This document shows positions 1-64,000 of a stretch of DNA of 64,000 nucleotides, piece by piece. The notes beneath the pieces were generated by a model. It was given only the letters and a program-made list of their open reading frames with translations. It was not told the DNA's origin and searched no databases. This DNA comes from Crossiella sp. SN42 (lineage in GTDB: Bacteria; Actinomycetota; Actinomycetes; Mycobacteriales; Pseudonocardiaceae). Each line of letters opens with the position of its first letter. Position 1 is the first letter of the stretch. The translations under genes and the position numbers were made by a program. The DNA is taken from contig NZ_JAMHIV010000014.1 in assembly GCF_023897065.1 (NCBI RefSeq), forward strand, positions 1-64,000, written 5' to 3'.

Positions 1-46
1 CTCACGCACGAGGCCCGGCGGACACGCCCTAGACTTGACTCGGACA

Positions 47-56
47 AGGAGGTGAC
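47..56 (+). promoter_or_regulatory. Strong ribosome-binding site of hrcA
   Basis: AAGGAGGTGA, an almost complete anti-SD complement, ends 5 nt before the GTG at 62 and fixes the hrcA start. A TTGACT at 34-39 could be part of a promoter, but no convincing -10 follows. No CIRCE element (GCACTC-N9-GAGTGC) is visible in bases 1-61. Confidence 0.75.
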
Positions 57-61
57 GCGCG

Positions 62-1096
62 GTGAACACAGGGTCGCCGGACGACCGCCGCTTCGAGGTG
101 TTGCGGGCGATCGTCGCCGACTACGTCAACACCCAGGAGCCGGTCGGGTCCAAGGCGCTGGTCGACCGGCACAACCTCGGGGTGTCCAGCGCGACGGTGC
201 GCAACGACATGGCGGTGCTGGAGGAGGACGGCTACATCACCCAGCCGCACACCAGCGCCGGCCGGGTGCCCACGGACAAGGGCTACCGGGTCTTCGTGGA
301 CCGGCTGACCGAGGTCAAGCCGCTGTCCACGGCCGAGCGCAGGGCGATCCAGGCGTTCCTGGACGGGGCGATGGACCTGGACGACGTGCTCCGGCGCAGC
401 GTGCGGTTGCTGGCGCAGCTGACCAGGCAGGTGGCCGTGGTGCAGTACCCGACGCTGACCCGGTCCTCGGTCCGGCACATCGAGGTGGTGCCGATCACGC
501 AGGCCAGGCTGATGCTGGTGACCATCACCGACACCGGCCGGGTCGAGCAGCGCATGGTCGACCTGGGCGATGTGATCAGCACCGAGGACGTGGCCAGGGT
601 GCGCTCCGTGCTCAACTCCACCCTGGTCGGGCGCAGGCTCGCCGATGCCTCCGCGCGGGTGGCCGAGCTGCCGGAGTCGGCGCCGAGCGAGCTGCGCGAC
701 ATCATGATCCGGGTGTGCACCGCGCTGATCGAGTCGCTGGTGGAGCATCCGGAGGAGCGGCTGCTGCTCGGCGGCACCGCGAACCTGACCCGCAACGTGG
801 CCGACTTCCCCAACTCCCTGCGCAGCGTGCTGGAAGCCTTGGAGGAGCAGGTCGTCGTGCTCAAGCTGCTGCAGGCGGCGCACGACCAGTCGACGATCAC
901 GGTGCGGATCGGGGAGGAGAACGAGGCCGAGGAGATGCGCAGCACCTCCGTGGTCTCCATCGGCTACGGCTCCTCCGCGGGCACCGTGCTCGGCGGCATG
1001 GGTGTGGTGGGGCCGACAAGAATGGACTACCCGGGAACGATGGCGGCTGTCCGCGCCGTTGCCGCATATGTGGGAGACATCCTGGCCGGCCGCTGA
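62..1096 (+). CDS. hrcA: Heat-inducible transcription repressor HrcA
   Basis: HrcA (344 aa) represses class I heat-shock genes by binding CIRCE operators, with GroE as co-factor. The protein starts with a winged-helix segment (about residues 8-75) containing the family signature around [18 protein letters not shown] and [18 protein letters not shown]-like middle region and the C-terminal core ending in a GPTRMDYPG motif follow. The length is usual for actinobacterial HrcA. It starts with GTG behind a near-perfect SD. dnaJ follows 36 nt later, the usual hrcA-dnaJ pairing. No CIRCE sequence is seen in this window, so any autoregulation would act from upstream of base 1. Confidence 0.96.
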
Positions 1097-1132
1097 GCGG
1101 CGGCTGGCTGAGGGAAGAAGGACTGGGAGACG

Positions 1133-2299
1133 GTGGCAAGGGACTACTACGGCACTCTCGGCGTGCGTTCGGACGCGTCGCAAGAGGAGATCAAGCGGGC
1201 GTACCGCAAGCTCGCCCGCGAGCTGCACCCGGACGTGAACCCGGAGGAGAGTGCCCAGCAGCGTTTCCGTGAGGTGACCGCGGTCTACGAGGTGCTCTCC
1301 GACCCGGAGAAGCGCAAGATCGTCGACCTCGGCGGTGACCCGCTCTCGCCCGGTGGCGGCGGGGGTGGCGGACGCGGCGGCATGGGCGACCCGTTCGCCG
1401 GGTTCGGCCTCGGCGACATCATGGACGCCTTCTTCGGCGGCGGCCCGGCCAGCCGGGGCCCGCGCAGCCGGACCCAGCCCGGCTCGGACGCGCTGATCCG
1501 GCTGGAGGCCACCCTGGAGGAGTGCGCCAGCGGCATCACCCGCGAGCTGACCGTGGACACCGCGATCCTGTGCGACCTGTGCGAGGGCGCCGGTTGCGCC
1601 AAGGGCAGCTCGCCGATCCGCTGCGACACCTGTGGCGGGCGCGGCGAGGTGCAGTCCGTGCAGCGCTCCTTCCTCGGCCAGGTGGTCACCGCCCGGCCGT
1701 GCCCGGTCTGCCGCGGCTTCGGCGAGGTCATCCCCGACCCCTGCCAGCAGTGCGCGGGCGAGGGCAGGGTGCGCTCGCGGCGCACCATCAACGTCAAGAT
1801 CCCGCCGGGTGTGGCCGACGGCATGCGGGTCCGGCTGGCCAGCCAGGGCGAGGTCGGCCCCGGCGGCGGACCGGCCGGTGACCTCTACGTCGAGGTCGAG
1901 GAGCTGCCGCACGACACCTTCACCCGCGAGGGCACCGAGCTGCACTGCACGATCCGGGTGCCGATGACCGCGGCCGCACTGGGCGCGACCATCCCGATGC
2001 AGACCCTGGACGGCGTGGAGGAGCTGCCGCTGGACCCGGGCACCCAGCCGGACACCGAGCTGCTGCTGCCCGGCAAGGGCATGCCCCGGCTGCGCTCCTC
2101 CGGCCGGGTGGACGGGCGCGGCGACCTGCACGTGCACGTCGAGGTCGTGGTGCCGACCAAGCTGGACGAGGAACAGACCGCGCTGCTGCGCCAGCTCGCC
2201 GAGCTGCGCGGCGAGGAGGCCTCCGAGCTGGCCACCAACGCCAACGGGCGCGGCGGCGGCCTGTTCTCCAGGCTGCGGCACTCCTTCGGCCAGCGTTGA
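1133..2299 (+). CDS. dnaJ: Chaperone protein DnaJ (DnaJ2 type)
   Basis: Hsp40 co-chaperone (388 aa) that stimulates DnaK ATPase and delivers substrates. It shows the J domain (residues 1-70) with the HPD triad at 32-34, then a Gly-rich stretch. A cysteine-rich zinc domain follows with four CxxCxGxG repeats ([32 protein letters not shown]; about 145-215), then the C-terminal substrate-binding domains. The hrcA-linked position and lack of neighbouring dnaK/grpE mark it as the second DnaJ (M. tuberculosis dnaJ2 equivalent). GTG start; the stop overlaps the rsmE start by 4 nt (TTGA). Confidence 0.95.
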
Positions 2300-3066
2300 T
2301 CCACGGCGACGCGGTCTTCCACGTCGACGAGCTCCCTAGCGGGGACTCAGCGCGGCTGGACGGACCGGAGGGCAGACACGCGGCCACGGTGCGCCGGATG
2401 CGCGTCGGGGAGCACCTGGTGCTCTCCGACGGCGCCGGCGGCCTGGCCCGGTGCGCGGTGACCGAGGTCGGCAAGGACTTCCTCGGTCTTGAGGTGCTGG
2501 CGCGCCGGCTCGAACCCGCGCCCAGCCCCCGGGTCACCCTGGTGCAGGCGCTGGTCAAGGGCGATCGCGGGGAGCTGGCGGTCGAGCTGGCCACCGAGGC
2601 CGGGGTGGACGCGGTGCACCCGTGGCGCGCGGCCCGCTGTGTGGCCCGCTGGGAGGACGGACCGCGCGGGGCCAAGGCACTGGCCCGGTGGCGCTCCACG
2701 GCCCTCCAGGCGGCCAAACAGGCCCGCCGGGCCTGGGTCCCCGAGGTCGGCGAGCCGCTCGGCACCGGACAGCTCACCCAGCTGGTCAAGGACAGCGCGC
2801 GCACGTTGGTGCTGCACGAGGCCGCCGAGGTGGGCTTGGCCGAGGTCGAGCTGCCTGCCGAGGGGGAGCTGCTGATCGTGGTCGGCCCGGAGGGCGGGAT
2901 CACGGAGAGCGAGATCGCGCGACTCACTGAATCGGGAGCGGTCCCAGTGCGGCTGGGGCACACCGTGCTGCGCGCCTCCACCGCCGCGGCGGTCGCGCTG
3001 GGTGCGCTGGGTGTGCTGACCGGTCGCTGGGCAGCTGGTGGCGGCAGTGGCGAAAGTGCTCGTTAG
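2296..3066 (+). CDS. rsmE: 16S rRNA (uracil(1498)-N(3))-methyltransferase RsmE
   Basis: SPOUT-fold SAM-dependent methyltransferase (256 aa) that methylates U1498 of 16S rRNA in the 30S subunit. There is an N-terminal PUA-like part, and the C-terminal knot carries the family motif [14 protein letters not shown] followed by [13 protein letters not shown]. The TTG start overlaps the dnaJ stop by 4 nt, implying translational coupling; dnaJ-rsmE adjacency is common in actinobacteria. The last about 15 residues are a low-complexity Gly/Ala/Ser tail. Confidence 0.94.
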
Positions 3067-3518
3067 CAACCACTTCCGCGCAGTTCTGCTACCTCGGCCA
3101 CGGGAAATGGCGACCGGCCCAGCGATCGATCGCCAAACGGCAGCTTTCGCGCGCCGAGCGGCGTGATCCATTCGGTCGAGGTGTAGCGCGAGGGGCCGGA
3201 GAGGAGCTACGCTCTGTCGCCGACGGGCAAGAAAGTTCTGGGGCAGCCTTCGTCGGCCCACCTCAGAGCACTTGCCGGAAACTGGCCTCGGGTGACGGGC
3301 ACCCGAAGGATCGCCGGACACCTCCCCCCTCGGTCCGGCGCGGTGGCGTCGCGAGGGTGTGACCCCCAGGCTCCGTCGCGACGCAACCACCCCCATCACC
3401 CACCCTGTGGTAAGTCCGGGGTTGTGGCTTGGCAGGCTCTGTGTCGAGGTTCGTATCCACTCTGCCGGTGGAATCGCGCTGGAGAATTTTTATAACACGC
3501 CTGTGCTAGAAAAGTACA
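3067..3518. other. Gene-free stretch between rsmE and a TetR gene
   Basis: About 450 bp without a credible reading frame. The first 350 bp show nothing recognisable. The last 40 bp are AT-rich for this genome and hold a TATAAC hexamer (3491-3496) and a palindrome running into the next start codon, so the end is a promoter/operator region. Confidence 0.5.
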
Positions 3519-3519
3519 G
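3501..3519 (+). promoter_or_regulatory. Candidate autoregulatory operator of the TetR gene
   Basis: Imperfect palindrome CTGTGCT-AGAAA-AGTACAG (7-5-7, one mismatch) immediately abutting the GTG at 3519 and 5 nt downstream of TATAAC (3491-3496). The spacing suggests that the -10 lies just upstream and that the transcript is leaderless or nearly so, with the operator over the start site. Inferred from geometry only. Confidence 0.4.
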
Positions 3520-4145
3520 TGCCCAAACTCGTCGACCACGAGGCCCGCCGCCGGGAGCTGGCCCAGGCCGTGTGGCGGGTCGTCCAGCGCGACGGCGTGG
3601 AACGCGCCTCGGTGCGCGCGGTGGCCGCGGAGTCCGGCTGGTCGGCAGGCGCGCTGCGGCACTACTTCCCGACCCAGGACGCGCTGCTGCACTTCGCGAT
3701 GGACCTGGCCGCGGAGAAGTTCACCGAACGGGCCCGCGCCGCCGACGAGCACGGCCGCCTGCCGCAGGACCACTCCGCGCCGTGGCGGGTGCGCAACCTG
3801 ATGCGCACGCTGCTGCCGCTGGACGCCGACAGCAAGGTCTCCGCCGAGGTCTGGATGGCCTTCGTCAGCCGCGCCAGGGTCGACCCGGTGCTGCGCGCCG
3901 CGGGCCGCAAGGGCGATGAGGAGGTCGCCTACTGGCTGCTGGACCGGCTGCGCGAGGCCAGGGCCGAGGGCATCCTGCGGCCGGGCGCCGACCCCGAACG
4001 CGAGGCGCTGCGGCTGCTCGCGCTCACCGACGGCCTGGTCCTGCACGGCCTGATCGCCCCGGAGGCGATGTCGCCGGAGCTGATGTCGCAGCTGCTGGAC
4101 GACCACATCCAGGAGCTGTTCCCGGGCAGCGACCTGAGCACCTGA
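3519..4145 (+). CDS. TetR family transcriptional regulator
   Basis: TetR-type one-component regulator (208 aa). The N-terminal helix-turn-helix covers about residues 20-50, with the typical core VRAVAAESGWSAGALRHYFP followed by TQDALL. The remaining all-helical region is the ligand-binding/dimerisation domain, and nothing in it identifies the ligand. It is followed by the phoH operon after 106 nt and preceded by a gene-free region with a palindrome at its own start, so autoregulation is likely. No divergent target gene is adjacent, hence its regulon is unknown. Confidence 0.88.
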   Translation: MPKLVDHEARRRELAQAVWRVVQRDGVERASVRAVAAESGWSAGALRHYFPTQDALLHFAMDLAAEKFTERARAADEHGRLPQDHSAPWRVRNLMRTLLPLDADSKVSAEVWMAFVSRARVDPVLRAAGRKGDEEVAYWLLDRLREARAEGILRPGADPEREALRLLALTDGLVLHGLIAPEAMSPELMSQLLDDHIQELFPGSDLST

Positions 4146-4251
4146 GCGGCCAAGGGCCTATTGCGGTGGGGTTCGTCAGGGGCTGGCGTTAGCATCAATC
4201 CCGACAGAGACCCATCAACGCAAGCACCGCAGAAAGCAGGCCCGAGGCCAC

Positions 4252-5285
<1,034 letters not shown>

Positions 5286-5289
<4 letters not shown>

Positions 5290-5900
5290 GCATCGAGATC
5301 GCCAACGAGTCCGGGGTCGGGGTCGAGGAGACCTCGATCGTCGACGCGGCGAGGTTCGCGCTGGACCGCATGGGCGTGAGCCCGCTGGCCGAGCTGTCCG
5401 TGCTGCTGGTCGAGCTGGACGTGATGTCCGACCTGCACGAGCGGTGGATGGACCTGCCGGGCCCCACCGACGTGATGGCCTTCCCGATGGACGAGCTGGA
5501 CTCCGCCCGCCGCCCCGACGCGGCCGGGGTCGGTCCCGCGCTGCTCGGCGACATCGTGCTCTGCCCGGCCTTCGCCAAGGACCAGGCGCGCAAGGCGGGG
5601 CACAGCCTCACCGACGAGCTGCACCTGCTCACCGTGCACGGCGTGCTGCACCTGCTCGGCTACGACCACGCCGAGCCGGAGGAGGAGCGGGAGATGTTCT
5701 CCCTGCAGAACCGCATCCTCGCCGACTTCCGCACCGCGCGGGCGCAGGAGCAGCAGCGCGCCGCCGATGACAAGGTGCTCGGCGCGGTCGGCCTGCACGA
5801 CGCGGCCACCGAGGCCGGGGCACCGGTGGCAGGGGAACCGGCGACCGGGGCGCCCGCCGCGGAGCCGGAGCGGCGCGCGGACGCCGACCCCGCGGGCTGA
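5286..5900 (+). CDS. ybeY: Endoribonuclease YbeY
   Basis: Zinc-dependent endoribonuclease (204 aa) used in 16S rRNA 3' maturation and ribosome quality control. The metal-binding signature [11 protein letters not shown] is at 118-128, with His118, His122 and His128 as ligands; the upstream [14 protein letters not shown] and [12 protein letters not shown] motifs are also present. Residues after about 150 form an Ala/Glu-rich tail absent from short YbeY proteins. The TTG start overlaps phoH (TTGA), and the CNNM gene follows 13 nt later, the conserved phoH-ybeY-CNNM arrangement. Confidence 0.94.
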
Positions 5901-5913
5901 GGCGGCGACGGCG

Positions 5914-7245
5914 ATGTCCGACCCCGTGACGCTGGTCGTCATCGCGGTCCTGCTGGTGCTCGCCGCCGGGGTCTTCGGCGCCGCCGACGCGGCGCTGGGC
6001 ACGGTCTCCAGGGCCAGGGTGGACGCGCTGGTCCGGCAGGGCAGGGCAGGGGCCCGCCAGCTCGCGCTGGTGGTGGCCGACCGGCCCCGGCACATCAACC
6101 TGCTGCTGTTGCTGCGACTGGGCTGCGAGCTGGCCGCCACCGTGCTGGTCACCTTCGCCTGCCTGTTCTGGATCGACACCGCCTGGCTGGCCGCGCTGGT
6201 GGCCATGCTGAGCATGCTGGTGACCAGCTACGTGCTGGTCGGCGTCGGCCCGCGCACCATCGGCCGCCAGCACCCCTACGGCGTCGGCGTCCTGGTCGCC
6301 GGGCCGGTGCGCGCGCTGGTCACCGTGCTCGGGCCGCTGGCCAGGCTGCTGATCCTGATCGGTAACGCGATCACCCCCGGCCGCGGTTTCCGGGAGGGCC
6401 CGTTCTCCTCCGAGGTCGAGCTGCGCGAGCTGGTCGACCTGGCCCAGGAACGCGGCGTGGTGGCCGCGGGCGAGCGCGAGATGATCCACTCGGTGTTCGA
6501 GCTGCGCGCCACCATCGCCCGCGAGGTCATGGTGCCGCGCACCGAGATCGTCTGGATCGAGCAGGACAAGTCGGTCCGGCAGGCCCTCGCGCTGTGCCTG
6601 CGCACCGGGTTCTCCCGCATCCCGGTGATCGGGGAGAGCGTGGACGACGTGGTCGGCGTGGTGAACCTCAAGGACCTGGTGCGCTCCTCGGTGGAGGGCG
6701 CGGCCGAGGCCGACCGCACGGTCGGGGTGCGCGAGCTGATGCGCCCGGCCAGCTTCGTGCCCGACTCCAAGCGGCTGGCCGAGCTGCTCAAGGAGATGCA
6801 GCTCTCCCGCAACCACCTGGCCATCGCGGTGGACGAGTACGGCGGCACCGCCGGGCTGCTCACCATCGAGGACATCATCGAGGAGATCGTCGGCGAGATC
6901 ACCGACGAGCACGACGCGGACGAGCGCCCGCCGATCGAGGTGCTCGGCGACGGCACCCCCGCGGTCCGGGTGGTCTCCCGGCTGCCGGTGGAGGACCTTG
7001 GCGCCTACTTCGGCGTCGAGCTGGACGACTCCGAGGTGGAGACCGTGGGCGGCCTGCTGGCCCAGCGGCTGGGCCGGGTCCCGCTGCCGGGCGCGGAGGC
7101 CGAGATCGAGGGCCTGCGGCTGCGTGCCGAGGGCGGCAAGGACAACCGCGGCCGGATGCGGATCACCACCGTGCTGGTGTCCCCGGTCAGCACACTCACC
7201 CCGGCCGCCCCGGCCGAAGCCGACGGAAAGGACTCCCGTGCCTGA
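5914..7245 (+). CDS. CNNM/CorC family transporter (hemolysin-related, CBS domain protein)
   Basis: Integral membrane protein (443 aa) of the DUF21-CBS-CorC/HlyC architecture associated with divalent cation (Mg2+/Co2+) efflux or homeostasis. About three to four hydrophobic segments lie in residues 1-160 (DUF21/CNNM transmembrane domain). A CBS pair follows (about 205-330, including MVPRTEIVWI and FVPDSKRLAELLKEM), then the conserved AIAVDEYGGTAGLLTIEDI and a C-terminal CorC domain. The ATG at 5914 was chosen because upstream in-frame codons overlap ybeY. Equivalent of M. tuberculosis Rv2366c. The stop overlaps the next GTG by 8 nt. Confidence 0.92.
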   Translation: MSDPVTLVVIAVLLVLAAGVFGAADAALGTVSRARVDALVRQGRAGARQLALVVADRPRHINLLLLLRLGCELAATVLVTFACLFWIDTAWLAALVAMLSMLVTSYVLVGVGPRTIGRQHPYGVGVLVAGPVRALVTVLGPLARLLILIGNAITPGRGFREGPFSSEVELRELVDLAQERGVVAAGEREMIHSVFELRATIAREVMVPRTEIVWIEQDKSVRQALALCLRTGFSRIPVIGESVDDVVGVVNLKDLVRSSVEGAAEADRTVGVRELMRPASFVPDSKRLAELLKEMQLSRNHLAIAVDEYGGTAGLLTIEDIIEEIVGEITDEHDADERPPIEVLGDGTPAVRVVSRLPVEDLGAYFGVELDDSEVETVGGLLAQRLGRVPLPGAEAEIEGLRLRAEGGKDNRGRMRITTVLVSPVSTLTPAAPAEADGKDSRA

Positions 7246-7585
7246 GCTCGACCCTGCCGCACTCGACCCGGAAGACAGCAAGCTGGTCGTGCTGGCCCGC
7301 GCCTCCCGCGCCCGCACCGGCGCCGCCGAGGGCGCCGCGGTCCGCGACACCGACGGCCGCACCTACGCCGCCACCACGGTCGCCCTGCCCTCGCTGAAGC
7401 TGACCGCCCTGCAGGCCGCGGTCGCCGCCGCGGTGTCCAGCGGGGCGGAGGGCCTGGAGGCGGCGGCGGTGGTCACGGCGGCGGCCGAGGCCGACGAGGC
7501 GTCCCGGTCCGCCCTGCGCGACCTGGCCCCGAAGGCCCCGCTGCACGTGGCGGGCGCCGACGGCGAGGTGCACACCACGCACTGA
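7238..7585 (+). CDS. Cytidine-deaminase-like small protein, no zinc ligands
   Basis: Small Ala-rich protein (115 aa) at the position of M. tuberculosis Rv2365c, between CNNM and era. Family members are often annotated as cytidine deaminase, but this sequence contains no cysteine at all and no HAE/CAE motif, so it cannot form the catalytic zinc site. A structural or regulatory role is more plausible. The GTG at 7238 overlaps the preceding stop (GTGCCTGA), so it is translationally coupled. Confidence 0.75.
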   Translation: MPELDPAALDPEDSKLVVLARASRARTGAAEGAAVRDTDGRTYAATTVALPSLKLTALQAAVAAAVSSGAEGLEAAAVVTAAAEADEASRSALRDLAPKAPLHVAGADGEVHTTH

Positions 7586-7636
7586 GCCGCGGACGACCGC
7601 GGCGAGCAGCCCGGCGGCGGGAGCTGAAAAACCCGC

Positions 7637-8611
7637 TCAGCCGGTGCGGCGGAAGGTGCGCCGGTAGCTGCTGGGCGCGGTGCCGAGCTGGGCCCGCAGG
7701 TGGGACCGGAGTGAGGCCGCGGTGCCAAAACCGGCCTGGGCGGCGATCCGGTCCACCGCCAGGTCGGTCTCCTCCAGCAGCCGCCTGGCCAGCTCCACCC
7801 GCTGCCGGACCAGCCACTGCCCTGGGCTCAGGCCGGTCTCCTCGCGGAAGCGGCGGGTGAAGGTGCGCACGCTCATCCGCGCCCGCGCGGCCAGCTCGCG
7901 CAGGTCCAGCGGGCGTTCCAGGTTGCCCAGCATCCACTCGCGGACCTCGGTGGTGCCCGAGTCCGGCTCCACCGGCAGCGGGCGCTCGATGAACTGGGCC
8001 TGCCCGCCGTCCCGCCAGGGCGCGACCACGCAGCGCCGGGCGCTGCGGTTGGCCACCCCGCTGCCGTGGTCCAGGCGCACCACGTGCAGGCACAGGTCAA
8101 GGCCCGCGGCCACGCCCGCCGAGGTGAGCAGCTGGCCGTCGTCGACGAAGAGCACCTCCGGCCGCAGGTCCACCTCGGGGAACAGCCGCCGGAACCGCTT
8201 GACCCAGCGCCAGTGCGTGGCCGCCGGCCGGCCGTCCAGCAGTCCGGCCGCGGCCAGCGCGAAGGACCCGGTGCAGATGGACAGCACCCGCTTCCCGGCC
8301 GCCAGCGCGGCCTGGAACGCCTCGCCGACGCCCGCCGGCAGCACCCCGTCGGTCACGATCGGGCCGTCGTGCACGCCGGTGGCCACCACCGTGTCCGCCC
8401 ACTCGAAGGCCTCCAGGCCGTGCTCGGGCAGCACCTGGTACCCGGCCGCGGCCCGCACCGGCCCGCCGTGCGGGGTGCACACGCGCACCTGGTAGAGCGG
8501 CTCGCCTCGGTCACCGCGGGCGGCGGTGCCGAAGACCTGGGGCGGCACGCCGAGGTCGACCCCGGCGGCGTGGTCGAAGGTCAGCACGGCGACCCGGTGC
8601 GGACGGTCCAT
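7637..8611 (-). CDS. GlxA family transcriptional regulator (DJ-1/PfpI domain + AraC HTH)
   Basis: Regulator (324 aa) with an N-terminal DJ-1/PfpI (glutamine amidotransferase-like) sensor domain, about residues 5-170, containing ISICTGSFALAAAGLLDGRPATHW-type family features. A C-terminal AraC/XylS double helix-turn-helix covers about 220-320 (LDLRELAARARMSVRTFTRR and FGTAASLRSHLR). The ATG at 8611 was chosen over two upstream in-frame starts because homologues begin just before VAVLTF. It is divergent from an MFS transporter, which shares a 70-bp intergenic region, so that transporter is the likely target. Confidence 0.9.
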   Translation of the reverse strand: MDRPHRVAVLTFDHAAGVDLGVPPQVFGTAARGDRGEPLYQVRVCTPHGGPVRAAAGYQVLPEHGLEAFEWADTVVATGVHDGPIVTDGVLPAGVGEAFQAALAAGKRVLSICTGSFALAAAGLLDGRPAATHWRWVKRFRRLFPEVDLRPEVLFVDDGQLLTSAGVAAGLDLCLHVVRLDHGSGVANRSARRCVVAPWRDGGQAQFIERPLPVEPDSGTTEVREWMLGNLERPLDLRELAARARMSVRTFTRRFREETGLSPGQWLVRQRVELARRLLEETDLAVDRIAAQAGFGTAASLRSHLRAQLGTAPSSYRRTFRRTG

Positions 8612-8681
8612 GGCCCGATCCTTGCACATGTTGGCCTTCGGGCCACTCGTCCGCGGCGGCCCGCGCACCGAGGCTGGCTCG

Positions 8682-9968
8682 GTGACCCAGACTCAGCTCA
8701 CCCGTCCCCGCCTGCACCGGGCCTGGGTGGTCGCCGCCGTGGCCTTCGTCGCGCTGGTCGGCGCCGCCGGTTTCCGCGCCACCCCCGGCGTGCTGATCAA
8801 CCCCCTGCAACAGGAGTTCGGCTGGCCGCTGGGCACCCTCTCGCTGGCCGTCTCGATCAACCTGCTGCTCTTCGGCCTGACCTCCCCGTTCGCCGCGGCC
8901 CTGATGGAGCGCTTCGGCGTGCGCAGGGTGGTGGCCTGCGCGCTGGCGCTGGTCGCCGCGGGCAGCGGGCTGACCGTGTTCATGACCGCCTCCTGGCAGC
9001 TGGTGCTGCTGTGGGGCGTGCTGGTCGGACTGGGCACCGGGTCGATGGCACTGGCCTTCGTGGCCACCATCACCACCCGCTGGTTCGTCAAGCAGCGCGG
9101 CGTCGTCACCGGCGTGCTCACCGCGGGCAGCGCGGCCGGTCAGCTGGTGTTCCTGCCGTTGCAGGCGCTGCTGGTGGAGCAGTACGGCTGGCGCTGGGCC
9201 GCGCTGGCGGTCGCCCTGGGCGCGCTCGCGGTGGTGCCGCTGGTGCTGGGGCTGCTGCGGGACCACCCGGCCGAGCTCGGCCTGACCGCCTACGGCGCCA
9301 CCGGCGCACCCGAGCTGCCGCCAAGGCCGGCCGGCGGCGCGGCCAAGCGCGCCCTGTCCGTGCTGGCCACCGCCGCGCGCACCAAGGCCTTCTGGTTCCT
9401 GGCCATCGGCTTCGCGATCTGCGGCATGAGCACCAACGGCCTGGTCGGCACGCACTTCATCCCGGCCGCGCACGACCACGGCATGCCCACCACCACCGCG
9501 GCCGGACTGCTCGCCCTGGTCGGCGTCTTCGACATCGCCGGCACCGTGCTCTCCGGCTGGCTGACCGACCGGGTCGACTCCCGGCTGCTGCTCGGCGCCT
9601 ACTACCTGCTGCGCGGGGTGTCGCTGTTCGTCCTGCCCAGCCTGTTCGACGCCAGCGCCGGGCCCAGCATGCTGGTCTTCATCATCTTCTACGGCCTGGA
9701 CTGGGTGGCCACCGTGCCGCCCACGGTCGCGCTCTGCCGGGAGCACTTCGGCCAGGACGGACCGGTGGTCTTCGGCTGGGTCTTCGCCGCGCACCAGGTC
9801 GGCGCGGCCATCGCGGCCACCGGCGCGGGCCTGCTGCGCGAGCACCTGGGCAACTACACCGCCTCCTGGTACCTGGCCGCCGGACTGTGCATGATCGCGG
9901 CGGTGGCGTCCATGATGATCACCACGTTGCGCGCCAAGCGCTCGGTCCCGGCGCCGGTTGCCCCGTAG
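8682..9968 (+). CDS. MFS transporter
   Basis: Major facilitator superfamily permease (428 aa) with about 12 hydrophobic segments in two halves joined by a hydrophilic loop near residues 200-225. The loop after TM2 carries a short basic motif (ERFGVRR) in the usual MFS place, and a LTDRVDSR loop is in the second half. It resembles the oxalate/formate-antiporter-like or drug-efflux branches; the substrate cannot be read from sequence. GTG start at 8682. It is divergent from the GlxA-type regulator, the likely controller. The stop is 11 nt before the next gene. Confidence 0.88.
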   Translation: MTQTQLTRPRLHRAWVVAAVAFVALVGAAGFRATPGVLINPLQQEFGWPLGTLSLAVSINLLLFGLTSPFAAALMERFGVRRVVACALALVAAGSGLTVFMTASWQLVLLWGVLVGLGTGSMALAFVATITTRWFVKQRGVVTGVLTAGSAAGQLVFLPLQALLVEQYGWRWAALAVALGALAVVPLVLGLLRDHPAELGLTAYGATGAPELPPRPAGGAAKRALSVLATAARTKAFWFLAIGFAICGMSTNGLVGTHFIPAAHDHGMPTTTAAGLLALVGVFDIAGTVLSGWLTDRVDSRLLLGAYYLLRGVSLFVLPSLFDASAGPSMLVFIIFYGLDWVATVPPTVALCREHFGQDGPVVFGWVFAAHQVGAAIAATGAGLLREHLGNYTASWYLAAGLCMIAAVASMMITTLRAKRSVPAPVAP

Positions 9969-9979
9969 CGTGAACGCCT

Positions 9980-10318
9980 GTGCGCCTGACCGTGTGCCGT
10001 GACTGCTGCTGCGGGACCACCCGCAAGCACCCCGAGCTCGACCACGACGAGCAGCTGCGCAGGCTGCGCGAGATCGCCGAGGAGCACGGGGCCAGGGTGA
10101 CCGTCTCGGACTGCCTCGACGTGTGCGCGCAGTCCAACGTGGTCGTGGTGCAGCGACCCGGCGGCGGCAAACCGGTCTGGCTCGGGTTTGTGCTCGGCGA
10201 GGCGGTGCTCGGCGACCTGGCCAAGTGGCTGGCCGCCGGCGGGCCGGGCCGGGCGCCGCTGCCGGAGACCCTGGAGCTGCACCGGATCAGCCCGCCGGTC
10301 CGGGAGGGCTCCCGGTAG
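9980..10318 (+). CDS. (2Fe-2S) thioredoxin-like ferredoxin domain protein
   Basis: Small protein (112 aa) with Cys6, Cys9, Cys10, Cys11 and then Cys45 and Cys49 (VCRDCCCG ... DCLDVC). This is the cysteine spacing of thioredoxin-like [2Fe-2S] ferredoxins such as those fused to or near NADH dehydrogenase NuoE, and of stand-alone actinobacterial proteins. The partner oxidoreductase is not evident. GTG start; it lies 11 nt after the MFS gene and 21 nt before a membrane protein, so it may be part of the same transcript. Confidence 0.7.
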   Translation: MRLTVCRDCCCGTTRKHPELDHDEQLRRLREIAEEHGARVTVSDCLDVCAQSNVVVVQRPGGGKPVWLGFVLGEAVLGDLAKWLAAGGPGRAPLPETLELHRISPPVREGSR

Positions 10319-10339
10319 TCCTGCCCTACAACAGGCGGC

Positions 10340-10768
10340 ATGCCGAAACAGCTGCGCGTCGCGCGAGTAGTGATCATCATCCAGGCCGTGCTGAACCTGG
10401 CCCTCGGCGGGCTCGCGCTCGTCCTGCTGTCCCAGGAGAGCGAACGCGCGTGGGAAAGGGGGAACCTGGGCGTGCAGGCCCTGCTGCTGGTGGTCTCGCT
10501 GCTGGCGATGGTGCTGCTGCTGGTGTGCGTGACGCGGTTCGGCCACCGCGAGCCCTGGGTGCGCTTCACCGCGCTGGGGGTGGAGTGGGTGGTGGTGGCG
10601 GGCGCGCTGCTCAACATCGTCGGCGGGCTGATGATGGGCGAGCTGCTGCCGCAGGCGGTGATCCCGTTGGTCTTCGCGGCGCTCGTGCTGCAGGCCCTGC
10701 TCAGGCCGGAGTCCAGGGAGTGGTTCACCGGGGAGCTGCGAGAATGGTCGGGTGACCAGCGTCAGTGA
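10340..10768 (+). CDS. Hypothetical four-helix membrane protein
   Basis: Unrecognised protein (142 aa) with four hydrophobic segments (about residues 7-28, 44-64, 76-96, 101-120), short loops and a hydrophilic tail. It overlaps the era start by 17 nt, so it is probably cotranscribed with era. No catalytic motif is visible. Confidence 0.7.
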   Translation: MPKQLRVARVVIIIQAVLNLALGGLALVLLSQESERAWERGNLGVQALLLVVSLLAMVLLLVCVTRFGHREPWVRFTALGVEWVVVAGALLNIVGGLMMGELLPQAVIPLVFAALVLQALLRPESREWFTGELREWSGDQRQ

Positions 10769-11660
10769 CACCCACCGCTCCGGCTTCGCCTGCTTCGTCG
10801 GCAGGCCGAACGCAGGCAAGTCCACCCTCACCAACGCACTGGTCGGCACCAAGGTCGCCATCACCTCCAGCCGCCCGCAGACCACCCGGCACACCATCCG
10901 CGGCGTGGTGCACCGGCCGGACGCGCAGCTGGTCATCGTGGACACCCCCGGCCTGCACCGGCCGCGCACCCTGCTCGGCCAGCGGCTCAACGACCTGGTC
11001 CGGGAGACCTGGTCGGAGGTCGACGTGGTCGGCCTGTGCGTGCCTGCCGACCAGCCGGTCGGCCCGGGTGACAAGTTCATCGCGGCCGAGCTGAAGAAGA
11101 TCTCCAAGAACACCCCGGTGATCGGCGTCATCACCAAGACCGACCTGGTGAGCCAGGAGGTGGTGGCCCAGCAGCTGCTCGCGTTGCAGGAGATCATGGA
11201 GTTCACCGACCTGATCCCGGTCTCCGCGGTGGACGGCTTCCAGGTCGAGACGCTGACCCAGCTGCTCGTGGACCGGCTGCCGCGCGGCCCGCAGCTCTAC
11301 CCCGACGGTGAGCTGACCGACGAGCCGGAGGCCACCCTGGTCGCCGAGCTGATCCGGGAGGCCGCCCTGGAGGGCGTGCGGGACGAGCTGCCGCACTCCA
11401 TCGCGGTCACCGTGGAGGAGATGGTGCCGCACCCCGGCCGCACCGACATGATCGATGTGCACGCCGTGGTCTACCTGGAGCGGGACAGCCAGAAGGGGAT
11501 CATGATCGGGCACAAGGGGGCCCGGCTCAAGCAGGTCGGCTCGACCGCGCGCAAGCACATCGAGAGCCTGCTCGGCACCAAGGTCTACCTGGACCTGCAC
11601 GTCAAGATCGCCAAGGACTGGCAGCGGGACCCCAAGCAGCTGCGCCGCCTCGGGTTCTGA
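10752..11660 (+). CDS. era: GTPase Era
   Basis: Ribosome-assembly GTPase (302 aa) that binds the 3' end of 16S rRNA. G1 GRPNAGKS is at 17-24; a G2 threonine lies in the TTRH region; G3 DTPG and G4 TKTD are present. The C-terminal KH domain contains GIMIGHKGARLKQVG. The length matches Era. The GTG start lies inside the end of the preceding membrane-protein gene. recO follows after 31 nt, the conserved era-recO linkage. Confidence 0.96.
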   Translation: MTSVSDTHRSGFACFVGRPNAGKSTLTNALVGTKVAITSSRPQTTRHTIRGVVHRPDAQLVIVDTPGLHRPRTLLGQRLNDLVRETWSEVDVVGLCVPADQPVGPGDKFIAAELKKISKNTPVIGVITKTDLVSQEVVAQQLLALQEIMEFTDLIPVSAVDGFQVETLTQLLVDRLPRGPQLYPDGELTDEPEATLVAELIREAALEGVRDELPHSIAVTVEEMVPHPGRTDMIDVHAVVYLERDSQKGIMIGHKGARLKQVGSTARKHIESLLGTKVYLDLHVKIAKDWQRDPKQLRRLGF

Positions 11661-11691
11661 GCCTGTCGTCCCGGCATGGGACGATGACCGG

Positions 11692-12453
11692 GTGAGTCTC
11701 TACCGCGACACCGGCGTGGTGCTGCGGGTGCAGAAGCTGGGCGAGGCGGACCGCATCGTCACGTTGCTGTCCCGGCGGCACGGCAAGGTGCGCGCGGTGG
11801 CCAAGGGCGTGCGGCGAATGACCTCCCGCTTCGGCGCCAGGGTGGAGCCGTTCTGCCACGTCGACGTGCAGCTCTACACCGGCCGCACGCTGGATGTGAT
11901 CACCCAGGTGCAGACCCTGGACGCCTTCGGTGCCGGGATCGTCGGCGACTACCCGCGCTACACCGCCGCCTGCGCGGTGCTGGAGACCGCCGACCGGCTC
12001 ACCGCCGAGGAGAACGCGCCCGCGCTGCGGCTGTATATGCTGGTCGTGGGCGCCTTGCGGGCCCTGGCTGACAACAGTCGGGAGGCGCCGCTGGTGCTGG
12101 ACGCCTTCCTGCTCAGGGCCATGGGCTACGCCGGGTGGGCGCCCGCGCTCAGCGAGTGCGCCCGGTGCGGGGAGCCCGGCCCGCACCAGTCCTTCAGCGT
12201 GCAGGCCGGTGGCGCGGTCTGCCACCGGTGCCGCCCGCCGGGCTCGACCAAGCCGACCCAGGAGACCCTGGGGCTGCTGGAGGCGCTGCTGCACGGTGAC
12301 TGGCCGGTCGCCGAGCAGGCCAGCCACTCCGCGCGGCGGGAGGGCAGTGGCCTGGTGGCCGCGCACCTGCAGTGGCATCTGGAGCGCCAGCTGCGTTCGC
12401 TACCGTTGGTGGAACGCAAGCGCTCGGCAGTGGTGCCCGAGCCGCAGGCCTAG
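11692..12453 (+). CDS. recO: DNA repair protein RecO
   Basis: Recombination mediator (253 aa) that helps load RecA with RecR and RecF at gaps. It has an N-terminal OB fold ([20 protein letters not shown] ...), then a helical bundle. A zinc finger in the middle is formed by CARCG and CHRCR, about 30 residues apart. GTG start. uppS follows with a 29-nt gap, as in mycobacteria (Rv2362c-Rv2361c). Confidence 0.94.
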
Positions 12454-12482
12454 TTGTTCTCACGATGAGGAGGAAGCCGACG

Positions 12483-13340
12483 ATGCTGCGACGGCGGGGT
12501 GGACGCGCTGACAAGAGCGTCCGGCCACCGGATCCGCATCCCTCCGGCGCGCGCCCGCCGGCGATCCCCGCCGACCTGGTGCCCCAGCACATCGCCGTGG
12601 TGATGGACGGCAACGGCCGCTGGGCCAAGGAGCGCGGGCTGCCGCGCACCGAGGGGCACAAGCGGGGCGAGGCGGTCGTGGTCGAGGTGGTCAAGGGCGC
12701 GATCGAGCTGGGTGTGAAATGGCTCTCGCTGTACACCTTCTCCACCGAGAACTGGAAGCGCACCCCGGATGAGGTGCGGTTCCTGATGGGCTTCAGCCGG
12801 GACGTGATCCGGGACCGCACCGACGAGCTGGACGAGCTCGGGGTGAACATCCGCTGGGCGGGCCGCAGGCCGAAGCTGTGGCGCAGCGTGATCAAGGAGC
12901 TGGAGGTCGCGCAGGAGCGCACCAAGGACAACTCCGTGATCAACTTGGCCATGTGCCTGAACTACGGCGGCCGCGCCGAGATCGCCGACGCCACCCGCGA
13001 GATCGCCCGGCTGGCCGCCGCCGGGAAGATCAACCCGGACAAGGTCGACGAGAAGATGCTCAGCAGGCACATGTACCAGCCGGAGATGCCGGACGTGGAC
13101 CTGTTCATCCGCCCCAGCGGCGAGATGCGCACCAGCAACTTCCTGCCCTGGCAGTCCGCCTACGCCGAGATGGTGTTCCAGGACATCCTGTGGCCGGACT
13201 TCGACCGCACACACCTGTGGCGGGCCTGCGAGGAGTACGCGATGCGTGACCGCCGCTACGGTGGGGCCCTGCCCAACCCGGTGCCGGACAGCCCGGCCGG
13301 GATCGTCGGCATCGAGCCCGTGACCGGAGGCACCCGGTGA
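12483..13340 (+). CDS. uppS: Isoprenyl transferase (undecaprenyl/decaprenyl diphosphate synthase)
   Basis: Cis-prenyltransferase (285 aa) making the polyprenyl diphosphate carrier lipid for cell-wall synthesis at the cytoplasmic membrane. Catalytic Asp42 lies in MDGNGRWA (41-48). The [23 protein letters not shown] and FQDILWPDF motifs of the family follow. The ATG at 12483 was chosen because AGGAGG (12468-12473) sits 9 nt upstream; an upstream in-frame ATG at 12465 has no SD. The position after recO corresponds to M. tuberculosis Rv2361c, a long-chain decaprenyl synthase; chain length cannot be decided here. It overlaps the next start by 4 nt. Confidence 0.94.
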
Positions 13341-13759
13341 CCGAGGCGCTGACCACCGCGACCCTGCTGACCGCAGCACGGGAAGCGCTGGAGATGTTCC
13401 ACGACGTGCACGTCGACGACGACGGCGCGCTGACCTTCCGGCACGGCGAGGTGCCGTGCGCGGTGCAGGCCATGCAGCTGTCGGAGGGCCTGACCGTGCT
13501 CAGCCTCACCTGCGTGGTCGCCTGGGACCTGCCCGACGACGAGAAGCTGGCCGCCTCGGCCGCCGAACGCGCTGGTCAGGGCCTGTTCGGCACGCTGGGC
13601 GTGATCCGCACCGGCACCGGCATGGACGTCACCCTGCGCTACGCCTTCCCGGCCGAGGGCATGGGCGCGGCCCCGCTGAGCACGCTGCTGATGCTGGTGG
13701 TCTCCACCGCCTCCCAACTGCGCGCCGAGCTGCTGGAAGCGGCGGGCCAGACCGAGTGA
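13337..13759 (+). CDS. Conserved hypothetical protein (YbjN/chaperone-fold-like)
   Basis: Soluble 140-aa protein starting in a GTGA overlap with uppS. The sequence pattern ([21 protein letters not shown] followed by beta-strand-rich stretches and a terminal helix) resembles small YbjN-like proteins of actinobacteria that adopt a type III-chaperone-like fold. This is a resemblance only, and function is unknown. It is the last gene of the era-recO-uppS transcript, with a strong terminator hairpin 5 nt after the stop. Confidence 0.65.
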
Positions 13760-13764
13760 CCAGC

Positions 13765-13800
13765 GGTGTTCCGCGCCCTGCGCGCAGGGCGCGGAACACC
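13765..13800. terminator. Bidirectional hairpin terminator
   Basis: Perfect 18+18-bp inverted repeat (arms begin GGTGTTCCGC and end GCGGAACACC), with the whole 36 bp palindromic. It sits exactly between the convergent uppS-operon end (13759) and the mtnC stop (13803), and so probably serves both strands. Confidence 0.8.
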
Positions 13801-13802
13801 GG

Positions 13803-14495
13803 TCAGCTCAACTCCAGCTCGCCGAACTCGGCGATCCAGCGGTGTGCGCCCGCCGGGCCGTGCGCCTCGCCGGGCCGCCGCACGCCGACCGCCTGCCAGC
13901 CCGCCTCGACCGCCGCGTCCAGCTCGGCGGCCACGTCGGAGAGGAACAGCGTCTCCGCCGCGGGCACGCCCAGCGCCGCGCTGATCCGCCGGTAGGACTC
14001 CGCCTCGCGCTTGGGGCCGGCGGTGGCCAGGTCGAAGTGGCCGCTGAGGTAGCCGGAGAGGTCGCCGTGGTCGCTGTGGGCGAACCAGTCCCGCTGCGCG
14101 GCCACCGACCCGGAGGAGTAGACGTGCAGCCCGATGCCCGCGCCGTGCCAGGCCTTGAGCGCGACCGGCACGTCCGGGTAGACCTGTCCGCGCAGGTCAC
14201 CGGCCAGGAACCCGCTGTGCCAGATCAGGCCCTGGAGCTGCTTGAGCGGTTTGGCCTTGACGTCGGCGTCGATCCAGCCGACCAGCGTCGCCACCACCCG
14301 GCCTTCGTCCGCCCCGGGTTCGCCCAGCTCGGCGCGCACCCCGTCGAGGACCTCGGTCGCCGCCGGGGCGCCCCGGTGCTCGGCCAGCCAGTCCGCCACC
14401 CTGGCCCTGGCGTAGGGGAAGAGCTGTTCGTGCACGGCGGCCAGCGGACTCGTGGTGCCCTCGATGTCCAGGACCACCGCCTGCGGCTTGCTCAC
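13803..14495 (-). CDS. mtnC: Enolase-phosphatase E1 (acireductone synthase)
   Basis: HAD-superfamily enzyme (230 aa) converting 2,3-diketo-5-methylthiopentyl-1-phosphate to the 1,2-dihydroxy intermediate in methionine salvage. The nucleophile motif DIEGTT (Asp10, Glu12) is at the N-terminus, followed by the family stretch SPLAAVHEQLFPYAR. YSSGSV is the motif II region and LFLSDVAAELDAA motif IV. The GTG at 14495 was chosen because the HAD nucleophile then falls at residue 10. It overlaps mtnD by 4 nt; last gene of the operon. Confidence 0.93.
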   Translation of the reverse strand: MSKPQAVVLDIEGTTSPLAAVHEQLFPYARARVADWLAEHRGAPAATEVLDGVRAELGEPGADEGRVVATLVGWIDADVKAKPLKQLQGLIWHSGFLAGDLRGQVYPDVPVALKAWHGAGIGLHVYSSGSVAAQRDWFAHSDHGDLSGYLSGHFDLATAGPKREAESYRRISAALGVPAAETLFLSDVAAELDAAVEAGWQAVGVRRPGEAHGPAGAHRWIAEFGELELS

Positions 14496-15070
14496 GCGGG
14501 CTCCGCCACCAGCTCGTCCAGCCGCGGGAACTTGGCCGCGATCGGGTCGCCGGTGAAGTCGCCGACCCAGCCGTCCTCCTCCTCGAAGAACCGGATCGCC
14601 ACGAAGTCCGGGGTCGGGCCCATGTCGAACCAGTGCGTGGTCCCGGCCGGCACCGAGAGCAGGTCGCCGGCCTCGCACACCACCGCGTACACCCGCTGGT
14701 TCAGGTGCAGGTAGAAGCAGCCCTGACCGGCGACGAAGAAGCGCACCTCGTTCTCACTGTGCCGGTGCTCGTCCAGGAAGGTGCCGCGGGCCTTGGCCGC
14801 GCGCTCGGGGTAGGTCTCGTCCTCGGGGTCGGGGCGCAGCGCGGCCACGTCCACCAGCCGGAACCCGCCCTTGGCCTTGAGGCCGGCCACCTCCTCGGCG
14901 TAGGCGGCCAGCACGGCGTCCTGACCGGCCTTGGCGGGCAGCTCCCTGGTCGCCCAGTTCTCGTACTCCACGCCCAGCTCGGCCAGCGTGGCGCGGATCT
15001 TCTCGGCGTCCCTGGTGCGCAGCTCGACGGTGGTGGGCTCGTCTTCCGGCATGACCTGCAAGAGCGTCAT
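14492..15070 (-). CDS. mtnD: Acireductone dioxygenase
   Basis: Cupin metalloenzyme (192 aa) oxidising the acireductone to the methionine precursor 2-keto-4-methylthiobutyrate (Fe form) or to an off-pathway product (Ni form). Metal ligands His102, His104 and Glu108 (EHRHSENEVRFF) and His146 (AGTTHWFDMG) are visible. The ATG at 15070 overlaps the mtnB stop by 4 nt and the gene overlaps mtnC by 4 nt, implying translational coupling through the operon. Confidence 0.94.
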   Translation of the reverse strand: MTLLQVMPEDEPTTVELRTRDAEKIRATLAELGVEYENWATRELPAKAGQDAVLAAYAEEVAGLKAKGGFRLVDVAALRPDPEDETYPERAAKARGTFLDEHRHSENEVRFFVAGQGCFYLHLNQRVYAVVCEAGDLLSVPAGTTHWFDMGPTPDFVAIRFFEEEDGWVGDFTGDPIAAKFPRLDELVAEPA

Positions 15071-15680
15071 GAGAACGCACGTCCTTTCAACAGCAGCAGC
15101 AACTGGCAGATCGACTCCACGCACTCCATGCGGTTGCGGGCCTGCGCGTAGTCCGCTCCCCAGGTGGTGAGGCCATGATGTTCGATCAGCACCACCGGCG
15201 GCGCGTCCGGGTGCTCGATCAGGTAGCGCTCCACCTCGGCGGCGATCCTCGGCACGTCGGCGTGGTTGGGGAACACCGGCACCGTGGTCGCGCTGGGATC
15301 GCGCAACCCGAGTCCCTTCAACAGCTCGAAGCCTTGGATGTCCACTGTGGACAGTTGGCTGCGGTGGCCTTCGAGGGTGGCCACCGCGGTGGCGTACGGG
15401 GAGTGCGTGTGCACCACGGCCTCGGCCTTGGTGGCCCGGTAGATCGCGGTGTGGATGGTGGTCTCCGCCGAGGGCCTCGGCGCGTCCGGGGAGACCGCGG
15501 CCGAGGTGTCCACCGAGACCAGCACGGTGTCGGACTCGGTCAGCGCGCCCTTGTCCCGGCCGCTGGCGGTGATGAGCGCGGTCTCCGGCGAGACCCGCAC
15601 CGAGATGTTGCCCGCGGTGCCGGGCAGCCAGCCCCGCTGGTACAGCTCCCGGGAGGCCGCGACCAGGGTCGCGCCCGCGC

Positions 15681-15684
<4 letters not shown>
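15067..15684 (-). CDS. mtnB: Methylthioribulose-1-phosphate dehydratase
   Basis: Class II aldolase-fold zinc enzyme (205 aa) dehydrating methylthioribulose-1-phosphate. The zinc motif VVHTHSPY contains His92 and His94; the later VVLIEHHGLTTWG segment supplies the third His, and GTAGNISVR is the N-terminal substrate loop. The GTG at 15684 overlaps mtnA by 4 nt. Order mtnA-mtnB-mtnD-mtnC on the minus strand gives four consecutive salvage steps. The genes for the first step (MTA phosphorylase or MTA nucleosidase/MTR kinase) and the final transaminase are not in the window. Confidence 0.93.
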
Positions 15685-17069
<1,385 letters not shown>

Positions 17070-17090
17070 GCGCCACCCCTTCGTCGCCGT

Positions 17091-17165
17091 GGTCAGGCTC
17101 GACCCCCCACGGTATTCACCCGCGCCAGACCCCAGGGAGCCCGTCCCAGCCCCTGGGCCCTGACC
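17091..17165 (-). promoter_or_regulatory. Possible structured 5' leader of the mtn operon
   Basis: Read on the minus strand, 7-bp complementary segments GGTCAGG (17159-17165) and CCTGACC (17091-17097) enclose a second perfect 7-bp stem, CCCAGGG/CCCTGGG (17151-17157 with 17131-17137). A smaller GGT-GAAT-ACC hairpin lies nearer the gene. The outer stem ends about 22 nt before the mtnA ATG, just ahead of the SD. It does not show the GGCAACC-type core of SAM-I/SAM-IV riboswitches. In such GC-rich DNA chance pairing is possible. Confidence 0.3.
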
Positions 17166-17234
17166 GGAGCAGCGGACTAGCCCGATCGGCCCGCTCTCGG
17201 GAACCGTTATCGATTCGCCCAGTCGCATGGCAGC

Positions 17235-18263
17235 ATGGCTCCCGTGAGCACCGCTGCGACCGAGACGGCCGAGCCCACCGGGCACAAGCCACGGGGCCGG
17301 GGGATCACCTCGCTGGAAGTCCTCTGCGTGGTCCTGCTGCTGGCCATCCTCTTCCAGGGGCAGATCGCCTCCATGCTGACCGACGAGCGGATCCGCACCG
17401 CCTCCACGGTGTTCATCTCCGTGTGCATCCAGGCCATGCCGTTCCTGGTGCTCGGCGTGCTGATCAGCGGCGCGATCGCCGCGTTCGTCTCACCGGAGCG
17501 GCTGCGCAAGCTGCTGCCCGGCAACCAGGCGGTCGCGGTGCCGGTGGCCGGGCTGGCCGGGCTGGCGCTGCCGGGCTGCGAGTGCAGCGCGGTGCCGGTG
17601 TCCGGGCGGCTGATGCAGCAGGGCGTGCGGCCCGCGGTCGCGCTGACCTTCCTGCTGGCCGCGCCCGCGGTGAACCCGATCGTGCTCGGCTCCACCGCGG
17701 TCGCCTTCCAGGGCGAGCCGCTGATGGTGGTGGCCCGCTTCGCCGGATCGCTGGCCACCGCGGTGGTGATGGGCTGGCTGTGGGTGCGCTTCGGCAAGAC
17801 CGAGTGGATCGCCGAGCGCGCGCTGCGCCGCTACGAGCGCCCGGCCGGGGTCTCCCGCTGGGGCGTCTTCGCCGAGACCGCCCGGCACGACCTGGTCGAG
17901 GCAGGCGGGTTCCTGGTGATCGGCGGCATCATCGCCGCGGTGCTCAAGGTGACCGCGAGCGACTTCTTCAGCTCGCTGTCCGGCCAGATCGTGCTGGGCG
18001 TGCTGGTGATGGCGGTGGCCGCGGTGGTCATGGCGCTGTGCAGCGAGGCCGACGCGCTGGTCGCGGCCAGCATGTCCGCGCTGCCGCTGCTGCCCAGGCT
18101 GGTGTTCCTGGTGGTCGGGCCCGCGGTGGACGTCAAGCTGATCGCGCTGCAGGCTGGCACCTTCGGGCGCAAGTTCGTGCTGCGGTTCGCGCCGCTGACC
18201 TTCCTGGTGGCGATCCTGTGCGGGGTCGGCGCCTTCCTGCTCGTCTTCGGTGAGGTGCGCTGA
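17235..18263 (+). CDS. Permease of the DUF318/ArsP-like family
   Basis: Membrane protein (342 aa) with about eight to ten hydrophobic segments and the family's short cysteine motif PGCECSAVPVSGRLMQQG in the first half, plus CSEADA in the second half. Homologues include the ArsP organoarsenical permease and uncharacterised metal-linked permeases. It overlaps by 1 nt (TGATG) a TIGR03943-type protein, the usual partner of this permease in actinobacteria, where the pair is often under zinc control. zur lies 2.5 kb downstream. The substrate is unknown. Confidence 0.82.
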   Translation: MAPVSTAATETAEPTGHKPRGRGITSLEVLCVVLLLAILFQGQIASMLTDERIRTASTVFISVCIQAMPFLVLGVLISGAIAAFVSPERLRKLLPGNQAVAVPVAGLAGLALPGCECSAVPVSGRLMQQGVRPAVALTFLLAAPAVNPIVLGSTAVAFQGEPLMVVARFAGSLATAVVMGWLWVRFGKTEWIAERALRRYERPAGVSRWGVFAETARHDLVEAGGFLVIGGIIAAVLKVTASDFFSSLSGQIVLGVLVMAVAAVVMALCSEADALVAASMSALPLLPRLVFLVVGPAVDVKLIALQAGTFGRKFVLRFAPLTFLVAILCGVGAFLLVFGEVR

Positions 18264-19048
18264 TGCGACGTGAGACGCAGAACGTCCTGCTGGTGCTGCT
18301 CGGCGGCGCGCTGCTCAAGATCGCGCTCAACGGCCAGTACCTGCGCTACGTCAAGCCCTCGTTCCTGCCGTTCCTGATCGCCGCCGCGGTGGTCATGCTC
18401 GGCCTGGCCTTCACCGCCATCGCCCAGGACATCATCCGGATGCGGAACAACTCCAAGCCGCTGCCCGCCCCGGTCTGCGCCGAGGCGGCCGCCGCCCAGC
18501 CCGGTCACGACCACGACCACGAGCACGAGCACGGCAAGTCCCGCAGCCCCTGGTTCCTGCTGCTGCCGGTGCTGACCATCTTCCTGATCGCCCCGCCCGC
18601 GCTGGGCGCGGCCTCGGTGAACCCGAACGACTCCCGGACCATCACCGAACCCAGCAAGCGCAACGGCAGCGCCAACTTCGAGGCCCTGCCCGGCGGCCAG
18701 GTGATCCCGATGAAGATGACCGACTTCCTCACCAGGGTGGTCTGGGACGACTCGGGCACGCTCAATGGCCGCGACGTCCGGCTGACCGGCTTCATGTACC
18801 GGGACAAGGGCGTGAACTACCTGGTGCGCATGGTGATCGGCTGCTGCGCGGCCGACGCCCAGCCGATGAAGGTCCGGCTGGACGGCCCCCGGGTGCCGGA
18901 GCTGAAGGAGATCCCGGCCGACTCCTGGCTGGAGCTGACCGGCCGGGTGCAGCCGGGCACGGCCACCGAGGCCAACGCCTACACCCCGACGTTCGACGTG
19001 AGCGAGATCAAGCCGATCCCCGCCCCCGCCGAACAGTACGAATCCTGA
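18263..19048 (+). CDS. TIGR03943 family membrane protein (permease partner)
   Basis: Protein (261 aa) with two N-terminal transmembrane segments (about 7-22 and 35-55). A cytoplasmic or periplasmic His/Asp/Glu-rich loop follows (GHDHDHEHEHGKS, about 76-88), then another hydrophobic helix and an extracytoplasmic beta-rich domain with a CC pair (VIGCCAADAQ). This is the architecture of the TIGR03943/DUF1980 proteins encoded beside DUF318 permeases. The His-rich loop suggests metal contact. The start overlaps the permease stop (TGATG). Confidence 0.8.
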   Translation: MRRETQNVLLVLLGGALLKIALNGQYLRYVKPSFLPFLIAAAVVMLGLAFTAIAQDIIRMRNNSKPLPAPVCAEAAAAQPGHDHDHEHEHGKSRSPWFLLLPVLTIFLIAPPALGAASVNPNDSRTITEPSKRNGSANFEALPGGQVIPMKMTDFLTRVVWDDSGTLNGRDVRLTGFMYRDKGVNYLVRMVIGCCAADAQPMKVRLDGPRVPELKEIPADSWLELTGRVQPGTATEANAYTPTFDVSEIKPIPAPAEQYES

Positions 19049-19065
19049 CCTGAGAGGACCCCTGC

Positions 19066-20595
19066 ATGCGGGTGAACCCGCGCCGCGCGGTGGCGATCGC
19101 CGCCGTGCTTACCCTGACCGCCGTGGCCGCCCCCGCCGCCACGGCCACTCCCGCCACGGCCGCCACCGCGCTGCCCGGCGGCGTGCCCGGCGTGACCGTG
19201 CCCAGCCTGGACTGGCGGGACTGCGGCACCGGCGACGGCTTCCAGTGCGCCACCGCCCAGGTGCCGCTGGACTACCGCGACCTGGCCAAGGGCACCCTGG
19301 CCCTCGCCCTGTCCCGCCGCCCGGCTGGCAAGCCGGACCAGCGGATCGGGTCGCTGCTGGTCAACCCCGGCGGGCCGGGCGGCTCCGGCGTGGGCTTCGC
19401 CAGGTCGGTGGTGACCGAGCTGCCCGCCGAGGTGGCCGAGCGCTTCGACGTGGTCGGCTTCGACCCGCGCGGCGTGGGCCAGAGCTCCGCGCTGGCCTGC
19501 CTGGACGCCGAGCAGACCCGCGCGGCCTTCGCCGAGATGCCCGCCACCCGCGGTCGCGGCGACTTCGAGCGCGGCCAGCGTTTCGCCGCCGAGTTCAACG
19601 CGGGCTGCCAGGCGCGCAGCGGGGCGCTGCTGCCGTACGTGGGCACCGAGTACGTGGCCCGCGACATCGACGTGCTGCGCGCCGCGCTGGGTGACGCCAA
19701 GCTCAACTACTACGGCGTCTCCTTCGGCACCTACATCGGCACCGTCTACGCCAACCTGTTCCCGAAGAACTTCCGGGTGCTGGCCCTGGACGGCGGCTAC
19801 GACCCGGAGGCCTACGCCAACGACCCGTACCGCTACGACCTCGGCCAGTTCCTGGCCACCGAGGCCGCCTTCGAGCGCTTCCTGAGCTGGTGCGCCACCA
19901 GCGAGAAGTGCCCCTTCGGCACGGGCAATCCGGGCAAGGCCTTCGACCAGCTGGTCGCCGACCTGGACCGCGAGCCGGTCAAGGACGCCGACGGCAAGGT
20001 CATCGCCAACGGCGCCAGCCTGGCCTACCGGATGATCTTCGCGCTCAACGGCGGCCGCCCCAGCTGGCCGGCCCTGGCCGCCCAGCTGACCGAGGCCCAG
20101 TCCCGCACTGGCCGCCTGCTCCGCCCGATCAGCACGAACGCCCCGTTCTTCGCCGCCAACACCGCGGTGGAATGCGCCGACCGGGTCTACCCGAAGAGCA
20201 AGGTCCAGCTGCGCGCCCGCCTGGCCGTCGCCGCCGCGCTCACCCCGCACCTGGGCCCGGTCGCCGCCTACGGCAGCCCCGGCTACGACCACTCGCACGC
20301 CGCCGCCTGTCAGCAGTGGTCAGCCAAGCAGGCCAGCCGCTACGCGGGTCCCTGGTCGGCGAAGGGCTCGGCCCCGATCCTGGTCATCGGCACCACCGGC
20401 GACCCGGACACCCCGTACCAGGACTCGGTGGTGCTGGCCAAGACGCTGGACAACGCCCGGCTGCTGACCTTCGTCGGCGAGGGCCACAGCGGCCTGAGCA
20501 ACAGTGTCTGCGCCCGCCAGGCGACCGCGGACTACCTGGTGGACAAGGAACTCCCGGCCCGCGGCGCCCGCTGCCAGGACGACCCGCCCGCGTAG
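19066..20595 (+). CDS. Secreted alpha/beta hydrolase, tripeptidyl aminopeptidase (TAP) family
   Basis: Secreted hydrolase (509 aa) of the Streptomyces TAP/SlpD-E type that removes N-terminal tripeptides or processes exported proteins. It has a Sec signal peptide (basic MRVNPRR, hydrophobic core to about residue 28, Ala-rich cleavage area). The oxyanion segment NPGGPGGSG is at 100-108, and nucleophile Ser219 lies in GVSFGT. The C-terminal TAP-like domain holds the likely catalytic Asp (TTGDPDTPY) and His (GEGHSGLS). It is preceded by AGAGGA-like SD and followed by a terminator. Confidence 0.9.
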   Translation: MRVNPRRAVAIAAVLTLTAVAAPAATATPATAATALPGGVPGVTVPSLDWRDCGTGDGFQCATAQVPLDYRDLAKGTLALALSRRPAGKPDQRIGSLLVNPGGPGGSGVGFARSVVTELPAEVAERFDVVGFDPRGVGQSSALACLDAEQTRAAFAEMPATRGRGDFERGQRFAAEFNAGCQARSGALLPYVGTEYVARDIDVLRAALGDAKLNYYGVSFGTYIGTVYANLFPKNFRVLALDGGYDPEAYANDPYRYDLGQFLATEAAFERFLSWCATSEKCPFGTGNPGKAFDQLVADLDREPVKDADGKVIANGASLAYRMIFALNGGRPSWPALAAQLTEAQSRTGRLLRPISTNAPFFAANTAVECADRVYPKSKVQLRARLAVAAALTPHLGPVAAYGSPGYDHSHAAACQQWSAKQASRYAGPWSAKGSAPILVIGTTGDPDTPYQDSVVLAKTLDNARLLTFVGEGHSGLSNSVCARQATADYLVDKELPARGARCQDDPPA

Positions 20596-20603
20596 CTCAC
20601 GCC

Positions 20604-20637
20604 GGTTGTGCCGGGGTGCTCGCGCCCCGGCACAACC
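20604..20637 (+). terminator. Hairpin terminator after the TAP-family hydrolase
   Basis: Inverted repeat GGTTGTGCCGGGG / CCCCGGCACAACC around an 8-nt loop, 8 nt after the stop codon. It lies between the plus-strand hydrolase and the minus-strand zur gene, and may terminate both. Confidence 0.7.
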
Positions 20638-20716
20638 GAGCCGCTGATTTCTTCTCCGGCCGCGCTGACCCGGTCCGGTCGCGCTGGCCCGGCTGCGCTG
20701 GCCCCTGCGCTCCCGC

Positions 20717-21133
20717 TCAGGCCGCGGTGCAGTCGGCGCAGGTGCCGAAGATCTCCACGGTGTGGCTGACCTCGGAGAACCCGTGCTCAGCCGCCACCCG
20801 CTCGGTCCACTTCTCCACATCCGGCCCCTCCACCTCCACGGTGCGGCCGCAACGGCGGCACACCAGGTGGTGATGGTGGTGCTGGGAGCAGCGCCGGTAG
20901 ATCGCCTCACCGGAGTCGGTGCGCAGCACGTCCAGCTCGCCGACCTCGGCCAGGCTCTGCAGGGTGCGGTAGACCGTGGTCAGCCCGATGCCCTCGCCGC
21001 GCCGCCGCAACTCCTCGTGGATCTCCTGGGCGGAGCGGAACTCATCCACCTGGTCCAGCAGCTTCGAGACCGCGGCGCGCTGCTTGGTCGAACGCAGTCC
21101 GGGCACCGAGGCCGGTCGTTCGCTCACTGTCAC
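20717..21133 (-). CDS. zur: Fur family regulator, zinc uptake regulator Zur (FurB)
   Basis: Metal-dependent repressor (138 aa) of zinc-uptake genes. The N-terminal winged helix (about 10-85) contains GLTTVYRTLQSLAEVGELDVL. The hinge and dimerisation domain carry HHHHHLVCRRCG and a C-terminal CADC, which form the structural Cys4 zinc site, and the His cluster supplies sensory ligands. Assignment to Zur rather than Fur rests on its location downstream of, and 4-nt overlap with, an SmtB-type ArsR gene, exactly as in mycobacterial smtB-zur (Rv2358-Rv2359). Confidence 0.88.
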   Translation of the reverse strand: MTVSERPASVPGLRSTKQRAAVSKLLDQVDEFRSAQEIHEELRRRGEGIGLTTVYRTLQSLAEVGELDVLRTDSGEAIYRRCSQHHHHHLVCRRCGRTVEVEGPDVEKWTERVAAEHGFSEVSHTVEIFGTCADCTAA

Positions 21134-21495
21134 TGGCCCTCCTCCACGTGCGCGACCGCGTCGACCACGATGTGCGACAGGTGCTCGTCCACCAGCCGGT
21201 ACACGACCTCCCGGCCGTGCCGCTCCCCGCGCACCACGCCGGCCGACTTGAGCACCCGCAGGTGCTGGCTGATCAGCGGCTGGGCCACCCCCAGCGCGTC
21301 CACCAGCTCGTGCACACAGCGCTCCGAGGCCCGCAGCTGGAGCACGATGGCGATCCGCACCGGCGCGGCCAGCGCCCGCAGCAGGTCACCGGCCATGGCC
21401 AGCACGTCCCCCGAGCGTTGCGGGGCGGGTGGCACCGGCGCACGGTCGGGAGAGTGCACGTGGTCATCGGCCAGCGGCGCGATCTCCCTGTTCAC
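21130..21495 (-). CDS. smtB: ArsR/SmtB family metal-sensing repressor
   Basis: Winged-helix repressor (121 aa); in mycobacteria the orthologue SmtB senses excess zinc and controls the smtB-zur operon. The HTH is ALGVAQPLISQHLRVLKSAG, followed by the wing RHGREVVYRL and the C-terminal alpha-5 helix with DEHLSHIVVDAVAHVEE, holding the Asp/His residues of the alpha-5 metal site. The GTG at 21495 was chosen because GAGGAG is 8 nt upstream. It overlaps zur by 4 nt. Confidence 0.86.
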   Translation of the reverse strand: MNREIAPLADDHVHSPDRAPVPPAPQRSGDVLAMAGDLLRALAAPVRIAIVLQLRASERCVHELVDALGVAQPLISQHLRVLKSAGVVRGERHGREVVYRLVDEHLSHIVVDAVAHVEEGQ

Positions 21496-21615
21496 GATGT
21501 GCGCTCCTCTCACCACCCGGCGCCGGGGCAGGCAACTGCGTGCCCGTGAACGACCGAGGCTACCCGTCATCCTAGGCAACTCGGTTACCGATCAGTTCGA
21601 CACACCTCGATGGAC

Positions 21616-21888
21616 CTAACGGAACAGCGAGAAGAGCACACCCACCAGGATGCCCAGCACCACGATCCGCACCACCCGCTCCGGGGCGGACAACCGCGAC
21701 CAGGTGCTGACCACCATGGCCAGCACGAACAACGCCAGCCCCCCGACCAGCACCGCCCCCACCGACCCACCGACGACGACCCCCGCGGCGAACACGGCCG
21801 CCACCACCAGGAACGCCACCACGGGCGGCACCGACTTCAGCGGCCCGTCACCGGGCACCCGGCTCGGCTGAGACCCAGACTCGCGCAC
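21616..21888 (-). CDS. Small hypothetical membrane protein
   Basis: Unrecognised 90-aa protein with two to three hydrophobic segments (about 20-40, 42-60, 74-90) after a short polar N-terminus. A GTG start follows a GGAAGGGAC SD. It sits between the smtB promoter region and a monooxygenase-like gene on the other strand. Confidence 0.6.
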   Translation of the reverse strand: MRESGSQPSRVPGDGPLKSVPPVVAFLVVAAVFAAGVVVGGSVGAVLVGGLALFVLAMVVSTWSRLSAPERVVRIVVLGILVGVLFSLFR

Positions 21889-21947
21889 CGTCCCTTCCTA
21901 CACCCAGCCGGGCAGCGCCCGGCGCGCGGCATCTAGGGTCCTCATCC

Positions 21948-22331
21948 GTGCTGCTCGTCTGCCGGTTCGCCGTGCCCGAGGCCGAGGTCGAGGACTTCCT
22001 GGCCAGGGCCAAACACGCCCTGGAACTGCTCACCAAGGGCCCGCACTGCCGCCGCGGCCGCCTGGCCAGGTCCACCGACGAAGCCGACCGCTGGGTCCTG
22101 CTGGCCGAGTTCGACTCGGTCCCCGCCTACCGCAAAGCCTTGTCCCCCTTCGAGGTCCGCGAACACGTCATCCCACTGCTGTCCCAGGCCCTCGCGGACG
22201 AACCCGCCGCCTACGAGGAGTTGTGGGACGCCACCAACGGCACCGCCAACCGCCACGACAGCCTGGTGGCCAAGGACGCGGGCACGGTCCGCCTCGGCGA
22301 AGCAGGCGGCCCGGCCACTCCCCGCCACTAG
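21948..22331 (+). CDS. Antibiotic biosynthesis monooxygenase (ABM)-domain protein
   Basis: Small dimeric-ferredoxin-fold protein (127 aa). The pattern LLVCRFAVPEAEVEDFLARAKHAL ... LLAEFDSVPAYRKALSPFEVREHV is typical of stand-alone ABM-domain proteins of actinobacteria near uppS/zur. The catalytic role is unproven; many act in small-molecule or haem chemistry. GTG start. The C-terminal 25 residues are polar and probably disordered. A perfect 14-bp hairpin follows 33 nt after the stop. Confidence 0.65.
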   Translation: MLLVCRFAVPEAEVEDFLARAKHALELLTKGPHCRRGRLARSTDEADRWVLLAEFDSVPAYRKALSPFEVREHVIPLLSQALADEPAAYEELWDATNGTANRHDSLVAKDAGTVRLGEAGGPATPRH

Positions 22332-22364
22332 CGAGCCTGGGGCCGCGCGGCGGTCACGCGCGCG

Positions 22365-22403
22365 CCCCGTCGGCACCAGCGCTTTCCGGTGGTGCCGACG
22401 GGG
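22365..22403 (+). terminator. Hairpin terminator after the ABM gene
   Basis: Perfect 14-bp stem (CCCCGTCGGCACCA with TGGTGCCGACGGGG) with an 11-nt loop, between convergent genes and just before the tandem repeat array. Confidence 0.75.
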
Positions 22404-22660
22404 CGGCCGCGGGGCTGGTTGGGTGGCGAGGCTGGCACAGTCGCGGGGCTGGCCCGGTCGCGGGGCTGGCCCGGTCGCGGGACTGGTCCAGTCGCGGGAC
22501 TGGTCCAGTCGTGAGGCTGGCCTGGCCGCGCCGCCGCCCGGTCGCGCTGCTGGCCCGGCTTCGAGGCTGGCCTCGTCGCGCTGCTGGGTCAGCTGCGGGG
22601 CTGGTTTGGCCGCGGGGCTGGTTTGGCCGCAGGGCTGAACCGGTCGCGAGGCTGGACCAG
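22404..22660. repeat. Degenerate 18-bp tandem repeat array
   Basis: About 13 copies of a unit resembling GGTCGCGGGGCTGGCCCG with point changes (GGGACTGGTCCA, GGGGCTGGTTTG, GAGGCTGGCCTC variants), filling the space between the stops of two convergent genes. The frames through it are only shadow ORFs of Arg/Gly/Pro/Ala-rich repeats, and none has a plausible start and SD. Confidence 0.8.
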
Positions 22661-22671
22661 CCGGGCTGCTG

Positions 22672-23007
22672 TCAGGCCGCGTGGTCGCAGGTGGCGCAGG
22701 TGCAGTCCGCGCAGGTGCAGTTGGCGCACGCGTCCGAACACCCCGCGCAGTCGCAGCGGGCGTGGTTGCAGGTCGCGCAGGAGCAGTCGGCGCACTGGCA
22801 CAGCGCGCAGGAGTCGGCGCAGTTCGCGCACTCGCACTTGGCGCACTCGTCGTAGTGCACCCCGTCCGCGGTCTGGTGTTCCCGGTGCACGTGCCCGTCG
22901 TGCAGGTAGTCCACGTGGTCGCCGTGCACCACCGCGTCGTGCCCGCAGCCGGGGCCGTGGGTGTGGCGGTGCGTTTCGGCCGGACGGTGCTCAATGGTGC
23001 TGGTCAT
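22672..23007 (-). CDS. His-rich plus Cys-rich metallothionein-like protein
   Basis: Protein of 111 aa in two blocks. Residues 1-52 are His-rich, with HGDHVDYLHDGH (28-39) and 12 of the 14 histidines; this block resembles a widespread small actinobacterial His-rich protein. Residues 55-107 hold 19 cysteines in alternating CxxC and CxC spacing (for example CAKCECANC, CQCADCSCATC); one more Cys is at 21. Such density and spacing indicate a metallothionein-type metal-cluster domain. It has no signal peptide or membrane segment, so it is cytoplasmic. The ATG at 23007 follows GGGAGG. Zinc or copper storage/detoxification is inferred from composition and from smtB-zur 1.5 kb away. A candidate operator lies 42 nt upstream. 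Confidence 0.85.
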   Translation of the reverse strand: MTSTIEHRPAETHRHTHGPGCGHDAVVHGDHVDYLHDGHVHREHQTADGVHYDECAKCECANCADSCALCQCADCSCATCNHARCDCAGCSDACANCTCADCTCATCDHAA

Positions 23008-23048
23008 GGTCTGCCTCCCACTGGATCGTCGAACCACCGCATACTCAT

Positions 23049-23064
23049 ATGCGCACCTGTGCAT
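23049..23064 (-). promoter_or_regulatory. Candidate operator of the metallothionein-like gene
   Basis: Inverted repeat ATGCGCA-CC-TGTGCAT (one mismatch) 42 nt upstream of the ATG, within the only AT-richer stretch of this promoter region. Short ATG/CAT half-sites of this kind are used by ArsR/SmtB-type metal sensors, but binding is only inferred. Confidence 0.35.
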
Positions 23065-23199
23065 TGCTCGCCCAATGGTCATCTCTGCCCTGAAAGGGTG
23101 AACTTGCTCCTTTCTTCACAAGCCCTTCCTCAGCCCTGAACACCTCTGGCACAGTGCTGACCACACCTCTGATGGGTGATTCTCACGGGGAGAGCCCGC

Positions 23200-23433
23200 A
23201 TGCTCGTTCGACCGCCCAGACCAGGGACCCGCCCGGTCGCCCGCCACGCCACGGCCACCGCCGTGCCAGCCACTGCCGCGGCGCTCAGCATCGACCCAGT
23301 GCTCAGCTCCGACCCAGCGCGCAGCACCGTCGCCGCGCTCGCCACCGGCCCGCTCGCCATCGCTGTCGCGCGGCCGTTCGCCACTCCGGTCCTCGCCAGA
23401 GGCTCCCGCGCCACCGGCGCCCGCGAGGACTGA
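23200..23433 (+). CDS. Doubtful small Ala/Pro/Thr-rich protein
   Basis: A 77-aa frame with a GGGGAG SD 8 nt before its ATG and a high proportion of G/C third positions, but low-complexity composition and no recognisable domain. In the following 230 bp a different frame looks coding (Pro/Thr-rich, then SRRRLVIGAVVLTAAAVG and an AAGC lipobox-like end) and has no start of its own. The two together may be a frameshifted exported protein. Confidence 0.25.
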   Translation: MLVRPPRPGTRPVARHATATAVPATAAALSIDPVLSSDPARSTVAALATGPLAIAVARPFATPVLARGSRATGARED

Positions 23434-23733
23434 CCCAGACGTGGTCGGGGACGGATCCCGCGCCGGGCTCGTCCCCGACCCACCCCACCGAAGCGCAGGC
23501 GGCCACCCCGGCGCCGGCCACGGACACCGAGCCTGCCGACGGGGAGAAGTCGCGGCCTTCCCGCAGGCGACTCGTGATCGGTGCGGTCGTGCTCACGGCA
23601 GCCGCCGTGGGCACGACCGTCGCCGCCGGGTGCCGGCGGCTGCCGCGAGAATCGCATCGTGGTGGCCGGACCCGCGTCGCCACTGGCACACCCCGACTGA
23701 GCCGGCAGCCACCGGCCGGAAAGCCGAGACGCC
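23434..23733 (+). other. Gene remnant or frameshifted exported-protein segment
   Basis: This 300-bp interval has one frame with strongly G/C-ending codons. It encodes a Pro/Thr/Asp-rich stretch and then a Tat-like signal core (SRRRLVIGAVV...VAAGC), but it has no start codon and dissolves into an unrelated Arg-rich tail before the FAD oxidase gene. It may be a decayed Tat lipoprotein. Confidence 0.25.
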
Positions 23734-25191
23734 ATGAGCGTGGACCAATCCGTGACGGCGGTCCTATCCGACCCGCCCGCGGCCCCTGCCTGGCTGGCCG
23801 AGCTGGCGCAGCGCGCCGCGCGCTGGTCCGGCCAGCTCGTCGTCGACCCGGCCGCGCGCGAGGCCGTGGCCACCGACTCGGGCAACCTCGACCACCGCCG
23901 CCCGGCCGCGGTGTACCGCGCCAACTCCGCCGAGGACGTGGCGGAACTGTTGCGGCACACCGGTCCGCGGAGCATTCCGGTCGCGGTCCGCGGTGCGGGC
24001 CACTGCCTGTCCGGGCACACCCTGACCGACGGCGTGGTGCTCACCCTCACCGGCGGCCTCGCCCGGGTCGGCGCGGTCGACGCCGAGGGCCTCATCCAGA
24101 CCGGCGCCGGGGCCACGCTCGCCGAGCTGGACGCCGCCGCCTTCGCCGCGGACCGCCGCCCGGCCTCGGGCCTGCCCGACTACCACGGGCTGACCGTCGG
24201 CGGTGTGCTCGCCGTCGGCGGCATCTCCGCCTGGTGGCGCGAGGGCACCCTGGCCGACCGGGTACGCCGCATCCGGGTGGTCACCGGCCGCGGCGAGATC
24301 CTGCTCGCCTCGGCCACCGAGCACCGCGAGCTGTTCGAGGCCGCGCTGGCCGGACTCGGCGCCGTGGGCGTGATCACCGAGGCCTGGATCGAGCTGGCCC
24401 CGGCCCAGCCCCGCGTGCAGCTGGACCTGCTGGACTACGCCGACCCCGCGACCGCCTTCGCCGCCATGGACGACCTCATGGACCGCGAGGCCGCCGACGA
24501 GGTCTACCTGTGGGTCCAGCGGCCCGGCACCGGCGGCAGGCCGGAGGCGACCTTCCAGGTGCACGCCTACCAGCACACCGACCGCCGCGAGCCGCGGCTG
24601 CTGCCGGTCGAACCCGAACCCGAGCACCGCCTGACGCAGCTGGTGACCTATCCCGAACGCAGCCGGATGATCACCGAGATGTTCGACAGCTTCCGCACCT
24701 CACTCTCCTGGGACGAGACCACCAAGCTCTGGGACGACGTGCTCCTGCCCGGCCCGCACGCCGAGCACTACCTGACCCGCAGGGTCGCCGCGTTCACCGC
24801 GGCCGACTGGGCCACCGACATTCCGCAGTTCGTGCTCGCCTTCCCGCACCGCAGGGCCGCCTTCACCCGGCCCGCGTTCGCCGTGCCGGCCGGGGACAGC
24901 GACCGGATCGTGCTGGTCGACACCCTCCGCGACCGGGGCAGGCCCGGCACCGACCCGGCCTGGACCGCCACCGTGCGGGGCAGCAGGCGGGCCGCGCACG
25001 AGCAGGCCCGCGCCGACGGGGGAGTGGCCTACCCGATCTGGGGCTGCTGGGACGGGGCCTGGCCGCACCCGGTGCGGCTCGGCGCGCACTGGCGGGAGTT
25101 CGCCGAGACGGTCGCCAGGTACAGCCCGCACCTGCACCTCAACCCGGGCACCGGACTGCCCGCGGCGATCCGGGCCGAGCTGGGGCGCTGA
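23734..25191 (+). CDS. FAD-binding oxidoreductase (cytokinin-dehydrogenase-like / BBE-related)
   Basis: Flavoprotein oxidase or dehydrogenase (485 aa) of the PCMH/VAO superfamily. The FAD domain (about 50-235) shows PVAVRGAGHCLSGH, TGAGATLAELD and SGLPDYHGLTVGGVLAVGGIS. The last motif closely follows the arrangement in cytokinin dehydrogenases (DYL-LTVGGTLS-GGI). The C-terminal half is a substrate-cap domain ending with HLHLNPGTGLP. There is no signal peptide, so it is cytoplasmic. The substrate is unknown. ATG start at 23734, with no gene coupled. Confidence 0.85.
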   Translation: MSVDQSVTAVLSDPPAAPAWLAELAQRAARWSGQLVVDPAAREAVATDSGNLDHRRPAAVYRANSAEDVAELLRHTGPRSIPVAVRGAGHCLSGHTLTDGVVLTLTGGLARVGAVDAEGLIQTGAGATLAELDAAAFAADRRPASGLPDYHGLTVGGVLAVGGISAWWREGTLADRVRRIRVVTGRGEILLASATEHRELFEAALAGLGAVGVITEAWIELAPAQPRVQLDLLDYADPATAFAAMDDLMDREAADEVYLWVQRPGTGGRPEATFQVHAYQHTDRREPRLLPVEPEPEHRLTQLVTYPERSRMITEMFDSFRTSLSWDETTKLWDDVLLPGPHAEHYLTRRVAAFTAADWATDIPQFVLAFPHRRAAFTRPAFAVPAGDSDRIVLVDTLRDRGRPGTDPAWTATVRGSRRAAHEQARADGGVAYPIWGCWDGAWPHPVRLGAHWREFAETVARYSPHLHLNPGTGLPAAIRAELGR

Positions 25192-25359
25192 CCCGGACTT
25201 CGCTGTCACGGGCGGACTTCTCGCCCCCGGGGGCACGGCTGAGCGAGGGCGGCGGCGTGCTCTGCCGGCCGGTGAAGGAACGCGGTTGTGGCGGGGGTGG
25301 GGGCGGTCGCTACCCTTGCAGCCTCCCGCTGAATGCCTATGACCTGCTCTGGAGTGTCC

Positions 25360-26745
25360 GTGTCGGCCGATCGGATTGATACCGTCGTCAACCTCTGCAA
25401 GCGCCGAGGCTTCGTCTACCCCTGTGGGGAGATCTACGGCGGTACCAGGTCGGCGTGGGACTACGGACCCCTCGGCGTGGAGCTGAAGGACAACATCAAG
25501 CGCCAGTGGTGGAAGTTCATGGTGCAGGGCCGCGAGGACGTCGTGGGCCTGGACTCCTCGGTGATCCTGCCCCGTGACGTCTGGAAGGCCTCCGGGCACG
25601 TCAACGCCTTCCACGACCCGCTGGTCGAGTGCACCTCCTGCCACAAGCGGTTCCGGGCCGACCAGCTCGCCGAGGAGTACGCCGAGCGCACCGGCAAGCC
25701 CACCACCGAGGACGACATCAGCGACGTCCCCTGCCCGAACTGCGGCACCCGCGGCCAGTACACCGAGCCGCGCGAGTTCAACATGATGCTCAAGACCTAC
25801 CTCGGCCCGGTGGAGTCCGAGGACGGCCTGCACTACCTGCGGCCGGAGACGGCGCAGGGCATCTTCGTCAACTTCCTCAATGTGCAGACCACCTCCCGGC
25901 GGAAGCCGCCGTTCGGCATCGGCCAGATCGGCAAGTCCTTCCGCAACGAGATCACGCCCGGCAACTTCATCTTCCGGACGCGTGAGTTCGAGCAGATGGA
26001 GATGGAGTTCTTCGTCGAGCCCGGCACCGACGAGGAATGGCACCAGTACTGGATCGACGAGCGCTCCCGCTGGTACACCGAACTGGGCCTGGCCAAGGAC
26101 AACCTGCGGATCTACGAGCACCCGCAGGAGAAGCTGTCGCACTACTCCAAGCGGACCGTGGACATCGAGTACCGCTTCCAGTTCGCCGGTCAGGAGTGGG
26201 GCGAGCTGGAAGGCATCGCCAACCGCACCGACTTCGACCTCAGCACGCACAGCAACCACTCGGGCGTGGACCTGTCCTACTTCGACCAGGCCACCAACTC
26301 CCGCTACCGGCCGTTCGTGATCGAGCCTGCCGCCGGTGTCGGCCGCCCGATGATGGCCTTCCTGCTGGAGGCCTACCACGAGGACGAGGCGCCCAACGCC
26401 AAGGGCGGCGTGGACAAGCGGGTCGTGCTCAAGCTGGACCGCAGGCTCGCCCCGGTCAAGGCCGCGGTGCTGCCGCTGTCCCGCAACGCCGACCTCTCGC
26501 CCAAGGCCCGTGACCTGGCCGCGGCGCTGCGCCGGAACTGGAACATCGACTTCGACGACGCGGGCGCCATCGGCCGCCGCTACCGCCGCCAGGACGAGAT
26601 CGGCACCCCGTTCTGCGTGACCGTCGACTTCGACACCCTCACCGACCACGCGGTCACCGTGCGGGAACGCGACACCATGAGCCAGGAGCGGATCTCCATC
26701 GACCAGATCGAGTCCTACCTGGCCGCGCGGCTCGTGGGCTGCTGA
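25360..26745 (+). CDS. glyS: Glycine--tRNA ligase (class II, alpha2 type)
   Basis: Charges tRNA-Gly with glycine (461 aa). The N-terminal signature is [13 protein letters not shown]; class II motifs include motif 2 [34 protein letters not shown], and motif 3 lies near [14 protein letters not shown]. An inserted zinc-ribbon (ECTSCHKRF ... PCPNCG) and a C-terminal anticodon-binding domain are present. The GTG at 25360 was chosen because GGAG is 5 nt upstream and homologues begin just before [11 protein letters not shown] codons at 25333/25339 lack an SD. Monocistronic, closed by a terminator. Equivalent of Rv2357c. Confidence 0.96.
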
Positions 26746-26779
26746 CCCCGGCACCGCGAGAGGAACGGCTGAACAACTG

Positions 26780-26806
26780 GCCGGGGCTGCCTGTGGCGGC
26801 CCCGGC
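26780..26806 (+). terminator. Terminator of glyS
   Basis: Twelve-base-pair stem (GCCGGGGCTGCC with GGCGGCCCCGGC, one G-T pair) and a 3-nt loop, 34 nt after the stop codon, followed by TTCGTTGT. Confidence 0.7.
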
Positions 26807-26976
26807 TTCGTTGTGGCCGCGGTCACCGCGTTGAGCCGGGAGTATCGGCTGTCCTCCGGGTGGGGGAGCACGGTGCGGAAAGGGGCCTGCCGGGCCGCGG
26901 TGGTGGGCTGGTCGCGGGTAGCTGGCTGGGGGCTGGGGACAGGCGTCGCGGGGCGCTGCCTTGGCGCCCAGCTCTT

Positions 26977-27423
26977 CGCGGTGCGCGGCAGCTCCTCCAG
27001 CCGGCGGACGATCGCGGGCAGCGCGGTGAGGTCCCCGGCGAGCAGGTAGCGGTCGAAGGTGTGCGGCACGATCCGGCCGCCGGGCGGACCGGCCACGTGC
27101 ACCGGCTCGCCGGGCTGGGCCGTGCGGGCCCAGTCCGCGCCGAGGACGCCCTCGTGCAGGGCGATGTCCAGGTCGAGCTCGCCGGTGGCCGGGTCGTAGC
27201 GGCGCACGGTGTACTCGCGGGAGGTCGGCGCGGGCCGCGGCCCGCGCAGCATGGTGCGGAGGGGAGATCCGCCGTGCGGGCGGGCCGGATCAGCGCGGTG
27301 CGGGCAGGGGCGGGCCAGGCCGAGTTCCGACCGCGTCACCGCGGCGGTGCGGACGTCAGCGTTGATCACGGGCGCCGGGCCGCGGACGGTCGAGTCCATT
27401 GTGGACATTGGTATCGGGGGCAT
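26977..27423 (-). pseudogene. Truncated siderophore-interacting protein (SIP/ViuB family) remnant
   Basis: Minus-strand frame beginning near the ATG at 27423. The middle (26977-27219) reads REYTVRRYDPATGELDLDI ... GPPGG ... RYLLAGDLTALPAIVRRLEELP, which is clearly the FAD/NAD(P)H-binding core of ferric-siderophore reductases of the SIP family. The N-terminal FAD-domain part is far too short and unlike the family. The C-terminal third (NAD(P)H half with the terminal Trp-rich motif) is missing; the frame runs into unrelated Pro/Arg-rich sequence. Intact proteins are about 250-280 aa. Confidence 0.7.
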
Positions 27424-27481
27424 GGGCCCGGTTCTCCTTTCGGCGGTTCGGGGTGGCGTTGCGGACTCGCACGGCACGTGC

Positions 27482-28381
27482 TCAGCTCGCGATCACGTCG
27501 GGGCGGGAGGTGAGGCGGGCCAGCGCGTGTGCCGCGCAGAGTTCCTCGGCGACCAGCTCGGGTTCGGCCACCAACCGCTCCACCGGTGTGCGCACCACGT
27601 GCACGCCCGCGGCGGTCAACGGGTCCGGGCCTTCCGGGCGTGGGTTGTCCAGCCAGCGCCAGGCCAGCGCCAAGTCATCCCACCAGGCATCGGCCATGCC
27701 CAGCAGCTGGCGGCCGTCCAGGGTGATGCGCCGGTGCCAGGTCGGCGGTGGCAGCGCGCCGAGGGCGATCACGCGGCGGGCGCGGGCCTGGCGGATGTCG
27801 ACCACCTTGACGTCCAGCTTCTCCAGGGCGGCGCGCACCGCGGGCCGGCCGCGCTGCGGTGAGTCGTCCAGCTCGGCCCACAGCTCCGCGGCCGTCACGC
27901 CGCCGTGTGCGCAGGCCAGGTTGAGCAGCGTGCCCAGCTCGGTCGGGCACCGGGTCCAGCGAGCGGCGTCCAGGGTGGCCCGTGCCACCGAGGTCACCGG
28001 GAAACCCCGGGACACCGTCCACTTCGGCAGCTGCCGAAGCCGTTCCATCCGCAGCGGTTTGGCCGGGCGGGTCCGGTTGGCGTAGGGCACCACCAGGTGG
28101 ACGGTGCCGTCCAGGCCGGGGATCGGGATGCCGTGCAGCTGCAGCGCGTCGTAGCCGGTGAGCAGCGCGTCCGGCTCGGCATAGCGCAGCGCCGCGCGCA
28201 GGAAACCCGCGCGGGTCGGGCGGGTGCCGGTGAGCAGGACGACGCCGGGCAGCGGCTCGCGCCAGGAGTGCACCAGTCTGCCGGGCAGGCCGAGCCGGAA
28301 CAGCTCGGTGGTCTTGGCCACCTGGTGCGGGAACATCGCGGCCAGTCCGTCCAGGCGGACCGGCACGTGGGTCGCGGTCAT
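27482..28381 (-). CDS. Hypothetical protein, AbiEi-antitoxin-like / DUF559-type architecture
   Basis: Actinobacterial protein (299 aa). The N-terminal half resembles the winged-helix/AbiEi-type domain of type IV antitoxin-like proteins: PVTSVARATLDAARWTRCPTELGTLLNLA follows a region where an allele such as DALLTGYDALQLHGIPI is typical. The C-terminal half resembles the DUF559 endonuclease-like fold found fused to it (ITLDGRQLLGMADAWWDD). No AbiEii toxin gene lies beside it. Assignment rests on sequence flavour only. ATG start at 28381. Confidence 0.5.
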   Translation of the reverse strand: MTATHVPVRLDGLAAMFPHQVAKTTELFRLGLPGRLVHSWREPLPGVVLLTGTRPTRAGFLRAALRYAEPDALLTGYDALQLHGIPIPGLDGTVHLVVPYANRTRPAKPLRMERLRQLPKWTVSRGFPVTSVARATLDAARWTRCPTELGTLLNLACAHGGVTAAELWAELDDSPQRGRPAVRAALEKLDVKVVDIRQARARRVIALGALPPPTWHRRITLDGRQLLGMADAWWDDLALAWRWLDNPRPEGPDPLTAAGVHVVRTPVERLVAEPELVAEELCAAHALARLTSRPDVIAS

Positions 28382-28510
28382 GAGGCCAGCGTGGTCCGGC
28401 GCCGGGGGCGGGGCCAGCGGCGCCGGAGCGGGCTGTGGACAGGTGCGTGGTTGTGGACAGGTCGCGATCTTGACGGGGTTCTCGGGCAGCGGGGGTGCCG
28501 GGGTGTGGTA

Positions 28511-29239
28511 TCAGAGGCGGCGGACGTCCAGGGCGTGTTCCACCGCTTTGCCCTCGTCCTCGCGTTGCACCAGGTAGACCCCGGCGTGCGGCCGTTCCGA
28601 GAGCACCTCGACCAGCTCCGTGCCGTGGTAGAGCAGACCCGTGCCGTCGTCGGTGCAGTAGGTGTCCGGGATCAGCCCACTGGCCACCGCGCCCAGCACC
28701 GCGGGCCGTCGCGCCGCCTCGGAGTCGAAGTGCACCCCGTTGCCGTAGGGCAGGAAACCCAGCCCGTCGGTGACGATCCGCAGCTCAGGCCCGAAGGAGT
28801 CGGTCGGCCCGCCCACGTGCCAGCACAGCGAGCCCGCGCTCACCCCGGTCAGCACCACCCCGCGCCGCCACGCCTCCCGCAGCACTGAGTCCAGCCCGTG
28901 CACCCGCCACACCGCCAGCAGGTTCGCCACCGAACCGCCGCCCACCCACACCACGTCACAGGAGAGCACGTAGTCCAGCAGGTCCGCCGTCGGCGGCATC
29001 GGGAACAGGTTCAGGTGCACCACCTCGACCCCGGCCAGCTCACCGGCCTCGGCGAAGTTCGCGTTGAAACCCCGCTGGTCGCCAAGCGCGGTGCCGATGT
29101 GGCACAGCTTCGGCCGCCGTCCCGACACCCCGGCCAGCTCCACCGCGTGCGTCAGCAGCGGCGCGAACTCGAGATCGGTGCGGTGACCACGGCGCAGACC
29201 ACCCGAGGTGGCCAGGATCGTCGGTTGTTCGGCAGGCAT
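28511..29239 (-). CDS. Peptidase E (S51 family dipeptidase-like)
   Basis: Cytoplasmic serine peptidase (242 aa) of the S51 family, whose best-known member cleaves Asp-X dipeptides. Nucleophile Ser134 lies in GVSAGSLCWH; the WVGGGSVANLLAVWR segment and the HFDSE-containing region are family features. It is divergent from the MarR gene, with 41 bp between the starts, so they may share a control region. Confidence 0.88.
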   Translation of the reverse strand: MPAEQPTILATSGGLRRGHRTDLEFAPLLTHAVELAGVSGRRPKLCHIGTALGDQRGFNANFAEAGELAGVEVVHLNLFPMPPTADLLDYVLSCDVVWVGGGSVANLLAVWRVHGLDSVLREAWRRGVVLTGVSAGSLCWHVGGPTDSFGPELRIVTDGLGFLPYGNGVHFDSEAARRPAVLGAVASGLIPDTYCTDDGTGLLYHGTELVEVLSERPHAGVYLVQREDEGKAVEHALDVRRL

Positions 29240-29280
29240 AGCCCGATCGTGCCATTTTCCGCGCCGGTTAGGGTCCGAAC

Positions 29281-29748
29281 ATGAGCGAGCCCCGTTGGCT
29301 GTCCGAGGCCGAGCTGCGGACCTGGATCACCTTCGTGGAGGCCACCCACCTGTTGGAGCGCAGGCTGGAACACCAGCTCCAGACCGACGGCGGGCTCTCC
29401 CACGCCCAGTACGACGTGCTCACCACCCTCTCCGCCACGCCCGGCCAGCGCATGCGGATGACCGAGCTGGCCGGTCGCACGGTGGTGTCCAAGAGCGGCC
29501 TCACCTACCAGGTCAGCCGCCTGGAACGGGCCGGGCTGGTGCGCCGCGAGTCCTGTGCCACCGACGAGCGCGGTGTGGTCGCGGTGCTCACCGAGGCCGG
29601 GCAGCGGCTGCTGGACAAGATCGCTCCCGGGCACGTCGACACCGTGCGCGACTACCTCATCGACCTGATGACCGCGGAGGAGCGGGCCGTGCTGGAACGG
29701 GTCATGTCCGCGGTGCGCGAACGCGTCCGCCGCGAGGACCACCCCTGA
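29281..29748 (+). CDS. MarR family transcriptional regulator
   Basis: Winged-helix regulator (155 aa) with MRMTELAGRTVVSKSGLTYQVSRLERAGLVRRES as recognition helices and DERGVVAVLTEAG as the wing. It is divergent from peptidase E and 68 nt upstream of an ABC exporter operon. Members of this subgroup usually repress adjacent transport genes, so the ABC pair is a candidate target; no clear operator palindrome was seen between 29749 and 29816. Confidence 0.88.
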   Translation: MSEPRWLSEAELRTWITFVEATHLLERRLEHQLQTDGGLSHAQYDVLTTLSATPGQRMRMTELAGRTVVSKSGLTYQVSRLERAGLVRRESCATDERGVVAVLTEAGQRLLDKIAPGHVDTVRDYLIDLMTAEERAVLERVMSAVRERVRREDHP

Positions 29749-29816
29749 CAAATGTCATGGCGGGGCCGTGACGAGCGGCCTGCGTCCCGGCCGCGCGCGG
29801 GCGGCACCGTAGGGGC

Positions 29817-30749
29817 ATGCCCACAGCAACCCTGACCGGCGCGGCGCGCGAGATCGTGGCAGGCGCCGCGATCCACCTCCGTGGCCTGCGCAAACACTTC
29901 GGGCCGGTGCGCGCCGTGGATAGCGTCGACCTGACCGTGGCCCCCGGCGAGGTGCTCGCCCTGCTCGGCCCCAACGGCGCGGGCAAGTCCACCACCATCG
30001 ACCTCGTCCTCGGCCTCACCCGCCCCGACGCCGGCGAGGTGCACGTCTTCGGCCACCGCCCCGACGAGGCGGTCCGCAACGGCGTCATCGGCGCCATGCT
30101 GCAGGGCGGCGCGCTCATCGACGACGCCACCGTCGGCGAGCTCGTCCGCATGGTCGCCGCCCTGCACCGCAGGCCCCAGGCCGCCGCGGCCGCCCTGGCC
30201 AAGGCGGGCGTCGCCGAGCTGGCCAAGCGGCGCTGCAAGAAGCTCTCCGGTGGTCAGCGGCAACGCGTCCGCTTCGCCATCGCCCTGGTCAGCGACCCCG
30301 ACCTGCTGATCCTGGACGAGCCCACCGCCGCCATGGACGTGGAGACCCGCCGCCACTTCTGGCAGAACATCCGCGAGCTGACCAGCACCGGCAAGACCGT
30401 CGTCTTCGCCACCCACTACCTGGAGGAAGCCGAGAGCTACGCCGACCGCGTGGTGCTGATGCGCGCCGGAACGGTCGTCGCGGACGGCACCGTCGCCCAG
30501 ATCAGGGCCACCGCGGCCGGCCGGACCGTGCGTGCCGTGCTCCCTGGGAGTGCGCACGGCACGCTCGGCGCGCTGCCCGGCGTCACCCACGCCGAGCTGC
30601 GCGGCGAGCACGCCACGCTGGCCTCCACCGACTCCGACGCCACCCTGCGGGCCCTGCTCGCCCGCTACCCCGGCGCGCACGACATCGAGATCACCACCGT
30701 CGGCCTCGAGGACGCTTTCCTCGCGCTGACCAGCGAGGAGGACAAGTGA
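29817..30749 (+). CDS. ABC transporter ATP-binding protein (DrrA/CcmA-like)
   Basis: ATPase (310 aa) of an ABC exporter. Walker A is GPNGAGKST, the Q-loop is LQGGALID, the signature LSGGQRQR, Walker B LLILDEPTAAMD, and the H-loop FATHYLEEA. It has a C-terminal extension of about 80 residues, as in DrrA/DUF4162-type drug exporters. It overlaps the permease gene by 4 nt. Followed by a histidine kinase and response regulator, the arrangement of yvfRSTU/DesK-type sensing-export modules. Confidence 0.92.
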   Translation: MPTATLTGAAREIVAGAAIHLRGLRKHFGPVRAVDSVDLTVAPGEVLALLGPNGAGKSTTIDLVLGLTRPDAGEVHVFGHRPDEAVRNGVIGAMLQGGALIDDATVGELVRMVAALHRRPQAAAAALAKAGVAELAKRRCKKLSGGQRQRVRFAIALVSDPDLLILDEPTAAMDVETRRHFWQNIRELTSTGKTVVFATHYLEEAESYADRVVLMRAGTVVADGTVAQIRATAAGRTVRAVLPGSAHGTLGALPGVTHAELRGEHATLASTDSDATLRALLARYPGAHDIEITTVGLEDAFLALTSEEDK

Positions 30750-31483
30750 ACCCGACGTACGTGCTCATCGAGGTCAAGCTGATCGTGCGGCAGTTCGCCT
30801 TCCTGTTCTTCACCATCGTGTTGCCCACCGCGATGTTCCTGATCTTCTCCGGCATCTACGGCGGCCCGGCGGCCACCTTCGGCAACGGCACCCCGGTCAC
30901 CGCGGCCACCATGGTCAGCATGGCCTCCTTCGCGGCCATGTCCGCCGCCCTGGTCACCGGTGGGCGCATCGCGCTGGAACGGCAGATCGCCTGGCACCGG
31001 CAGTTGCGGCTGACCCCGCTCTCCGGCAGCGGCTACCTGTTCGCCAAGGGCCTGATCGCGGTGCTGGTCGCGGTGCCCGCGATGCTCGGTGTGCTCGCGG
31101 TCGGGTTGCTGGTCAAACAGGTCGACCTCAGCCTGGCGCAGTGGGCGATGCTGATCGGCGGGCTGGTGCTCGGCTCGGTGCCGTTCGCGCTGCTGGGCAT
31201 GGCCATCGGGCAGCTGGCCAGCGCCGAGTCCGCCCAGGCCGTCACGCCCGCGGTGATGATGGCGCTGGCCATGGCCGGCGGGCTGATGGTGCCGGTGGAG
31301 ATCATGCCCGCGTGGGTGGGCGACATCGCCAGGGCGCTGCCCAGCTTCTGGTTCCGGGAGAACGGGATCAGGGTGGTCGCGCAGGGCTCGGTCAGTCTGA
31401 CCTCGATCGCGGTGCTGGGCGGGGTGACGCTGGTGCTGGGGCTGTTCGTGGCCAGGCGGTACCGGCTCAGCGCGGCCCGCTGA
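30746..31483 (+). CDS. ABC-2 type transporter permease
   Basis: Membrane subunit (245 aa) with six hydrophobic segments and the ABC-2 pattern in the last third (MALAMAGGLMVPVEIMPAWVGDIARALPSFWF). It pairs with the upstream ATPase (4-nt overlap) as a homodimeric-permease exporter. The substrate is unknown; drug or lipid export is typical of such small modules. Confidence 0.9.
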   Translation: MNPTYVLIEVKLIVRQFAFLFFTIVLPTAMFLIFSGIYGGPAATFGNGTPVTAATMVSMASFAAMSAALVTGGRIALERQIAWHRQLRLTPLSGSGYLFAKGLIAVLVAVPAMLGVLAVGLLVKQVDLSLAQWAMLIGGLVLGSVPFALLGMAIGQLASAESAQAVTPAVMMALAMAGGLMVPVEIMPAWVGDIARALPSFWFRENGIRVVAQGSVSLTSIAVLGGVTLVLGLFVARRYRLSAAR

Positions 31484-31503
31484 CCACGCCTACGGTGTGC
31501 GCC

Positions 31504-32586
31504 ATGACCACGAACACCACGCCCAGGATGCATTCCTGGGAGCTGTTCGCCGGTTTCTTCCTGCTCTTCCTGATGTTCCCGGTCTACTACCTGTTCGAGG
31601 CGGACCGGCCGGTGGCGCTCAAGATCGCCGGACTGGCCGGGATCGGGATCGTCGGCGCCACCTACCTGCTGCTGCCGCCCAAGCTGTTCGAGGCGCCGAT
31701 GTGGCAGCGGCTGGCGCTCATCCTCGGCCAGGCCGTGCTGATCGTGCTCATCGTGCTGGCCTTCGGGGTGCCGTTCCTGAGCCTGTTCGTCTACGCCGCG
31801 GCCAGCGCGGCGATCCTGCTGCCGGTGTGGCTGGCGGTGCTGGTGCCGATCGGTCCCAGCATCGTCTCGGTGCACGCGGTGCTCAACGGCGGGCCGGTCT
31901 GGCTGGCCTGGATCATCCTGGCGATGTTGCTGAGCACGTTCAGCGTGCTCGGCCTGGCCGAGCTGATCCGCGGCAACATCAAGCTCTACCGCGAGCAGCA
32001 GCAGGCCGCGCTGCTGGCCGTGGCCGAGGAACGCGCCCGGCTGGCCCGCGACCTGCACGACGTGCTCGGGCACAGCCTGACCACCATCACTCTCAAGGCC
32101 GGACTGGCCAGGCGGCTGCTGGAAGCCGGGCGGCAGGAGGCGGCGATCACCGAGGTGACCGACGTGGAGGCGCTTTCCCGGGCCGCGCTCACCGATGTCA
32201 GGGCCACCGTCTCCGGCTACCGGGAGGCTTCGCTGGTGGCTGAGCTGGCCGGGGCGCGGGTGGCGTTGCAGGCCGCCGGGATCACCGCCGACCTGCCACA
32301 CGCGGTGGACAACGTGGCGCCCCGGCACCAGCAGGTGCTGGCCTACGTGCTGCGCGAGGGCGTGACCAACGTGCTCCGGCACAGCGGCGCCACCCGCTGC
32401 GAGGTGCGTTTCGGGTTGTCCTGGCTGGAGATCCGGGACGACGGCGCGCTGGTGCAGACCGGCAGGCCGGGCACCGGGCTCACCGGCCTGCGGGAACGAC
32501 TCGCCGCCGTCGGCGGCACCCTGGACGCCGGCCCGCTGCCCGCCGGTGGTTTCCGGCTGCGCGCGGAGATCGAGGAGAACGCATGA
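31504..32586 (+). CDS. Sensor histidine kinase (DesK/HisKA_3 type)
   Basis: Membrane sensor kinase (360 aa) with about five transmembrane segments in residues 15-155. A HisKA_3 domain follows, in which ERARLARDLHDVLGHSL contains phospho-acceptor His185. The HATPase domain has the N-box REGVTNVLRHS, a reduced IRDDGA D-box, and TGLTGLRERL as G2 box. No periplasmic domain is present, so it probably senses a membrane state or the activity of the adjacent ABC exporter. It overlaps the response regulator by 4 nt. ATG at 31504; upstream in-frame codons lie in the permease gene. Confidence 0.9.
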   Translation: MTTNTTPRMHSWELFAGFFLLFLMFPVYYLFEADRPVALKIAGLAGIGIVGATYLLLPPKLFEAPMWQRLALILGQAVLIVLIVLAFGVPFLSLFVYAAASAAILLPVWLAVLVPIGPSIVSVHAVLNGGPVWLAWIILAMLLSTFSVLGLAELIRGNIKLYREQQQAALLAVAEERARLARDLHDVLGHSLTTITLKAGLARRLLEAGRQEAAITEVTDVEALSRAALTDVRATVSGYREASLVAELAGARVALQAAGITADLPHAVDNVAPRHQQVLAYVLREGVTNVLRHSGATRCEVRFGLSWLEIRDDGALVQTGRPGTGLTGLRERLAAVGGTLDAGPLPAGGFRLRAEIEENA

Positions 32587-33188
32587 TCCGGGTCCTGCTC
32601 GCCGACGACCAGGCCCTCGTCCGCGGCGCGCTGGCCGCGCTGCTCGGGCTGGAGGCCGACATCCAGGTCGTCGCGCAGGTCGGCTCCGGTGAGGAGGTGC
32701 TCGCCGCGGCCACTGAGCACCGGCCCGATGTGGCGTTGCTGGACGTGCAGATGCCCGGCAAGGACGGTCTGACCGCGGCCGCCGAGCTCCGCGCCGCGCT
32801 GCCGGAGTGCCGGGTGCTGATCCTGACCACCTTCGGCAGGCCCGGCTACCTGGCCAGGGCGATGAGCGCGGGCGCGGCCGGGTTCGTGGTCAAGGACGCG
32901 CCGCCGGAACAGCTCGTCGACGCGGTCCGGCGGGTGCACGCCGGGCTGCGCGTGGTCGACCCTGGCCTGGCCGCGGAGTCCCTGTCCAGCGGGGCGAGTC
33001 CGCTGAGCACGCGGGAACGGGAGGTGCTGGCCTGCGCGCGGGACGGCGGCACCGTCTCCGACGTGGCCAAGGCGCTGCACCTGTCCGAGGGCACGGTGCG
33101 CAACCACCTGTCCTCGGCGATCGGCAAAACCGGCGCGCGCACCAGGGCCGAAGCCGTGCGCATCGCCGACGACCGCGGTTGGCTTTGA
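32583..33188 (+). CDS. Response regulator, NarL/DesR family
   Basis: Two-domain regulator (201 aa). The receiver domain has phospho-acceptor Asp54 (VALLDVQMPG), acidic pair Asp8/Asp9 and a Lys in VVKDAPP. The LuxR-type HTH at the C-terminus carries LSTREREVLACARDGGTVSDVAKALHLSEGTVRNHLSSAIGKTGARTR-type features. It is translationally coupled to the kinase. It likely activates the upstream ABC genes in response to kinase signalling. Confidence 0.92.
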   Translation: MIRVLLADDQALVRGALAALLGLEADIQVVAQVGSGEEVLAAATEHRPDVALLDVQMPGKDGLTAAAELRAALPECRVLILTTFGRPGYLARAMSAGAAGFVVKDAPPEQLVDAVRRVHAGLRVVDPGLAAESLSSGASPLSTREREVLACARDGGTVSDVAKALHLSEGTVRNHLSSAIGKTGARTRAEAVRIADDRGWL

Positions 33189-33358
33189 CCCGACCGGGTA
33201 TCCCGCACCCCGCCACACCCCGCGAAATCCACCCGTCGCACAACACGCGCGCGCGGGGAATCCCCCCGATTTCCATTTTACCGGCGGGCACCGACAAAAC
33301 CGGGAGTCGGTGGCCACCGGAAGCCGATCTTGACTGAGTTCGTGACAGCATTGCGGGC

Positions 33359-34039
33359 ATGACAGGACACGCCCCGACCGGCCGGGGAGCGACGGCACGG
33401 CTGTTGCGGCGCGTGCTGGCCGGGATCGTGCTGCTGCCCTTGCTGATCGTCGGCGGCACGGCCTTCCGGGTGTGGCAGGTCGCCCGGCAGGATGACCGGT
33501 CCGCCGCGGACATCGCGGTGGTGCTCGGCGCCGCGCAGTACGGCGGGCGGCCCTCCGATGTGCTGGAGGCCAGGCTCGCGCACGCCCAGCAGCTCTACGA
33601 GCGGGGTGTGGCCAAGACCGTGGTGACCGTGGGCGGTCGCGGGCTCGGCGACACCTACACCGAGGCCGAGGCCGGGCAGCGCTGGCTGGTCGGGGACGAG
33701 ACCAAGGCGGGCACGGCGAAGAAGGCCATTCCCAAGGACAAGGTGGTCGCGGTCAAGGAGGGCGCGGACACCTTGGGCAGTCTGCGGGCGGTGGCGCGGG
33801 AGGCGGAGAAGCGCGGCTGGCAGAGCGCGGTCATCGTCAGCGATCCGTGGCACTCGTTACGCGCCCGCACCATGGCAGGCGACACCGGGCTCACCGCGTG
33901 GGCCTCGCCGACCCGGCGCGGGCCGATCGTGCAGACCAGGGAGACCCAGCTGCGCTACATCCTGCGCGAGACCGCGGGCGTGCTGTTCTACCGGCTCACC
34001 CACACCTCCACCAACCTGGTCGACAATGGTCTCGGCTGA
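33359..34039 (+). CDS. YdcF/SanA-like DUF218 envelope protein
   Basis: Protein of 226 aa with one N-terminal membrane anchor (about 17-37). A DUF218 domain follows, containing [33 protein letters not shown] and [13 protein letters not shown]. Homologues (YdcF, SanA/SrlA) are membrane-anchored proteins linked to envelope integrity and vancomycin tolerance, with unclear chemistry. It overlaps the dgt start by 14 nt, hence is cotranscribed with dgt. Confidence 0.85.
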
Positions 34040-35294
34040 ACCGCACGGCTACTCCGCGCACGACACCGCGCGGCTGCTGCCCGAACCCGACAAGCACGGC
34101 GCGCTCGCCGAAGCCCAGACCGAGGCGCGCACCCCGTTCGCCCGCGACCGGGCCAGGGTGCTGCACTCGGCGGCGCTGCGCCGCCTGGCCGGCAAGACGC
34201 AGGTGGTGGGGCCGGGCGAGGGGGATGTGCCGCGGACCCGGCTGACCCACTCGCTGGAGGTGGCCCAGATCGGCCGGGGCATCGGCGGTGAGCTGGGTTG
34301 CGATCCGGACGTGGTCGACCTGGCCGGGCTGGCGCACGACATCGGCCACCCGCCGTTCGGGCACAACGGCGAACGCGCGCTCAACGCGCTGGCCGGGCCC
34401 TGCGGCGGGTTCGAGGGCAACGCGCAGACCCTGCGCATCCTGACCCGCCTGGAACCCAAGGCGCTCGGCCCGGACGGCCGCCAGTACGGGCTCAACCTGA
34501 CCAGGGCGGCCCTGGACGCGGCCACCAAGTACCCGTGGCCGCGCCGGGAGGGCACGGTCAAGTTCGGGGTCTACGACGACGACCTGCCCGTCTTCGGCTG
34601 GCTCCGGCAGGGCGCGCCGGTGGACGCGCAGTGCCTGGAGGCCCAGGTGATGGACTGGGCCGACGACGTGGCCTACTCGGTGCACGACGTGGAGGACGGG
34701 GTGCTCGCCGGGCGGATCTCGCTGCGCGCGCTGGGCAGTCCGGCCGAGCGCCGGGTGATCGCCGCGCTGGCCGCCGCGCACTTCAGCAGTGAGTCCGCGG
34801 AGGCGATCGAGGCCGCCGCCGACGGGCTGCTCCGGTTGCCCGCGGTGGCCGCGCTGGCCCAGCACGACTACGACGGCACCCTGGCCGACCAGGTCGCGCT
34901 GAAGGCGCTGACCAGCGAGCTCGTCGGCCGGTTCGCCTCCGCCGCGGTCACCGGCACTCGCAAGGCGCACGGGGCCGGTCCGCTGCGCCGCTACGACGCC
35001 GACCTGGTGGTGCTGCCGCCGGTGGCCGCGGAGGTGGCCCTGCTCAAGGCGGTCGCGCTGCGGTACGTGATGAGCGACCCGGAGCGGCTGGCCGTGCAGA
35101 TCCGGCAGCGGGAGGTGATCACCGAGCTCACCGAGGCGCTGTGCCGGCTCGCCCCGGAGGCCCTGGACCCGGCGTTCCGGCCGGCCTGGTCGGCCGCGAA
35201 GGACGACGCCGAGCGGCTGCGGGTGGTGATCGACCAGGTCGCGCTGCTGACCGACGCCCAGGCGGTGAGCTGGCACCGGCGGCTGGTCAGCTGA
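34026..35294 (+). CDS. dgt: Deoxyguanosinetriphosphate triphosphohydrolase-like protein
   Basis: HD-domain dNTP triphosphohydrolase (422 aa) hydrolysing dGTP or other dNTPs to nucleoside and triphosphate. Metal ligands lie in [15 protein letters not shown] (His) and [18 protein letters not shown] (HD pair), with a later Asp in [14 protein letters not shown]. The N-terminal [23 protein letters not shown] motif is typical of the actinobacterial branch (Rv2344c equivalent). Position just upstream of dnaG is conserved in many actinobacteria, although here about 1.9 kb with other genes intervenes. Confidence 0.92.
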
Positions 35295-35314
35295 ACCGCG
35301 CCCACCGAAACGGC

Positions 35315-35330
35315 GTCAACCAAAGTTGAC
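35315..35330. promoter_or_regulatory. Small palindrome upstream of a short ORF
   Basis: GTCAAC-CAAA-GTTGAC, a perfect 6-bp inverted repeat in an AT-richer stretch 22 bp before the ATG at 35353. A possible operator; no partner regulator is evident. Confidence 0.3.
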
Positions 35331-35352
35331 GATTTCTGGTTTACTCGGAGCC

Positions 35353-35562
35353 ATGGGACTTCGAGAGGTGTTGCGGGTGCTGTTCCGGCCGTTGCGGCGC
35401 AAGGTGCCGGCCGGTGGTCCACCGAGGCGACGGGAGGACCCCGGTGGCGCCGGGGTGCGCGAACCCAGGCGGCCGCGCCCGCCCGGTCCGGTCAGCGGCG
35501 CCGCCGCGGCCGAGCCACCGGCTCCGGCGCAGCACGTGAAGCTGGCCGATCCACGGCGCTGA
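35353..35562 (+). CDS. Short Arg/Pro-rich hypothetical protein
   Basis: A 69-aa frame beginning with an amphipathic basic helix (GLREVLRVLFRPLRRKV) followed by disordered Arg/Pro/Gly/Ala-rich sequence. No SD is obvious. Its stop at 35562 is 9 bp before the ECF41-type promoter. Probably a small basic protein or a spurious frame. Confidence 0.35.
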   Translation: MGLREVLRVLFRPLRRKVPAGGPPRRREDPGGAGVREPRRPRPPGPVSGAAAAEPPAPAQHVKLADPRR

Positions 35563-35571
35563 CCAGCGGTT

Positions 35572-35598
35572 TGTCACAGTGGGAGCGGGGTGCTCGTC
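35572..35598 (+). promoter_or_regulatory. ECF41-type sigma factor promoter
   Basis: TGTCACA (35572-35578), exactly 16 nt, then CGTC (35595-35598). This is an exact match to the published ECF41 consensus TGTCACA-N16-CGTC as I recall it, and it lies 37 nt upstream of the GTG of the CMD-family gene that is convergent with the ECF41 sigma gene. ECF41 sigma factors characteristically drive such a linked gene. Confidence 0.85.
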
Positions 35599-35635
35599 CC
35601 TGGGGTGTCCGCGCCACCGACCCAGGGAGGCCGTT

Positions 35636-36235
35636 GTGCCCCGCATTCCCGCGCTCACCGTTGACAAGGCAAGCTGGCTGGTCCGCCGCATGTACGGCTA
35701 TGCGAAGAAGCGCTTCGGCGCGGTGCCCGAACCGTTCGCGGTCATGGCCCACCACCGCGGCATCATGATCGCCGCCGCGGTGACCGAGACCGCGGTCGAA
35801 CGCGCCGCCAAGCACCTGCCGCACAGCCTCACCGACCTGGTCGTCTACCGGGTCGCCACCGAGCTGGGCTGCTCCTGGTGCGTGGACTTCGGCACCATGC
35901 TGCAGCGGCACAAGGGCCTGGACATCAAGCGGCTCAAGGAGATCCACGCCTACGCCGACTCACCGCTGTTCACCGAGACCGAAAAACTCGCCTTGGCCTA
36001 CGCCGACGCGATCACCGCCTCGCCGGTGCGGGTCACCGACGAGCAGGTCGCCCAGCTCCGGGAACGCCTGGGGGACAAGGGACTCGTCGAGCTCACCTAC
36101 CTGATCACGGTGGAGAACCAGCGGGCCCGGTTCAACGACGCGCTCGGCATCGTCGACCAGGGCTTCACCTCCGGGGAGGCCTGCCGGGTGCCGCTGCCGG
36201 TGGCCGAGGCCGACGTCACCAGGCAACGTTCGTGA
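35636..36235 (+). CDS. Carboxymuconolactone decarboxylase (AhpD-like) family protein
   Basis: All-helical protein (199 aa) of the CMD/AhpD family. The redox motif CxxC (ELGCSWCVDFG, Cys79/Cys82) and a following His (about 92) suggest peroxidase or disulfide chemistry rather than decarboxylation. The GTG at 35636 follows GGGAGG by 5 nt. This is the COE-type partner of ECF41 sigma factors: it is preceded by a perfect ECF41 promoter and its 3' end overlaps the sigma gene's 3' end by 20 bp. Confidence 0.88.
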   Translation: MPRIPALTVDKASWLVRRMYGYAKKRFGAVPEPFAVMAHHRGIMIAAAVTETAVERAAKHLPHSLTDLVVYRVATELGCSWCVDFGTMLQRHKGLDIKRLKEIHAYADSPLFTETEKLALAYADAITASPVRVTDEQVAQLRERLGDKGLVELTYLITVENQRARFNDALGIVDQGFTSGEACRVPLPVAEADVTRQRS

Positions 36236-37142
36236 GCTTGTCCGGGTTCACCACGTCGTAGATCGCCACGATCCGTCCGTCCCGGACCGCCAGCGTCGAC
36301 ACGCGGCGGTCCACCGGACGGTGCCCGTCGCCGCCGTCGGTCTGGGCCAGGAAGCCCAGGTCGCCGTTGACCAGCACCGGGGTGATCCCGGTGCGCAACG
36401 CCTCCGGCCCGTACTGCCGCAGCAGGCCGAGGGCGAAGCGGGCCACCTTGTCCGCGCCGACCACCGGCCGCCGCGCGGTGCGCGCCTGGCCGCCGGAGTC
36501 GCCGATGACCACCACGTCCGGGTGCAGCACCGCCAGCAGCGCGTTCATGTCCCCGCTGGCCAGCGCCGAGGTGAACCGCTCAAGCACGGCCTTCTGCTCG
36601 GCCAGCTCAACCCGCGGCGGGGTGTCGGCCTCGGTGACCGCGCGCCGCGCGCGGGAGGCCAGCTGCCGGGCCGCCGCCGGGGTCACCCCCAGCGCGGTCG
36701 CGATCTCCGGGAACGGCACCCCGAACGCGTCGTGCAGCACGAACGCCACCCGCTGCTCGGGGCTCAGCTCGTGCAGCACCACCATGGCCGCCATCCGCAC
36801 GCCGTCCTCGCGCACCGCGACGTCCAGCGGATCCTCACTCGGCTGGGTGGCCAGCGGGCTCACCACCGGCTCCGGCAGCCAGGAACCGACGTAGCGCTCA
36901 CGCTGCGCGCTGGCCGCCTTGAGCCGATCGAGGCAGATCCGGCCCACCACCGTGGTCAGCCAGGCCCGCAGGTCACGGATCTCCGCCCGCGCGGCCGCGG
37001 TCAGCCCGGCCAGCCGCAGCCAGGCGTCCTGCACCGCGTCCTCGGCGTCGGCCCTGGTCCCGGTGATGCGGTAGGCGACCCCGATGAGGTGCCCCCGGTG
37101 CTCGCTGAACACCGTGGCCAGGGTCTCGTCGCTGACGGTCAC
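36216..37142 (-). CDS. ECF41 family RNA polymerase sigma factor (SigJ-like)
   Basis: Sigma factor (308 aa) with sigma2 (about 10-75) and sigma4 (about 115-170) domains and a C-terminal SnoaL-like domain (about 180-308). The extension carries the ECF41 hallmarks WLPEP (88-92) in the linker, a DGGGK-like segment (DSGGQARTARRP, 215-226) and NPDKL (299-303). In this family the fused domain replaces a separate anti-sigma and modulates activity. The GTG at 37142 was chosen because it places sigma2 at the N-terminus. Its target is most likely the convergent CMD gene. Confidence 0.93.
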   Translation of the reverse strand: MTVSDETLATVFSEHRGHLIGVAYRITGTRADAEDAVQDAWLRLAGLTAAARAEIRDLRAWLTTVVGRICLDRLKAASAQRERYVGSWLPEPVVSPLATQPSEDPLDVAVREDGVRMAAMVVLHELSPEQRVAFVLHDAFGVPFPEIATALGVTPAAARQLASRARRAVTEADTPPRVELAEQKAVLERFTSALASGDMNALLAVLHPDVVVIGDSGGQARTARRPVVGADKVARFALGLLRQYGPEALRTGITPVLVNGDLGFLAQTDGGDGHRPVDRRVSTLAVRDGRIVAIYDVVNPDKLTNVAW

Positions 37143-37176
37143 ACGCCCATCCTGGACTACTCCTAGACTTGCCCCT

Positions 37177-39075
37177 GTGGCAGGACGAATCCGGGACAGC
37201 GACATAGCCGAGGTCCGTGATCGGTGCCGGATCGACATCGTGGTCGGCGAGTACGTCAACCTTGGCCGAGCCGGCGGCGGCACGTTGAAGGGGCTGTGTC
37301 CCTTCCACGACGAGAAGACCGCGTCGTTCAACGTGCGGCCCAGCAAGGGCACCTTCCACTGCTTCGGCTGCGGCGTCGGCGGCGACGTGATCCAGTTCGT
37401 CCAGCAGTACGAGCACATCGGCTTCGTGGAGGCGGTGGAGCGGCTGGCCGACAGCATCGGCTACCGGCTCACCTACACCGGCGGCGGCGCGACCGTGCAG
37501 CGCGACCGCGGCACCAAGACCCGGATGCTGGAGGCGCACAAGGCCGCCGCCCAGTTCTACGTCGAGCAGCTGCAGACCCCGGAGGCGGTCAAGGCGCGCG
37601 AGTTCCTCACCGAGCGCGGGTTCGACCAGGCCGCCGCGGACCGGTTCGGCTGCGGGTTCGCCCCCGCCGGCTGGGACAAGCTGACCCGCCACCTCATCGG
37701 CCGCGGCTTCGAGCTGGACGAGCTGTACAAGTGCGGGCTGGCCAAGGAGGGGCGGCAGGGGCCGATCGACCGGTTCCACCGCAGGCTGCTCTGGCCGCTG
37801 AAGGACCTCGGCGGCGAGGTGGTCGGTTTCGGCGCGCGCCGGATCTTCCCGGACGACCCGATCGAGGCCAAGTACGTCAACACCAGCGAGACGCCGATCT
37901 TCAAGAAGTCGCACGTGCTCTTCGGCATCGACCTGGCCAAGCGGGAGATCGCCCGCAGGCGCCAGGTGGTCGTGGTGGAGGGCTACACCGACGTGATGGC
38001 CATGCACCTGGCCGAGGTGCCCACCGCGGTCGCCTCCTGCGGCACCGCCTTCGGCGCCGACCACATCTCGGTGCTGCGGCGGCTGCTGATGGACGACGAC
38101 GCCTTCCGCGGCGAGGTCATCTTCACCTTCGACGGCGACGCGGCCGGGCAGAAGGCCGCGCTGAAGGCCTTCGACGACGAGCAGAAGTTCGCCGCCCAGA
38201 CCTTCATCGCGATCGCCCCCGACGGCATGGACCCCTGCGAGCTCCGCCAGGACAAGGGCGATGTGGCCGTGCGGGACCTGGTGGCCCGGCGGCAGCCGCT
38301 GTTCGCCTTCGCCATCCGCACCCTGCTCGCCGAGCACAACCTGGACACCGCCGAGGGCCGGGTCGAGGCGCTGCGCCGCACGGTGCCGCTGGTCGCCCAG
38401 ATCAAGGAGGAGTCCCTCCGCGACGAGTACGGGCGGCAGCTGGCCGGCTGGGTCGGCTGGGACGACACCCCGGGGGTGCTGCGCCGGATCAGGGAGATCT
38501 CCGGCGGCAAGGCCGCCCCGGAGAAGACCCCGCGCCGCCGCCCGGTGGACCCGAACCAGGCCGCGCTGGCGGTGGAGGTGGACGGGCCGAGCAGGCCGTC
38601 CCCGCAGGACCCGCAGCTGCGCTCGCAGCGCGAGGTGCTCAAGGCGGCGATCCAGCTGCCCGGCATCGCGGGCCCCGCCTACGACTCGATCTCCGAAGAG
38701 GCCTTCACCCACCCCGCCTACCTGGAGCTGCACCGGTCGATCCTGGCCGCCGGCGGCACCTCCTGCGGGCTCTCCGGCGCCTCGTTCGTGGACGCGATCG
38801 TGCAGAAGTGCAAGCACTCGGTGGTGCGCTCGCTGGTGACCGAGCTGGCGGTGGAGTCGCTGCGCACCAGGTCGGCCGAGGACCGCTACGTGCTGGGGCT
38901 GATCGCCAACATGCAGGCCAACCTGGTGGCCAGGCAGATCGCCGACATCAAGTCCAGGCTGCAACGCATCTCCCCGGTCACCGACGCCGACGAGTACCGC
39001 GCGCTCTTCGGCGACCTGGTGGCCATGGAGCAGTACCACAAGGGACTCCGCGAACAGGCGATGGGCGGCGTGTAG
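37177..39075 (+). CDS. dnaG: DNA primase DnaG
   Basis: Synthesises RNA primers at the replication fork (632 aa). The CHC2 zinc finger is formed by Cys41, His44, Cys62 and Cys65 (CPFHDEKTASF ... TFHCFGCGVGGD). The TOPRIM domain includes VVVVEGYTDVMAMH and FTFDGDAAGQKAA. The C-terminal helicase-binding region is last. GTG start 34 nt from the divergent sigma factor start. The stop codon is immediately followed by the next ATG. Confidence 0.96.
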   Translation: MAGRIRDSDIAEVRDRCRIDIVVGEYVNLGRAGGGTLKGLCPFHDEKTASFNVRPSKGTFHCFGCGVGGDVIQFVQQYEHIGFVEAVERLADSIGYRLTYTGGGATVQRDRGTKTRMLEAHKAAAQFYVEQLQTPEAVKAREFLTERGFDQAAADRFGCGFAPAGWDKLTRHLIGRGFELDELYKCGLAKEGRQGPIDRFHRRLLWPLKDLGGEVVGFGARRIFPDDPIEAKYVNTSETPIFKKSHVLFGIDLAKREIARRRQVVVVEGYTDVMAMHLAEVPTAVASCGTAFGADHISVLRRLLMDDDAFRGEVIFTFDGDAAGQKAALKAFDDEQKFAAQTFIAIAPDGMDPCELRQDKGDVAVRDLVARRQPLFAFAIRTLLAEHNLDTAEGRVEALRRTVPLVAQIKEESLRDEYGRQLAGWVGWDDTPGVLRRIREISGGKAAPEKTPRRRPVDPNQAALAVEVDGPSRPSPQDPQLRSQREVLKAAIQLPGIAGPAYDSISEEAFTHPAYLELHRSILAAGGTSCGLSGASFVDAIVQKCKHSVVRSLVTELAVESLRTRSAEDRYVLGLIANMQANLVARQIADIKSRLQRISPVTDADEYRALFGDLVAMEQYHKGLREQAMGGV

Positions 39076-39621
39076 ATGAGCTGGTGGGGACGCTTCACCG
39101 ACAAGATCACCGGCGGCGTGCGGCTGCCCGAGGGCCTGGACGTGCCGCTGACCGGTGAGGAGCACGTCCTGGCCTTCGCCGAGCTCACCGGCGGCGGCCA
39201 CCTGGTCGCGACCTCGCACGCGCTGGTGGTGGCCGAGGAGGACGGGCAGCGCCGGATCCCCTGGCACCTGGTCAGCAAGGCGGTCTGGGGCAACGACGTG
39301 CTCACGGTGACCGAGGCGCGCGAACACGACACCGCGGGGGAGGCGGTGCTGCTGACCGACCAGCCGCCGCGCCGCTACCCGCTGGCGCAGGCCCACCGGC
39401 TGCCCGACGTGGTGCACGCCAGGGTCACCGGCTCCATCCGCTCCACCCACCGGCACGAGCTGCCCGGCGGCGGGGCGTGGTTCGTGCAGCGCAAGGTGCC
39501 CGGCCGCGACGGCGTGGTGCTGCAGGTGCGCGCCGACCCCGGCACCGACGAGGCGGCGGTGACCACGCTGGCCGCGGACGTGGCCCGCAAGATCCGCGAG
39601 GCCCAGGCCAACGCCTTCTAG
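39076..39621 (+). CDS. Conserved hypothetical protein downstream of dnaG
   Basis: Soluble protein (181 aa) starting directly after the dnaG stop (0-nt gap), so cotranslated with dnaG. It begins MSWWGRFTDKITGGVRLPEGL; the centre is beta-rich (VATSHALVVAEEDGQRRIPWHLVSKAVW). A C-terminal helical part ends AADVARKIREAQANAF. No known domain was recognised. Confidence 0.65.
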   Translation: MSWWGRFTDKITGGVRLPEGLDVPLTGEEHVLAFAELTGGGHLVATSHALVVAEEDGQRRIPWHLVSKAVWGNDVLTVTEAREHDTAGEAVLLTDQPPRRYPLAQAHRLPDVVHARVTGSIRSTHRHELPGGGAWFVQRKVPGRDGVVLQVRADPGTDEAAVTTLAADVARKIREAQANAF

Positions 39622-39666
39622 GCCGCGCCTCTTTCGACGGGGTACCGCCCTCACCGCTCGCGCTAT

Positions 39667-39684
39667 ACAGTACGTACGTACGGT
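39667..39684 (+). promoter_or_regulatory. Candidate operator of tam
   Basis: An 18-bp near-perfect palindrome with core GTACGTACGTAC and one mismatched pair at the third position from each end, 27 bp before the tam ATG. It overlaps a TATACA hexamer (39664-39669) that could be the -10. Size and symmetry suit a TetR-type repressor; no regulator gene is adjacent. Confidence 0.5.
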
Positions 39685-39710
39685 TTGCTAAGCGAGCTGG
39701 AGGTTGCCGC

Positions 39711-40472
39711 ATGTGGGACCCGACCACCTACCTGGCCTTCGCCGGCCACCGCGAACGCCCGTTCTACGACCTGCTCGCCCGCGTCGGCGCCACCGACCCC
39801 CGGCACGTGGTCGACCTGGGCTGCGGCCCCGGCACCCTCACCCCGGTGCTGACCAGCCGCTGGCCCGCGGCCAAGATCACCGCGCTGGACTCCTCCGCCG
39901 AGATGGTCGAGGCGGCGAGGGTGGCCGGGATCGACGCGGAACTGCGCGACGTGCGCGACTGGCGGCCGGACCGCGACACCGACGTGGTGGTCTGCAACGC
40001 CGTGCTGCAGTGGGTCCCTGACCACCTCGACCTGCTGCCCGCCTGGCTGGACCGCCTGCCCAGCGGCGCCTGGTTCGCCTTCCAGGTGCCCGGCAACTTC
40101 GGCGAGCCCAGCCACACCATCCCGCGCGGCATCGCCGAAAGCCCGGCCTGGCGGGACACCCTGGCCGGCACGTTCCGCCCGGAGGACGCGGTGCCCCGGC
40201 CCGAGGTGTACGCGGGTGTGCTGGCCGCGGCCGGGTTCACCGCGGACGTGTGGGAGACCACCTACCTGCACGAGCTGCGCGGCGCCGACCCGGTGCTGAA
40301 CTGGATCAGCGGCACCGCCCTCCGCCCGGTCCGCGCGGCCCTGGACGAGTCCGGCTGGCAGCAGTTCACCGCCGAGCTGGCACCGCGGCTGCGCGCCGCC
40401 TACCCCGCGCACGGCCAGGACGTCACCTGGTTCCCGATGCGCCGGATCTTCGCCGTGGGTCACAAGAAATGA
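39711..40472 (+). CDS. tam: Trans-aconitate 2-methyltransferase
   Basis: SAM-dependent methyltransferase (253 aa) that detoxifies trans-aconitate, an inhibitor of aconitase. It begins MWDPTTYLAF; SAM motif I is VDLGCGPGTLT, acidic post-I ALDSS, and motif II VVCNAVLQWVPDH. The family-typical PGNFGEPSH and YLHEL...DPVLNWISGTALRP segments are present. The ATG at 39711 follows GGAGG. Preceded by a strong palindrome, so probably repressed and inducible. Confidence 0.92.
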   Translation: MWDPTTYLAFAGHRERPFYDLLARVGATDPRHVVDLGCGPGTLTPVLTSRWPAAKITALDSSAEMVEAARVAGIDAELRDVRDWRPDRDTDVVVCNAVLQWVPDHLDLLPAWLDRLPSGAWFAFQVPGNFGEPSHTIPRGIAESPAWRDTLAGTFRPEDAVPRPEVYAGVLAAAGFTADVWETTYLHELRGADPVLNWISGTALRPVRAALDESGWQQFTAELAPRLRAAYPAHGQDVTWFPMRRIFAVGHKK

Positions 40473-40479
40473 GCGCGAC

Positions 40480-40518
40480 AGGGCGCCCGGCGAGCCACCT
40501 GCCCGCCGGGCACGCCCT
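40480..40518. terminator. Terminator between tam and the YtxH-like gene
   Basis: Stem GCCCGGCG/CGCCGGGC extended by AGGGC/GCCCT around an 11-nt loop, 8 nt after the tam stop and 12 nt before the end of the convergent gene; probably bidirectional. Confidence 0.65.
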
Positions 40519-40529
40519 GACCGCGGTGC

Positions 40530-40874
40530 CTAGGCCCTGGTGGTCGAGGTCGGCGCGGTGGACTTGGGCGCCCCGGCGGCCTTGGCGGGCTCGCCAGGCT
40601 TGGCCGTGCCGCCACTGGCCCGCTGACGGTCGACCTCAGAGATCAGCTTGTCGCCCTGTCCCGCCTTCGCGGTCCCCTGGTCGTGCCGCCCGGCCTTCTT
40701 CTCCGACCACCCCATCTTCTCGTCGATCTTGGCCCGAACGGTCCCCGCAGTACCCTGCACGGCCGGATGCTCCACCATGCGGTGGTACGTCCGGACCAGA
40801 TCCTCGTACCGCTCCCGTCCCGCGCGAGTACCAAGCACATACCCCACGGCGACCCCGAGCGCGAACCTGATCAT
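40530..40874 (-). CDS. YtxH-like small protein
   Basis: Protein (114 aa) with an N-terminal hydrophobic/glycine start MIRFALGVAVGYVLGTRAGRERYE that is common to actinobacterial YtxH-type proteins. A charged helical middle and a disordered Lys/Ala/Pro/Thr tail follow. Probably membrane-associated; function unknown. Last chromosomal gene before the tRNA-Asn and the integrated element. Confidence 0.7.
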   Translation of the reverse strand: MIRFALGVAVGYVLGTRAGRERYEDLVRTYHRMVEHPAVQGTAGTVRAKIDEKMGWSEKKAGRHDQGTAKAGQGDKLISEVDRQRASGGTAKPGEPAKAAGAPKSTAPTSTTRA

Positions 40875-40944
40875 GGCTCCTCCTCGTCTTGACCTGCGTG
40901 AACACCCGTGGTCACGGAGCGAAGATCCCCAGTGAGGGGGGTGG

Positions 40945-40974
40945 TGAAAACCGCTCCGCGGAGTGCGCTAAGGT
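40945..40974 (+). promoter_or_regulatory. Possible promoter of tRNA-Asn
   Basis: TGAAAA (40945-40950), 18 nt, TAAGGT (40969-40974), 34 bp ahead of the mature tRNA 5' end. Plausible housekeeping -35/-10 pair; not otherwise supported. Confidence 0.4.
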
Positions 40975-41007
40975 ATTACCCGTCAGGCACCGCCGGACAC
41001 ATGCCAG

Positions 41008-41080
41008 TCCTCCGTAGCTCAACTGGCAGAGCATGCGACTGTTAATCGCAGGGTTGTTGGTTCGAGTCCAACCGGAGGAG
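41008..41080 (+). tRNA. tRNA-Asn (anticodon GTT)
   Basis: 73-nt cloverleaf. The acceptor stem is TCCTCCG paired with CGGAGGA. The D arm is GCTC-AACTGGCA-GAGC, the anticodon stem TGCGA/TCGCA with loop CTGTTAA (anticodon GTT at 41041-41043), and the T arm GTTGG-TTCGAGT-CCAAC; discriminator G. CCA is not encoded. Bases 41045-41080 are part of the 48-bp attachment repeat of the adjacent element. Confidence 0.95.
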
Positions 41081-41092
41081 CTTCACCCCAGG
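41045..41092 (+). repeat. attL: left copy of the 48-bp attachment repeat
   Basis: Identical to 57522-57569. It covers the tRNA-Asn from just 3' of the anticodon through the 3' end and into the terminator arm. After it both copies diverge for a few bases in the hairpin loop and then resume near-identity (CCTGGGGTTGTTTGCTTTC). Confidence 0.93.
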
Positions 41093-41106
41093 TCATCGAC
41101 CTGGGG
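41086..41106 (+). terminator. tRNA-Asn terminator (left copy)
   Basis: Stem CCCCAGGTC/GACCTGGGG with loop ATC, followed by TTGTTTGCTTT. A second version of this hairpin accompanies the right attachment repeat (57563-57582). Confidence 0.7.
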
Positions 41107-41157
41107 TTGTTTGCTTTCCAGGGACGATCCCCAGTTAACCCCCAGGTTCGCCGGGGA

Positions 41158-42351
41158 CTAGTTTTCCCACCCCATCGGCTCTGTGGATGCCACGATCGGC
41201 GGAGCGCCCAGCGGTTCCAGGACGCCAGCGGCACCGGTCTTGGCCACGCCGCGCCCCAAGTAGCGATCCTGGGTCATGGACACCTTGGCGTGCCCCAGCT
41301 GATCAGCAATCTGCCGCGCCGAGATCCCCGCCGCGTCCATCATGGTCGCTACCGTCTTCCGGTACACGTGACTGGTCACCCACGGATACCCGGCGTCGGC
41401 GAAGAGCACCCGCAGATCGGCTTGGGTGTTGGACGGGTCACGCAGCCCGCCCAGCGGCGAGGTGAAGACCACGCCCCACTCGTTCGGCATCGCGTGCTCC
41501 TTCCGACGCTTGAGGGTCGCCACCATCCACTCCGGCAGCTCCAGCGTCCGGTAGCCGCTTCTGGTCTTGGGCTTCCACTTGATGATCAGCCCCACACCCT
41601 TGACCCGGATCACCGTCCCGCGCACTTCAACCGTCCGGGCTTCCAGGTTCAGTGCCTCCCAGGTGATCGCGGACGCCTCCCCGATGCGCAAGCCGGTGGC
41701 GAGCATGAGGTCTGTGAAGTCGACAAGGTCCCAGTCCTGTGCCTTCGGATGAGCGTGGATCTTGGCCCGGACGTCCACCGCCTGAACCAGGGTCAGCGCC
41801 CGAGGCGGCTCCGTCTCGCTCTCGATCCGGCCGACGTCCCGGACCGGGTTGGCGCTGAGCGCGCCGTGACGCACGGCCAGGCCGAACATTCCACTCAGGA
41901 CAGTCCGTGTGATCTTTGCGGCCGCACTGCCGTGCTTGTCCTCTACGGCCTGGACCAGCTTGTCCAGGCGAGGAACGCCGCACTCCCTGATCCGCAGTAG
42001 CCCCATACCCGGCTTGATGTGGCGCTTGTACCGCGACCGGTACTCATCGAGGGTTCGGGGCGACCGCTTACCCTTCTCCACTGCCCGTTCCATCTCCGCG
42101 AGGTACGCCTCGCCGAGTTCGGTCACCAGGCTGTCAGCCGTGATCTCGCCAGCGGCAGTCACTGCGCGCCGGTCACGCAGCGCCGCCTTCAGCTTGATCT
42201 CAGCCGCGGTCTTGCTCTCGGCGGTGCGTTCGACATCACGCGTCGCGCCGTCGAAGTCGCGGTAGAGGGTCCGCGCACGGAAGCGACGCGCACCGACCTT
42301 GTACACCCTGATCTGGCCGAACGTGCCAGGCTCCAGCGACGGGCGCGCCAT
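41158..42351 (-). CDS. int: Tyrosine recombinase integrase of the AICE
   Basis: Site-specific recombinase (397 aa) that inserts the element into tRNA-Asn and excises it with Xis. An N-terminal AP2-like arm-binding segment and SAM-like core-binding domain (about 70-165) precede the catalytic domain. The domain has Arg222 (ATGLRIGEA), His328 and Arg331 (SHVYRKT), His354 (LGHAKVS) and nucleophile Tyr364 (TQDRYLGR). It reads toward attL, 66 bp from the repeat. It is coupled to xis by a TAATG overlap. Confidence 0.94.
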   Translation of the reverse strand: MARPSLEPGTFGQIRVYKVGARRFRARTLYRDFDGATRDVERTAESKTAAEIKLKAALRDRRAVTAAGEITADSLVTELGEAYLAEMERAVEKGKRSPRTLDEYRSRYKRHIKPGMGLLRIRECGVPRLDKLVQAVEDKHGSAAAKITRTVLSGMFGLAVRHGALSANPVRDVGRIESETEPPRALTLVQAVDVRAKIHAHPKAQDWDLVDFTDLMLATGLRIGEASAITWEALNLEARTVEVRGTVIRVKGVGLIIKWKPKTRSGYRTLELPEWMVATLKRRKEHAMPNEWGVVFTSPLGGLRDPSNTQADLRVLFADAGYPWVTSHVYRKTVATMMDAAGISARQIADQLGHAKVSMTQDRYLGRGVAKTGAAGVLEPLGAPPIVASTEPMGWEN

Positions 42352-42530
42352 TACGCCACCGCCTTAGGCTGGGCGTGGAACCAGGCGCGGACTTCGTCCG
42401 GGTCGTACTTCACGTACTTGCCGATACGGCGTCCGGGCGGCCCGTACTTCTTGGTGCGCCACTGGTAGAGGGTATTGACCGGGATGCCCAGGAACTCGGA
42501 GAGGTCCTCAACGCTCCACAGCTTGCCCAT
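42351..42530 (-). CDS. xis: Excisionase (MerR-like helix-turn-helix)
   Basis: Small DNA-binding protein (59 aa) of the Xis/HTH_17 type: MGKLWSVEDLSEFLGIPVNT followed by LYQWRTKKYGPPGRRIGKYVKYDPDEVRAWF, the standard winged-helix pattern for excisionases. Too short to stand out by length. The start at 42530 gives a full HTH; its 5' end overlaps the rep 3' end by 23 nt and its stop overlaps the int ATG by 1 nt. Confidence 0.88.
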   Translation of the reverse strand: MGKLWSVEDLSEFLGIPVNTLYQWRTKKYGPPGRRIGKYVKYDPDEVRAWFHAQPKAVA

Positions 42531-43878
42531 GGCCCTGCTCCTTCCTGTGCGTCTGGCGGTTGGTCTTGATCCGTTCGGCGATTCCTGCCGCGAGTTCGCG
42601 TTCGGCGTCGGTCCGGTGGCCGACCGCGAGGAAGTTCCAGTGATTGACCACGGTCACCTGGTCCTCGGTGACGCCGAGCTGGGTCAGGGCCTCGGTGCGG
42701 CGGTAGTGCCGCTGAGTGCCGCGGATCTCCTTGAACGTCGTGGAGTACCGGCGGGACTTGGTGAGGAAGTGGCCGCGGAAGCCGAGCATGTGTGCCCAGC
42801 GCCGCAGGTTCAGCCCGTCGTAGACCTGGTGGCCGCCCAGCTCCCAGGCGGTTTCGATCATCCGCCGGTGGTGCGGGGAGATGCCGGTCAGGTTGGCAAT
42901 GGCCAGTTCGGAGTGGATCTGCCGGTCTACGGTGTCGGTGGCACCGGTGGACTTGGTGGCGTACTTGGCGATGTATCCGGCGAGCCGGGCTTCGCTGATC
43001 AGCCCGTCGCCGTCCTCGAAGTCACCGGCCGAGGCCGCCTGGATCGTGCGGGTGTCCAGCTGTGCGCCCCAGACCAGCGGGAGCACCCGCCCGCAGGGAC
43101 GGCAGGTCTCGACCCGGACCGAGGCCGCCGCCGCGTGGATCGCGGTGGTGAGCAGGTCGGCGCTGGCCCACGCCGGGGCCGGGTCGGTTGGCCCGTTGGG
43201 GCCGTCCAGGCGGATGACCGCGTGGAAGTGGACCAGGCCGCGCCGCTGGTACTCGGCGACCTTGGCGTAGGAGAGCCGGGCGTGCTCACCGAAGCGGGAG
43301 ACCGGGATGCCGGCATTCGTGGCGAGCTTGCGCCGCAACGCGATGGTGAAGCGGTGCCACAGCTTCCCGGCGTGGTTGTTCCACAGCACCGCCGCCTCGT
43401 AGTCGTAGGCGGCCGGGTCGACCGCCGTGCCGAGGCGGGGGTCATCGGGGTGGTGGAACCCGCCGCAGGAACAGCGGAGGGTCTTGCCCGAGCGCGCCGG
43501 GCGGGCGGTGTGGACCGCGCCGAAGGAGGGGGCGGTCAGGGTCGCGAACACCCGGGGGCGCTCGGTGACCGTGGCCGGGATGTCCTTGCTGGTATCTCCG
43601 GTGAGCCCGGCGCGCACCAGGTGGAAGGCGTCGGCGGCGTAGCGGTCCGCGCAGGGCTGGCACAGCGCGGCACGGCGGGTGCCGCAGGGGATGAGGATGT
43701 GCCCGGAGCGTTCGGCGAGGGTCGCGCCGGTGGTGTTGTGGGTGACGTTCCAGCGGCCGGAGAGGTGGATCGGGTGGGCACAGCCGCCGGTGGAGATGAC
43801 CTTGCTGCGCCACTGCTGCCAGTCGGTGGCCCGGACGCGGGCGGTAATGCGTTCGTCAAGGGTTGGTGCCTGGTGCAC
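42508..43878 (-). CDS. repSA: RepSA-type rolling-circle replication initiator
   Basis: Replication initiator (456 aa) of pSAM2-like elements, expected to nick the double-strand origin. Features are a zinc-like CGTRRAALCQPCADRY cluster, the metal-binding HUH-like motif GLVHFHAVIRL, a CRPCGR pair, and the catalytic-tyrosine motif LAGYIAKYATKSTG. The GTG at 43878 was chosen because AGGGAG lies 7 nt upstream; the open frame extends further without an SD. AICE replication origins often lie within or beside this gene. Confidence 0.88.
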   Translation of the reverse strand: MHQAPTLDERITARVRATDWQQWRSKVISTGGCAHPIHLSGRWNVTHNTTGATLAERSGHILIPCGTRRAALCQPCADRYAADAFHLVRAGLTGDTSKDIPATVTERPRVFATLTAPSFGAVHTARPARSGKTLRCSCGGFHHPDDPRLGTAVDPAAYDYEAAVLWNNHAGKLWHRFTIALRRKLATNAGIPVSRFGEHARLSYAKVAEYQRRGLVHFHAVIRLDGPNGPTDPAPAWASADLLTTAIHAAAASVRVETCRPCGRVLPLVWGAQLDTRTIQAASAGDFEDGDGLISEARLAGYIAKYATKSTGATDTVDRQIHSELAIANLTGISPHHRRMIETAWELGGHQVYDGLNLRRWAHMLGFRGHFLTKSRRYSTTFKEIRGTQRHYRRTEALTQLGVTEDQVTVVNHWNFLAVGHRTDAERELAAGIAERIKTNRQTHRKEQGHGQAVER

Positions 43879-43972
43879 GGCGGTGCTCCCTAGGACAGGG
43901 CAGAGCACGACACCGGCTCTCCCACGAAGGGCACGACAACCGGTGTCGAGCCCTGCGGGACGGATGGATGGA

Positions 43973-44770
43973 TCAGGCTGCGGCCGGATGACCGGCCGGG
44001 GTGAGCACGGAGAGGATGCGGGCGGCGTAGTCCTCGGAGACCCGTAGGCCATCCTGGATGTCCTGGGCCGTCAAGGCCCGCCCCGCGGCTTCGGCCTCGG
44101 CCTGCTTGGCCGAAAGCGCATCCATCATGTGCTGCGGCAGCCGCAGCGCCGGGACGAGCTGGTCCCGCGCGGCGGGCGGTTGCGTGGTCGTCTCGGCCTC
44201 CGGAGCCTGCGATGGGCTGGGAGAGACCAAGGACCGGGCCGTGGCACAGGTCTGCTGGATGACCGGCATGACTTCGGCGACCAGGTAGACCACGGCCGGG
44301 ATGACGATGTGCAGCACCAACATCCCGTGGTTGACCGTGCCCTTGGCCGGGAACAGCACTGACCACACGTTCATGACCAACGTCGCGGTCAGCAAGAGCC
44401 GCTTGAGCCGGGAGACCGCCTTGGCAGCCACCGCGACCCCACGGGCCAGCATCTCGGCCTCCCAGCGCAACAGCGTGATCAGGATGCCCGCGAGGCCGGG
44501 TTCGGCCAGCCACGCGCCCCACCACAGCGGGTCTGCCATGGTGAGCGCTCCGGCCAGGAAGTCATGCACCCCAACGGTGGTGAACCCCAGCCCGAGGGTG
44601 AGGAAGAACCACATGCAGCGGGTGATGGACACCCGAAGCCGCTCGACCTTGACCGCGTTGAGCAGCGGGTCACTGCTGAGCCCGTGCAGCTGGCGGGACT
44701 CGGCCAGCTGGTCTTGCAGCCGCCGGACCCGCCGGGTAATGCCCGAGGGGTCGATTTCGTTGGCAGACAA
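43973..44770 (-). CDS. Membrane protein of the AICE (DUF2637/Spd-like)
   Basis: Protein (265 aa) with about four hydrophobic segments (about 50-70, 78-98, 120-140, 147-167). A soluble C-terminal part follows with an HTH-like stretch (LTAQDIQDGLRVSEDYAARILSVL). Encoded between rep and the transfer genes, where AICEs carry Spd (plasmid-spread) or DUF2637 membrane proteins. The TTG start is supported by a GGAGGTGA SD 5 nt upstream. Confidence 0.65.
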   Translation of the reverse strand: MSANEIDPSGITRRVRRLQDQLAESRQLHGLSSDPLLNAVKVERLRVSITRCMWFFLTLGLGFTTVGVHDFLAGALTMADPLWWGAWLAEPGLAGILITLLRWEAEMLARGVAVAAKAVSRLKRLLLTATLVMNVWSVLFPAKGTVNHGMLVLHIVIPAVVYLVAEVMPVIQQTCATARSLVSPSPSQAPEAETTTQPPAARDQLVPALRLPQHMMDALSAKQAEAEAAGRALTAQDIQDGLRVSEDYAARILSVLTPAGHPAAA

Positions 44771-44811
44771 AGGGATTCACCTCCCGGGCGGTCCGGTGTG
44801 GACGGTGCGAG

Positions 44812-44994
44812 TCAGCATCGGACGGCCTTGGCGACCGCGTAGAGGACGAAGGAGACCAGCAGCCCCATCACCACGGCAGTGGTCGGGCCGAAGGCGAAGT
44901 ACATCCCCGCGACCGAGGCGATGAGGACCAGCAGGGCCAGGGCCAGCCAGCCCAGAGCGCGCAGGCTCAGCGGCAGCACCAGCAGCGGGCGCAT
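44812..44994 (-). CDS. Small AICE membrane protein
   Basis: 60-aa protein, almost entirely two transmembrane helices (LGWLALALLVLIASVAGMYF and TAVVMGLLVSFVLYAVA). The start ATG overlaps the stop of the WhiB-like gene (TGATG), so it is translated with it. It resembles small Spd-type spread proteins by context only. Confidence 0.65.
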   Translation of the reverse strand: MRPLLVLPLSLRALGWLALALLVLIASVAGMYFAFGPTTAVVMGLLVSFVLYAVAKAVRC

Positions 44995-45353
44995 CACGCC
45001 ACCCCCATCCCGCTCAGGACCGCCGGGGCGGCCGGTGAGGGCGCGGGCGGGTAGTGCACGGCCCGCCGTTCCGGTCCGGTCATCCCGCCGACCACGCCGA
45101 TGGGCCGGTCACGGGAGGGGGCGCGGCCCTGTTCCCAGGCCAGCTGATCGGCACGGCAGGCCGCCAGCACCGGACAGATCGAGCACAGCTCCTTGGCCCT
45201 GCCCATGTGCTGGACCAAGGTGAAGGTCTCCGGATCGGTCCCGCGACAGGCCGCCTGGTCACGCCACTGCGGCGGGCGCCCGCCGGGGAACAGGGCGAGC
45301 ATGAGGGTCTTGTAGCCGAAGTGGTAGCCGCTGGGCGGGGCGTCGGTGTTCAT
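44994..45353 (-). CDS. WhiB-like iron-sulfur regulator
   Basis: Wbl-family protein (119 aa). Four cysteines arranged C36, C57, C60, C66 (AACRGTDPETF ... ELCSICPVLAAC) bind a [4Fe-4S] cluster; the usual G[VI]WGG loop appears as GVVGGMTG, with Val replacing Trp. Wbl proteins bind sigma factors and sense redox or nitric oxide; copies are frequent on actinomycete phages and plasmids. It overlaps the next upstream gene by 4 nt. Confidence 0.85.
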   Translation of the reverse strand: MNTDAPPSGYHFGYKTLMLALFPGGRPPQWRDQAACRGTDPETFTLVQHMGRAKELCSICPVLAACRADQLAWEQGRAPSRDRPIGVVGGMTGPERRAVHYPPAPSPAAPAVLSGMGVA

Positions 45354-45823
45354 GCCGCCGCCCCTTCCAGCGCACGGCCGGTGGCGGTGCGAGCTGCGGT
45401 GACCACCCTGGCCAGCTCCTCACAGGTGAGGGTGTCGGTAGTCCCGACCGCCAGCCGAAAAGTGCCGGCGACCTCGGCCACGGTGCGGTTGCGCAGCCGA
45501 CCACCGACCTCGGCCACACCTGCCGTGGTACCGGCCTGGACGGTGATGCCGGAGGAGGTCCGGCCCGAGGCCGACACCGTCAGCTCTCCGGCGATCTGGT
45601 GCCCCCAGCTGATGGTGATCCCTTCCAGGTGCAGCGACCACAGCAGCACCGCCTCCAGGCGAGCCGCGGGGGTGCCGGTGGCGAAGGCCAGCGAGGCCGA
45701 GCGGGACCGGGTGGACAGGAACAGGTGGGTGGGCCGGGGAAGCCGGTGGGTGCGCAGCAAGGACCGGACTTGCCGTAGCAGCCGGTCCAGGCTGACGTTG
45801 GGGCTGGATGTGGTGACAGACAT
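45350..45823 (-). CDS. AICE hypothetical protein
   Basis: Unrecognised soluble protein (157 aa). The N-terminal 60 residues contain basic SLLRTHRLPRPTHLFLSTRSR and the middle is beta-rich (LHLEGITISWGHQIAGELTVSASG). It overlaps the wbl gene by 4 nt and belongs to the same operon as the FtsK-like gene. Confidence 0.55.
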   Translation of the reverse strand: MSVTTSSPNVSLDRLLRQVRSLLRTHRLPRPTHLFLSTRSRSASLAFATGTPAARLEAVLLWSLHLEGITISWGHQIAGELTVSASGRTSSGITVQAGTTAGVAEVGGRLRNRTVAEVAGTFRLAVGTTDTLTCEELARVVTAARTATGRALEGAAA

Positions 45824-45874
45824 GGGAAACCTCCCAGGAGAAGGGCATGCGGGATGGGGTGGGTGCCTGAGGTG

Positions 45875-45967
45875 TTACGGGTTCAGGCGCGCGGTGCAGC
45901 TGGGGCAGATCGCCGCGCCGTCGGGCAGCGGGTTGCCGCAGTAGGGGCACAGGCCGGTGGAGTTCAT
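45875..45967 (-). CDS. 30-residue zinc-ribbon protein
   Basis: Micro-ORF of 30 aa with two knuckles, CPYC and CPSC, separated by 10 residues: a minimal rubredoxin-like zinc ribbon. Its ATG overlaps the stop of the FtsK-like gene (ATGA), which supports real translation. Such tiny zinc ribbons accompany AICE transfer operons; role unknown. Confidence 0.65.
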   Translation of the reverse strand: MNSTGLCPYCGNPLPDGAAICPSCTARLNP

Positions 45968-47331
45968 GACACCGCCCGCAGTTGGGTGCCCGAGCGGATG
46001 AAGTCCACGAGCTCGTCCAGTTCGGCATCGCTGGTGTAGGCGAAGCGGACCCGGATCGGGGTGCGGGTGCGCTCGTGGATGTAGAAGCCGATACCGGCTG
46101 TTTCGGGCACGGCCGGGATCTGGTCGGCGATCGCTCCGCGGGCACGAGCGTCCGAGCCCAGCAGCATGTCCGGGTGGGTCGCCGAGGTCACGCGCAGACA
46201 GGTCCGGTTGGGGAACAGGTCCCGGATCTCTACGACGTCCTTGGACGGTTCCTGGACGTAGGCGTCCACGGAGTGGTGGGTGGCGCGGCCCATGGAGGTG
46301 ATCTGCGCCAGGTAGCCGGTGATCTCCCGGGCGCGTGCCGGGTCGTAGGCCATCAGGGTGCCGATCTCATCGACGATGAGGTAGTTGAGCGGGAACTCCT
46401 TGGAGATCGGCACCTTGCGCACCTTGGCGCGTTGCATCCGGGCCTGGGTCTTCTTCATGTCCTGGACGAAGGCTTCCAGCAGTTCGGCGCAGTCCTCAGG
46501 GTTGTCGGCGTAGCGGCCAGGGCCGACCAGCATGCGCAGCCACGCGAACTCCAGTTGCTTGGGATCGCAGACCCACAGGCGGACCAGGCCGTCCCGGATC
46601 ATCGGGGCCATGGAGCGCAGCTTCGCTGCGGCGATGCTGTTCTTGCCCGCGCCGGTCGCACCGCCGTTGAGGGAGTGCGTGCCGTCGACCTGCTGGTAGA
46701 AGTCCTCCCCGAACTCGTCCTCACCGACATACAGCGCCCGCGGGTCGACCTCGGAGGAGTCCCGGGGCATGTCCGGGGCCGGGATCGGGTAGGTGAAGGG
46801 CTCGTTGCGCTGGATGATCAGCGCCAGCAAGCCCGGCTTGACGTGCTCCAGGGCGACCCGCACCACCTTCAGCGACTCGGCCAGATGCTCCAGCTTGGCC
46901 GTGAAGTCACTGACGGCCTGGCCCTTGACCAGCCGCACGTAGGCGGTGTCAATGGAGGGGCTGTAGCAGCGCAGGCGTACCACCCGGGGGTAGAGGGTGG
47001 CGCCGGTGCGGCGGTGCTCCTTGTACAGCCCGCAGGCGTCCATCAGGTCCCGCCAGCGGCGGCCGACGAACTCACCGAGCCAGCGCCGCCGCCAGGCCCG
47101 CAGCACCGGAGCGGCGTAGGCGTCGAAGGAACCGGGGTGCGCCCGGTACCACCCCGCCAGGCCCACGCCCACCGAGGCCGCGGCGATCCCGGTGGGGGTG
47201 TAGCCGAAGTGGGCGCAGGAGGCCGCAACCGCACCCGGTGCCGCGAGTGCGCCGGGGTGGCGGGCCAGCCACAGGGCGGCCTTGAACTCCGCGCCGGTGG
47301 TGCGTTTGGTCTTGTCGGTCTTGCGGGTCAT
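45964..47331 (-). CDS. FtsK/SpoIIIE (TraB-like) DNA translocase of the AICE
   Basis: Hexameric DNA pump (455 aa) that moves double-stranded element DNA to the recipient during mycelial conjugation. Hydrophobic N-terminal segments around 25-65 are followed by the motor domain. The P-loop is GATGAGKNS, with Asn after the lysine where Ser/Thr is canonical; Walker B is NYLIVDEIGTL, and CDPKQLEFAW is a family feature. The C-terminal part may read element-specific sites. The ATG at 47331 gives the first charged residues MTRKTDKTKR. Confidence 0.88.
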   Translation of the reverse strand: MTRKTDKTKRTTGAEFKAALWLARHPGALAAPGAVAASCAHFGYTPTGIAAASVGVGLAGWYRAHPGSFDAYAAPVLRAWRRRWLGEFVGRRWRDLMDACGLYKEHRRTGATLYPRVVRLRCYSPSIDTAYVRLVKGQAVSDFTAKLEHLAESLKVVRVALEHVKPGLLALIIQRNEPFTYPIPAPDMPRDSSEVDPRALYVGEDEFGEDFYQQVDGTHSLNGGATGAGKNSIAAAKLRSMAPMIRDGLVRLWVCDPKQLEFAWLRMLVGPGRYADNPEDCAELLEAFVQDMKKTQARMQRAKVRKVPISKEFPLNYLIVDEIGTLMAYDPARAREITGYLAQITSMGRATHHSVDAYVQEPSKDVVEIRDLFPNRTCLRVTSATHPDMLLGSDARARGAIADQIPAVPETAGIGFYIHERTRTPIRVRFAYTSDAELDELVDFIRSGTQLRAVS

Positions 47332-47336
47332 CCAGA

Positions 47337-47492
47337 TCACCTGACCTTCCGGGCGCGGGAGGCCCCCGCGCAGAGCAGCAGCAGGAAGCCCAGGCCCAGC
47401 AGCGGGGCGAGGGTGGGGGCAAGCAGCGATGCGGACAGCACCGCGAACAGCAGCCAGCAACCGGCCGACACGGCCGTCCGCTCACTGAACAT
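47337..47492 (-). CDS. Small AICE membrane protein
   Basis: 51-aa protein with one long or two close hydrophobic helices (about 10-45) and a basic end (ASRARKVR). It ends 5 nt before the translocase start, so it belongs to the transfer operon. AGAGGTG lies 8 nt upstream of its ATG. Confidence 0.6.
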   Translation of the reverse strand: MFSERTAVSAGCWLLFAVLSASLLAPTLAPLLGLGFLLLLCAGASRARKVR

Positions 47493-47522
47493 GACGAACA
47501 CCTCTCTGGATGGGGATGGAAA

Positions 47523-47561
47523 GCGGCCGACCACCACGGAAATTCAGTGATGGTCGGCCGC
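47523..47561. repeat. Perfect 11-bp inverted repeat in the transfer operon
   Basis: GCGGCCGACCA and TGGTCGGCCGC separated by 17 nt, between two small minus-strand genes. Could be an operator or an attenuating hairpin ahead of the translocase genes; there is no U-run for termination. Confidence 0.6.
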
Positions 47562-47581
47562 CGTAGGGGAAAACTGGTTCG

Positions 47582-47764
47582 CTATCGGGGGAGCTGGTTT
47601 CGGGCGTAGGAGGTGGACACCGTCAAGGTGGCCACCGACCGGGCGAACGCGTCGTGAAACTTCTTGAACTGCGCCCGGCGCACCGGAATCCCGGTGATCG
47701 CGGTACGGAGCTGTTTCATGGCCTTGTCCACGTTGGCGAGGCGGACGTCAAGCTGATGGGACAT
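47582..47764 (-). CDS. AICE hypothetical protein
   Basis: 60-aa basic helical protein (VRLANVDKAMKQLRTAITG ... FKKFHDAFARSV). Encoded 3 nt downstream of another small helical protein; nothing similar was recognised. Confidence 0.5.
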   Translation of the reverse strand: MSHQLDVRLANVDKAMKQLRTAITGIPVRRAQFKKFHDAFARSVATLTVSTSYARNQLPR

Positions 47765-47767
47765 CGG

Positions 47768-48034
47768 CTATACTCTCCAGTCGCGGGAGATCAGTTCGGA
47801 TTCGTATGTCATGGCGTGTGCCTTCAGTTCCTCCAGTTCCGCGCACGCCTTCTTGTACATGCCCTTCAGTTCATCCGGGGTCGCGTTACGCCATGCGCCC
47901 TGCGTTCGGACCCGGGGGCGCATCTTGTCAATCATCTTCTTCAGTTCGATCAGCTGCTCGAACGCGAAATCGAGTGCCTGGACGAACTCGCCGTAGCGCT
48001 GTCGGGCGCGAGCGTTGATTGCGGCAACTTGCAT
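47768..48034 (-). CDS. AICE hypothetical helical protein
   Basis: 88-aa protein, mostly helical and charged, with a probable coiled coil (EFVQALDFAFEQLIELKKMIDKM and LKGMYKKACAELEELKAHAM). Function unknown; consecutive with the 60-aa gene. Confidence 0.55.
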   Translation of the reverse strand: MQVAAINARARQRYGEFVQALDFAFEQLIELKKMIDKMRPRVRTQGAWRNATPDELKGMYKKACAELEELKAHAMTYESELISRDWRV

Positions 48035-48060
48035 TGATGGTCACCATTCCTGGTTGTGGG

Positions 48061-48456
48061 TTATGCGGGATAGCGGGTGCTGATTGCGGGGTTTCGGCGC
48101 AGCGTGGCCTCCCAGCTGGCCAGCCGCCGCCGGGTGGCCGAGGGCACGAGCACGGGCGCGCCCTGGCTGGTGACCGCACCGCAGCTCAGCGGCCGATCGG
48201 TGCCGAGGCCGACCAGGCCCCGGGCCAGCAGCTGGGTTACGGTGTCGGCCTCCCACCGGGTGGCGGGCCGGGTGGTGATCTGCCCGACCATGCGGTGAAC
48301 GCGGCGGTTGCGGCCGACGACGGCGTATCCCCGATCGCTGATCGCGCGTGACAGCACCGCCACCACCGCCCCGAGATCGTTGACCGCGACCCGGGACTCA
48401 GGTGCCGATTTCTGTTGCGGGGCAACGGGATTGCCGAACAGATCGACCTCAGTCAT
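48061..48456 (-). CDS. AICE hypothetical protein
   Basis: 131-aa protein starting MTEVDLFGNPVAP. The central part (RAISDRGYAVVGRNRRVHRMVGQIT ... WEADTVTQLLARGLV) looks like a winged-helix or replication-accessory type fold common on AICEs. The ATG at 48456 overlaps the upstream gene by 4 nt. Confidence 0.55.
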   Translation of the reverse strand: MTEVDLFGNPVAPQQKSAPESRVAVNDLGAVVAVLSRAISDRGYAVVGRNRRVHRMVGQITTRPATRWEADTVTQLLARGLVGLGTDRPLSCGAVTSQGAPVLVPSATRRRLASWEATLRRNPAISTRYPA

Positions 48457-48683
48457 GACGCCGCTCGTTCTGCTACCCATTCCCGAAGCTCACCCGGTGA
48501 CATGGACGCGATCGTGTTGTACTTGGCCAGGTTGTCCTCGAACCGCTTTCTGATGATGGGATCGGAGACATGCGGCCAGTCGTGGGCCAGTATCGACATG
48601 CCCGCCGACAGGACGCCGAACGTGTATGCCAGTGCGGTGACGTATCGTTCAGACTCGGATGCGGGCCACGAGATTCCGGTCAT
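48453..48683 (-). CDS. AICE hypothetical protein
   Basis: 76-aa protein (MTGISWPASESERYVTALAY ... DPIIRKRFEDNLAKYNTIASM). GGGAGC lies ahead of its ATG. First gene of the small-gene cluster leading to the transfer operon, downstream of a repeat-rich control region. Confidence 0.55.
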   Translation of the reverse strand: MTGISWPASESERYVTALAYTFGVLSAGMSILAHDWPHVSDPIIRKRFEDNLAKYNTIASMSPGELREWVAERAAS

Positions 48684-48722
48684 GATCGTGCTCCCTTTCT
48701 GGGGTGCGGAAACCTAGGCGAA

Positions 48723-48798
48723 CCCCGGTTAGGCATGGGCGCGAAACCGGGGATCACCTACATTTCCGGTGTGCGAATTGCACCGGATTTAGGCATGG
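48723..48798. repeat. Clustered inverted and direct repeats (control or origin region)
   Basis: Contains CCCCGGTT (48723-48730) with AACCGGGG (48745-48752), TCCGGTG (48765-48771) with CACCGGA (48781-48787), and the decamer TTAGGCATGG repeated directly at 48729 and 48789, exactly 60 bp apart. It lies in a gene-free interval between two minus-strand genes. Confidence 0.65.
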
Positions 48799-48889
48799 CT
48801 CGACTCACTATGTAATTCACAAAGAACAGGCAGCCCACGTACTCGGCTTAGAAAGCAGGAATCAGCAGGTGATGTGTGACGGGGGTGGA

Positions 48890-49282
48890 TCAGGCTGCGG
48901 TGGGGACCGATTCGGTCCGCACGACCGGCTTGAGGCCATCGGCCTTGAACCACAGGCCCGAGGCAGTGATCACGCCATTCTCGTTGCGCATCTCGTAGGT
49001 GTTGACCACCGCGTTGACCAGTTCCACATAGGAGCCTTCCTCGAACCCGGGGCCGGGGTCGCCGGGAAGGTTGACCTTGATCTCTTCGCCCTTGGCGGTG
49101 CGGCGGCCCTCGGCCGGGCGCGGCTTGGCGAAGAGAACCACGGTGTACTGCTCGATCCCGGTCCGGCGGTCGACCACGGGGGTCATGACGCCGTTGTCCA
49201 GCTCCTTCAGCTTCACGGTGGGGGACTCGGTGATCATCAGGCGGTGACCGCCGAAGTTCACAGGCAGGTCCTGAAGCGCCAT
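48890..49282 (-). CDS. AICE hypothetical protein (beta-rich)
   Basis: 130-aa protein of a type regularly found near the FtsK-like gene on actinomycete elements. It has beta-strand-rich stretches (YTVVLFAKPRPAEGR, EEIKVNLPGDPGPGFEEGSYVELVNAVVNTYEM) reminiscent of OB-fold single-strand-binding proteins, but no defining motif. The ATG is 134 bp from the divergent GntR gene and shares its operator region. Confidence 0.6.
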   Translation of the reverse strand: MALQDLPVNFGGHRLMITESPTVKLKELDNGVMTPVVDRRTGIEQYTVVLFAKPRPAEGRRTAKGEEIKVNLPGDPGPGFEEGSYVELVNAVVNTYEMRNENGVITASGLWFKADGLKPVVRTESVPTAA

Positions 49283-49333
49283 GTCGGCTCCTTGGTTTCA
49301 GCCCCGCAGGGCAGCGGGTCTATCAGGTAGTCC

Positions 49334-49361
49334 CACTGTATCTGATAGAGTTGCGACAGTG
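49334..49361. promoter_or_regulatory. Candidate KorSA/GntR operator
   Basis: CACTGT ... ACAGTG inverted repeat (6 bp, 16-bp centre) enclosing CTGATA, which also pairs with TATCAG at 49321. A related heptadecamer GATAGAGTTTGCG recurs at 49403-49415, against GATAGAGTTGCG at 49344-49355. Located between the divergent 130-aa gene and the GntR gene. Confidence 0.5.
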
Positions 49362-49416
49362 TCAAGTCCGAACGGGTGACTTTCTGCTATTGCTGCTTTA
49401 GCGATAGAGTTTGCGC

Positions 49417-49776
49417 ATGTCGATCGACCGGTCAGACCCCCGGCCTGCCTACCGTCAGGTTGCTGATGATCTGCGCCAGAAGATCACGGCCGGAGTGCTT
49501 AAGGCCGGTGATCAGCTTCCGTCGCTGAGTCAGCTCATGACCAAGTACGACATCGCGGTGAACACCGCCCGTCAGGCCCTTGGGGTGCTGACAGAGGAAG
49601 GACGGATCGTCGTTCGTCAGGGGCAGGGAGCCTTCGTTCTGGATGGCGCTGCTGACGTTGCCGACGATCCGTCCGGTCCTGAAGTTCTGGAGTTGTTTCG
49701 CTCGCTGAAGGTGGCGGTTGAGGACCTCAGTGCGAGGGTCGCCGCCGTCGAGGACCGACTGTCCGACGAGAAGTGA
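49417..49776 (+). CDS. GntR family repressor (KorSA-like)
   Basis: DNA-binding protein (119 aa) with a GntR winged helix (PAYRQVADDLRQKITAGVLKAGDQLPS ... MTKYDIAVNTARQALGVLTEEGRI-VVRQGQGAFV). There is no ligand domain, only a short coiled tail (LKVAVEDLSARVAAVEDRL). This is the KorSA/TraR-type regulator that keeps AICE excision and transfer genes silent. The ATG at 49417 is preferred to the TTG at 49411. It is divergent from the minus-strand element operon. Confidence 0.85.
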   Translation: MSIDRSDPRPAYRQVADDLRQKITAGVLKAGDQLPSLSQLMTKYDIAVNTARQALGVLTEEGRIVVRQGQGAFVLDGAADVADDPSGPEVLELFRSLKVAVEDLSARVAAVEDRLSDEK

Positions 49777-49894
49777 GCTGACGCTCTACCTCGGTCAACC
49801 GGCTGTTCAGGTCTGCGAGCTGAGTGGACAGGCCCGCCGCGAGCGAGCGCAGCTCACGCCACTCTGCGGGGGTGAGCACCATCTTGTCCTGCAT
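49727..49894 (-). CDS. Possible small coiled-coil protein
   Basis: 55-aa frame: MQDKMVLTPAEWRELRSL followed by a heptad-like helix (GLSTQLADLNSRLTEVERQL) and a basic tail. It overlaps the end of the GntR gene on the other strand by 50 bp. The codon pattern and the PAEWRELRSL start resemble small AICE proteins; the SD is weak. Confidence 0.4.
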   Translation of the reverse strand: MQDKMVLTPAEWRELRSLAAGLSTQLADLNSRLTEVERQLTSRRTVGPRRRRPSH

Positions 49895-49958
49895 AACTCT
49901 CAGGCTCCCCTCTCGCGGACCACGCGAATCCGGTCGAACTCGGGCGTAGCTGAGGTCT

Positions 49959-50048
49959 TCATAGGCGGTCCCACAGTGCGGCCCAGGCCCACGCGACCAC
50001 GATGCCGCCTGCCGCGCCGATGATCACGGCGCAGATGACTTCGAACAT
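49959..50048 (-). CDS. 29-residue single-helix membrane protein
   Basis: Micro-ORF with a very strong AGGAGG 6 nt before its ATG. It encodes MFEVICAVIIGAAGGIVVAW plus a short amphipathic end. Too short for routine calling; the SD and the position in a run of small minus-strand genes support it. Confidence 0.55.
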   Translation of the reverse strand: MFEVICAVIIGAAGGIVVAWAWAALWDRL

Positions 50049-50066
50049 TCCGCACCTCCTAGGTGG

Positions 50067-50375
50067 CTATCGCTGCTCGCGGGTCCACGCCCCGCCGGCC
50101 GAGTTCTCGCCTGTTCCGGTGGGCTGGTCTGCCGTCGGCTCGACCGCTTTGGCGGAGGCCGGAGTCAGCTCTTGCTCTGGCCCGGCCACCACATCCCGGA
50201 AACGGGCGAGCCCCAGCAACGTCAGGCAGAACAGCACCGGTCCCTCAGTGGTGCCGATCTCGACCATGATGTGCCCGGAATCGGTGTCACCCCAAGCAGA
50301 TAGCTGTGCGCTCGATGTCAGTCGAACTACGCGGATCGGCTGGACCGGACCAATGCCGAAGTCGCTTCCGGTCAC
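50067..50375 (-). CDS. AICE hypothetical protein
   Basis: 102-aa protein with a conserved-looking centre (SGHIMVEIGTTEGPVLFCLTLLGLARFRDVV) and a disordered tail. It overlaps the upstream gene by 4 nt. Function unknown. Confidence 0.5.
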   Translation of the reverse strand: MTGSDFGIGPVQPIRVVRLTSSAQLSAWGDTDSGHIMVEIGTTEGPVLFCLTLLGLARFRDVVAGPEQELTPASAKAVEPTADQPTGTGENSAGGAWTREQR

Positions 50376-50656
50376 CGCTGGTCACCTCGATCCGAAGCTT
50401 CGCGCATTGCGTGCCGCGGTCCAGCCGGAAGAGCACGCTCAGACAGGGAGTCGCAGCGCTCCGCGAACGCCGCTGCTGCAACAGCCAGCTGGCGGGCGAA
50501 GTTGGCCGCCAGTTCGAGGCCGTCTGAACGACCAGCGACCTGAATCGCGATGCGGGAGTAGCCGTCATCGGCGACCAGTGACGGATGTCCAGTCGCGTGT
50601 TCAACCATGCTGGCCGAAGCGTCCTCCTCCGGTTGCACCAGTACGTAGATCCCCAT
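50372..50656 (-). CDS. AICE hypothetical protein
   Basis: 94-aa protein (MGIYVLVQPEEDASASMVEH ... LELAANFARQLAVAAAAFAERC). The ATG at 50656 was chosen because AGGAGG sits 5 nt upstream. It is divergent from the HTH/TPR regulator gene, with three CCAATA half-sites between them. Confidence 0.55.
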   Translation of the reverse strand: MGIYVLVQPEEDASASMVEHATGHPSLVADDGYSRIAIQVAGRSDGLELAANFARQLAVAAAAFAERCDSLSERALPAGPRHAMREASDRGDQR

Positions 50657-50718
50657 CCCGTCCTCCTGATCGACAGCGGTCCCACCAACAACCACGGTGA
50701 CGGCGAAAAGGCGACCAA

Positions 50719-50758
50719 CCAATATCAACTTGCGATGCGGATATTGGTGCCGCCAATA
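50719..50758. promoter_or_regulatory. CCAATA operator cluster between divergent genes
   Basis: Perfect inverted repeat CCAATATC (50719-50726) with GATATTGG (50740-50747), and a third half-site CCAATA at 50753-50758 that also pairs with TATTGG (5-nt loop). A TACACT hexamer (50787-50792) downstream could be the -10 of the plus-strand regulator gene. Confidence 0.5.
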
Positions 50759-50833
50759 CCCGCAGATCAGCCGGTAATGGAGCGGCTACACTAGGTGTGA
50801 TCAGGCCATACGGGGGAGACATCGGGGGGCCAG

Positions 50834-52384
50834 GTGAGCACCGTTCGCAAGCGCTGCCGGACCTGTTCCGCTCTGCTTGCGCGAGATCACCGGGGAACGC
50901 AGTGCAGTCCGTGTACTTCGGCCACGATCCAGCGTGGCACCGCGCCCACAATGCCCGCCGAGTTCTGGAACCAGCCAGCTATCCAGGACGCGGCCCACGC
51001 GCGGCATATTGGTCAACTCATCCACGCGTATCGGCGGGCGCACCAGCCAGTGCTGACCCAGGCGATAGTTGCCGGATGGCTGGGGCTGACTCAGGGACAC
51101 CTGAGCGTGATCGAGCGCAGTGCCCAGCCGGAGACCGACCTTGAGCGGCTTGAACGATGGTGTGACGCACTGCACATGCCTGCGCGGTTGCGCTGGTTCC
51201 GAGGTCCGACGAGTGGCGACGTCGCCGAAGACGCCGTTGATGATCAACAGAAAACTCTTGCGCAGCTTGGACTTACCTATGCCGCCTCTCTGCCTACTAC
51301 CGTGGACGTGGTAGCCGAGCTAGGGAGGCACGACATGGAGCGAAGGCGTTTTCTCACCAGCGCTGCGTTCGCCGTCGCGGCATCAGTAGCACCTAGCCGT
51401 GACTGGCTGCTGGCCACGTTGGACGAGATCGATGCGGCCCGCAGCCGGACCGGTACCGGCACGATCAGCACCGAGCAGGTTGACGCGATCCGCAGGACCT
51501 TCGGCGTCTTCCAGGAGCTGGACGTCATGCGTGGCGGGGGCCACGCCCGAGCCCAACTCGCCGCCTACCTGACCGAGCACGTTGTCCCGCTGCTCCGGTC
51601 GAACGACCCGGACACCGAGGCCGGACGCGCCCTGTTCGAGGCCGCAGCAGAACAGCTCTACTTGCTGGGCTGGATGGCCTTCGACAACGGCGAACACGCC
51701 ATCGCACAGCGGTATCTCATCCAGTCGCTTCGACTTGCCCAAGCCGCCAAGAACACAGAGTTGGGCGCCCACGTGCTGGCCGGTCTCTCCGACCAGGCCA
51801 CACTGACCGGCCATCCAGACCAGGGGGTGCAGCTAGCCCGAGCTGGCCGCGCCGGGTTGCAGAACGGGTACTCGCCAGCCTGCCTTGCCGACCTCTACGC
51901 CCTCCAGGCCCGAGCCGAGGCGGCCATGGGTGACGGGAAGTCCGCCGCACTCAACGTGCACCTGTCGGAGAAGGCGTTCGAGAGCATCGACCCGGAGAAC
52001 GAACCCGAGTGGGCGCGCTTCATCGATGTCGCCTACCTCAACGGCGAGTACGCGCACGCGTTCCGCGACCTCAAGCGACCCAACGAAGCTGCCCAGTTCG
52101 CCCGCCTGTCCGTCGCCGAGGCGGAACGGCAGAACCGTGCTCGCCGCGGATCGCTCGCCCAAGCCGCACTTGCCCGTGCCGCTCTGGACGATCACGATCT
52201 GACCGCCGCCGCGTCTGCTGGTCTGGCAGCCGCGAAGCTGGCCGCCACGGTGAAGTCATCCCGATCCGTCGAGGCGGTCACCGACCTGCGCGTGCGGATG
52301 CGGGACCACAGCGGATCACCATCCGTCCGGGAGTTCCTGGACGTCTCCGGGGCGCTCATGCCAGCGATGAGTTCCCGGGCCTGA
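50834..52384 (+). CDS. Zinc-ribbon/XRE-HTH/TPR regulator
   Basis: Large regulator (516 aa) of the NsdA-like type. It has an N-terminal CxxC...CxxC ribbon (KRCRTCSALL ... QCSPC), and an XRE-like HTH at about 55-110 (LTQAIVAGWLGLTQGHLSVIE). The linker carries MERRRFLTSAAFAVA, the RR-motif typical of these proteins. A long helical TPR array then runs to the C-terminus. It may sense a signal through the TPRs and control element or host development genes. Third-position bias is weaker than in the chromosome. Divergent from the small-gene operon. Confidence 0.8.
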   Translation: MSTVRKRCRTCSALLARDHRGTQCSPCTSATIQRGTAPTMPAEFWNQPAIQDAAHARHIGQLIHAYRRAHQPVLTQAIVAGWLGLTQGHLSVIERSAQPETDLERLERWCDALHMPARLRWFRGPTSGDVAEDAVDDQQKTLAQLGLTYAASLPTTVDVVAELGRHDMERRRFLTSAAFAVAASVAPSRDWLLATLDEIDAARSRTGTGTISTEQVDAIRRTFGVFQELDVMRGGGHARAQLAAYLTEHVVPLLRSNDPDTEAGRALFEAAAEQLYLLGWMAFDNGEHAIAQRYLIQSLRLAQAAKNTELGAHVLAGLSDQATLTGHPDQGVQLARAGRAGLQNGYSPACLADLYALQARAEAAMGDGKSAALNVHLSEKAFESIDPENEPEWARFIDVAYLNGEYAHAFRDLKRPNEAAQFARLSVAEAERQNRARRGSLAQAALARAALDDHDLTAAASAGLAAAKLAATVKSSRSVEAVTDLRVRMRDHSGSPSVREFLDVSGALMPAMSSRA

Positions 52385-52409
52385 ACCGGCTGCTGGTCGG
52401 TCGCGGTCT

Positions 52410-52811
52410 TCAGCGGCCGACCAGCTCAAGCCCTTCGTGGTCGACGAAGTCGGCGAAGTCCTTGATGTTCAGCGTCGCCAACGGCACCTCGTAGGCCAGG
52501 CAGGCCGCCGCGGTCCAGGTGTCGTTCTGTGGCCGAGGCCGACCGCGCTTCACCGCGGCAGCCGAGATCTCGCCCCACTTCCGCGCGACCAGCGGGGTAC
52601 CGGGAAGGACCACCATCGGCTTCAGCCAGTGCGCCAGCTGATCACGTCGCCGTGGCCCCCACGACCGCAGCTCGACCCACTTGGTCAGTTCGGCCAAAGT
52701 CACGAACGTGATGCACGGCCGGTAGCCAGCAAGCCCCACGGCGGTCGCGGCCGACAGCTCACGCTTGAAGATCAACGATGCGACATCAGTATCGAGAACA
52801 ACCGCGTCCAT
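52410..52811 (-). CDS. VapC-type PIN-domain toxin
   Basis: Probable Mg2+-dependent ribonuclease toxin (133 aa). PIN active-site acids are Asp7 (LDTDVAS), Glu41 (LAELTKW), Asp97 (NDTWTAA) and Asp118 (NIKDFADF). All four are present, so the enzyme looks intact. Encoded 2 nt downstream of a small gene in the antitoxin position. Confidence 0.88.
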   Translation of the reverse strand: MDAVVLDTDVASLIFKRELSAATAVGLAGYRPCITFVTLAELTKWVELRSWGPRRRDQLAHWLKPMVVLPGTPLVARKWGEISAAAVKRGRPRPQNDTWTAAACLAYEVPLATLNIKDFADFVDHEGLELVGR

Positions 52812-52813
52812 GA

Positions 52814-53008
52814 TCAGGCGAGGTTCGCGTTCCGCTCGGCCCGGACCCAGGTCAGGAACTCGGCCAGTTCCGCATCCGTCTCGAAGATGCCCTCACACGC
52901 CAGGTCGTCGACGGAACGGATCGGCTGGACGTCCTTCTCCCTGAACAGTGCCTCAAGCAGGGCAGGTCCTTCCAGACCCTCATGCGAGGCGAACTCAGCA
53001 CTGGCCAT
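52814..53008 (-). CDS. Putative antitoxin partner of the PIN toxin
   Basis: 64-aa acidic protein beginning MASAEFASHEGLEGPALLEAL and ending AELAEFLTWVRAERNANLA. It lacks a recognisable ribbon-helix-helix or AbrB DNA-binding N-terminus, unlike most VapB proteins; the C-terminal half could be the toxin-binding helix. The ATG at 53008 follows GGAGGTG. Antitoxin role inferred from position only. Confidence 0.6.
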   Translation of the reverse strand: MASAEFASHEGLEGPALLEALFREKDVQPIRSVDDLACEGIFETDAELAEFLTWVRAERNANLA

Positions 53009-53808
53009 CCTCACCACCTCCGTCCTCACCGCTCAGTCTGCCACCAACGGCCTCACCGGACCACGACACGGGTCCTCGGTGCCGTCGCGTTCAGAGTTTC
53101 TTTTCTTGTTCAAGGCGGCCCCTGCGGGGCCGCGCGGGGCCGTGCTGTCACACGAGGGCACGGCGGCCGGCACTCCGCGGAGTTGTGCGGAGCGCCCAAG
53201 CGGACCTCCGGCCCGCGGGCGCTCCGCCGAGGTAACGGAGTGCAGGCCGCCGCACCCACGGGAACGGCCCCGCACGGCCCCACAGGAACCGCAGAACACG
53301 AGATGTCCTCGCCGGACGGGCAGGTCTCCAGGAGGACGGGGAGCCGCCGAAGCCGCGGTGAGGTGGGTGGTCCGGGGTTCGCGTCCTCCCGTCGACCTCC
53401 CCGAGGGCAACCACACGCATCAAGGGGGCCGTTCCAGCCTGGCGCCCATCTAATCCGGGGTGCCCCCTTGACCCGCGTGGTTGGGGCGAGCCAGGTCGAC
53501 GGGAGGACGCGAGCCCCCTTCCTTGGGGGAGGGGAAGAACCCGGTGCCCGAGGGTGGCGAGGGGGTACGAGCGCCGGGTGGCTGGCTGGCAGGGTGGTTG
53601 GGGCGCTCGGCTGCCGCGCCCATGGACAACTCTCCGCCTGGGGGCTCCGAGTTGCCCACAGGCTTGCCGACGGGAAGACGGTTCGGCAAGCGAGTGGTTT
53701 CGGGGGCCTCGGATACGACCTTCGCTGACCGGAGGGTCGACAGTTCACATCAGGGGCGGCACTCTGGAAACGGATGACACCTGCTCCGCGCGTCGCTAGC
53801 CTGGGGTG
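53009..53808. other. 800-bp gene-free, hairpin-rich region; candidate single-strand origin
   Basis: No credible gene. It contains a perfect stem GCGGCCCC-TGC-GGGGCCGC (53115-53133), a 12-bp palindrome ACTCCGCGGAGT (53172-53183), and a perfect 11-bp stem GCGGAGCGCCC/GGGCGCTCCGC (53187-53197 with 53217-53227). A long cruciform lies at 53376-53515. Such density of secondary structure on a rolling-circle element suggests a single-strand origin or another structural locus. Confidence 0.45.
53376..53515. repeat. 140-bp imperfect cruciform
   Basis: The outer arms 53376-53398 and 53493-53515 match at 22 of 23 positions (arm contains CGCGTCCTCCCGTCGACCT). The inner arms 53408-53429 and 53462-53483 match at about 19 of 22. 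A 32-nt centre separates them. This is much longer than an operator or a terminator. Confidence 0.75.
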
Positions 53809-54414
53809 ATGGAGGGGGAAGAAAACTCCGCGCGTACTAGCCCCACCGCGAAGATCGAATCGGTGAGCAACAAGGTCGGTGATGTCGCGGGTGCGGCTGT
53901 GCAGGCCGGTGCCGTGCACGGCGACATCCACCTCCACCCATCGCCGCGTCGCATCGTGGACGAGGAACGGCGAGCGAAGACGCGCGAACGCTGGGGGATT
54001 GCTGGCGAACTTCTCGTCATCCTCGTATTTGCTGGGCTGTTCATCTCGCTCATGATCATCCCCTGGAAAAGCGTGTTCGGCACCCTCGGCCCACCGGGCG
54101 CACCGGGGGTGTCGACGGCCCACGTGGGGGACTGTGCCGCACGCCACCCCTGGTACGAGAACGAATCGCTGACTCTGACTCAGGGGATCCGAGTCCGCGA
54201 CAGGTTGTTGGTGAAAGTCCCGTGCTGGCACAGGTCTGCGGCCTGGCGGGTCGTCGGAATTGTGCCGGAGCCGCGCGAAGGCAGGGTGCGCCCTGACGGG
54301 ACCTGGATGACTGACGAGGAGATGAGCGGGAAGTACTGCCGGACCGTCCCCGGTTGGGACGCTGGCATAAAGCTCATCACCTCCGGATCCATCTTCTGCC
54401 TGGCCCACACCTGA
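53809..54414 (+). CDS. Membrane protein with N-terminal QAG/HGD motif
   Basis: 201-aa protein. Residues about 15-43 contain KVGDVAGAAVQAGAVHGDIHLH, a [V/I]QAG...VHGD[I/V]H pattern seen at the N-termini of many actinobacterial NLR-like and effector proteins. One transmembrane helix follows (about 66-88), then an extracytoplasmic domain with four cysteines (DCAARHPW, VPCWHRS, KYCRTVPGW, IFCLAHT). It lies convergent with the NB-ARC/TPR gene. Not otherwise recognised. The ATG at 53809 directly follows an in-frame GTG. Confidence 0.6.
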   Translation: MEGEENSARTSPTAKIESVSNKVGDVAGAAVQAGAVHGDIHLHPSPRRIVDEERRAKTRERWGIAGELLVILVFAGLFISLMIIPWKSVFGTLGPPGAPGVSTAHVGDCAARHPWYENESLTLTQGIRVRDRLLVKVPCWHRSAAWRVVGIVPEPREGRVRPDGTWMTDEEMSGKYCRTVPGWDAGIKLITSGSIFCLAHT

Positions 54415-54606
54415 TCTGGTTGGGGCGGCACGAAACCGGCGACATGCGGATGTCGAGCCGGGGCACACGCCCGCGACGTCCTGGCGGTGACCACGGAACA
54501 GGCACGGAACAGCGCCCAGCCCGGAACAGCCGCCATGCGCTAACAGTGCAGATCACGGTCATGGTCACCCGAGTGCCGCAGTGCCGCACGATGGCACTTC
54601 GGTTGA

Positions 54607-56859
54607 CTAGCCGCTGATGCGATCCCTCGCCTCTTGAATGCATCTAGCTCGTTCCAGCAGTGGCCGTGCCTGGTCAGGCTGGCCGAGGTCTTTGAGCACC
54701 ACAGCGAGGTTGCTCAGGCTGGTGGCGACGGTTGGATGGTTGGGGCCGTGTGCCGCTTCGCCGATGGCCAGTGCTCGCTCCAGCAACGGCCGTGCCTGGT
54801 CAGGCTGGCCGAGGTCTTGCAGCGCCGAGGCGAGGTTGCCCAGGCTGATGGCGACGGTTGGATGGTTGGGGCCGTGTGTCGCCTCGCCGATGGCCAGTGC
54901 TCGCTCCAGCAACGGTCGTGCCTGGTCAGGCTGGCCGAGGTCTTTGAGCACCACAGCGAGGTTGCTCAGGCTGATGGCGACGGCTGGATGGTTGGGGCCG
55001 TGTGCCGCCTCATCGATGGCCAGTGCTCGCTCCAGCAACGGTCGTGCCTGATCAGGCTGGCCCAGTTCTTTGAGCCCGAAGGCGAGGTTGCCCAGGCGGG
55101 TGGCGACGGCTGGATGGTTGGGGCCGTGTGTCGCCTCGCCGATGGCCAGTGCTCGCTCCAGCAACGGTCGTGCCTGGTCAGGCCGGCCCAGGTCTTGCAG
55201 CACCACAGCGAGGTTGCTCAGGATGGCGGCGACGGTTGGATGGTTGGGGCCGTGTGCCGCCTCGCCGATGGCCAGTGCTCGCTCCAGCAACGGTCGTGCC
55301 TGATCAGGCTGGCCCAGTTCTTTGAGCACCACAGCGAGGTTGCCCAGGCTGATGGCGACGGTTGGATGGTTGGGGCCGTGTGCCGCCTCGCCGATGGCCA
55401 GTGCTCGCTCCAGCAACGGCCGTGCCTGATTAGGCAGGCCGGTGGTCTGGAGATAGGTGCCGGTTCGATCGAGAAGCCAGGAGGTGTCCTCCGGGCTGAG
55501 ATCGTGGATGGTGTCCTGGTGTGCGAGGGCGGCGAGGACGTGGGGTAGGAGCTGTCGCCAACGTGGCCATGCCCTGGGATTGCTGTACACATCGTCCGGC
55601 AGGTCGCCACATAGCAGCGTGAACACCGTACTCAAGGGGTGGGTTACGTCCGTCCCCCCGGCGTGAGCTGCCGTGATATGCCGGCGTACTGCGAGTTGGA
55701 CCAGGCGGTGCACCACAAGGTGGTCGCGGTCTCGTTTGACCAGGGAGTAGTCGACGAGTACGCCGACCACGTGACTGAGCCCTGACTTGTCGGCAATGGT
55801 CTGCAAAGGCTCGGGCAGGTGGGCGGCGTTGGAGGTGAACAGATTCATCGGGATGACATCGGGTGCGAGGTAGGCACACAACGCCAGCAACTGTGCCGCT
55901 TGCGGATGGTGCTTGTCCAAGTGGTGAAGGCTCAGTGTCCACAGCGTGTTCAGCGACCGGTCCGGCGAACGTCGCTGTCCGTCCTCGCCCTTGTCCGCCA
56001 GTCCATCCGGACTGGTCCGCAACAGGCTCAGGTACTCATCAGGCGGCATCCGGGATTGGAGCAAGTACGCCGCGGCCTGCTCCAGTGCCAATGGAAGGTC
56101 TCCCAGTAGTTCCGCCAACTCGTCGGCCTGCGCGGTGGACAGCACGGGCGCTCTTTTTGCCAACAACTCGGTCGACTCACGACGGGACAGTGTGTCCAGA
56201 TCCAGCACGCCCCCGATCGCATCGAATCCGGCACGTCGGGTGGTCACGAGTGTTCGGCCGGTTCCCGAGGGCAGGAACGGGTGCAGGTCGGCCACAGACT
56301 CGGCGTTGTCGAACACCACCAGCCACCGCCGCAGACCGTGCAACCGCGACAACACCGCCTGCACCGCCTCGTCGGCATCCGGCGGGATCTCCAACCCCAG
56401 TTCCCGCCCCAACCGACGCAGTTGATCCGGGATGAGTGCCGGGTTCTCCGCCGAGATCCACCACACGACGTCGAAGCGCCGGGCGTGGCGGTGACAGAAC
56501 TCCAACACCAACTGGGTCTTGCCCACCCCGCCCATCCCGCGCACCGCGTGCACCGCCACCCGAGACCGCGCCCGCAACAACCGTCCCAGCTCGGCCAGGT
56601 CCCTGTCCCGGCCGGTGAAGTGAGGATTGCGACCCGGCACGTTCCACGCCCGCTTCCGCGCGCTGCCCGCATCACCGGAGGAACGGATCTGCACCGTGAA
56701 ACCGATCATGAACATCAGTACTGCCACCAGCACCGGCCAGGTCACCCACGGGTTGCCCATCCACGACGGCAGGTGCTCACTGGCTGCGTTGATGGCCAGT
56801 CCCGTGACGAACACGAGGACGATTTCGATCACCACGGCCCATGACCGGCTTGAACCCAT
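54607..56859 (-). CDS. Membrane-anchored NB-ARC/TPR protein (NLR-like)
   Basis: STAND-type ATPase (750 aa) with two N-terminal transmembrane helices (about 8-26 and 41-57). The NB-ARC domain begins at FTGRDRDLAEL; the P-loop is GMGGVGKT (108-115), kinase-2 WLVVFDNAE (179-187), sensor LVTTRRAG, and the GxP-like motif GDLPLALEQAAAYLL. A winged-helix-like region precedes a TPR array (482-733) of six 42-residue repeats that are almost identical, then a 17-residue cap. Proteins of this design act as bacterial innate immune sensors or regulators; the membrane anchor suggests a membrane-acting output. Confidence 0.85.
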   Translation of the reverse strand: MGSSRSWAVVIEIVLVFVTGLAINAASEHLPSWMGNPWVTWPVLVAVLMFMIGFTVQIRSSGDAGSARKRAWNVPGRNPHFTGRDRDLAELGRLLRARSRVAVHAVRGMGGVGKTQLVLEFCHRHARRFDVVWWISAENPALIPDQLRRLGRELGLEIPPDADEAVQAVLSRLHGLRRWLVVFDNAESVADLHPFLPSGTGRTLVTTRRAGFDAIGGVLDLDTLSRRESTELLAKRAPVLSTAQADELAELLGDLPLALEQAAAYLLQSRMPPDEYLSLLRTSPDGLADKGEDGQRRSPDRSLNTLWTLSLHHLDKHHPQAAQLLALCAYLAPDVIPMNLFTSNAAHLPEPLQTIADKSGLSHVVGVLVDYSLVKRDRDHLVVHRLVQLAVRRHITAAHAGGTDVTHPLSTVFTLLCGDLPDDVYSNPRAWPRWRQLLPHVLAALAHQDTIHDLSPEDTSWLLDRTGTYLQTTGLPNQARPLLERALAIGEAAHGPNHPTVAISLGNLAVVLKELGQPDQARPLLERALAIGEAAHGPNHPTVAAILSNLAVVLQDLGRPDQARPLLERALAIGEATHGPNHPAVATRLGNLAFGLKELGQPDQARPLLERALAIDEAAHGPNHPAVAISLSNLAVVLKDLGQPDQARPLLERALAIGEATHGPNHPTVAISLGNLASALQDLGQPDQARPLLERALAIGEAAHGPNHPTVATSLSNLAVVLKDLGQPDQARPLLERARCIQEARDRISG
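54661..55416 (-). repeat. Six 126-bp tandem repeats encoding TPR units
   Basis: Six in-frame units of 126 bp (42 aa: LLERALAIGEAAHGPNHPTV followed by AISLGNLAVVLKELGQPDQARP with few substitutions such as GEAT/DEAA, VVLQDLGR, FGLKELGQ). High nucleotide identity indicates recent expansion or ongoing homogenisation. Confidence 0.92.
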
Positions 56860-57521
56860 CCGCACACCACACCTATCGCCAACACGAGGATCAGCAACCG
56901 TAGCGGCCAGCACCCCACCAGCCTGCGGCGAACCGCCCGCACACACCTCATCGGCCTAACCCAGCCCGCTGTAACCAGCCGACACGGCACCTCTCCGGAT
57001 GCCCGTGCCCCGGCCAAGGCCTGGTTGGCCGGGTTGCCAAGCTGTGCTGCGAGTTGCTGCTCCACAGAACAACACCCCGTCACGGAACTCTCGGTGCGTC
57101 CTTCTAGCAGTTCAGGCGACTGTCGGCCACGGCGCGCAATGCCGCATGACGGCGCCGCACGTCCGTCAACAAGCAGGTGACTCGACGGCTAGCGTGAACC
57201 GTGGCACGCGCGAGGAACCCGAGATTTCAGCAGCTAGCGAGCTAGCTGTACAGCAGCGCTAGCAGCCAGCGGCGACCGTCAGCGACCTTCAAAACCCTGT
57301 TGACGTCGTACACGACCCTTCACAACCAATGTGCCGACAGTTCACATCGAGAAGGTCAGACGTACATCGAGGGGCAAGATTATCTCCCCAGATTACCCCC
57401 AGGAATCAACGGCAAACGTCCACGGTTGACCATCCATAGTGGACGAAATCGGATGGGCATTCCTGCAAGTCACGACCGGAAACCGCAGAGATCGACAAGT
57501 GTTGAACAAGATCCATCCCTT
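56860..57521. other. Gene-poor right end of the element
   Basis: 660 bp with no convincing gene; the frames present lack SDs and resemble nothing. 57182-57270 holds several GCTAGC hexamers, including the imperfect palindrome CAGCTAGCGAGCTAGCTG, possibly arm-type integrase/Xis sites or an operator close to attR. Base composition is clearly more AT-rich after 57290. Confidence 0.45.
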
Positions 57522-57569
57522 ATCGCAGGGTTGTTGGTTCGAGTCCAACCGGAGGAGCTTCACCCCAGG
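57522..57569 (+). repeat. attR: right copy of the 48-bp attachment repeat
   Basis: Identical to 41045-41092 (3' part of tRNA-Asn plus the terminator arm). It is followed by its own hairpin CCCCAGGC-TGCG-GCCTGGGG (57563-57582), so the tRNA terminator exists in two versions at the two ends. Confidence 0.93.
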
Positions 57570-57622
57570 CTGCGGCCTGGGGTTGTTTGCTTTCTGGGGT
57601 GAAATCGCCTGGGGTGGGGCTC

Positions 57623-58048
57623 GTGGCCAGTGCTCCTCGGTACTCCGTCAGTGTCGCCGGCGTCGTGGTTGACGGGGCGGGCCGGGTGTTGGTCATCCGG
57701 CGGCGTGACAACGGGCGCTGGGAGCCGCCGGGTGGGGTGCTCGAAGTTGGTGAGACGTTCGAGCAGGGGGTGCGGCGTGAGGTGTGCGAGGAGACCGGGA
57801 TCGTGGTCCGGGTCGAGAGGCTCACTGGCGTCTACCAGAACGTGGTTCGGGACGTTGTGGCGCTGGTGTTCCGCTGCTCGCCGGAGACCACCGAGCCGGT
57901 GCCGACGGAGGAGGCGAGTGAGGTTCGCTGGCTGAGTCTGGAGCAGGTGCGGGAGGTCATGGTTCCCGCGTTCGCGATCCGGGTTGCCGACGCCTTTGGG
58001 GAGGGGCCTCGGACTCGGGTTCATGACGGGGTGCGGCTTCTGGGGTAA
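57623..58048 (+). CDS. NUDIX hydrolase
   Basis: Nucleoside-diphosphate-X hydrolase (141 aa). The Nudix box GGVLEVGETFEQGVRREVCEETGI is complete, with all metal-binding glutamates. The substrate is not predictable. The GTG at 57623 was chosen as the first start giving the usual short N-terminus; in-frame GTG codons at 57599 and 57614 are alternatives. Its upstream region begins at attR, 53 bp away, so insertion of the element has replaced or moved its original upstream DNA. Confidence 0.88.
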   Translation: MASAPRYSVSVAGVVVDGAGRVLVIRRRDNGRWEPPGGVLEVGETFEQGVRREVCEETGIVVRVERLTGVYQNVVRDVVALVFRCSPETTEPVPTEEASEVRWLSLEQVREVMVPAFAIRVADAFGEGPRTRVHDGVRLLG

Positions 58049-58108
58049 CGCCGCGGCCTGGGCGAAACTCGGGTGACCTTGGGGTGGCTGGCTGCCTAGC
58101 TTGGGCGC

Positions 58109-58645
58109 ATGGCGACGCAGGTGGTTGTGCTCAATGGTGGGTCGAGTTCTGGGAAGAGTGGGATCGCGCGGTGTTTGCAGGCCGTGCTGCCGGGGGCGTG
58201 GCTGGTGGTGGGGGTGGACACGTTCATCGAGTTGTTGCCCGCCTCGTTGCGGGGGTCCTCGGGCGGGGTTGAGTTCGCGCCGGATGGGACGGTGCTGGTG
58301 GGGGCGGCGTTCCGGGAGTTGGAGGCGGCCTGGGCGGCGGGGATCGCGGCCATGGTGCGGGCCGGGGCCCGGGTGATCATCGATGAGGTGCTGCTCGGCG
58401 GGGGTGCGGGGCAGCGGCGGTGGGGGGCGGCGCTGGCTGGGCTTGAGGTGTTGTGGGTGGGGGTGCGGTGTCCGGCTGAGGTGGCGGCGGGGCGGGAGCT
58501 GGCGCGCGGGGACCGGATCACCGGGATGGCGGCGGGGCAGGCCGAGCTGGTGCACATCGGGATGCGCTACGACGTGGAGGTCAGCACCGTGGGGGTGGAG
58601 TCGGTGGAGTGCGCGCGGGTCATCGCGGCTCGGGTGGATGGCTAG
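58109..58645 (+). CDS. Chloramphenicol phosphotransferase-like kinase
   Basis: P-loop kinase (178 aa) of the CPT family. The N-terminal Walker A is GGSSSGKS (10-17), and the candidate catalytic Asp37 lies in GVDTFIELLP. IIDEVLLGG is the Walker-B-like strand, and the lid region RELARGDRITGMAAGQ is typical. Streptomyces venezuelae CPT inactivates chloramphenicol by 3'-O-phosphorylation; many homologues have other or unknown substrates. Confidence 0.82.
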   Translation: MATQVVVLNGGSSSGKSGIARCLQAVLPGAWLVVGVDTFIELLPASLRGSSGGVEFAPDGTVLVGAAFRELEAAWAAGIAAMVRAGARVIIDEVLLGGGAGQRRWGAALAGLEVLWVGVRCPAEVAAGRELARGDRITGMAAGQAELVHIGMRYDVEVSTVGVESVECARVIAARVDG

Positions 58646-58745
58646 GCACATCCCTGCCTCTTCGGGCGGGTCAGGCGGCGGATTCCCTTTCTAGACTGGA
58701 CATTCCGCCGTTGCTGCCGGGCCGGCGGGGTGGGAGGCCGAGGGG

Positions 58746-59303
58746 ATGCGGCGCGGTGTGGTTCTGGCGACCATCGGGCTGGTGGCCAGTGTGCTGGGGA
58801 TTCTGGGGTTCTTCGGGGTGCGCAGCTATCAGGACCTCTCGCCTGGGCCGAGCAGCACCCGGCCCACCACGGTCCGGACGAGCGCCGTTGATCCGGACGC
58901 GGGGCGGTGGCAGGTGGTTCGGCAGGCCGACGACGCCTGCGCGGTGGCCACCCGGCGCAGCACGGAGCTCAGCGCGCTGACCGGGGCGAAGCGGTTCCTC
59001 GCCTGGGCGCGCAAGGTGGCGGAGCTGCGGGCCTTGTTGCTCAAGCAGTGGAGGTCGGTGTCCGCGCGGTCGGCGGCGGTGCCGGAGTCCTTCGTGGCGG
59101 AAGTGCACAAGCTGCTCAGGGACGTGGAGATGGCGAACTGGTGGTGGGGAGAGGTCGTCCGGCACTCCGCGACGAATTCCTGGGATCGGGCCAAGACCGC
59201 GTTCGTGGAGTATCGGCGGTTTGACGACTCGGCGGTGGACCGGGCCAACAAGCTCGGATTCAGCGTGTGCAACTATCCCTGGCCGCGGCCGATCGGCTGG
59301 TGA
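58746..59303 (+). CDS. Hypothetical membrane-anchored protein
   Basis: 185-aa protein with one N-terminal membrane helix (about 5-26). A short Pro/Thr/Ser linker and an extracytoplasmic helical domain with two cysteines (DDACAVATRR, FSVCNYPW) and Trp-rich MANWWWGEVV follow. No family recognised. Confidence 0.6.
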   Translation: MRRGVVLATIGLVASVLGILGFFGVRSYQDLSPGPSSTRPTTVRTSAVDPDAGRWQVVRQADDACAVATRRSTELSALTGAKRFLAWARKVAELRALLLKQWRSVSARSAAVPESFVAEVHKLLRDVEMANWWWGEVVRHSATNSWDRAKTAFVEYRRFDDSAVDRANKLGFSVCNYPWPRPIGW

Positions 59304-59438
59304 GCGTTCGCCGCTGAATTTCCTGAAGCAAATGGGCTCCCGGCTGCCCTGGAGTCGGTGGAATGTCAGGGGTGGACGATAGGGTTCAGGTAGTTCGACT
59401 GGCACGGAAGATGCAGGTCAGAGCTACTGGAGGTGTGG

Positions 59439-60077
59439 ATGACGGCAGCGGAGGCACTGGTGCCCCAGGTCAAGATCGGGGCGATCATCGACTTCGTGGT
59501 CAGTGGTCCGGGTTTGCAGACCAGGACGGTGGAGAACATTCGTCGTATGTATCTCGACGAGGCGGCTCGGCCGTGGTTCTACTACGAGCCGATCGTCAAC
59601 GGGATAAAGCGCGCACTGGCCGGCGATGAACCGGGGGAAGTGCTGGAATCAGTGGTGAACCGGATTGAGGATCCGGCCAAGCACGCGCATTTTCGGGAAC
59701 TACAGGGGGGATTTCTGACATGGGTGGCCAAGGCACGACCAGCGGTGGTACCGGTCGGCGGCGCGGTCTGGCGGGGGGCCGACGGCGAGGTTGGGATCAG
59801 TCCGCACCTCGGGCTCACGCTCGGGACTGACCCGCGCCCGCACGCGGTGCTGCTCTACCTGAAGAAGCCGGAGCTGACCCAGGCCGCGGCCAACATCCCG
59901 CTGTGGATGGTCGAGCGGCAACTGCCCGACATCCTGCCCGGTGGGCGGGCGGCCATCCTGGACGTGCGCCGGGGCAAGCTGTTCCGGTTGCGCGCCAACG
60001 CCTCTCCGAAGCGGCTGGACGCCTCGGTGGCCGGGGCGCTGGCCAACTTCAGCACCATCTGGCAGGCCATCGCCTAG
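59439..60077 (+). CDS. Hypothetical protein
   Basis: 212-aa soluble protein with a clear GGAGGTG before its ATG. The N-terminal helical half contains RRMYLDEAARPWFYYEPIVNGIKRAL; the C-terminal alpha/beta half contains HAVLLYLKKPELTQ, IPLWMVERQLPDILPGGRAAILDVRRG. Not recognised; third-position GC is native to this chromosome. Confidence 0.65.
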   Translation: MTAAEALVPQVKIGAIIDFVVSGPGLQTRTVENIRRMYLDEAARPWFYYEPIVNGIKRALAGDEPGEVLESVVNRIEDPAKHAHFRELQGGFLTWVAKARPAVVPVGGAVWRGADGEVGISPHLGLTLGTDPRPHAVLLYLKKPELTQAAANIPLWMVERQLPDILPGGRAAILDVRRGKLFRLRANASPKRLDASVAGALANFSTIWQAIA

Positions 60078-60277
60078 CCGCCGCGCGGTGCCGGGGTCCC
60101 TCCACCGAGCCCACCCCAGCGGGCTCGGCGGACCCGCCGCACCCCGGGTGCCCGCGGCAAAAGTCGCGTACCCCTACGGATGTTCCCCCGGATTGTCCGG
60201 CGACCTCGCGCGCCCGGATGGTGCTGGCAGCGGCCGATTTCCCTGCCGTCCGCCACCACCCCCGCGGGAGGAACACC

Positions 60278-61435
60278 GTGAACATCACCCGGAGGGCGAG
60301 CCTGATCGCCCTGACGGTCACCGCGCTCGCCGTGCCCCTGCTACCCGGCCTCGCGCTGGCGGAGCAGGAGCCCGGCGGGCGTGCCGTGACCCCCACCGAC
60401 CTCGCCGAGGTCCCGCCCGCCGGTCCCGGCGCGCTGTCCATCGGCGGCCAGCCGGTCTCGGTCAAGGACTTCCCGTTCATGATCGCCGGGCTGCGCGAGG
60501 GCGGGCCGCGGCCGCAGGGGCAGAGCTGCACCGGCTCGGTGATCGCCCCGCGCAAGATCCTCTCCGCCGCGCACTGCGCGGACGCCGCCGGGGAGAAGAC
60601 CTTCCTGTACGGCCTGGACGACCTCAACCAGGGCACCGGTTTCCGCACCAAGGTGCTGGAGTACAAGAAGCACCCCAAGTACGTGAACTTCGACCAGGGC
60701 TACGACGTCGCGGTGGTCACCGTCGCCGACGACATCCCGGTGCCCGGCGGCGCCTACGCCAAGGTCGCCACCTCCGCCGACACCGGCCTCAACGCGCCCG
60801 GCAAGACCGGCGTCGGCCTCGGCTACGGCAAGAAGGACCACAACGACAACACCCGCAACGTCGAGCTGCACCGCTTCGAGCTGCCCATCGTCGAGGGCAG
60901 CAACTGCAACGGGGTGGGCGCCGGGTTCCGCGAGGCCACCATGATCTGCTCCGGCTACCCCGATGGCCGGATCACCATCCTGCAGGGCGACAGCGGCGGC
61001 CCGCTGGTCGTCGACGGCAAGGTGGTCGGCGTGGCCTCCTGGAGCCGCAGCGACTTCCGCTGGTACTCCGTCTACGGCCGCCTCAACAACGACATGGGCG
61101 ACTGGGTGAAGCAGCAGATCGACGGCGGCCAGGAGCCCCCGCCCGGCGACATCAAGCTCGCGCTCGCCCCCGGCAGCGGCAGCGCGCGGCCCGGCGGCTT
61201 CCTGCAGACGAGGATCACCGTCACCAGCGGCGGGCAGACCACGCTGACCGCCAGCGGCGCGCCCTCGGGCACCAGCGTGCACTTCTCGCCGGCCACCGTG
61301 GCCTCCGGCGGCAGCTCCACCGCCTTCGTCTGGGTCGGCTTCAACACCCCAGCGGGCAACTACCCGATCAAGATCACTGGCACCTCCAACGGCAAGACCG
61401 GCAGCGCCGAGTTCGTCCTCACCGTGACCCGGTAG
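60278..61435 (+). CDS. Secreted trypsin-like serine protease (S1 family)
   Basis: Exported protease (385 aa). It has a signal peptide (MNITRR plus hydrophobic core, cleavage near LALA-EQ at 28-29), then a short pro-region. The S1 catalytic triad is His99 (SAAHC), Asp143 (YDVAVV) and Ser239 (GDSGGPL); likely disulfides are Cys84-Cys100 and Cys210-Cys224. A C-terminal Ig-like/beta-sandwich domain (about 295-385, TLTASGAPSGTSVHFSP ... FVLTVTR) resembles those attached to actinomycete secreted proteases. The GTG at 60278 follows GGGAGG. Closed by a strong terminator. Confidence 0.92.
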   Translation: MNITRRASLIALTVTALAVPLLPGLALAEQEPGGRAVTPTDLAEVPPAGPGALSIGGQPVSVKDFPFMIAGLREGGPRPQGQSCTGSVIAPRKILSAAHCADAAGEKTFLYGLDDLNQGTGFRTKVLEYKKHPKYVNFDQGYDVAVVTVADDIPVPGGAYAKVATSADTGLNAPGKTGVGLGYGKKDHNDNTRNVELHRFELPIVEGSNCNGVGAGFREATMICSGYPDGRITILQGDSGGPLVVDGKVVGVASWSRSDFRWYSVYGRLNNDMGDWVKQQIDGGQEPPPGDIKLALAPGSGSARPGGFLQTRITVTSGGQTTLTASGAPSGTSVHFSPATVASGGSSTAFVWVGFNTPAGNYPIKITGTSNGKTGSAEFVLTVTR

Positions 61436-61449
61436 TCGGCGCTGTACCA

Positions 61450-61480
61450 GGTGGGACGGGGTTCGCGGCCCCGTCCCACC
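61450..61480 (+). terminator. Rho-independent terminator of the protease gene
   Basis: Perfect 12-bp stem GGTGGGACGGGG/CCCCGTCCCACC, 7-nt loop, then GCTTTTATT. Confidence 0.88.
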
Positions 61481-61488
61481 GCTTTTAT

Positions 61489-61554
61489 TCAACGACCGTT
61501 GACTTACTCGCCGCCCTCGCGCTACCTTTGCGGCAGTGCATTAGTTGCATGCAC
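61489..61554 (+). promoter_or_regulatory. Promoter and two palindromes of the marR-rph operon
   Basis: -35 TTGACT (61499-61504), 18-nt spacer, -10 TACCTT (61523-61528). A perfect palindrome TCAACG-AC-CGTTGA (61489-61502) overlaps the -35. A second inverted repeat GTGCAT-N7-ATGCAC (61536-61554) lies over the expected start site and the start of the MarR frame. The layout fits MarR autorepression. Confidence 0.55.
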
Positions 61555-62033
61555 GCAAGGGTTTGGAGGATGTCATCAGCGCGACGGATCGGGATCGGCT
61601 GGTCGAGGAGCTGACGGTCATCCGGCGGGAGCTGATCGGCGAGATGCTGATCAACCTCAGCCGGAGCACCGGTGGCGCGGATCTGCAGCTGGTGCAGATC
61701 GCCACGCTGTTCACCCTGGACCGGGGGACCGAGCCGACCGTGCGCGAGCTGGCCGAGCAGATCGGCCGCTCGGTGTCGGCGACCAGCAGGCTGCTCGACC
61801 AGCTCGCCCAGCGCGGGCTGGTGCACCGCCGCGAGGACGAGACCGACCGCCGCGCCAAGCGGGTCGGCCTCACCCCGGCGGGTGCGGCGTTCCTGCTGAA
61901 CTTCGCCCGCACCAGGGCCGAGGGCCAGCTGAGGCTGATGACCTACCTCTCCGAAACCGAGCAGCGCACCGTCCGCGAGGCGATGACGCTGCTGGCCGAC
62001 GCGGCGAGGAGGCACGGGGATGCGCACAGGTGA
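61545..62033 (+). CDS. MarR family transcriptional regulator
   Basis: Winged-helix regulator (up to 162 aa): PTVRELAEQIGRSVSATSRLLDQLAQRGLVHRRED is the recognition region, followed by a DRRAKRVGLT wing. The start is uncertain: TTG at 61545 or 61563 are in frame, and GGAGG at 61565-61569 precedes only an ATC in frame. It overlaps the rph-like gene by 14 nt, so the regulator probably controls its own operon and responds to the drug handled by the enzyme or to a related signal. Confidence 0.85.
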   Translation: MHARKGLEDVISATDRDRLVEELTVIRRELIGEMLINLSRSTGGADLQLVQIATLFTLDRGTEPTVRELAEQIGRSVSATSRLLDQLAQRGLVHRREDETDRRAKRVGLTPAGAAFLLNFARTRAEGQLRLMTYLSETEQRTVREAMTLLADAARRHGDAHR

Positions 62034-64000
62034 GCCGCTGGTCCTGGACCTGCACGAGGTCCGGGCCGGGGCGGGGGAGCTGGTCGGGGGCAAGGCCGCC
62101 AACCTGGGGGAGATGATCGGCGCGGAGCTGCCGGTGCCGGAGGGGTTCGTGCTGACCACGCACGCCTACCGCGCGGTGGCCGACCCGCTGGACCTGACCG
62201 GCGCCGCCGAGGACCCGGCGGCCGCGCGGGAGCTGGTCAGAACCGCGCCGGTGCCGGTCGATTTGGTGGAGCTGATCGCCACCGCCTACGGGCGGCTCGG
62301 CCTGGACGTGCCGGTCGCGGTGCGTTCCTCGGCCACCGCGGAGGACCTGCCCTTCGCCAGTTTCGCCGGGCAGCAGGACACCTACCTCAACGTGGTCGGC
62401 GCCAAGGCGCTGCTGGAGGCGGTCCGCCGCTGCTGGGCCTCGTTGTGGACCGACCGCGCGGTCAGCTACCGGGAGACCAACGGGATCGAGCACGCCACCG
62501 TGCGGCTCGCGGTGGTGGTGCAGCGGATGGTGGAGGCCGAGGTCGCCGGGGTGATGTTCACCGCCAACCCGGTCACCGGCCGCCGCGACGAGATGGTGGT
62601 GGACGCCAGTCCCGGGCTCGGCGAGGCGGTGGTCTCCGGCTCGGTCAACCCGGACCACTTCGTGCTCGACGGCCACACCGGCGCGGTCAGACAGACCAGG
62701 CTGGGCGACAAGCTGGTGGTCATCCGCGCCAAGGCCGGCGGGGGTACCGAGGAGCACACCCGGGGACTGCCCGATGACCAAGCATGCCTGTCCCCGGGAC
62801 AGCTGCGTGACCTGGTGACCCTGGGACGGCGGGTGCAGCAGCACTACGGCGCGCCGCAGGACACCGAGTGGGCCATCGACGCGCACGGCACGCTCTGGCT
62901 CACCCAGGCCAGGCCGATCACCACGCTGTTCCCGTTGCCGCGCACGGACAAGCCGGGGCTGCGGGTGTACTTCAACGGCAGCGTCGCGCAGGGCGTGTAC
63001 CGGCCGCTCACCCCGGCGGGAGTGGCCGGGCTGCGGCTGGCCACCGGCGGGATCGCGGCCGCCGTCGGCTTCCGCGTGCCGGATCCGAAGGCGGGGCCGC
63101 CGCTGCTGGCCGAGTCCGCGGGCCGGCTGTTCTTCGACGTCACCCCGGTGGTGCGCAGCACGGTCGGCCGCAAGATCATGCCCAACGTGCTGGACCTGAT
63201 GGAGGCCCGCTCCGCGCAGGTGATGCGCGGCCTGTTCGCCGACGAGCGGCTCAGCGTCACCCAGCGTTCGCCGTGGCGGTTCCTGCGGGTGCTGGCCAGG
63301 ATCGCCCGGCGCACGCACGCGCCGGTCGCCATCCTCGGCGCGCTGCGCGACCCGGCGAAGGCCAGGGACCGGGCGCACCGGACCGCGGCCGAGATCGAGC
63401 GCCTGCTCACCGTCTCCGGCAAGCTCACCCACGTCCAGCGGCTGGCCTTCGTCGAGTCGGCCATGCCGGCGGTCACCGCACCCAGGGTGGCCCGGATCAT
63501 GCCGCTGGTGCCGACCGGGTTCGTGCTCACCGCGCTGGCCGGGAAGCTGCTCGGCAAGGACGGCGAGCAGGACGAGCTGCGGGTGGTGCTGCGCGGCATC
63601 CCGCACAACCCCACCACCGAGATGGACCTGGACCTGTGGCGGCTGGCCACGGCCATCCGCGCCGACCCGGTGGCCGTCCGCGAACTGCTGGACACGCCAC
63701 GGGAGGAGCTGCTGGCCCGTCACCGGGACGGCTCGCTCACCCCGGTCATCCACAGTGGACTGACCGAGTTCCTCGGCCGGTACGGGCACCGCGCGGTCGC
63801 CGAGATCGACCTCGGGGTGCCGCGCTGGTCGGAGGACCCGACGCACGTGCTCGGCGTGCTGGCCAACTACCTGCGCGCCGAACACCCCGGGCTGGCCGCG
63901 GACGCCCAGTTCGCCCGCTCGGTCGCCGAGGCCGAGGCCAAGCTGGCCGAGCTGGTCGCCAGGGTCGGCAGGCGCAGCCGGATCCGGGGACGGCTGCTGC
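62020..64000 (+). CDS. Rifampin phosphotransferase-like protein (partial, runs off window)
   Basis: PEP-synthase-related enzyme with no stop before the window end (660 codons seen). The N-terminal ATP-grasp domain (about 1-310) has GGKAANLGEM, VAVRSSATAEDLPFASFAGQQDTYLN and VAGVMFTANPVTG. It ends with TEWAIDAHGTLWLTQARPITTLFPLP, the junction typical of rifampin phosphotransferases (Rph). The following large helical region corresponds to the antibiotic-binding domain. The catalytic phosphohistidine swivel domain would lie beyond base 64000. Rph phosphorylates rifamycins at O21 using ATP; a non-antibiotic PEP-synthase-like role cannot be excluded. The ATG at 62020 follows GAGGAGG. Confidence 0.82.
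   Translation, partial: MRTGEPLVLDLHEVRAGAGELVGGKAANLGEMIGAELPVPEGFVLTTHAYRAVADPLDLTGAAEDPAAARELVRTAPVPVDLVELIATAYGRLGLDVPVAVRSSATAEDLPFASFAGQQDTYLNVVGAKALLEAVRRCWASLWTDRAVSYRETNGIEHATVRLAVVVQRMVEAEVAGVMFTANPVTGRRDEMVVDASPGLGEAVVSGSVNPDHFVLDGHTGAVRQTRLGDKLVVIRAKAGGGTEEHTRGLPDDQACLSPGQLRDLVTLGRRVQQHYGAPQDTEWAIDAHGTLWLTQARPITTLFPLPRTDKPGLRVYFNGSVAQGVYRPLTPAGVAGLRLATGGIAAAVGFRVPDPKAGPPLLAESAGRLFFDVTPVVRSTVGRKIMPNVLDLMEARSAQVMRGLFADERLSVTQRSPWRFLRVLARIARRTHAPVAILGALRDPAKARDRAHRTAAEIERLLTVSGKLTHVQRLAFVESAMPAVTAPRVARIMPLVPTGFVLTALAGKLLGKDGEQDELRVVLRGIPHNPTTEMDLDLWRLATAIRADPVAVRELLDTPREELLARHRDGSLTPVIHSGLTEFLGRYGHRAVAEIDLGVPRWSEDPTHVLGVLANYLRAEHPGLAADAQFARSVAEAEAKLAELVARVGRRSRIRGRLL

Follow-up and report, generated by a model that had tools for sequence, protein, structure and literature searches.

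The named bacterial metallothioneins come from cyanobacteria, pseudomonads and Mycobacterium tuberculosis, according to the accessible part of PMC10612145, in which the cyanobacterial SmtA is described as binding up to four Zn and MymT of M. tuberculosis is regarded as a copper metallothionein that has its own motif. The bacterial (cyanobacterial) metallothioneins are reported to be regulated by SmtB-type repressors, with one Zur-activated exception, in the available text of PMC9337993. The alpha5 motif of SmtB, given as DXHXAXXXXXAXXHXXE(H), is also present in the nickel sensor NmtR (PMC9241078, in the portion consulted). As for the actinobacteria, the section of PMC4531530 at hand mentions a possible Frankia metallothionein, with three or four CXXC motifs among several His, and the MrnA/Streptomyces metallothionein-like domain as a candidate. 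In M. smegmatis, the SmtB-regulated gene examined in the accessible part of a paper on SmtB and Zur was the exporter zitA, and the word metallothionein is absent from that paper (PMC7174638).

The gene described here belongs to Crossiella sp. SN42, whose 9.7-Mb genome carries the window, i.e. the whole 64,000-nucleotide stretch of DNA that was analysed. An ORF at 22672-23007 on the minus strand, with an ATG start, encodes a 111-aa protein (P0001), a candidate metallothionein that joins a His block (HTHGPGCGH...HGDHVDYLHDGHVHREH, residues 1-51; 22855-23007, minus strand) to a Cys-rich tail. The initial annotation had counted 12 His in the first 52 residues and 19 Cys within 53, figures that are right on the translation, the 19 Cys falling in residues 55-107; as a whole, the protein possesses 20 Cys and 14 His, with Tyr34 and Tyr52 as its only aromatic residues, Phe and Trp being absent. 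The tail is made of Cys55 and two tandem CxCxxCxxxCxxCxCxxCxCxxCxH copies, a 25-aa module whose duplication goes beyond what had been noticed before. Repeat 1, with the extra Cys55, covers residues 55-82 (22762-22845, minus strand), and repeat 2, which has the same spacing and 17/25 residues identical to repeat 1, covers residues 85-109 (22681-22755, minus strand). The Shine-Dalgarno sequence claimed for this gene is present as GGGAGG at 23014-23019 (minus strand). Directly downstream of the gene, window positions 22404-22663 hold a degenerate 17-bp (51-bp) tandem array of CGCGGGGCTGGCCCAGT.

Since the metal-binding residues are near-perfectly conserved and the gene often lies beside a repressor gene of the zinc-sensing type, P0001 and its relatives probably form a family of bacterial metallothioneins that store zinc and have been poorly recognised. 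To the more specific reading of a little-recognised actinobacterial metallothionein, zinc- (or Cd-) induced and SmtB-repressed, we assign a probability of about 0.72. In the broad sense of the term, P0001 has sequence traits of a metallothionein: it is small and Cys-dense, with CxC/CxxC motifs and few aromatics, and its Cys ligands are conserved across species.

Once duplicates were removed, the Cys-tailed form was found at 54 distinct loci, that of the window included, the closest named relative found being that of Crossiella sp. S99.2 (94% identity). Some match was obtained in 114 of the 297 sampled genomes of the window's family, and 40 of these 297 genomes (own included) gave a full-length match at E<=5.6e-41, the next match being at 1e-12; among the matches listed, the weaker ones align for the most part with the His block. 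When GTDB species genomes were scanned for exact short peptide patterns only, 47 loci were obtained, with both the His block and the Cys tail in 18 of them (L033-L050). The hosts of these Cys-tailed proteins include Crossiella, Pseudonocardia, Lentzea, Actinocrispum, Actinokineospora, Nocardia stercoris and one Streptomyces, as well as Nocardioides, Cutibacterium, Actinomyces, Boudabousia and others. At the level of the phylum, profile matches were present in 43 of 396 sampled genomes and full-length matches in two (own and G510), the His block thus being fairly common, with a patchy distribution of the Cys-tailed form; in the same sample, genome G335 carries the His block with one Cys repeat.

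Two other origins of the tail or of the gene were considered and rejected. The Cys tail is not a free-standing family, the tail alignment having matched two of the 396 Actinomycetota genomes, each of which also has the His block. Concerning mobile elements, no plasmid or phage match covered 80% of the query; partial matches, mostly to the His block, came from six plasmid and two phage records, and the C. avidum protein had no plasmid matches. In viral contigs, the tail pattern retrieved nine stretches, all of them Cys-rich runs with no sign of the family.

The alignment comprised 38 rows drawn from 48 loci, after leaving out five duplicates, four close relatives and L049 (single repeat). No variation is seen in these rows at any of the 20 Cys or at 13 of the 14 His, with a mean column identity of 1.00 for Cys and 1.00 for the tail His vs. 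0.64 for the remaining tail positions. The two copies of the module are of equal length in 34 rows, with 12-23 of 25 residues identical between copies, and the second copy is one residue longer (26 residues) in four rows. Counted from HGP onwards, 51 of the 54 loci encode proteins with 20 Cys, two with 21 and one with 11, the last being the single-repeat protein of C. namnetense (L049). Small variants of the Cys spacing exist, e.g. at L133-L135. As for the distant actinobacterial relative in G335 (L085), it combines the His block with a single 9-Cys repeat, lacks the extra Cys55 and is possibly a simpler version of the family.

The initial annotation had itself raised the possibility of a poorly conserved, one-off tail of low complexity. 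This is ruled out by the invariance of the 20 Cys over 38 rows and by the 20-21 Cys found at 53 of the 54 distinct loci. Also, the Cys density of P0001 is not due to chance, because this conservation is accompanied by a binomial P of 9e-25 for at least 19 Cys among 53 residues (assuming 1% Cys). The gene is under purifying selection: whole-gene dN/dS varies from 0.04 to 0.27 among 14 close pairs. Between the ligands, the tail is mostly looser in dN/dS than the His block, one tail comparison being at 0.65 (L008/L010), and invariant ligands with looser residues in between is the pattern expected of a ligand scaffold. In the tree of the 38 rows, 11 of the 35 inner branches are well supported.

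None of the 38 members matched any Pfam or NCBIfam model at E<=1. This includes PF02069, the model of SmtA/BmtA, with 0/38 members at E<=1 and no match in the window's genome; among 14 control genomes, it matched in Synechococcus elongatus only. A profile search of the PDB returned six chains up to E 10, the best (0.044) being Synaptotagmin-like protein 4, and none is named a metallothionein. In the open-access literature, none of the matches listed concerned this His–Cys family.

The likeness to SmtA/BmtA lies in a small Cys/His protein linked to an SmtB-type repressor. SmtA has nine Cys, the number found in each repeat unit of the present family. In contrast to SmtA/BmtA, this family possesses two tandem 9-Cys repeats with 19 tail Cys, a long N-terminal His block and a regular CxC/CxxC alternation; as far as can be deduced, it would work like the cyanobacterial SmtA, yet it fails the SmtA Pfam profile. 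MymT, set beside this family by description only, is likewise actinobacterial, Cys-rich and small, whereas the Frankia candidate, compared through its description in the available text, has far fewer Cys motifs. An in silico survey by Schmidt et al. (2010, J Basic Microbiol) reportedly predicted potential actinobacterial metallothioneins and 'metallohistins'; judging by its title, these candidates are Cys-rich and His-rich proteins predicted in the same phylum, and the survey may list members of this family.

The proposal of a two-block metallothionein-like protein has on its side the lack of a model match, the conservation of the ligands and the link with ArsR/SmtB genes. The label of 'new metallothionein class' is only partly earned: actinobacterial metallothioneins and 'metallohistins' had, by the title of the survey, been predicted in silico in 2010, possibly with members of this family among them. 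A stronger version would see here a new modular family, with a 'metallohistin' capture block and one or two 25-residue 9-Cys/1-His storage modules, independent of SmtA and forming a convergent SmtB-metallothionein circuit in Actinomycetota; in our estimate, its odds are even.

The His block had been thought to be widespread on its own, and it does occur without the Cys tail in many genomes. These His-only relatives have the His block in common with P0001 and lack the Cys repeats, many of them possessing two His blocks in tandem, and they are annotated as 'zinc transporter permease' or 'hypothetical protein'. The former name is borne by a protein encoded on a Citricoccus plasmid (L113, 3962-4117), a His-only relative of 51 aa, and looks misleading for a protein of this small size. 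An ArsR/SmtB gene, recognised by its pattern, precedes the His-only relatives in 4 of 29 loci (L054, L071, L073 and L078), and the relative at L062 likewise follows an ArsR gene. Proteins with a double His block (L061, L062, L072 and L074) were found in MAGs named Acidobacteria, Lysobacterales, Anaerolineae and Pirellulaceae; the His block therefore extends beyond Actinomycetota. Matches to the His block were also observed in two unannotated human-gut phage records (MT836058.1, 11451-11582; MT837699.1, 5405-5512).

Both regulatory genes placed near P0001 by the initial annotation are real, and lie about 1.1-1.2 kb downstream on the same strand. The smtB gene, coding for an ArsR/SmtB-type repressor (listed as 21130-21579, minus strand; HTH_5, 2.8e-14), has an alpha5-like site, DEHLSHIVVDAVAHVEE, and its start, read by eye, is probably a GTG near 21496. 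Its end is overlapped by zur, which codes for a FUR-family regulator (20717-21133, minus strand; FUR, 4.9e-37). The window SmtB has a Ser in place of the first Ala of the alpha5 motif, and its site is also found in close relatives. Beyond zur, at 17235-19048 on the plus strand, lie an ArsP_1-type permease and a TIGR03943/DUF1980 permease subunit, which are possibly part of a zinc neighbourhood.

At the level of the whole family, a helix pattern located an ArsR gene at most 2 kb away in 31 of the 54 loci. None was found within the DNA seen in the other 23, the loci of 3.3 kb covering about 1.5 kb per side; in the 17 loci of at least 9 kb, none was found at a greater distance than 2 kb. The DxHx10HxxE site is intact in 30 of the 31 ArsR genes, the 31st being the window's own, which is truncated at the end of L001 but complete in the window. 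Among ten previously unseen loci, six have an ArsR gene.

Three arrangements were encountered. In eight loci (L043, L045-L050 and L084), from Cutibacterium, Nocardioides, two Actinomycetaceae and G510, the ArsR gene immediately precedes the family gene in the same orientation; measured in seven of the eight, the overlap between the two ORFs is 4-23 nt. This direct adjacency of the repressor gene in other genera goes beyond the initial annotation. In five loci (Pseudonocardia, a Pseudonocardiales MAG, G201 and G292), the ArsR gene is found ca. 0.5 kb downstream on the opposite strand. Finally, 18 loci, including Crossiella, have it 1.4-1.8 kb downstream on the same strand, and the order smtB then zur is seen in the window and at L038.

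Upstream of the P0001 gene, a conserved promoter motif, TGCGCATATGAGTAT (23041-23055, minus strand), is a candidate SmtB operator. Its general form, GCATATGAGNAT, of which the window has an exact copy, is present upstream with at most one mismatch in 23 of the 54 loci and with at most two in 29, and many Pseudonocardiaceae carry it in common. Either GCATATGAGNAT or an ArsR gene is found in 45 of the 54 loci, neither being found in nine (L013, L016, L024, L030, L039, L040, L041, L044 and L130). With at most two mismatches on either strand, 30 of 48 loci carry the motif close to the gene (8.4 kb) vs. 8 occurrences in 282 kb elsewhere, the count of 30 including five duplicates and the motif having been derived from the loci later counted, many of which are close relatives. 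In the ten previously unseen loci, it was found with at most two mismatches on the forward strand in four (one exact), and on the reverse strand only in a fifth. The chance expectation at two mismatches is about one site per 64-kb window (shuffle mean of 1.06 for a 14-letter version).

In the window's genome, this exact copy is the only one, and three more sites were found at two mismatches vs. two for a reversed-pattern control; one of the three, inspected at L081, lies inside a long open frame. Further operator copies in the genome were rejected, the three matches being close to the control. The window has no second copy of the motif and therefore none at smtB-zur, so the repressor acting on the window gene could be another ArsR protein. 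Control by Zur was likewise rejected for the window, which has no site with three mismatches or fewer to the Zur-box consensus TGAAAATNATTTTCA.

The upstream palindrome of the initial annotation is better supported as a conserved motif than as a palindrome. The test compared the best 9-bp inverted repeat anywhere upstream, rather than the motif itself, with 300 shuffles: at L001, the locus of the window gene, and in 14 relatives, this repeat was reached by 78 to 284 of the shuffles. As a whole, upstream palindromes were not above shuffles in 15/15 non-operon loci and in 5/7 of the operon loci tested (L084 being left out). The two above shuffles are both Nocardioides smtB promoters, in which a long palindrome runs from a TTGACA box to the start codon (L048: 13/14 pairs, 0/300 shuffles; L047: 11/14, 4/300). 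In M. smegmatis, SmtB sites were likewise not findable by motif search, according to the accessible part of PMC7174638.

Metal binding and its stoichiometry, the identification of the actual repressor with SmtB and of the inducer with zinc, and the role of the His block are inferred here. The product would be a metallothionein, presumably cytosolic. At low zinc, the gene would be kept off by a repressor of the ArsR/SmtB type that has a zinc site in alpha5; as zinc (or cadmium) rises, metal-loaded SmtB would leave the promoter and the protein would be made. Its two 9-Cys/1-His repeats would sequester zinc in thiolate clusters, with a tail capacity of roughly 7-8 Zn by analogy with SmtA, and the His block may offer weaker, faster-exchanging sites that capture the metal or hand it over.

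The protein might instead serve as a zinc donor or chaperone, or as a starvation reserve rather than a detoxification store, supplying for instance CobW-type GTPases or apo-enzymes. CobW GTPases are encoded near the gene in two of the 14 loci examined (L042 and L048), and the His block, which is present elsewhere without the Cys tail, is a module in its own right. However, the window has no Zur-box-like site within the above threshold, and metal derepresses SmtB-type repressors (PMC9241078, in the portion consulted), which makes such a role unlikely.

The scan of the neighbours covered 64 of the 133 called ORFs at 14 loci, and there is no copper family among the 25 of 84 matched families listed. 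Cu(I) is also bound by thiol-rich proteins, and by general chemistry CxC/CxxC-rich tails bind it readily. The Cys repeats could thus hold Cu(I) in thiolate clusters and confer protection from copper, as in a Cu(I) metallothionein like MymT, the M. tuberculosis protein being considered a copper one in the text cited above. We hold this to be quite unlikely, since the regulatory company is of the zinc type, with an alpha5 ArsR in 30 of 54 loci, smtB and zur side by side in the window and at L038, and the two CobW neighbours, and since copper families are missing from those listed.

Nickel/cobalt buffering under an NmtR-like sensor is very improbable: the alpha5 motif is common to NmtR and SmtB, which would allow Ni or Co as the inducer, and His-rich proteins bind Ni, but a 19-Cys tail is, in its chemistry, a ligand set of the zinc/cadmium/copper type rather than a typical nickel one, and the window has zur beside smtB.

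The preferred reading thus remains that of a zinc-storing, SmtB-repressed metallothionein. If true, a conserved, modular and SmtB-linked family suggests that zinc handling in Actinomycetota involves storage, beyond efflux. The one-repeat and two-repeat proteins would then form a natural series on how cluster number sets buffering capacity.
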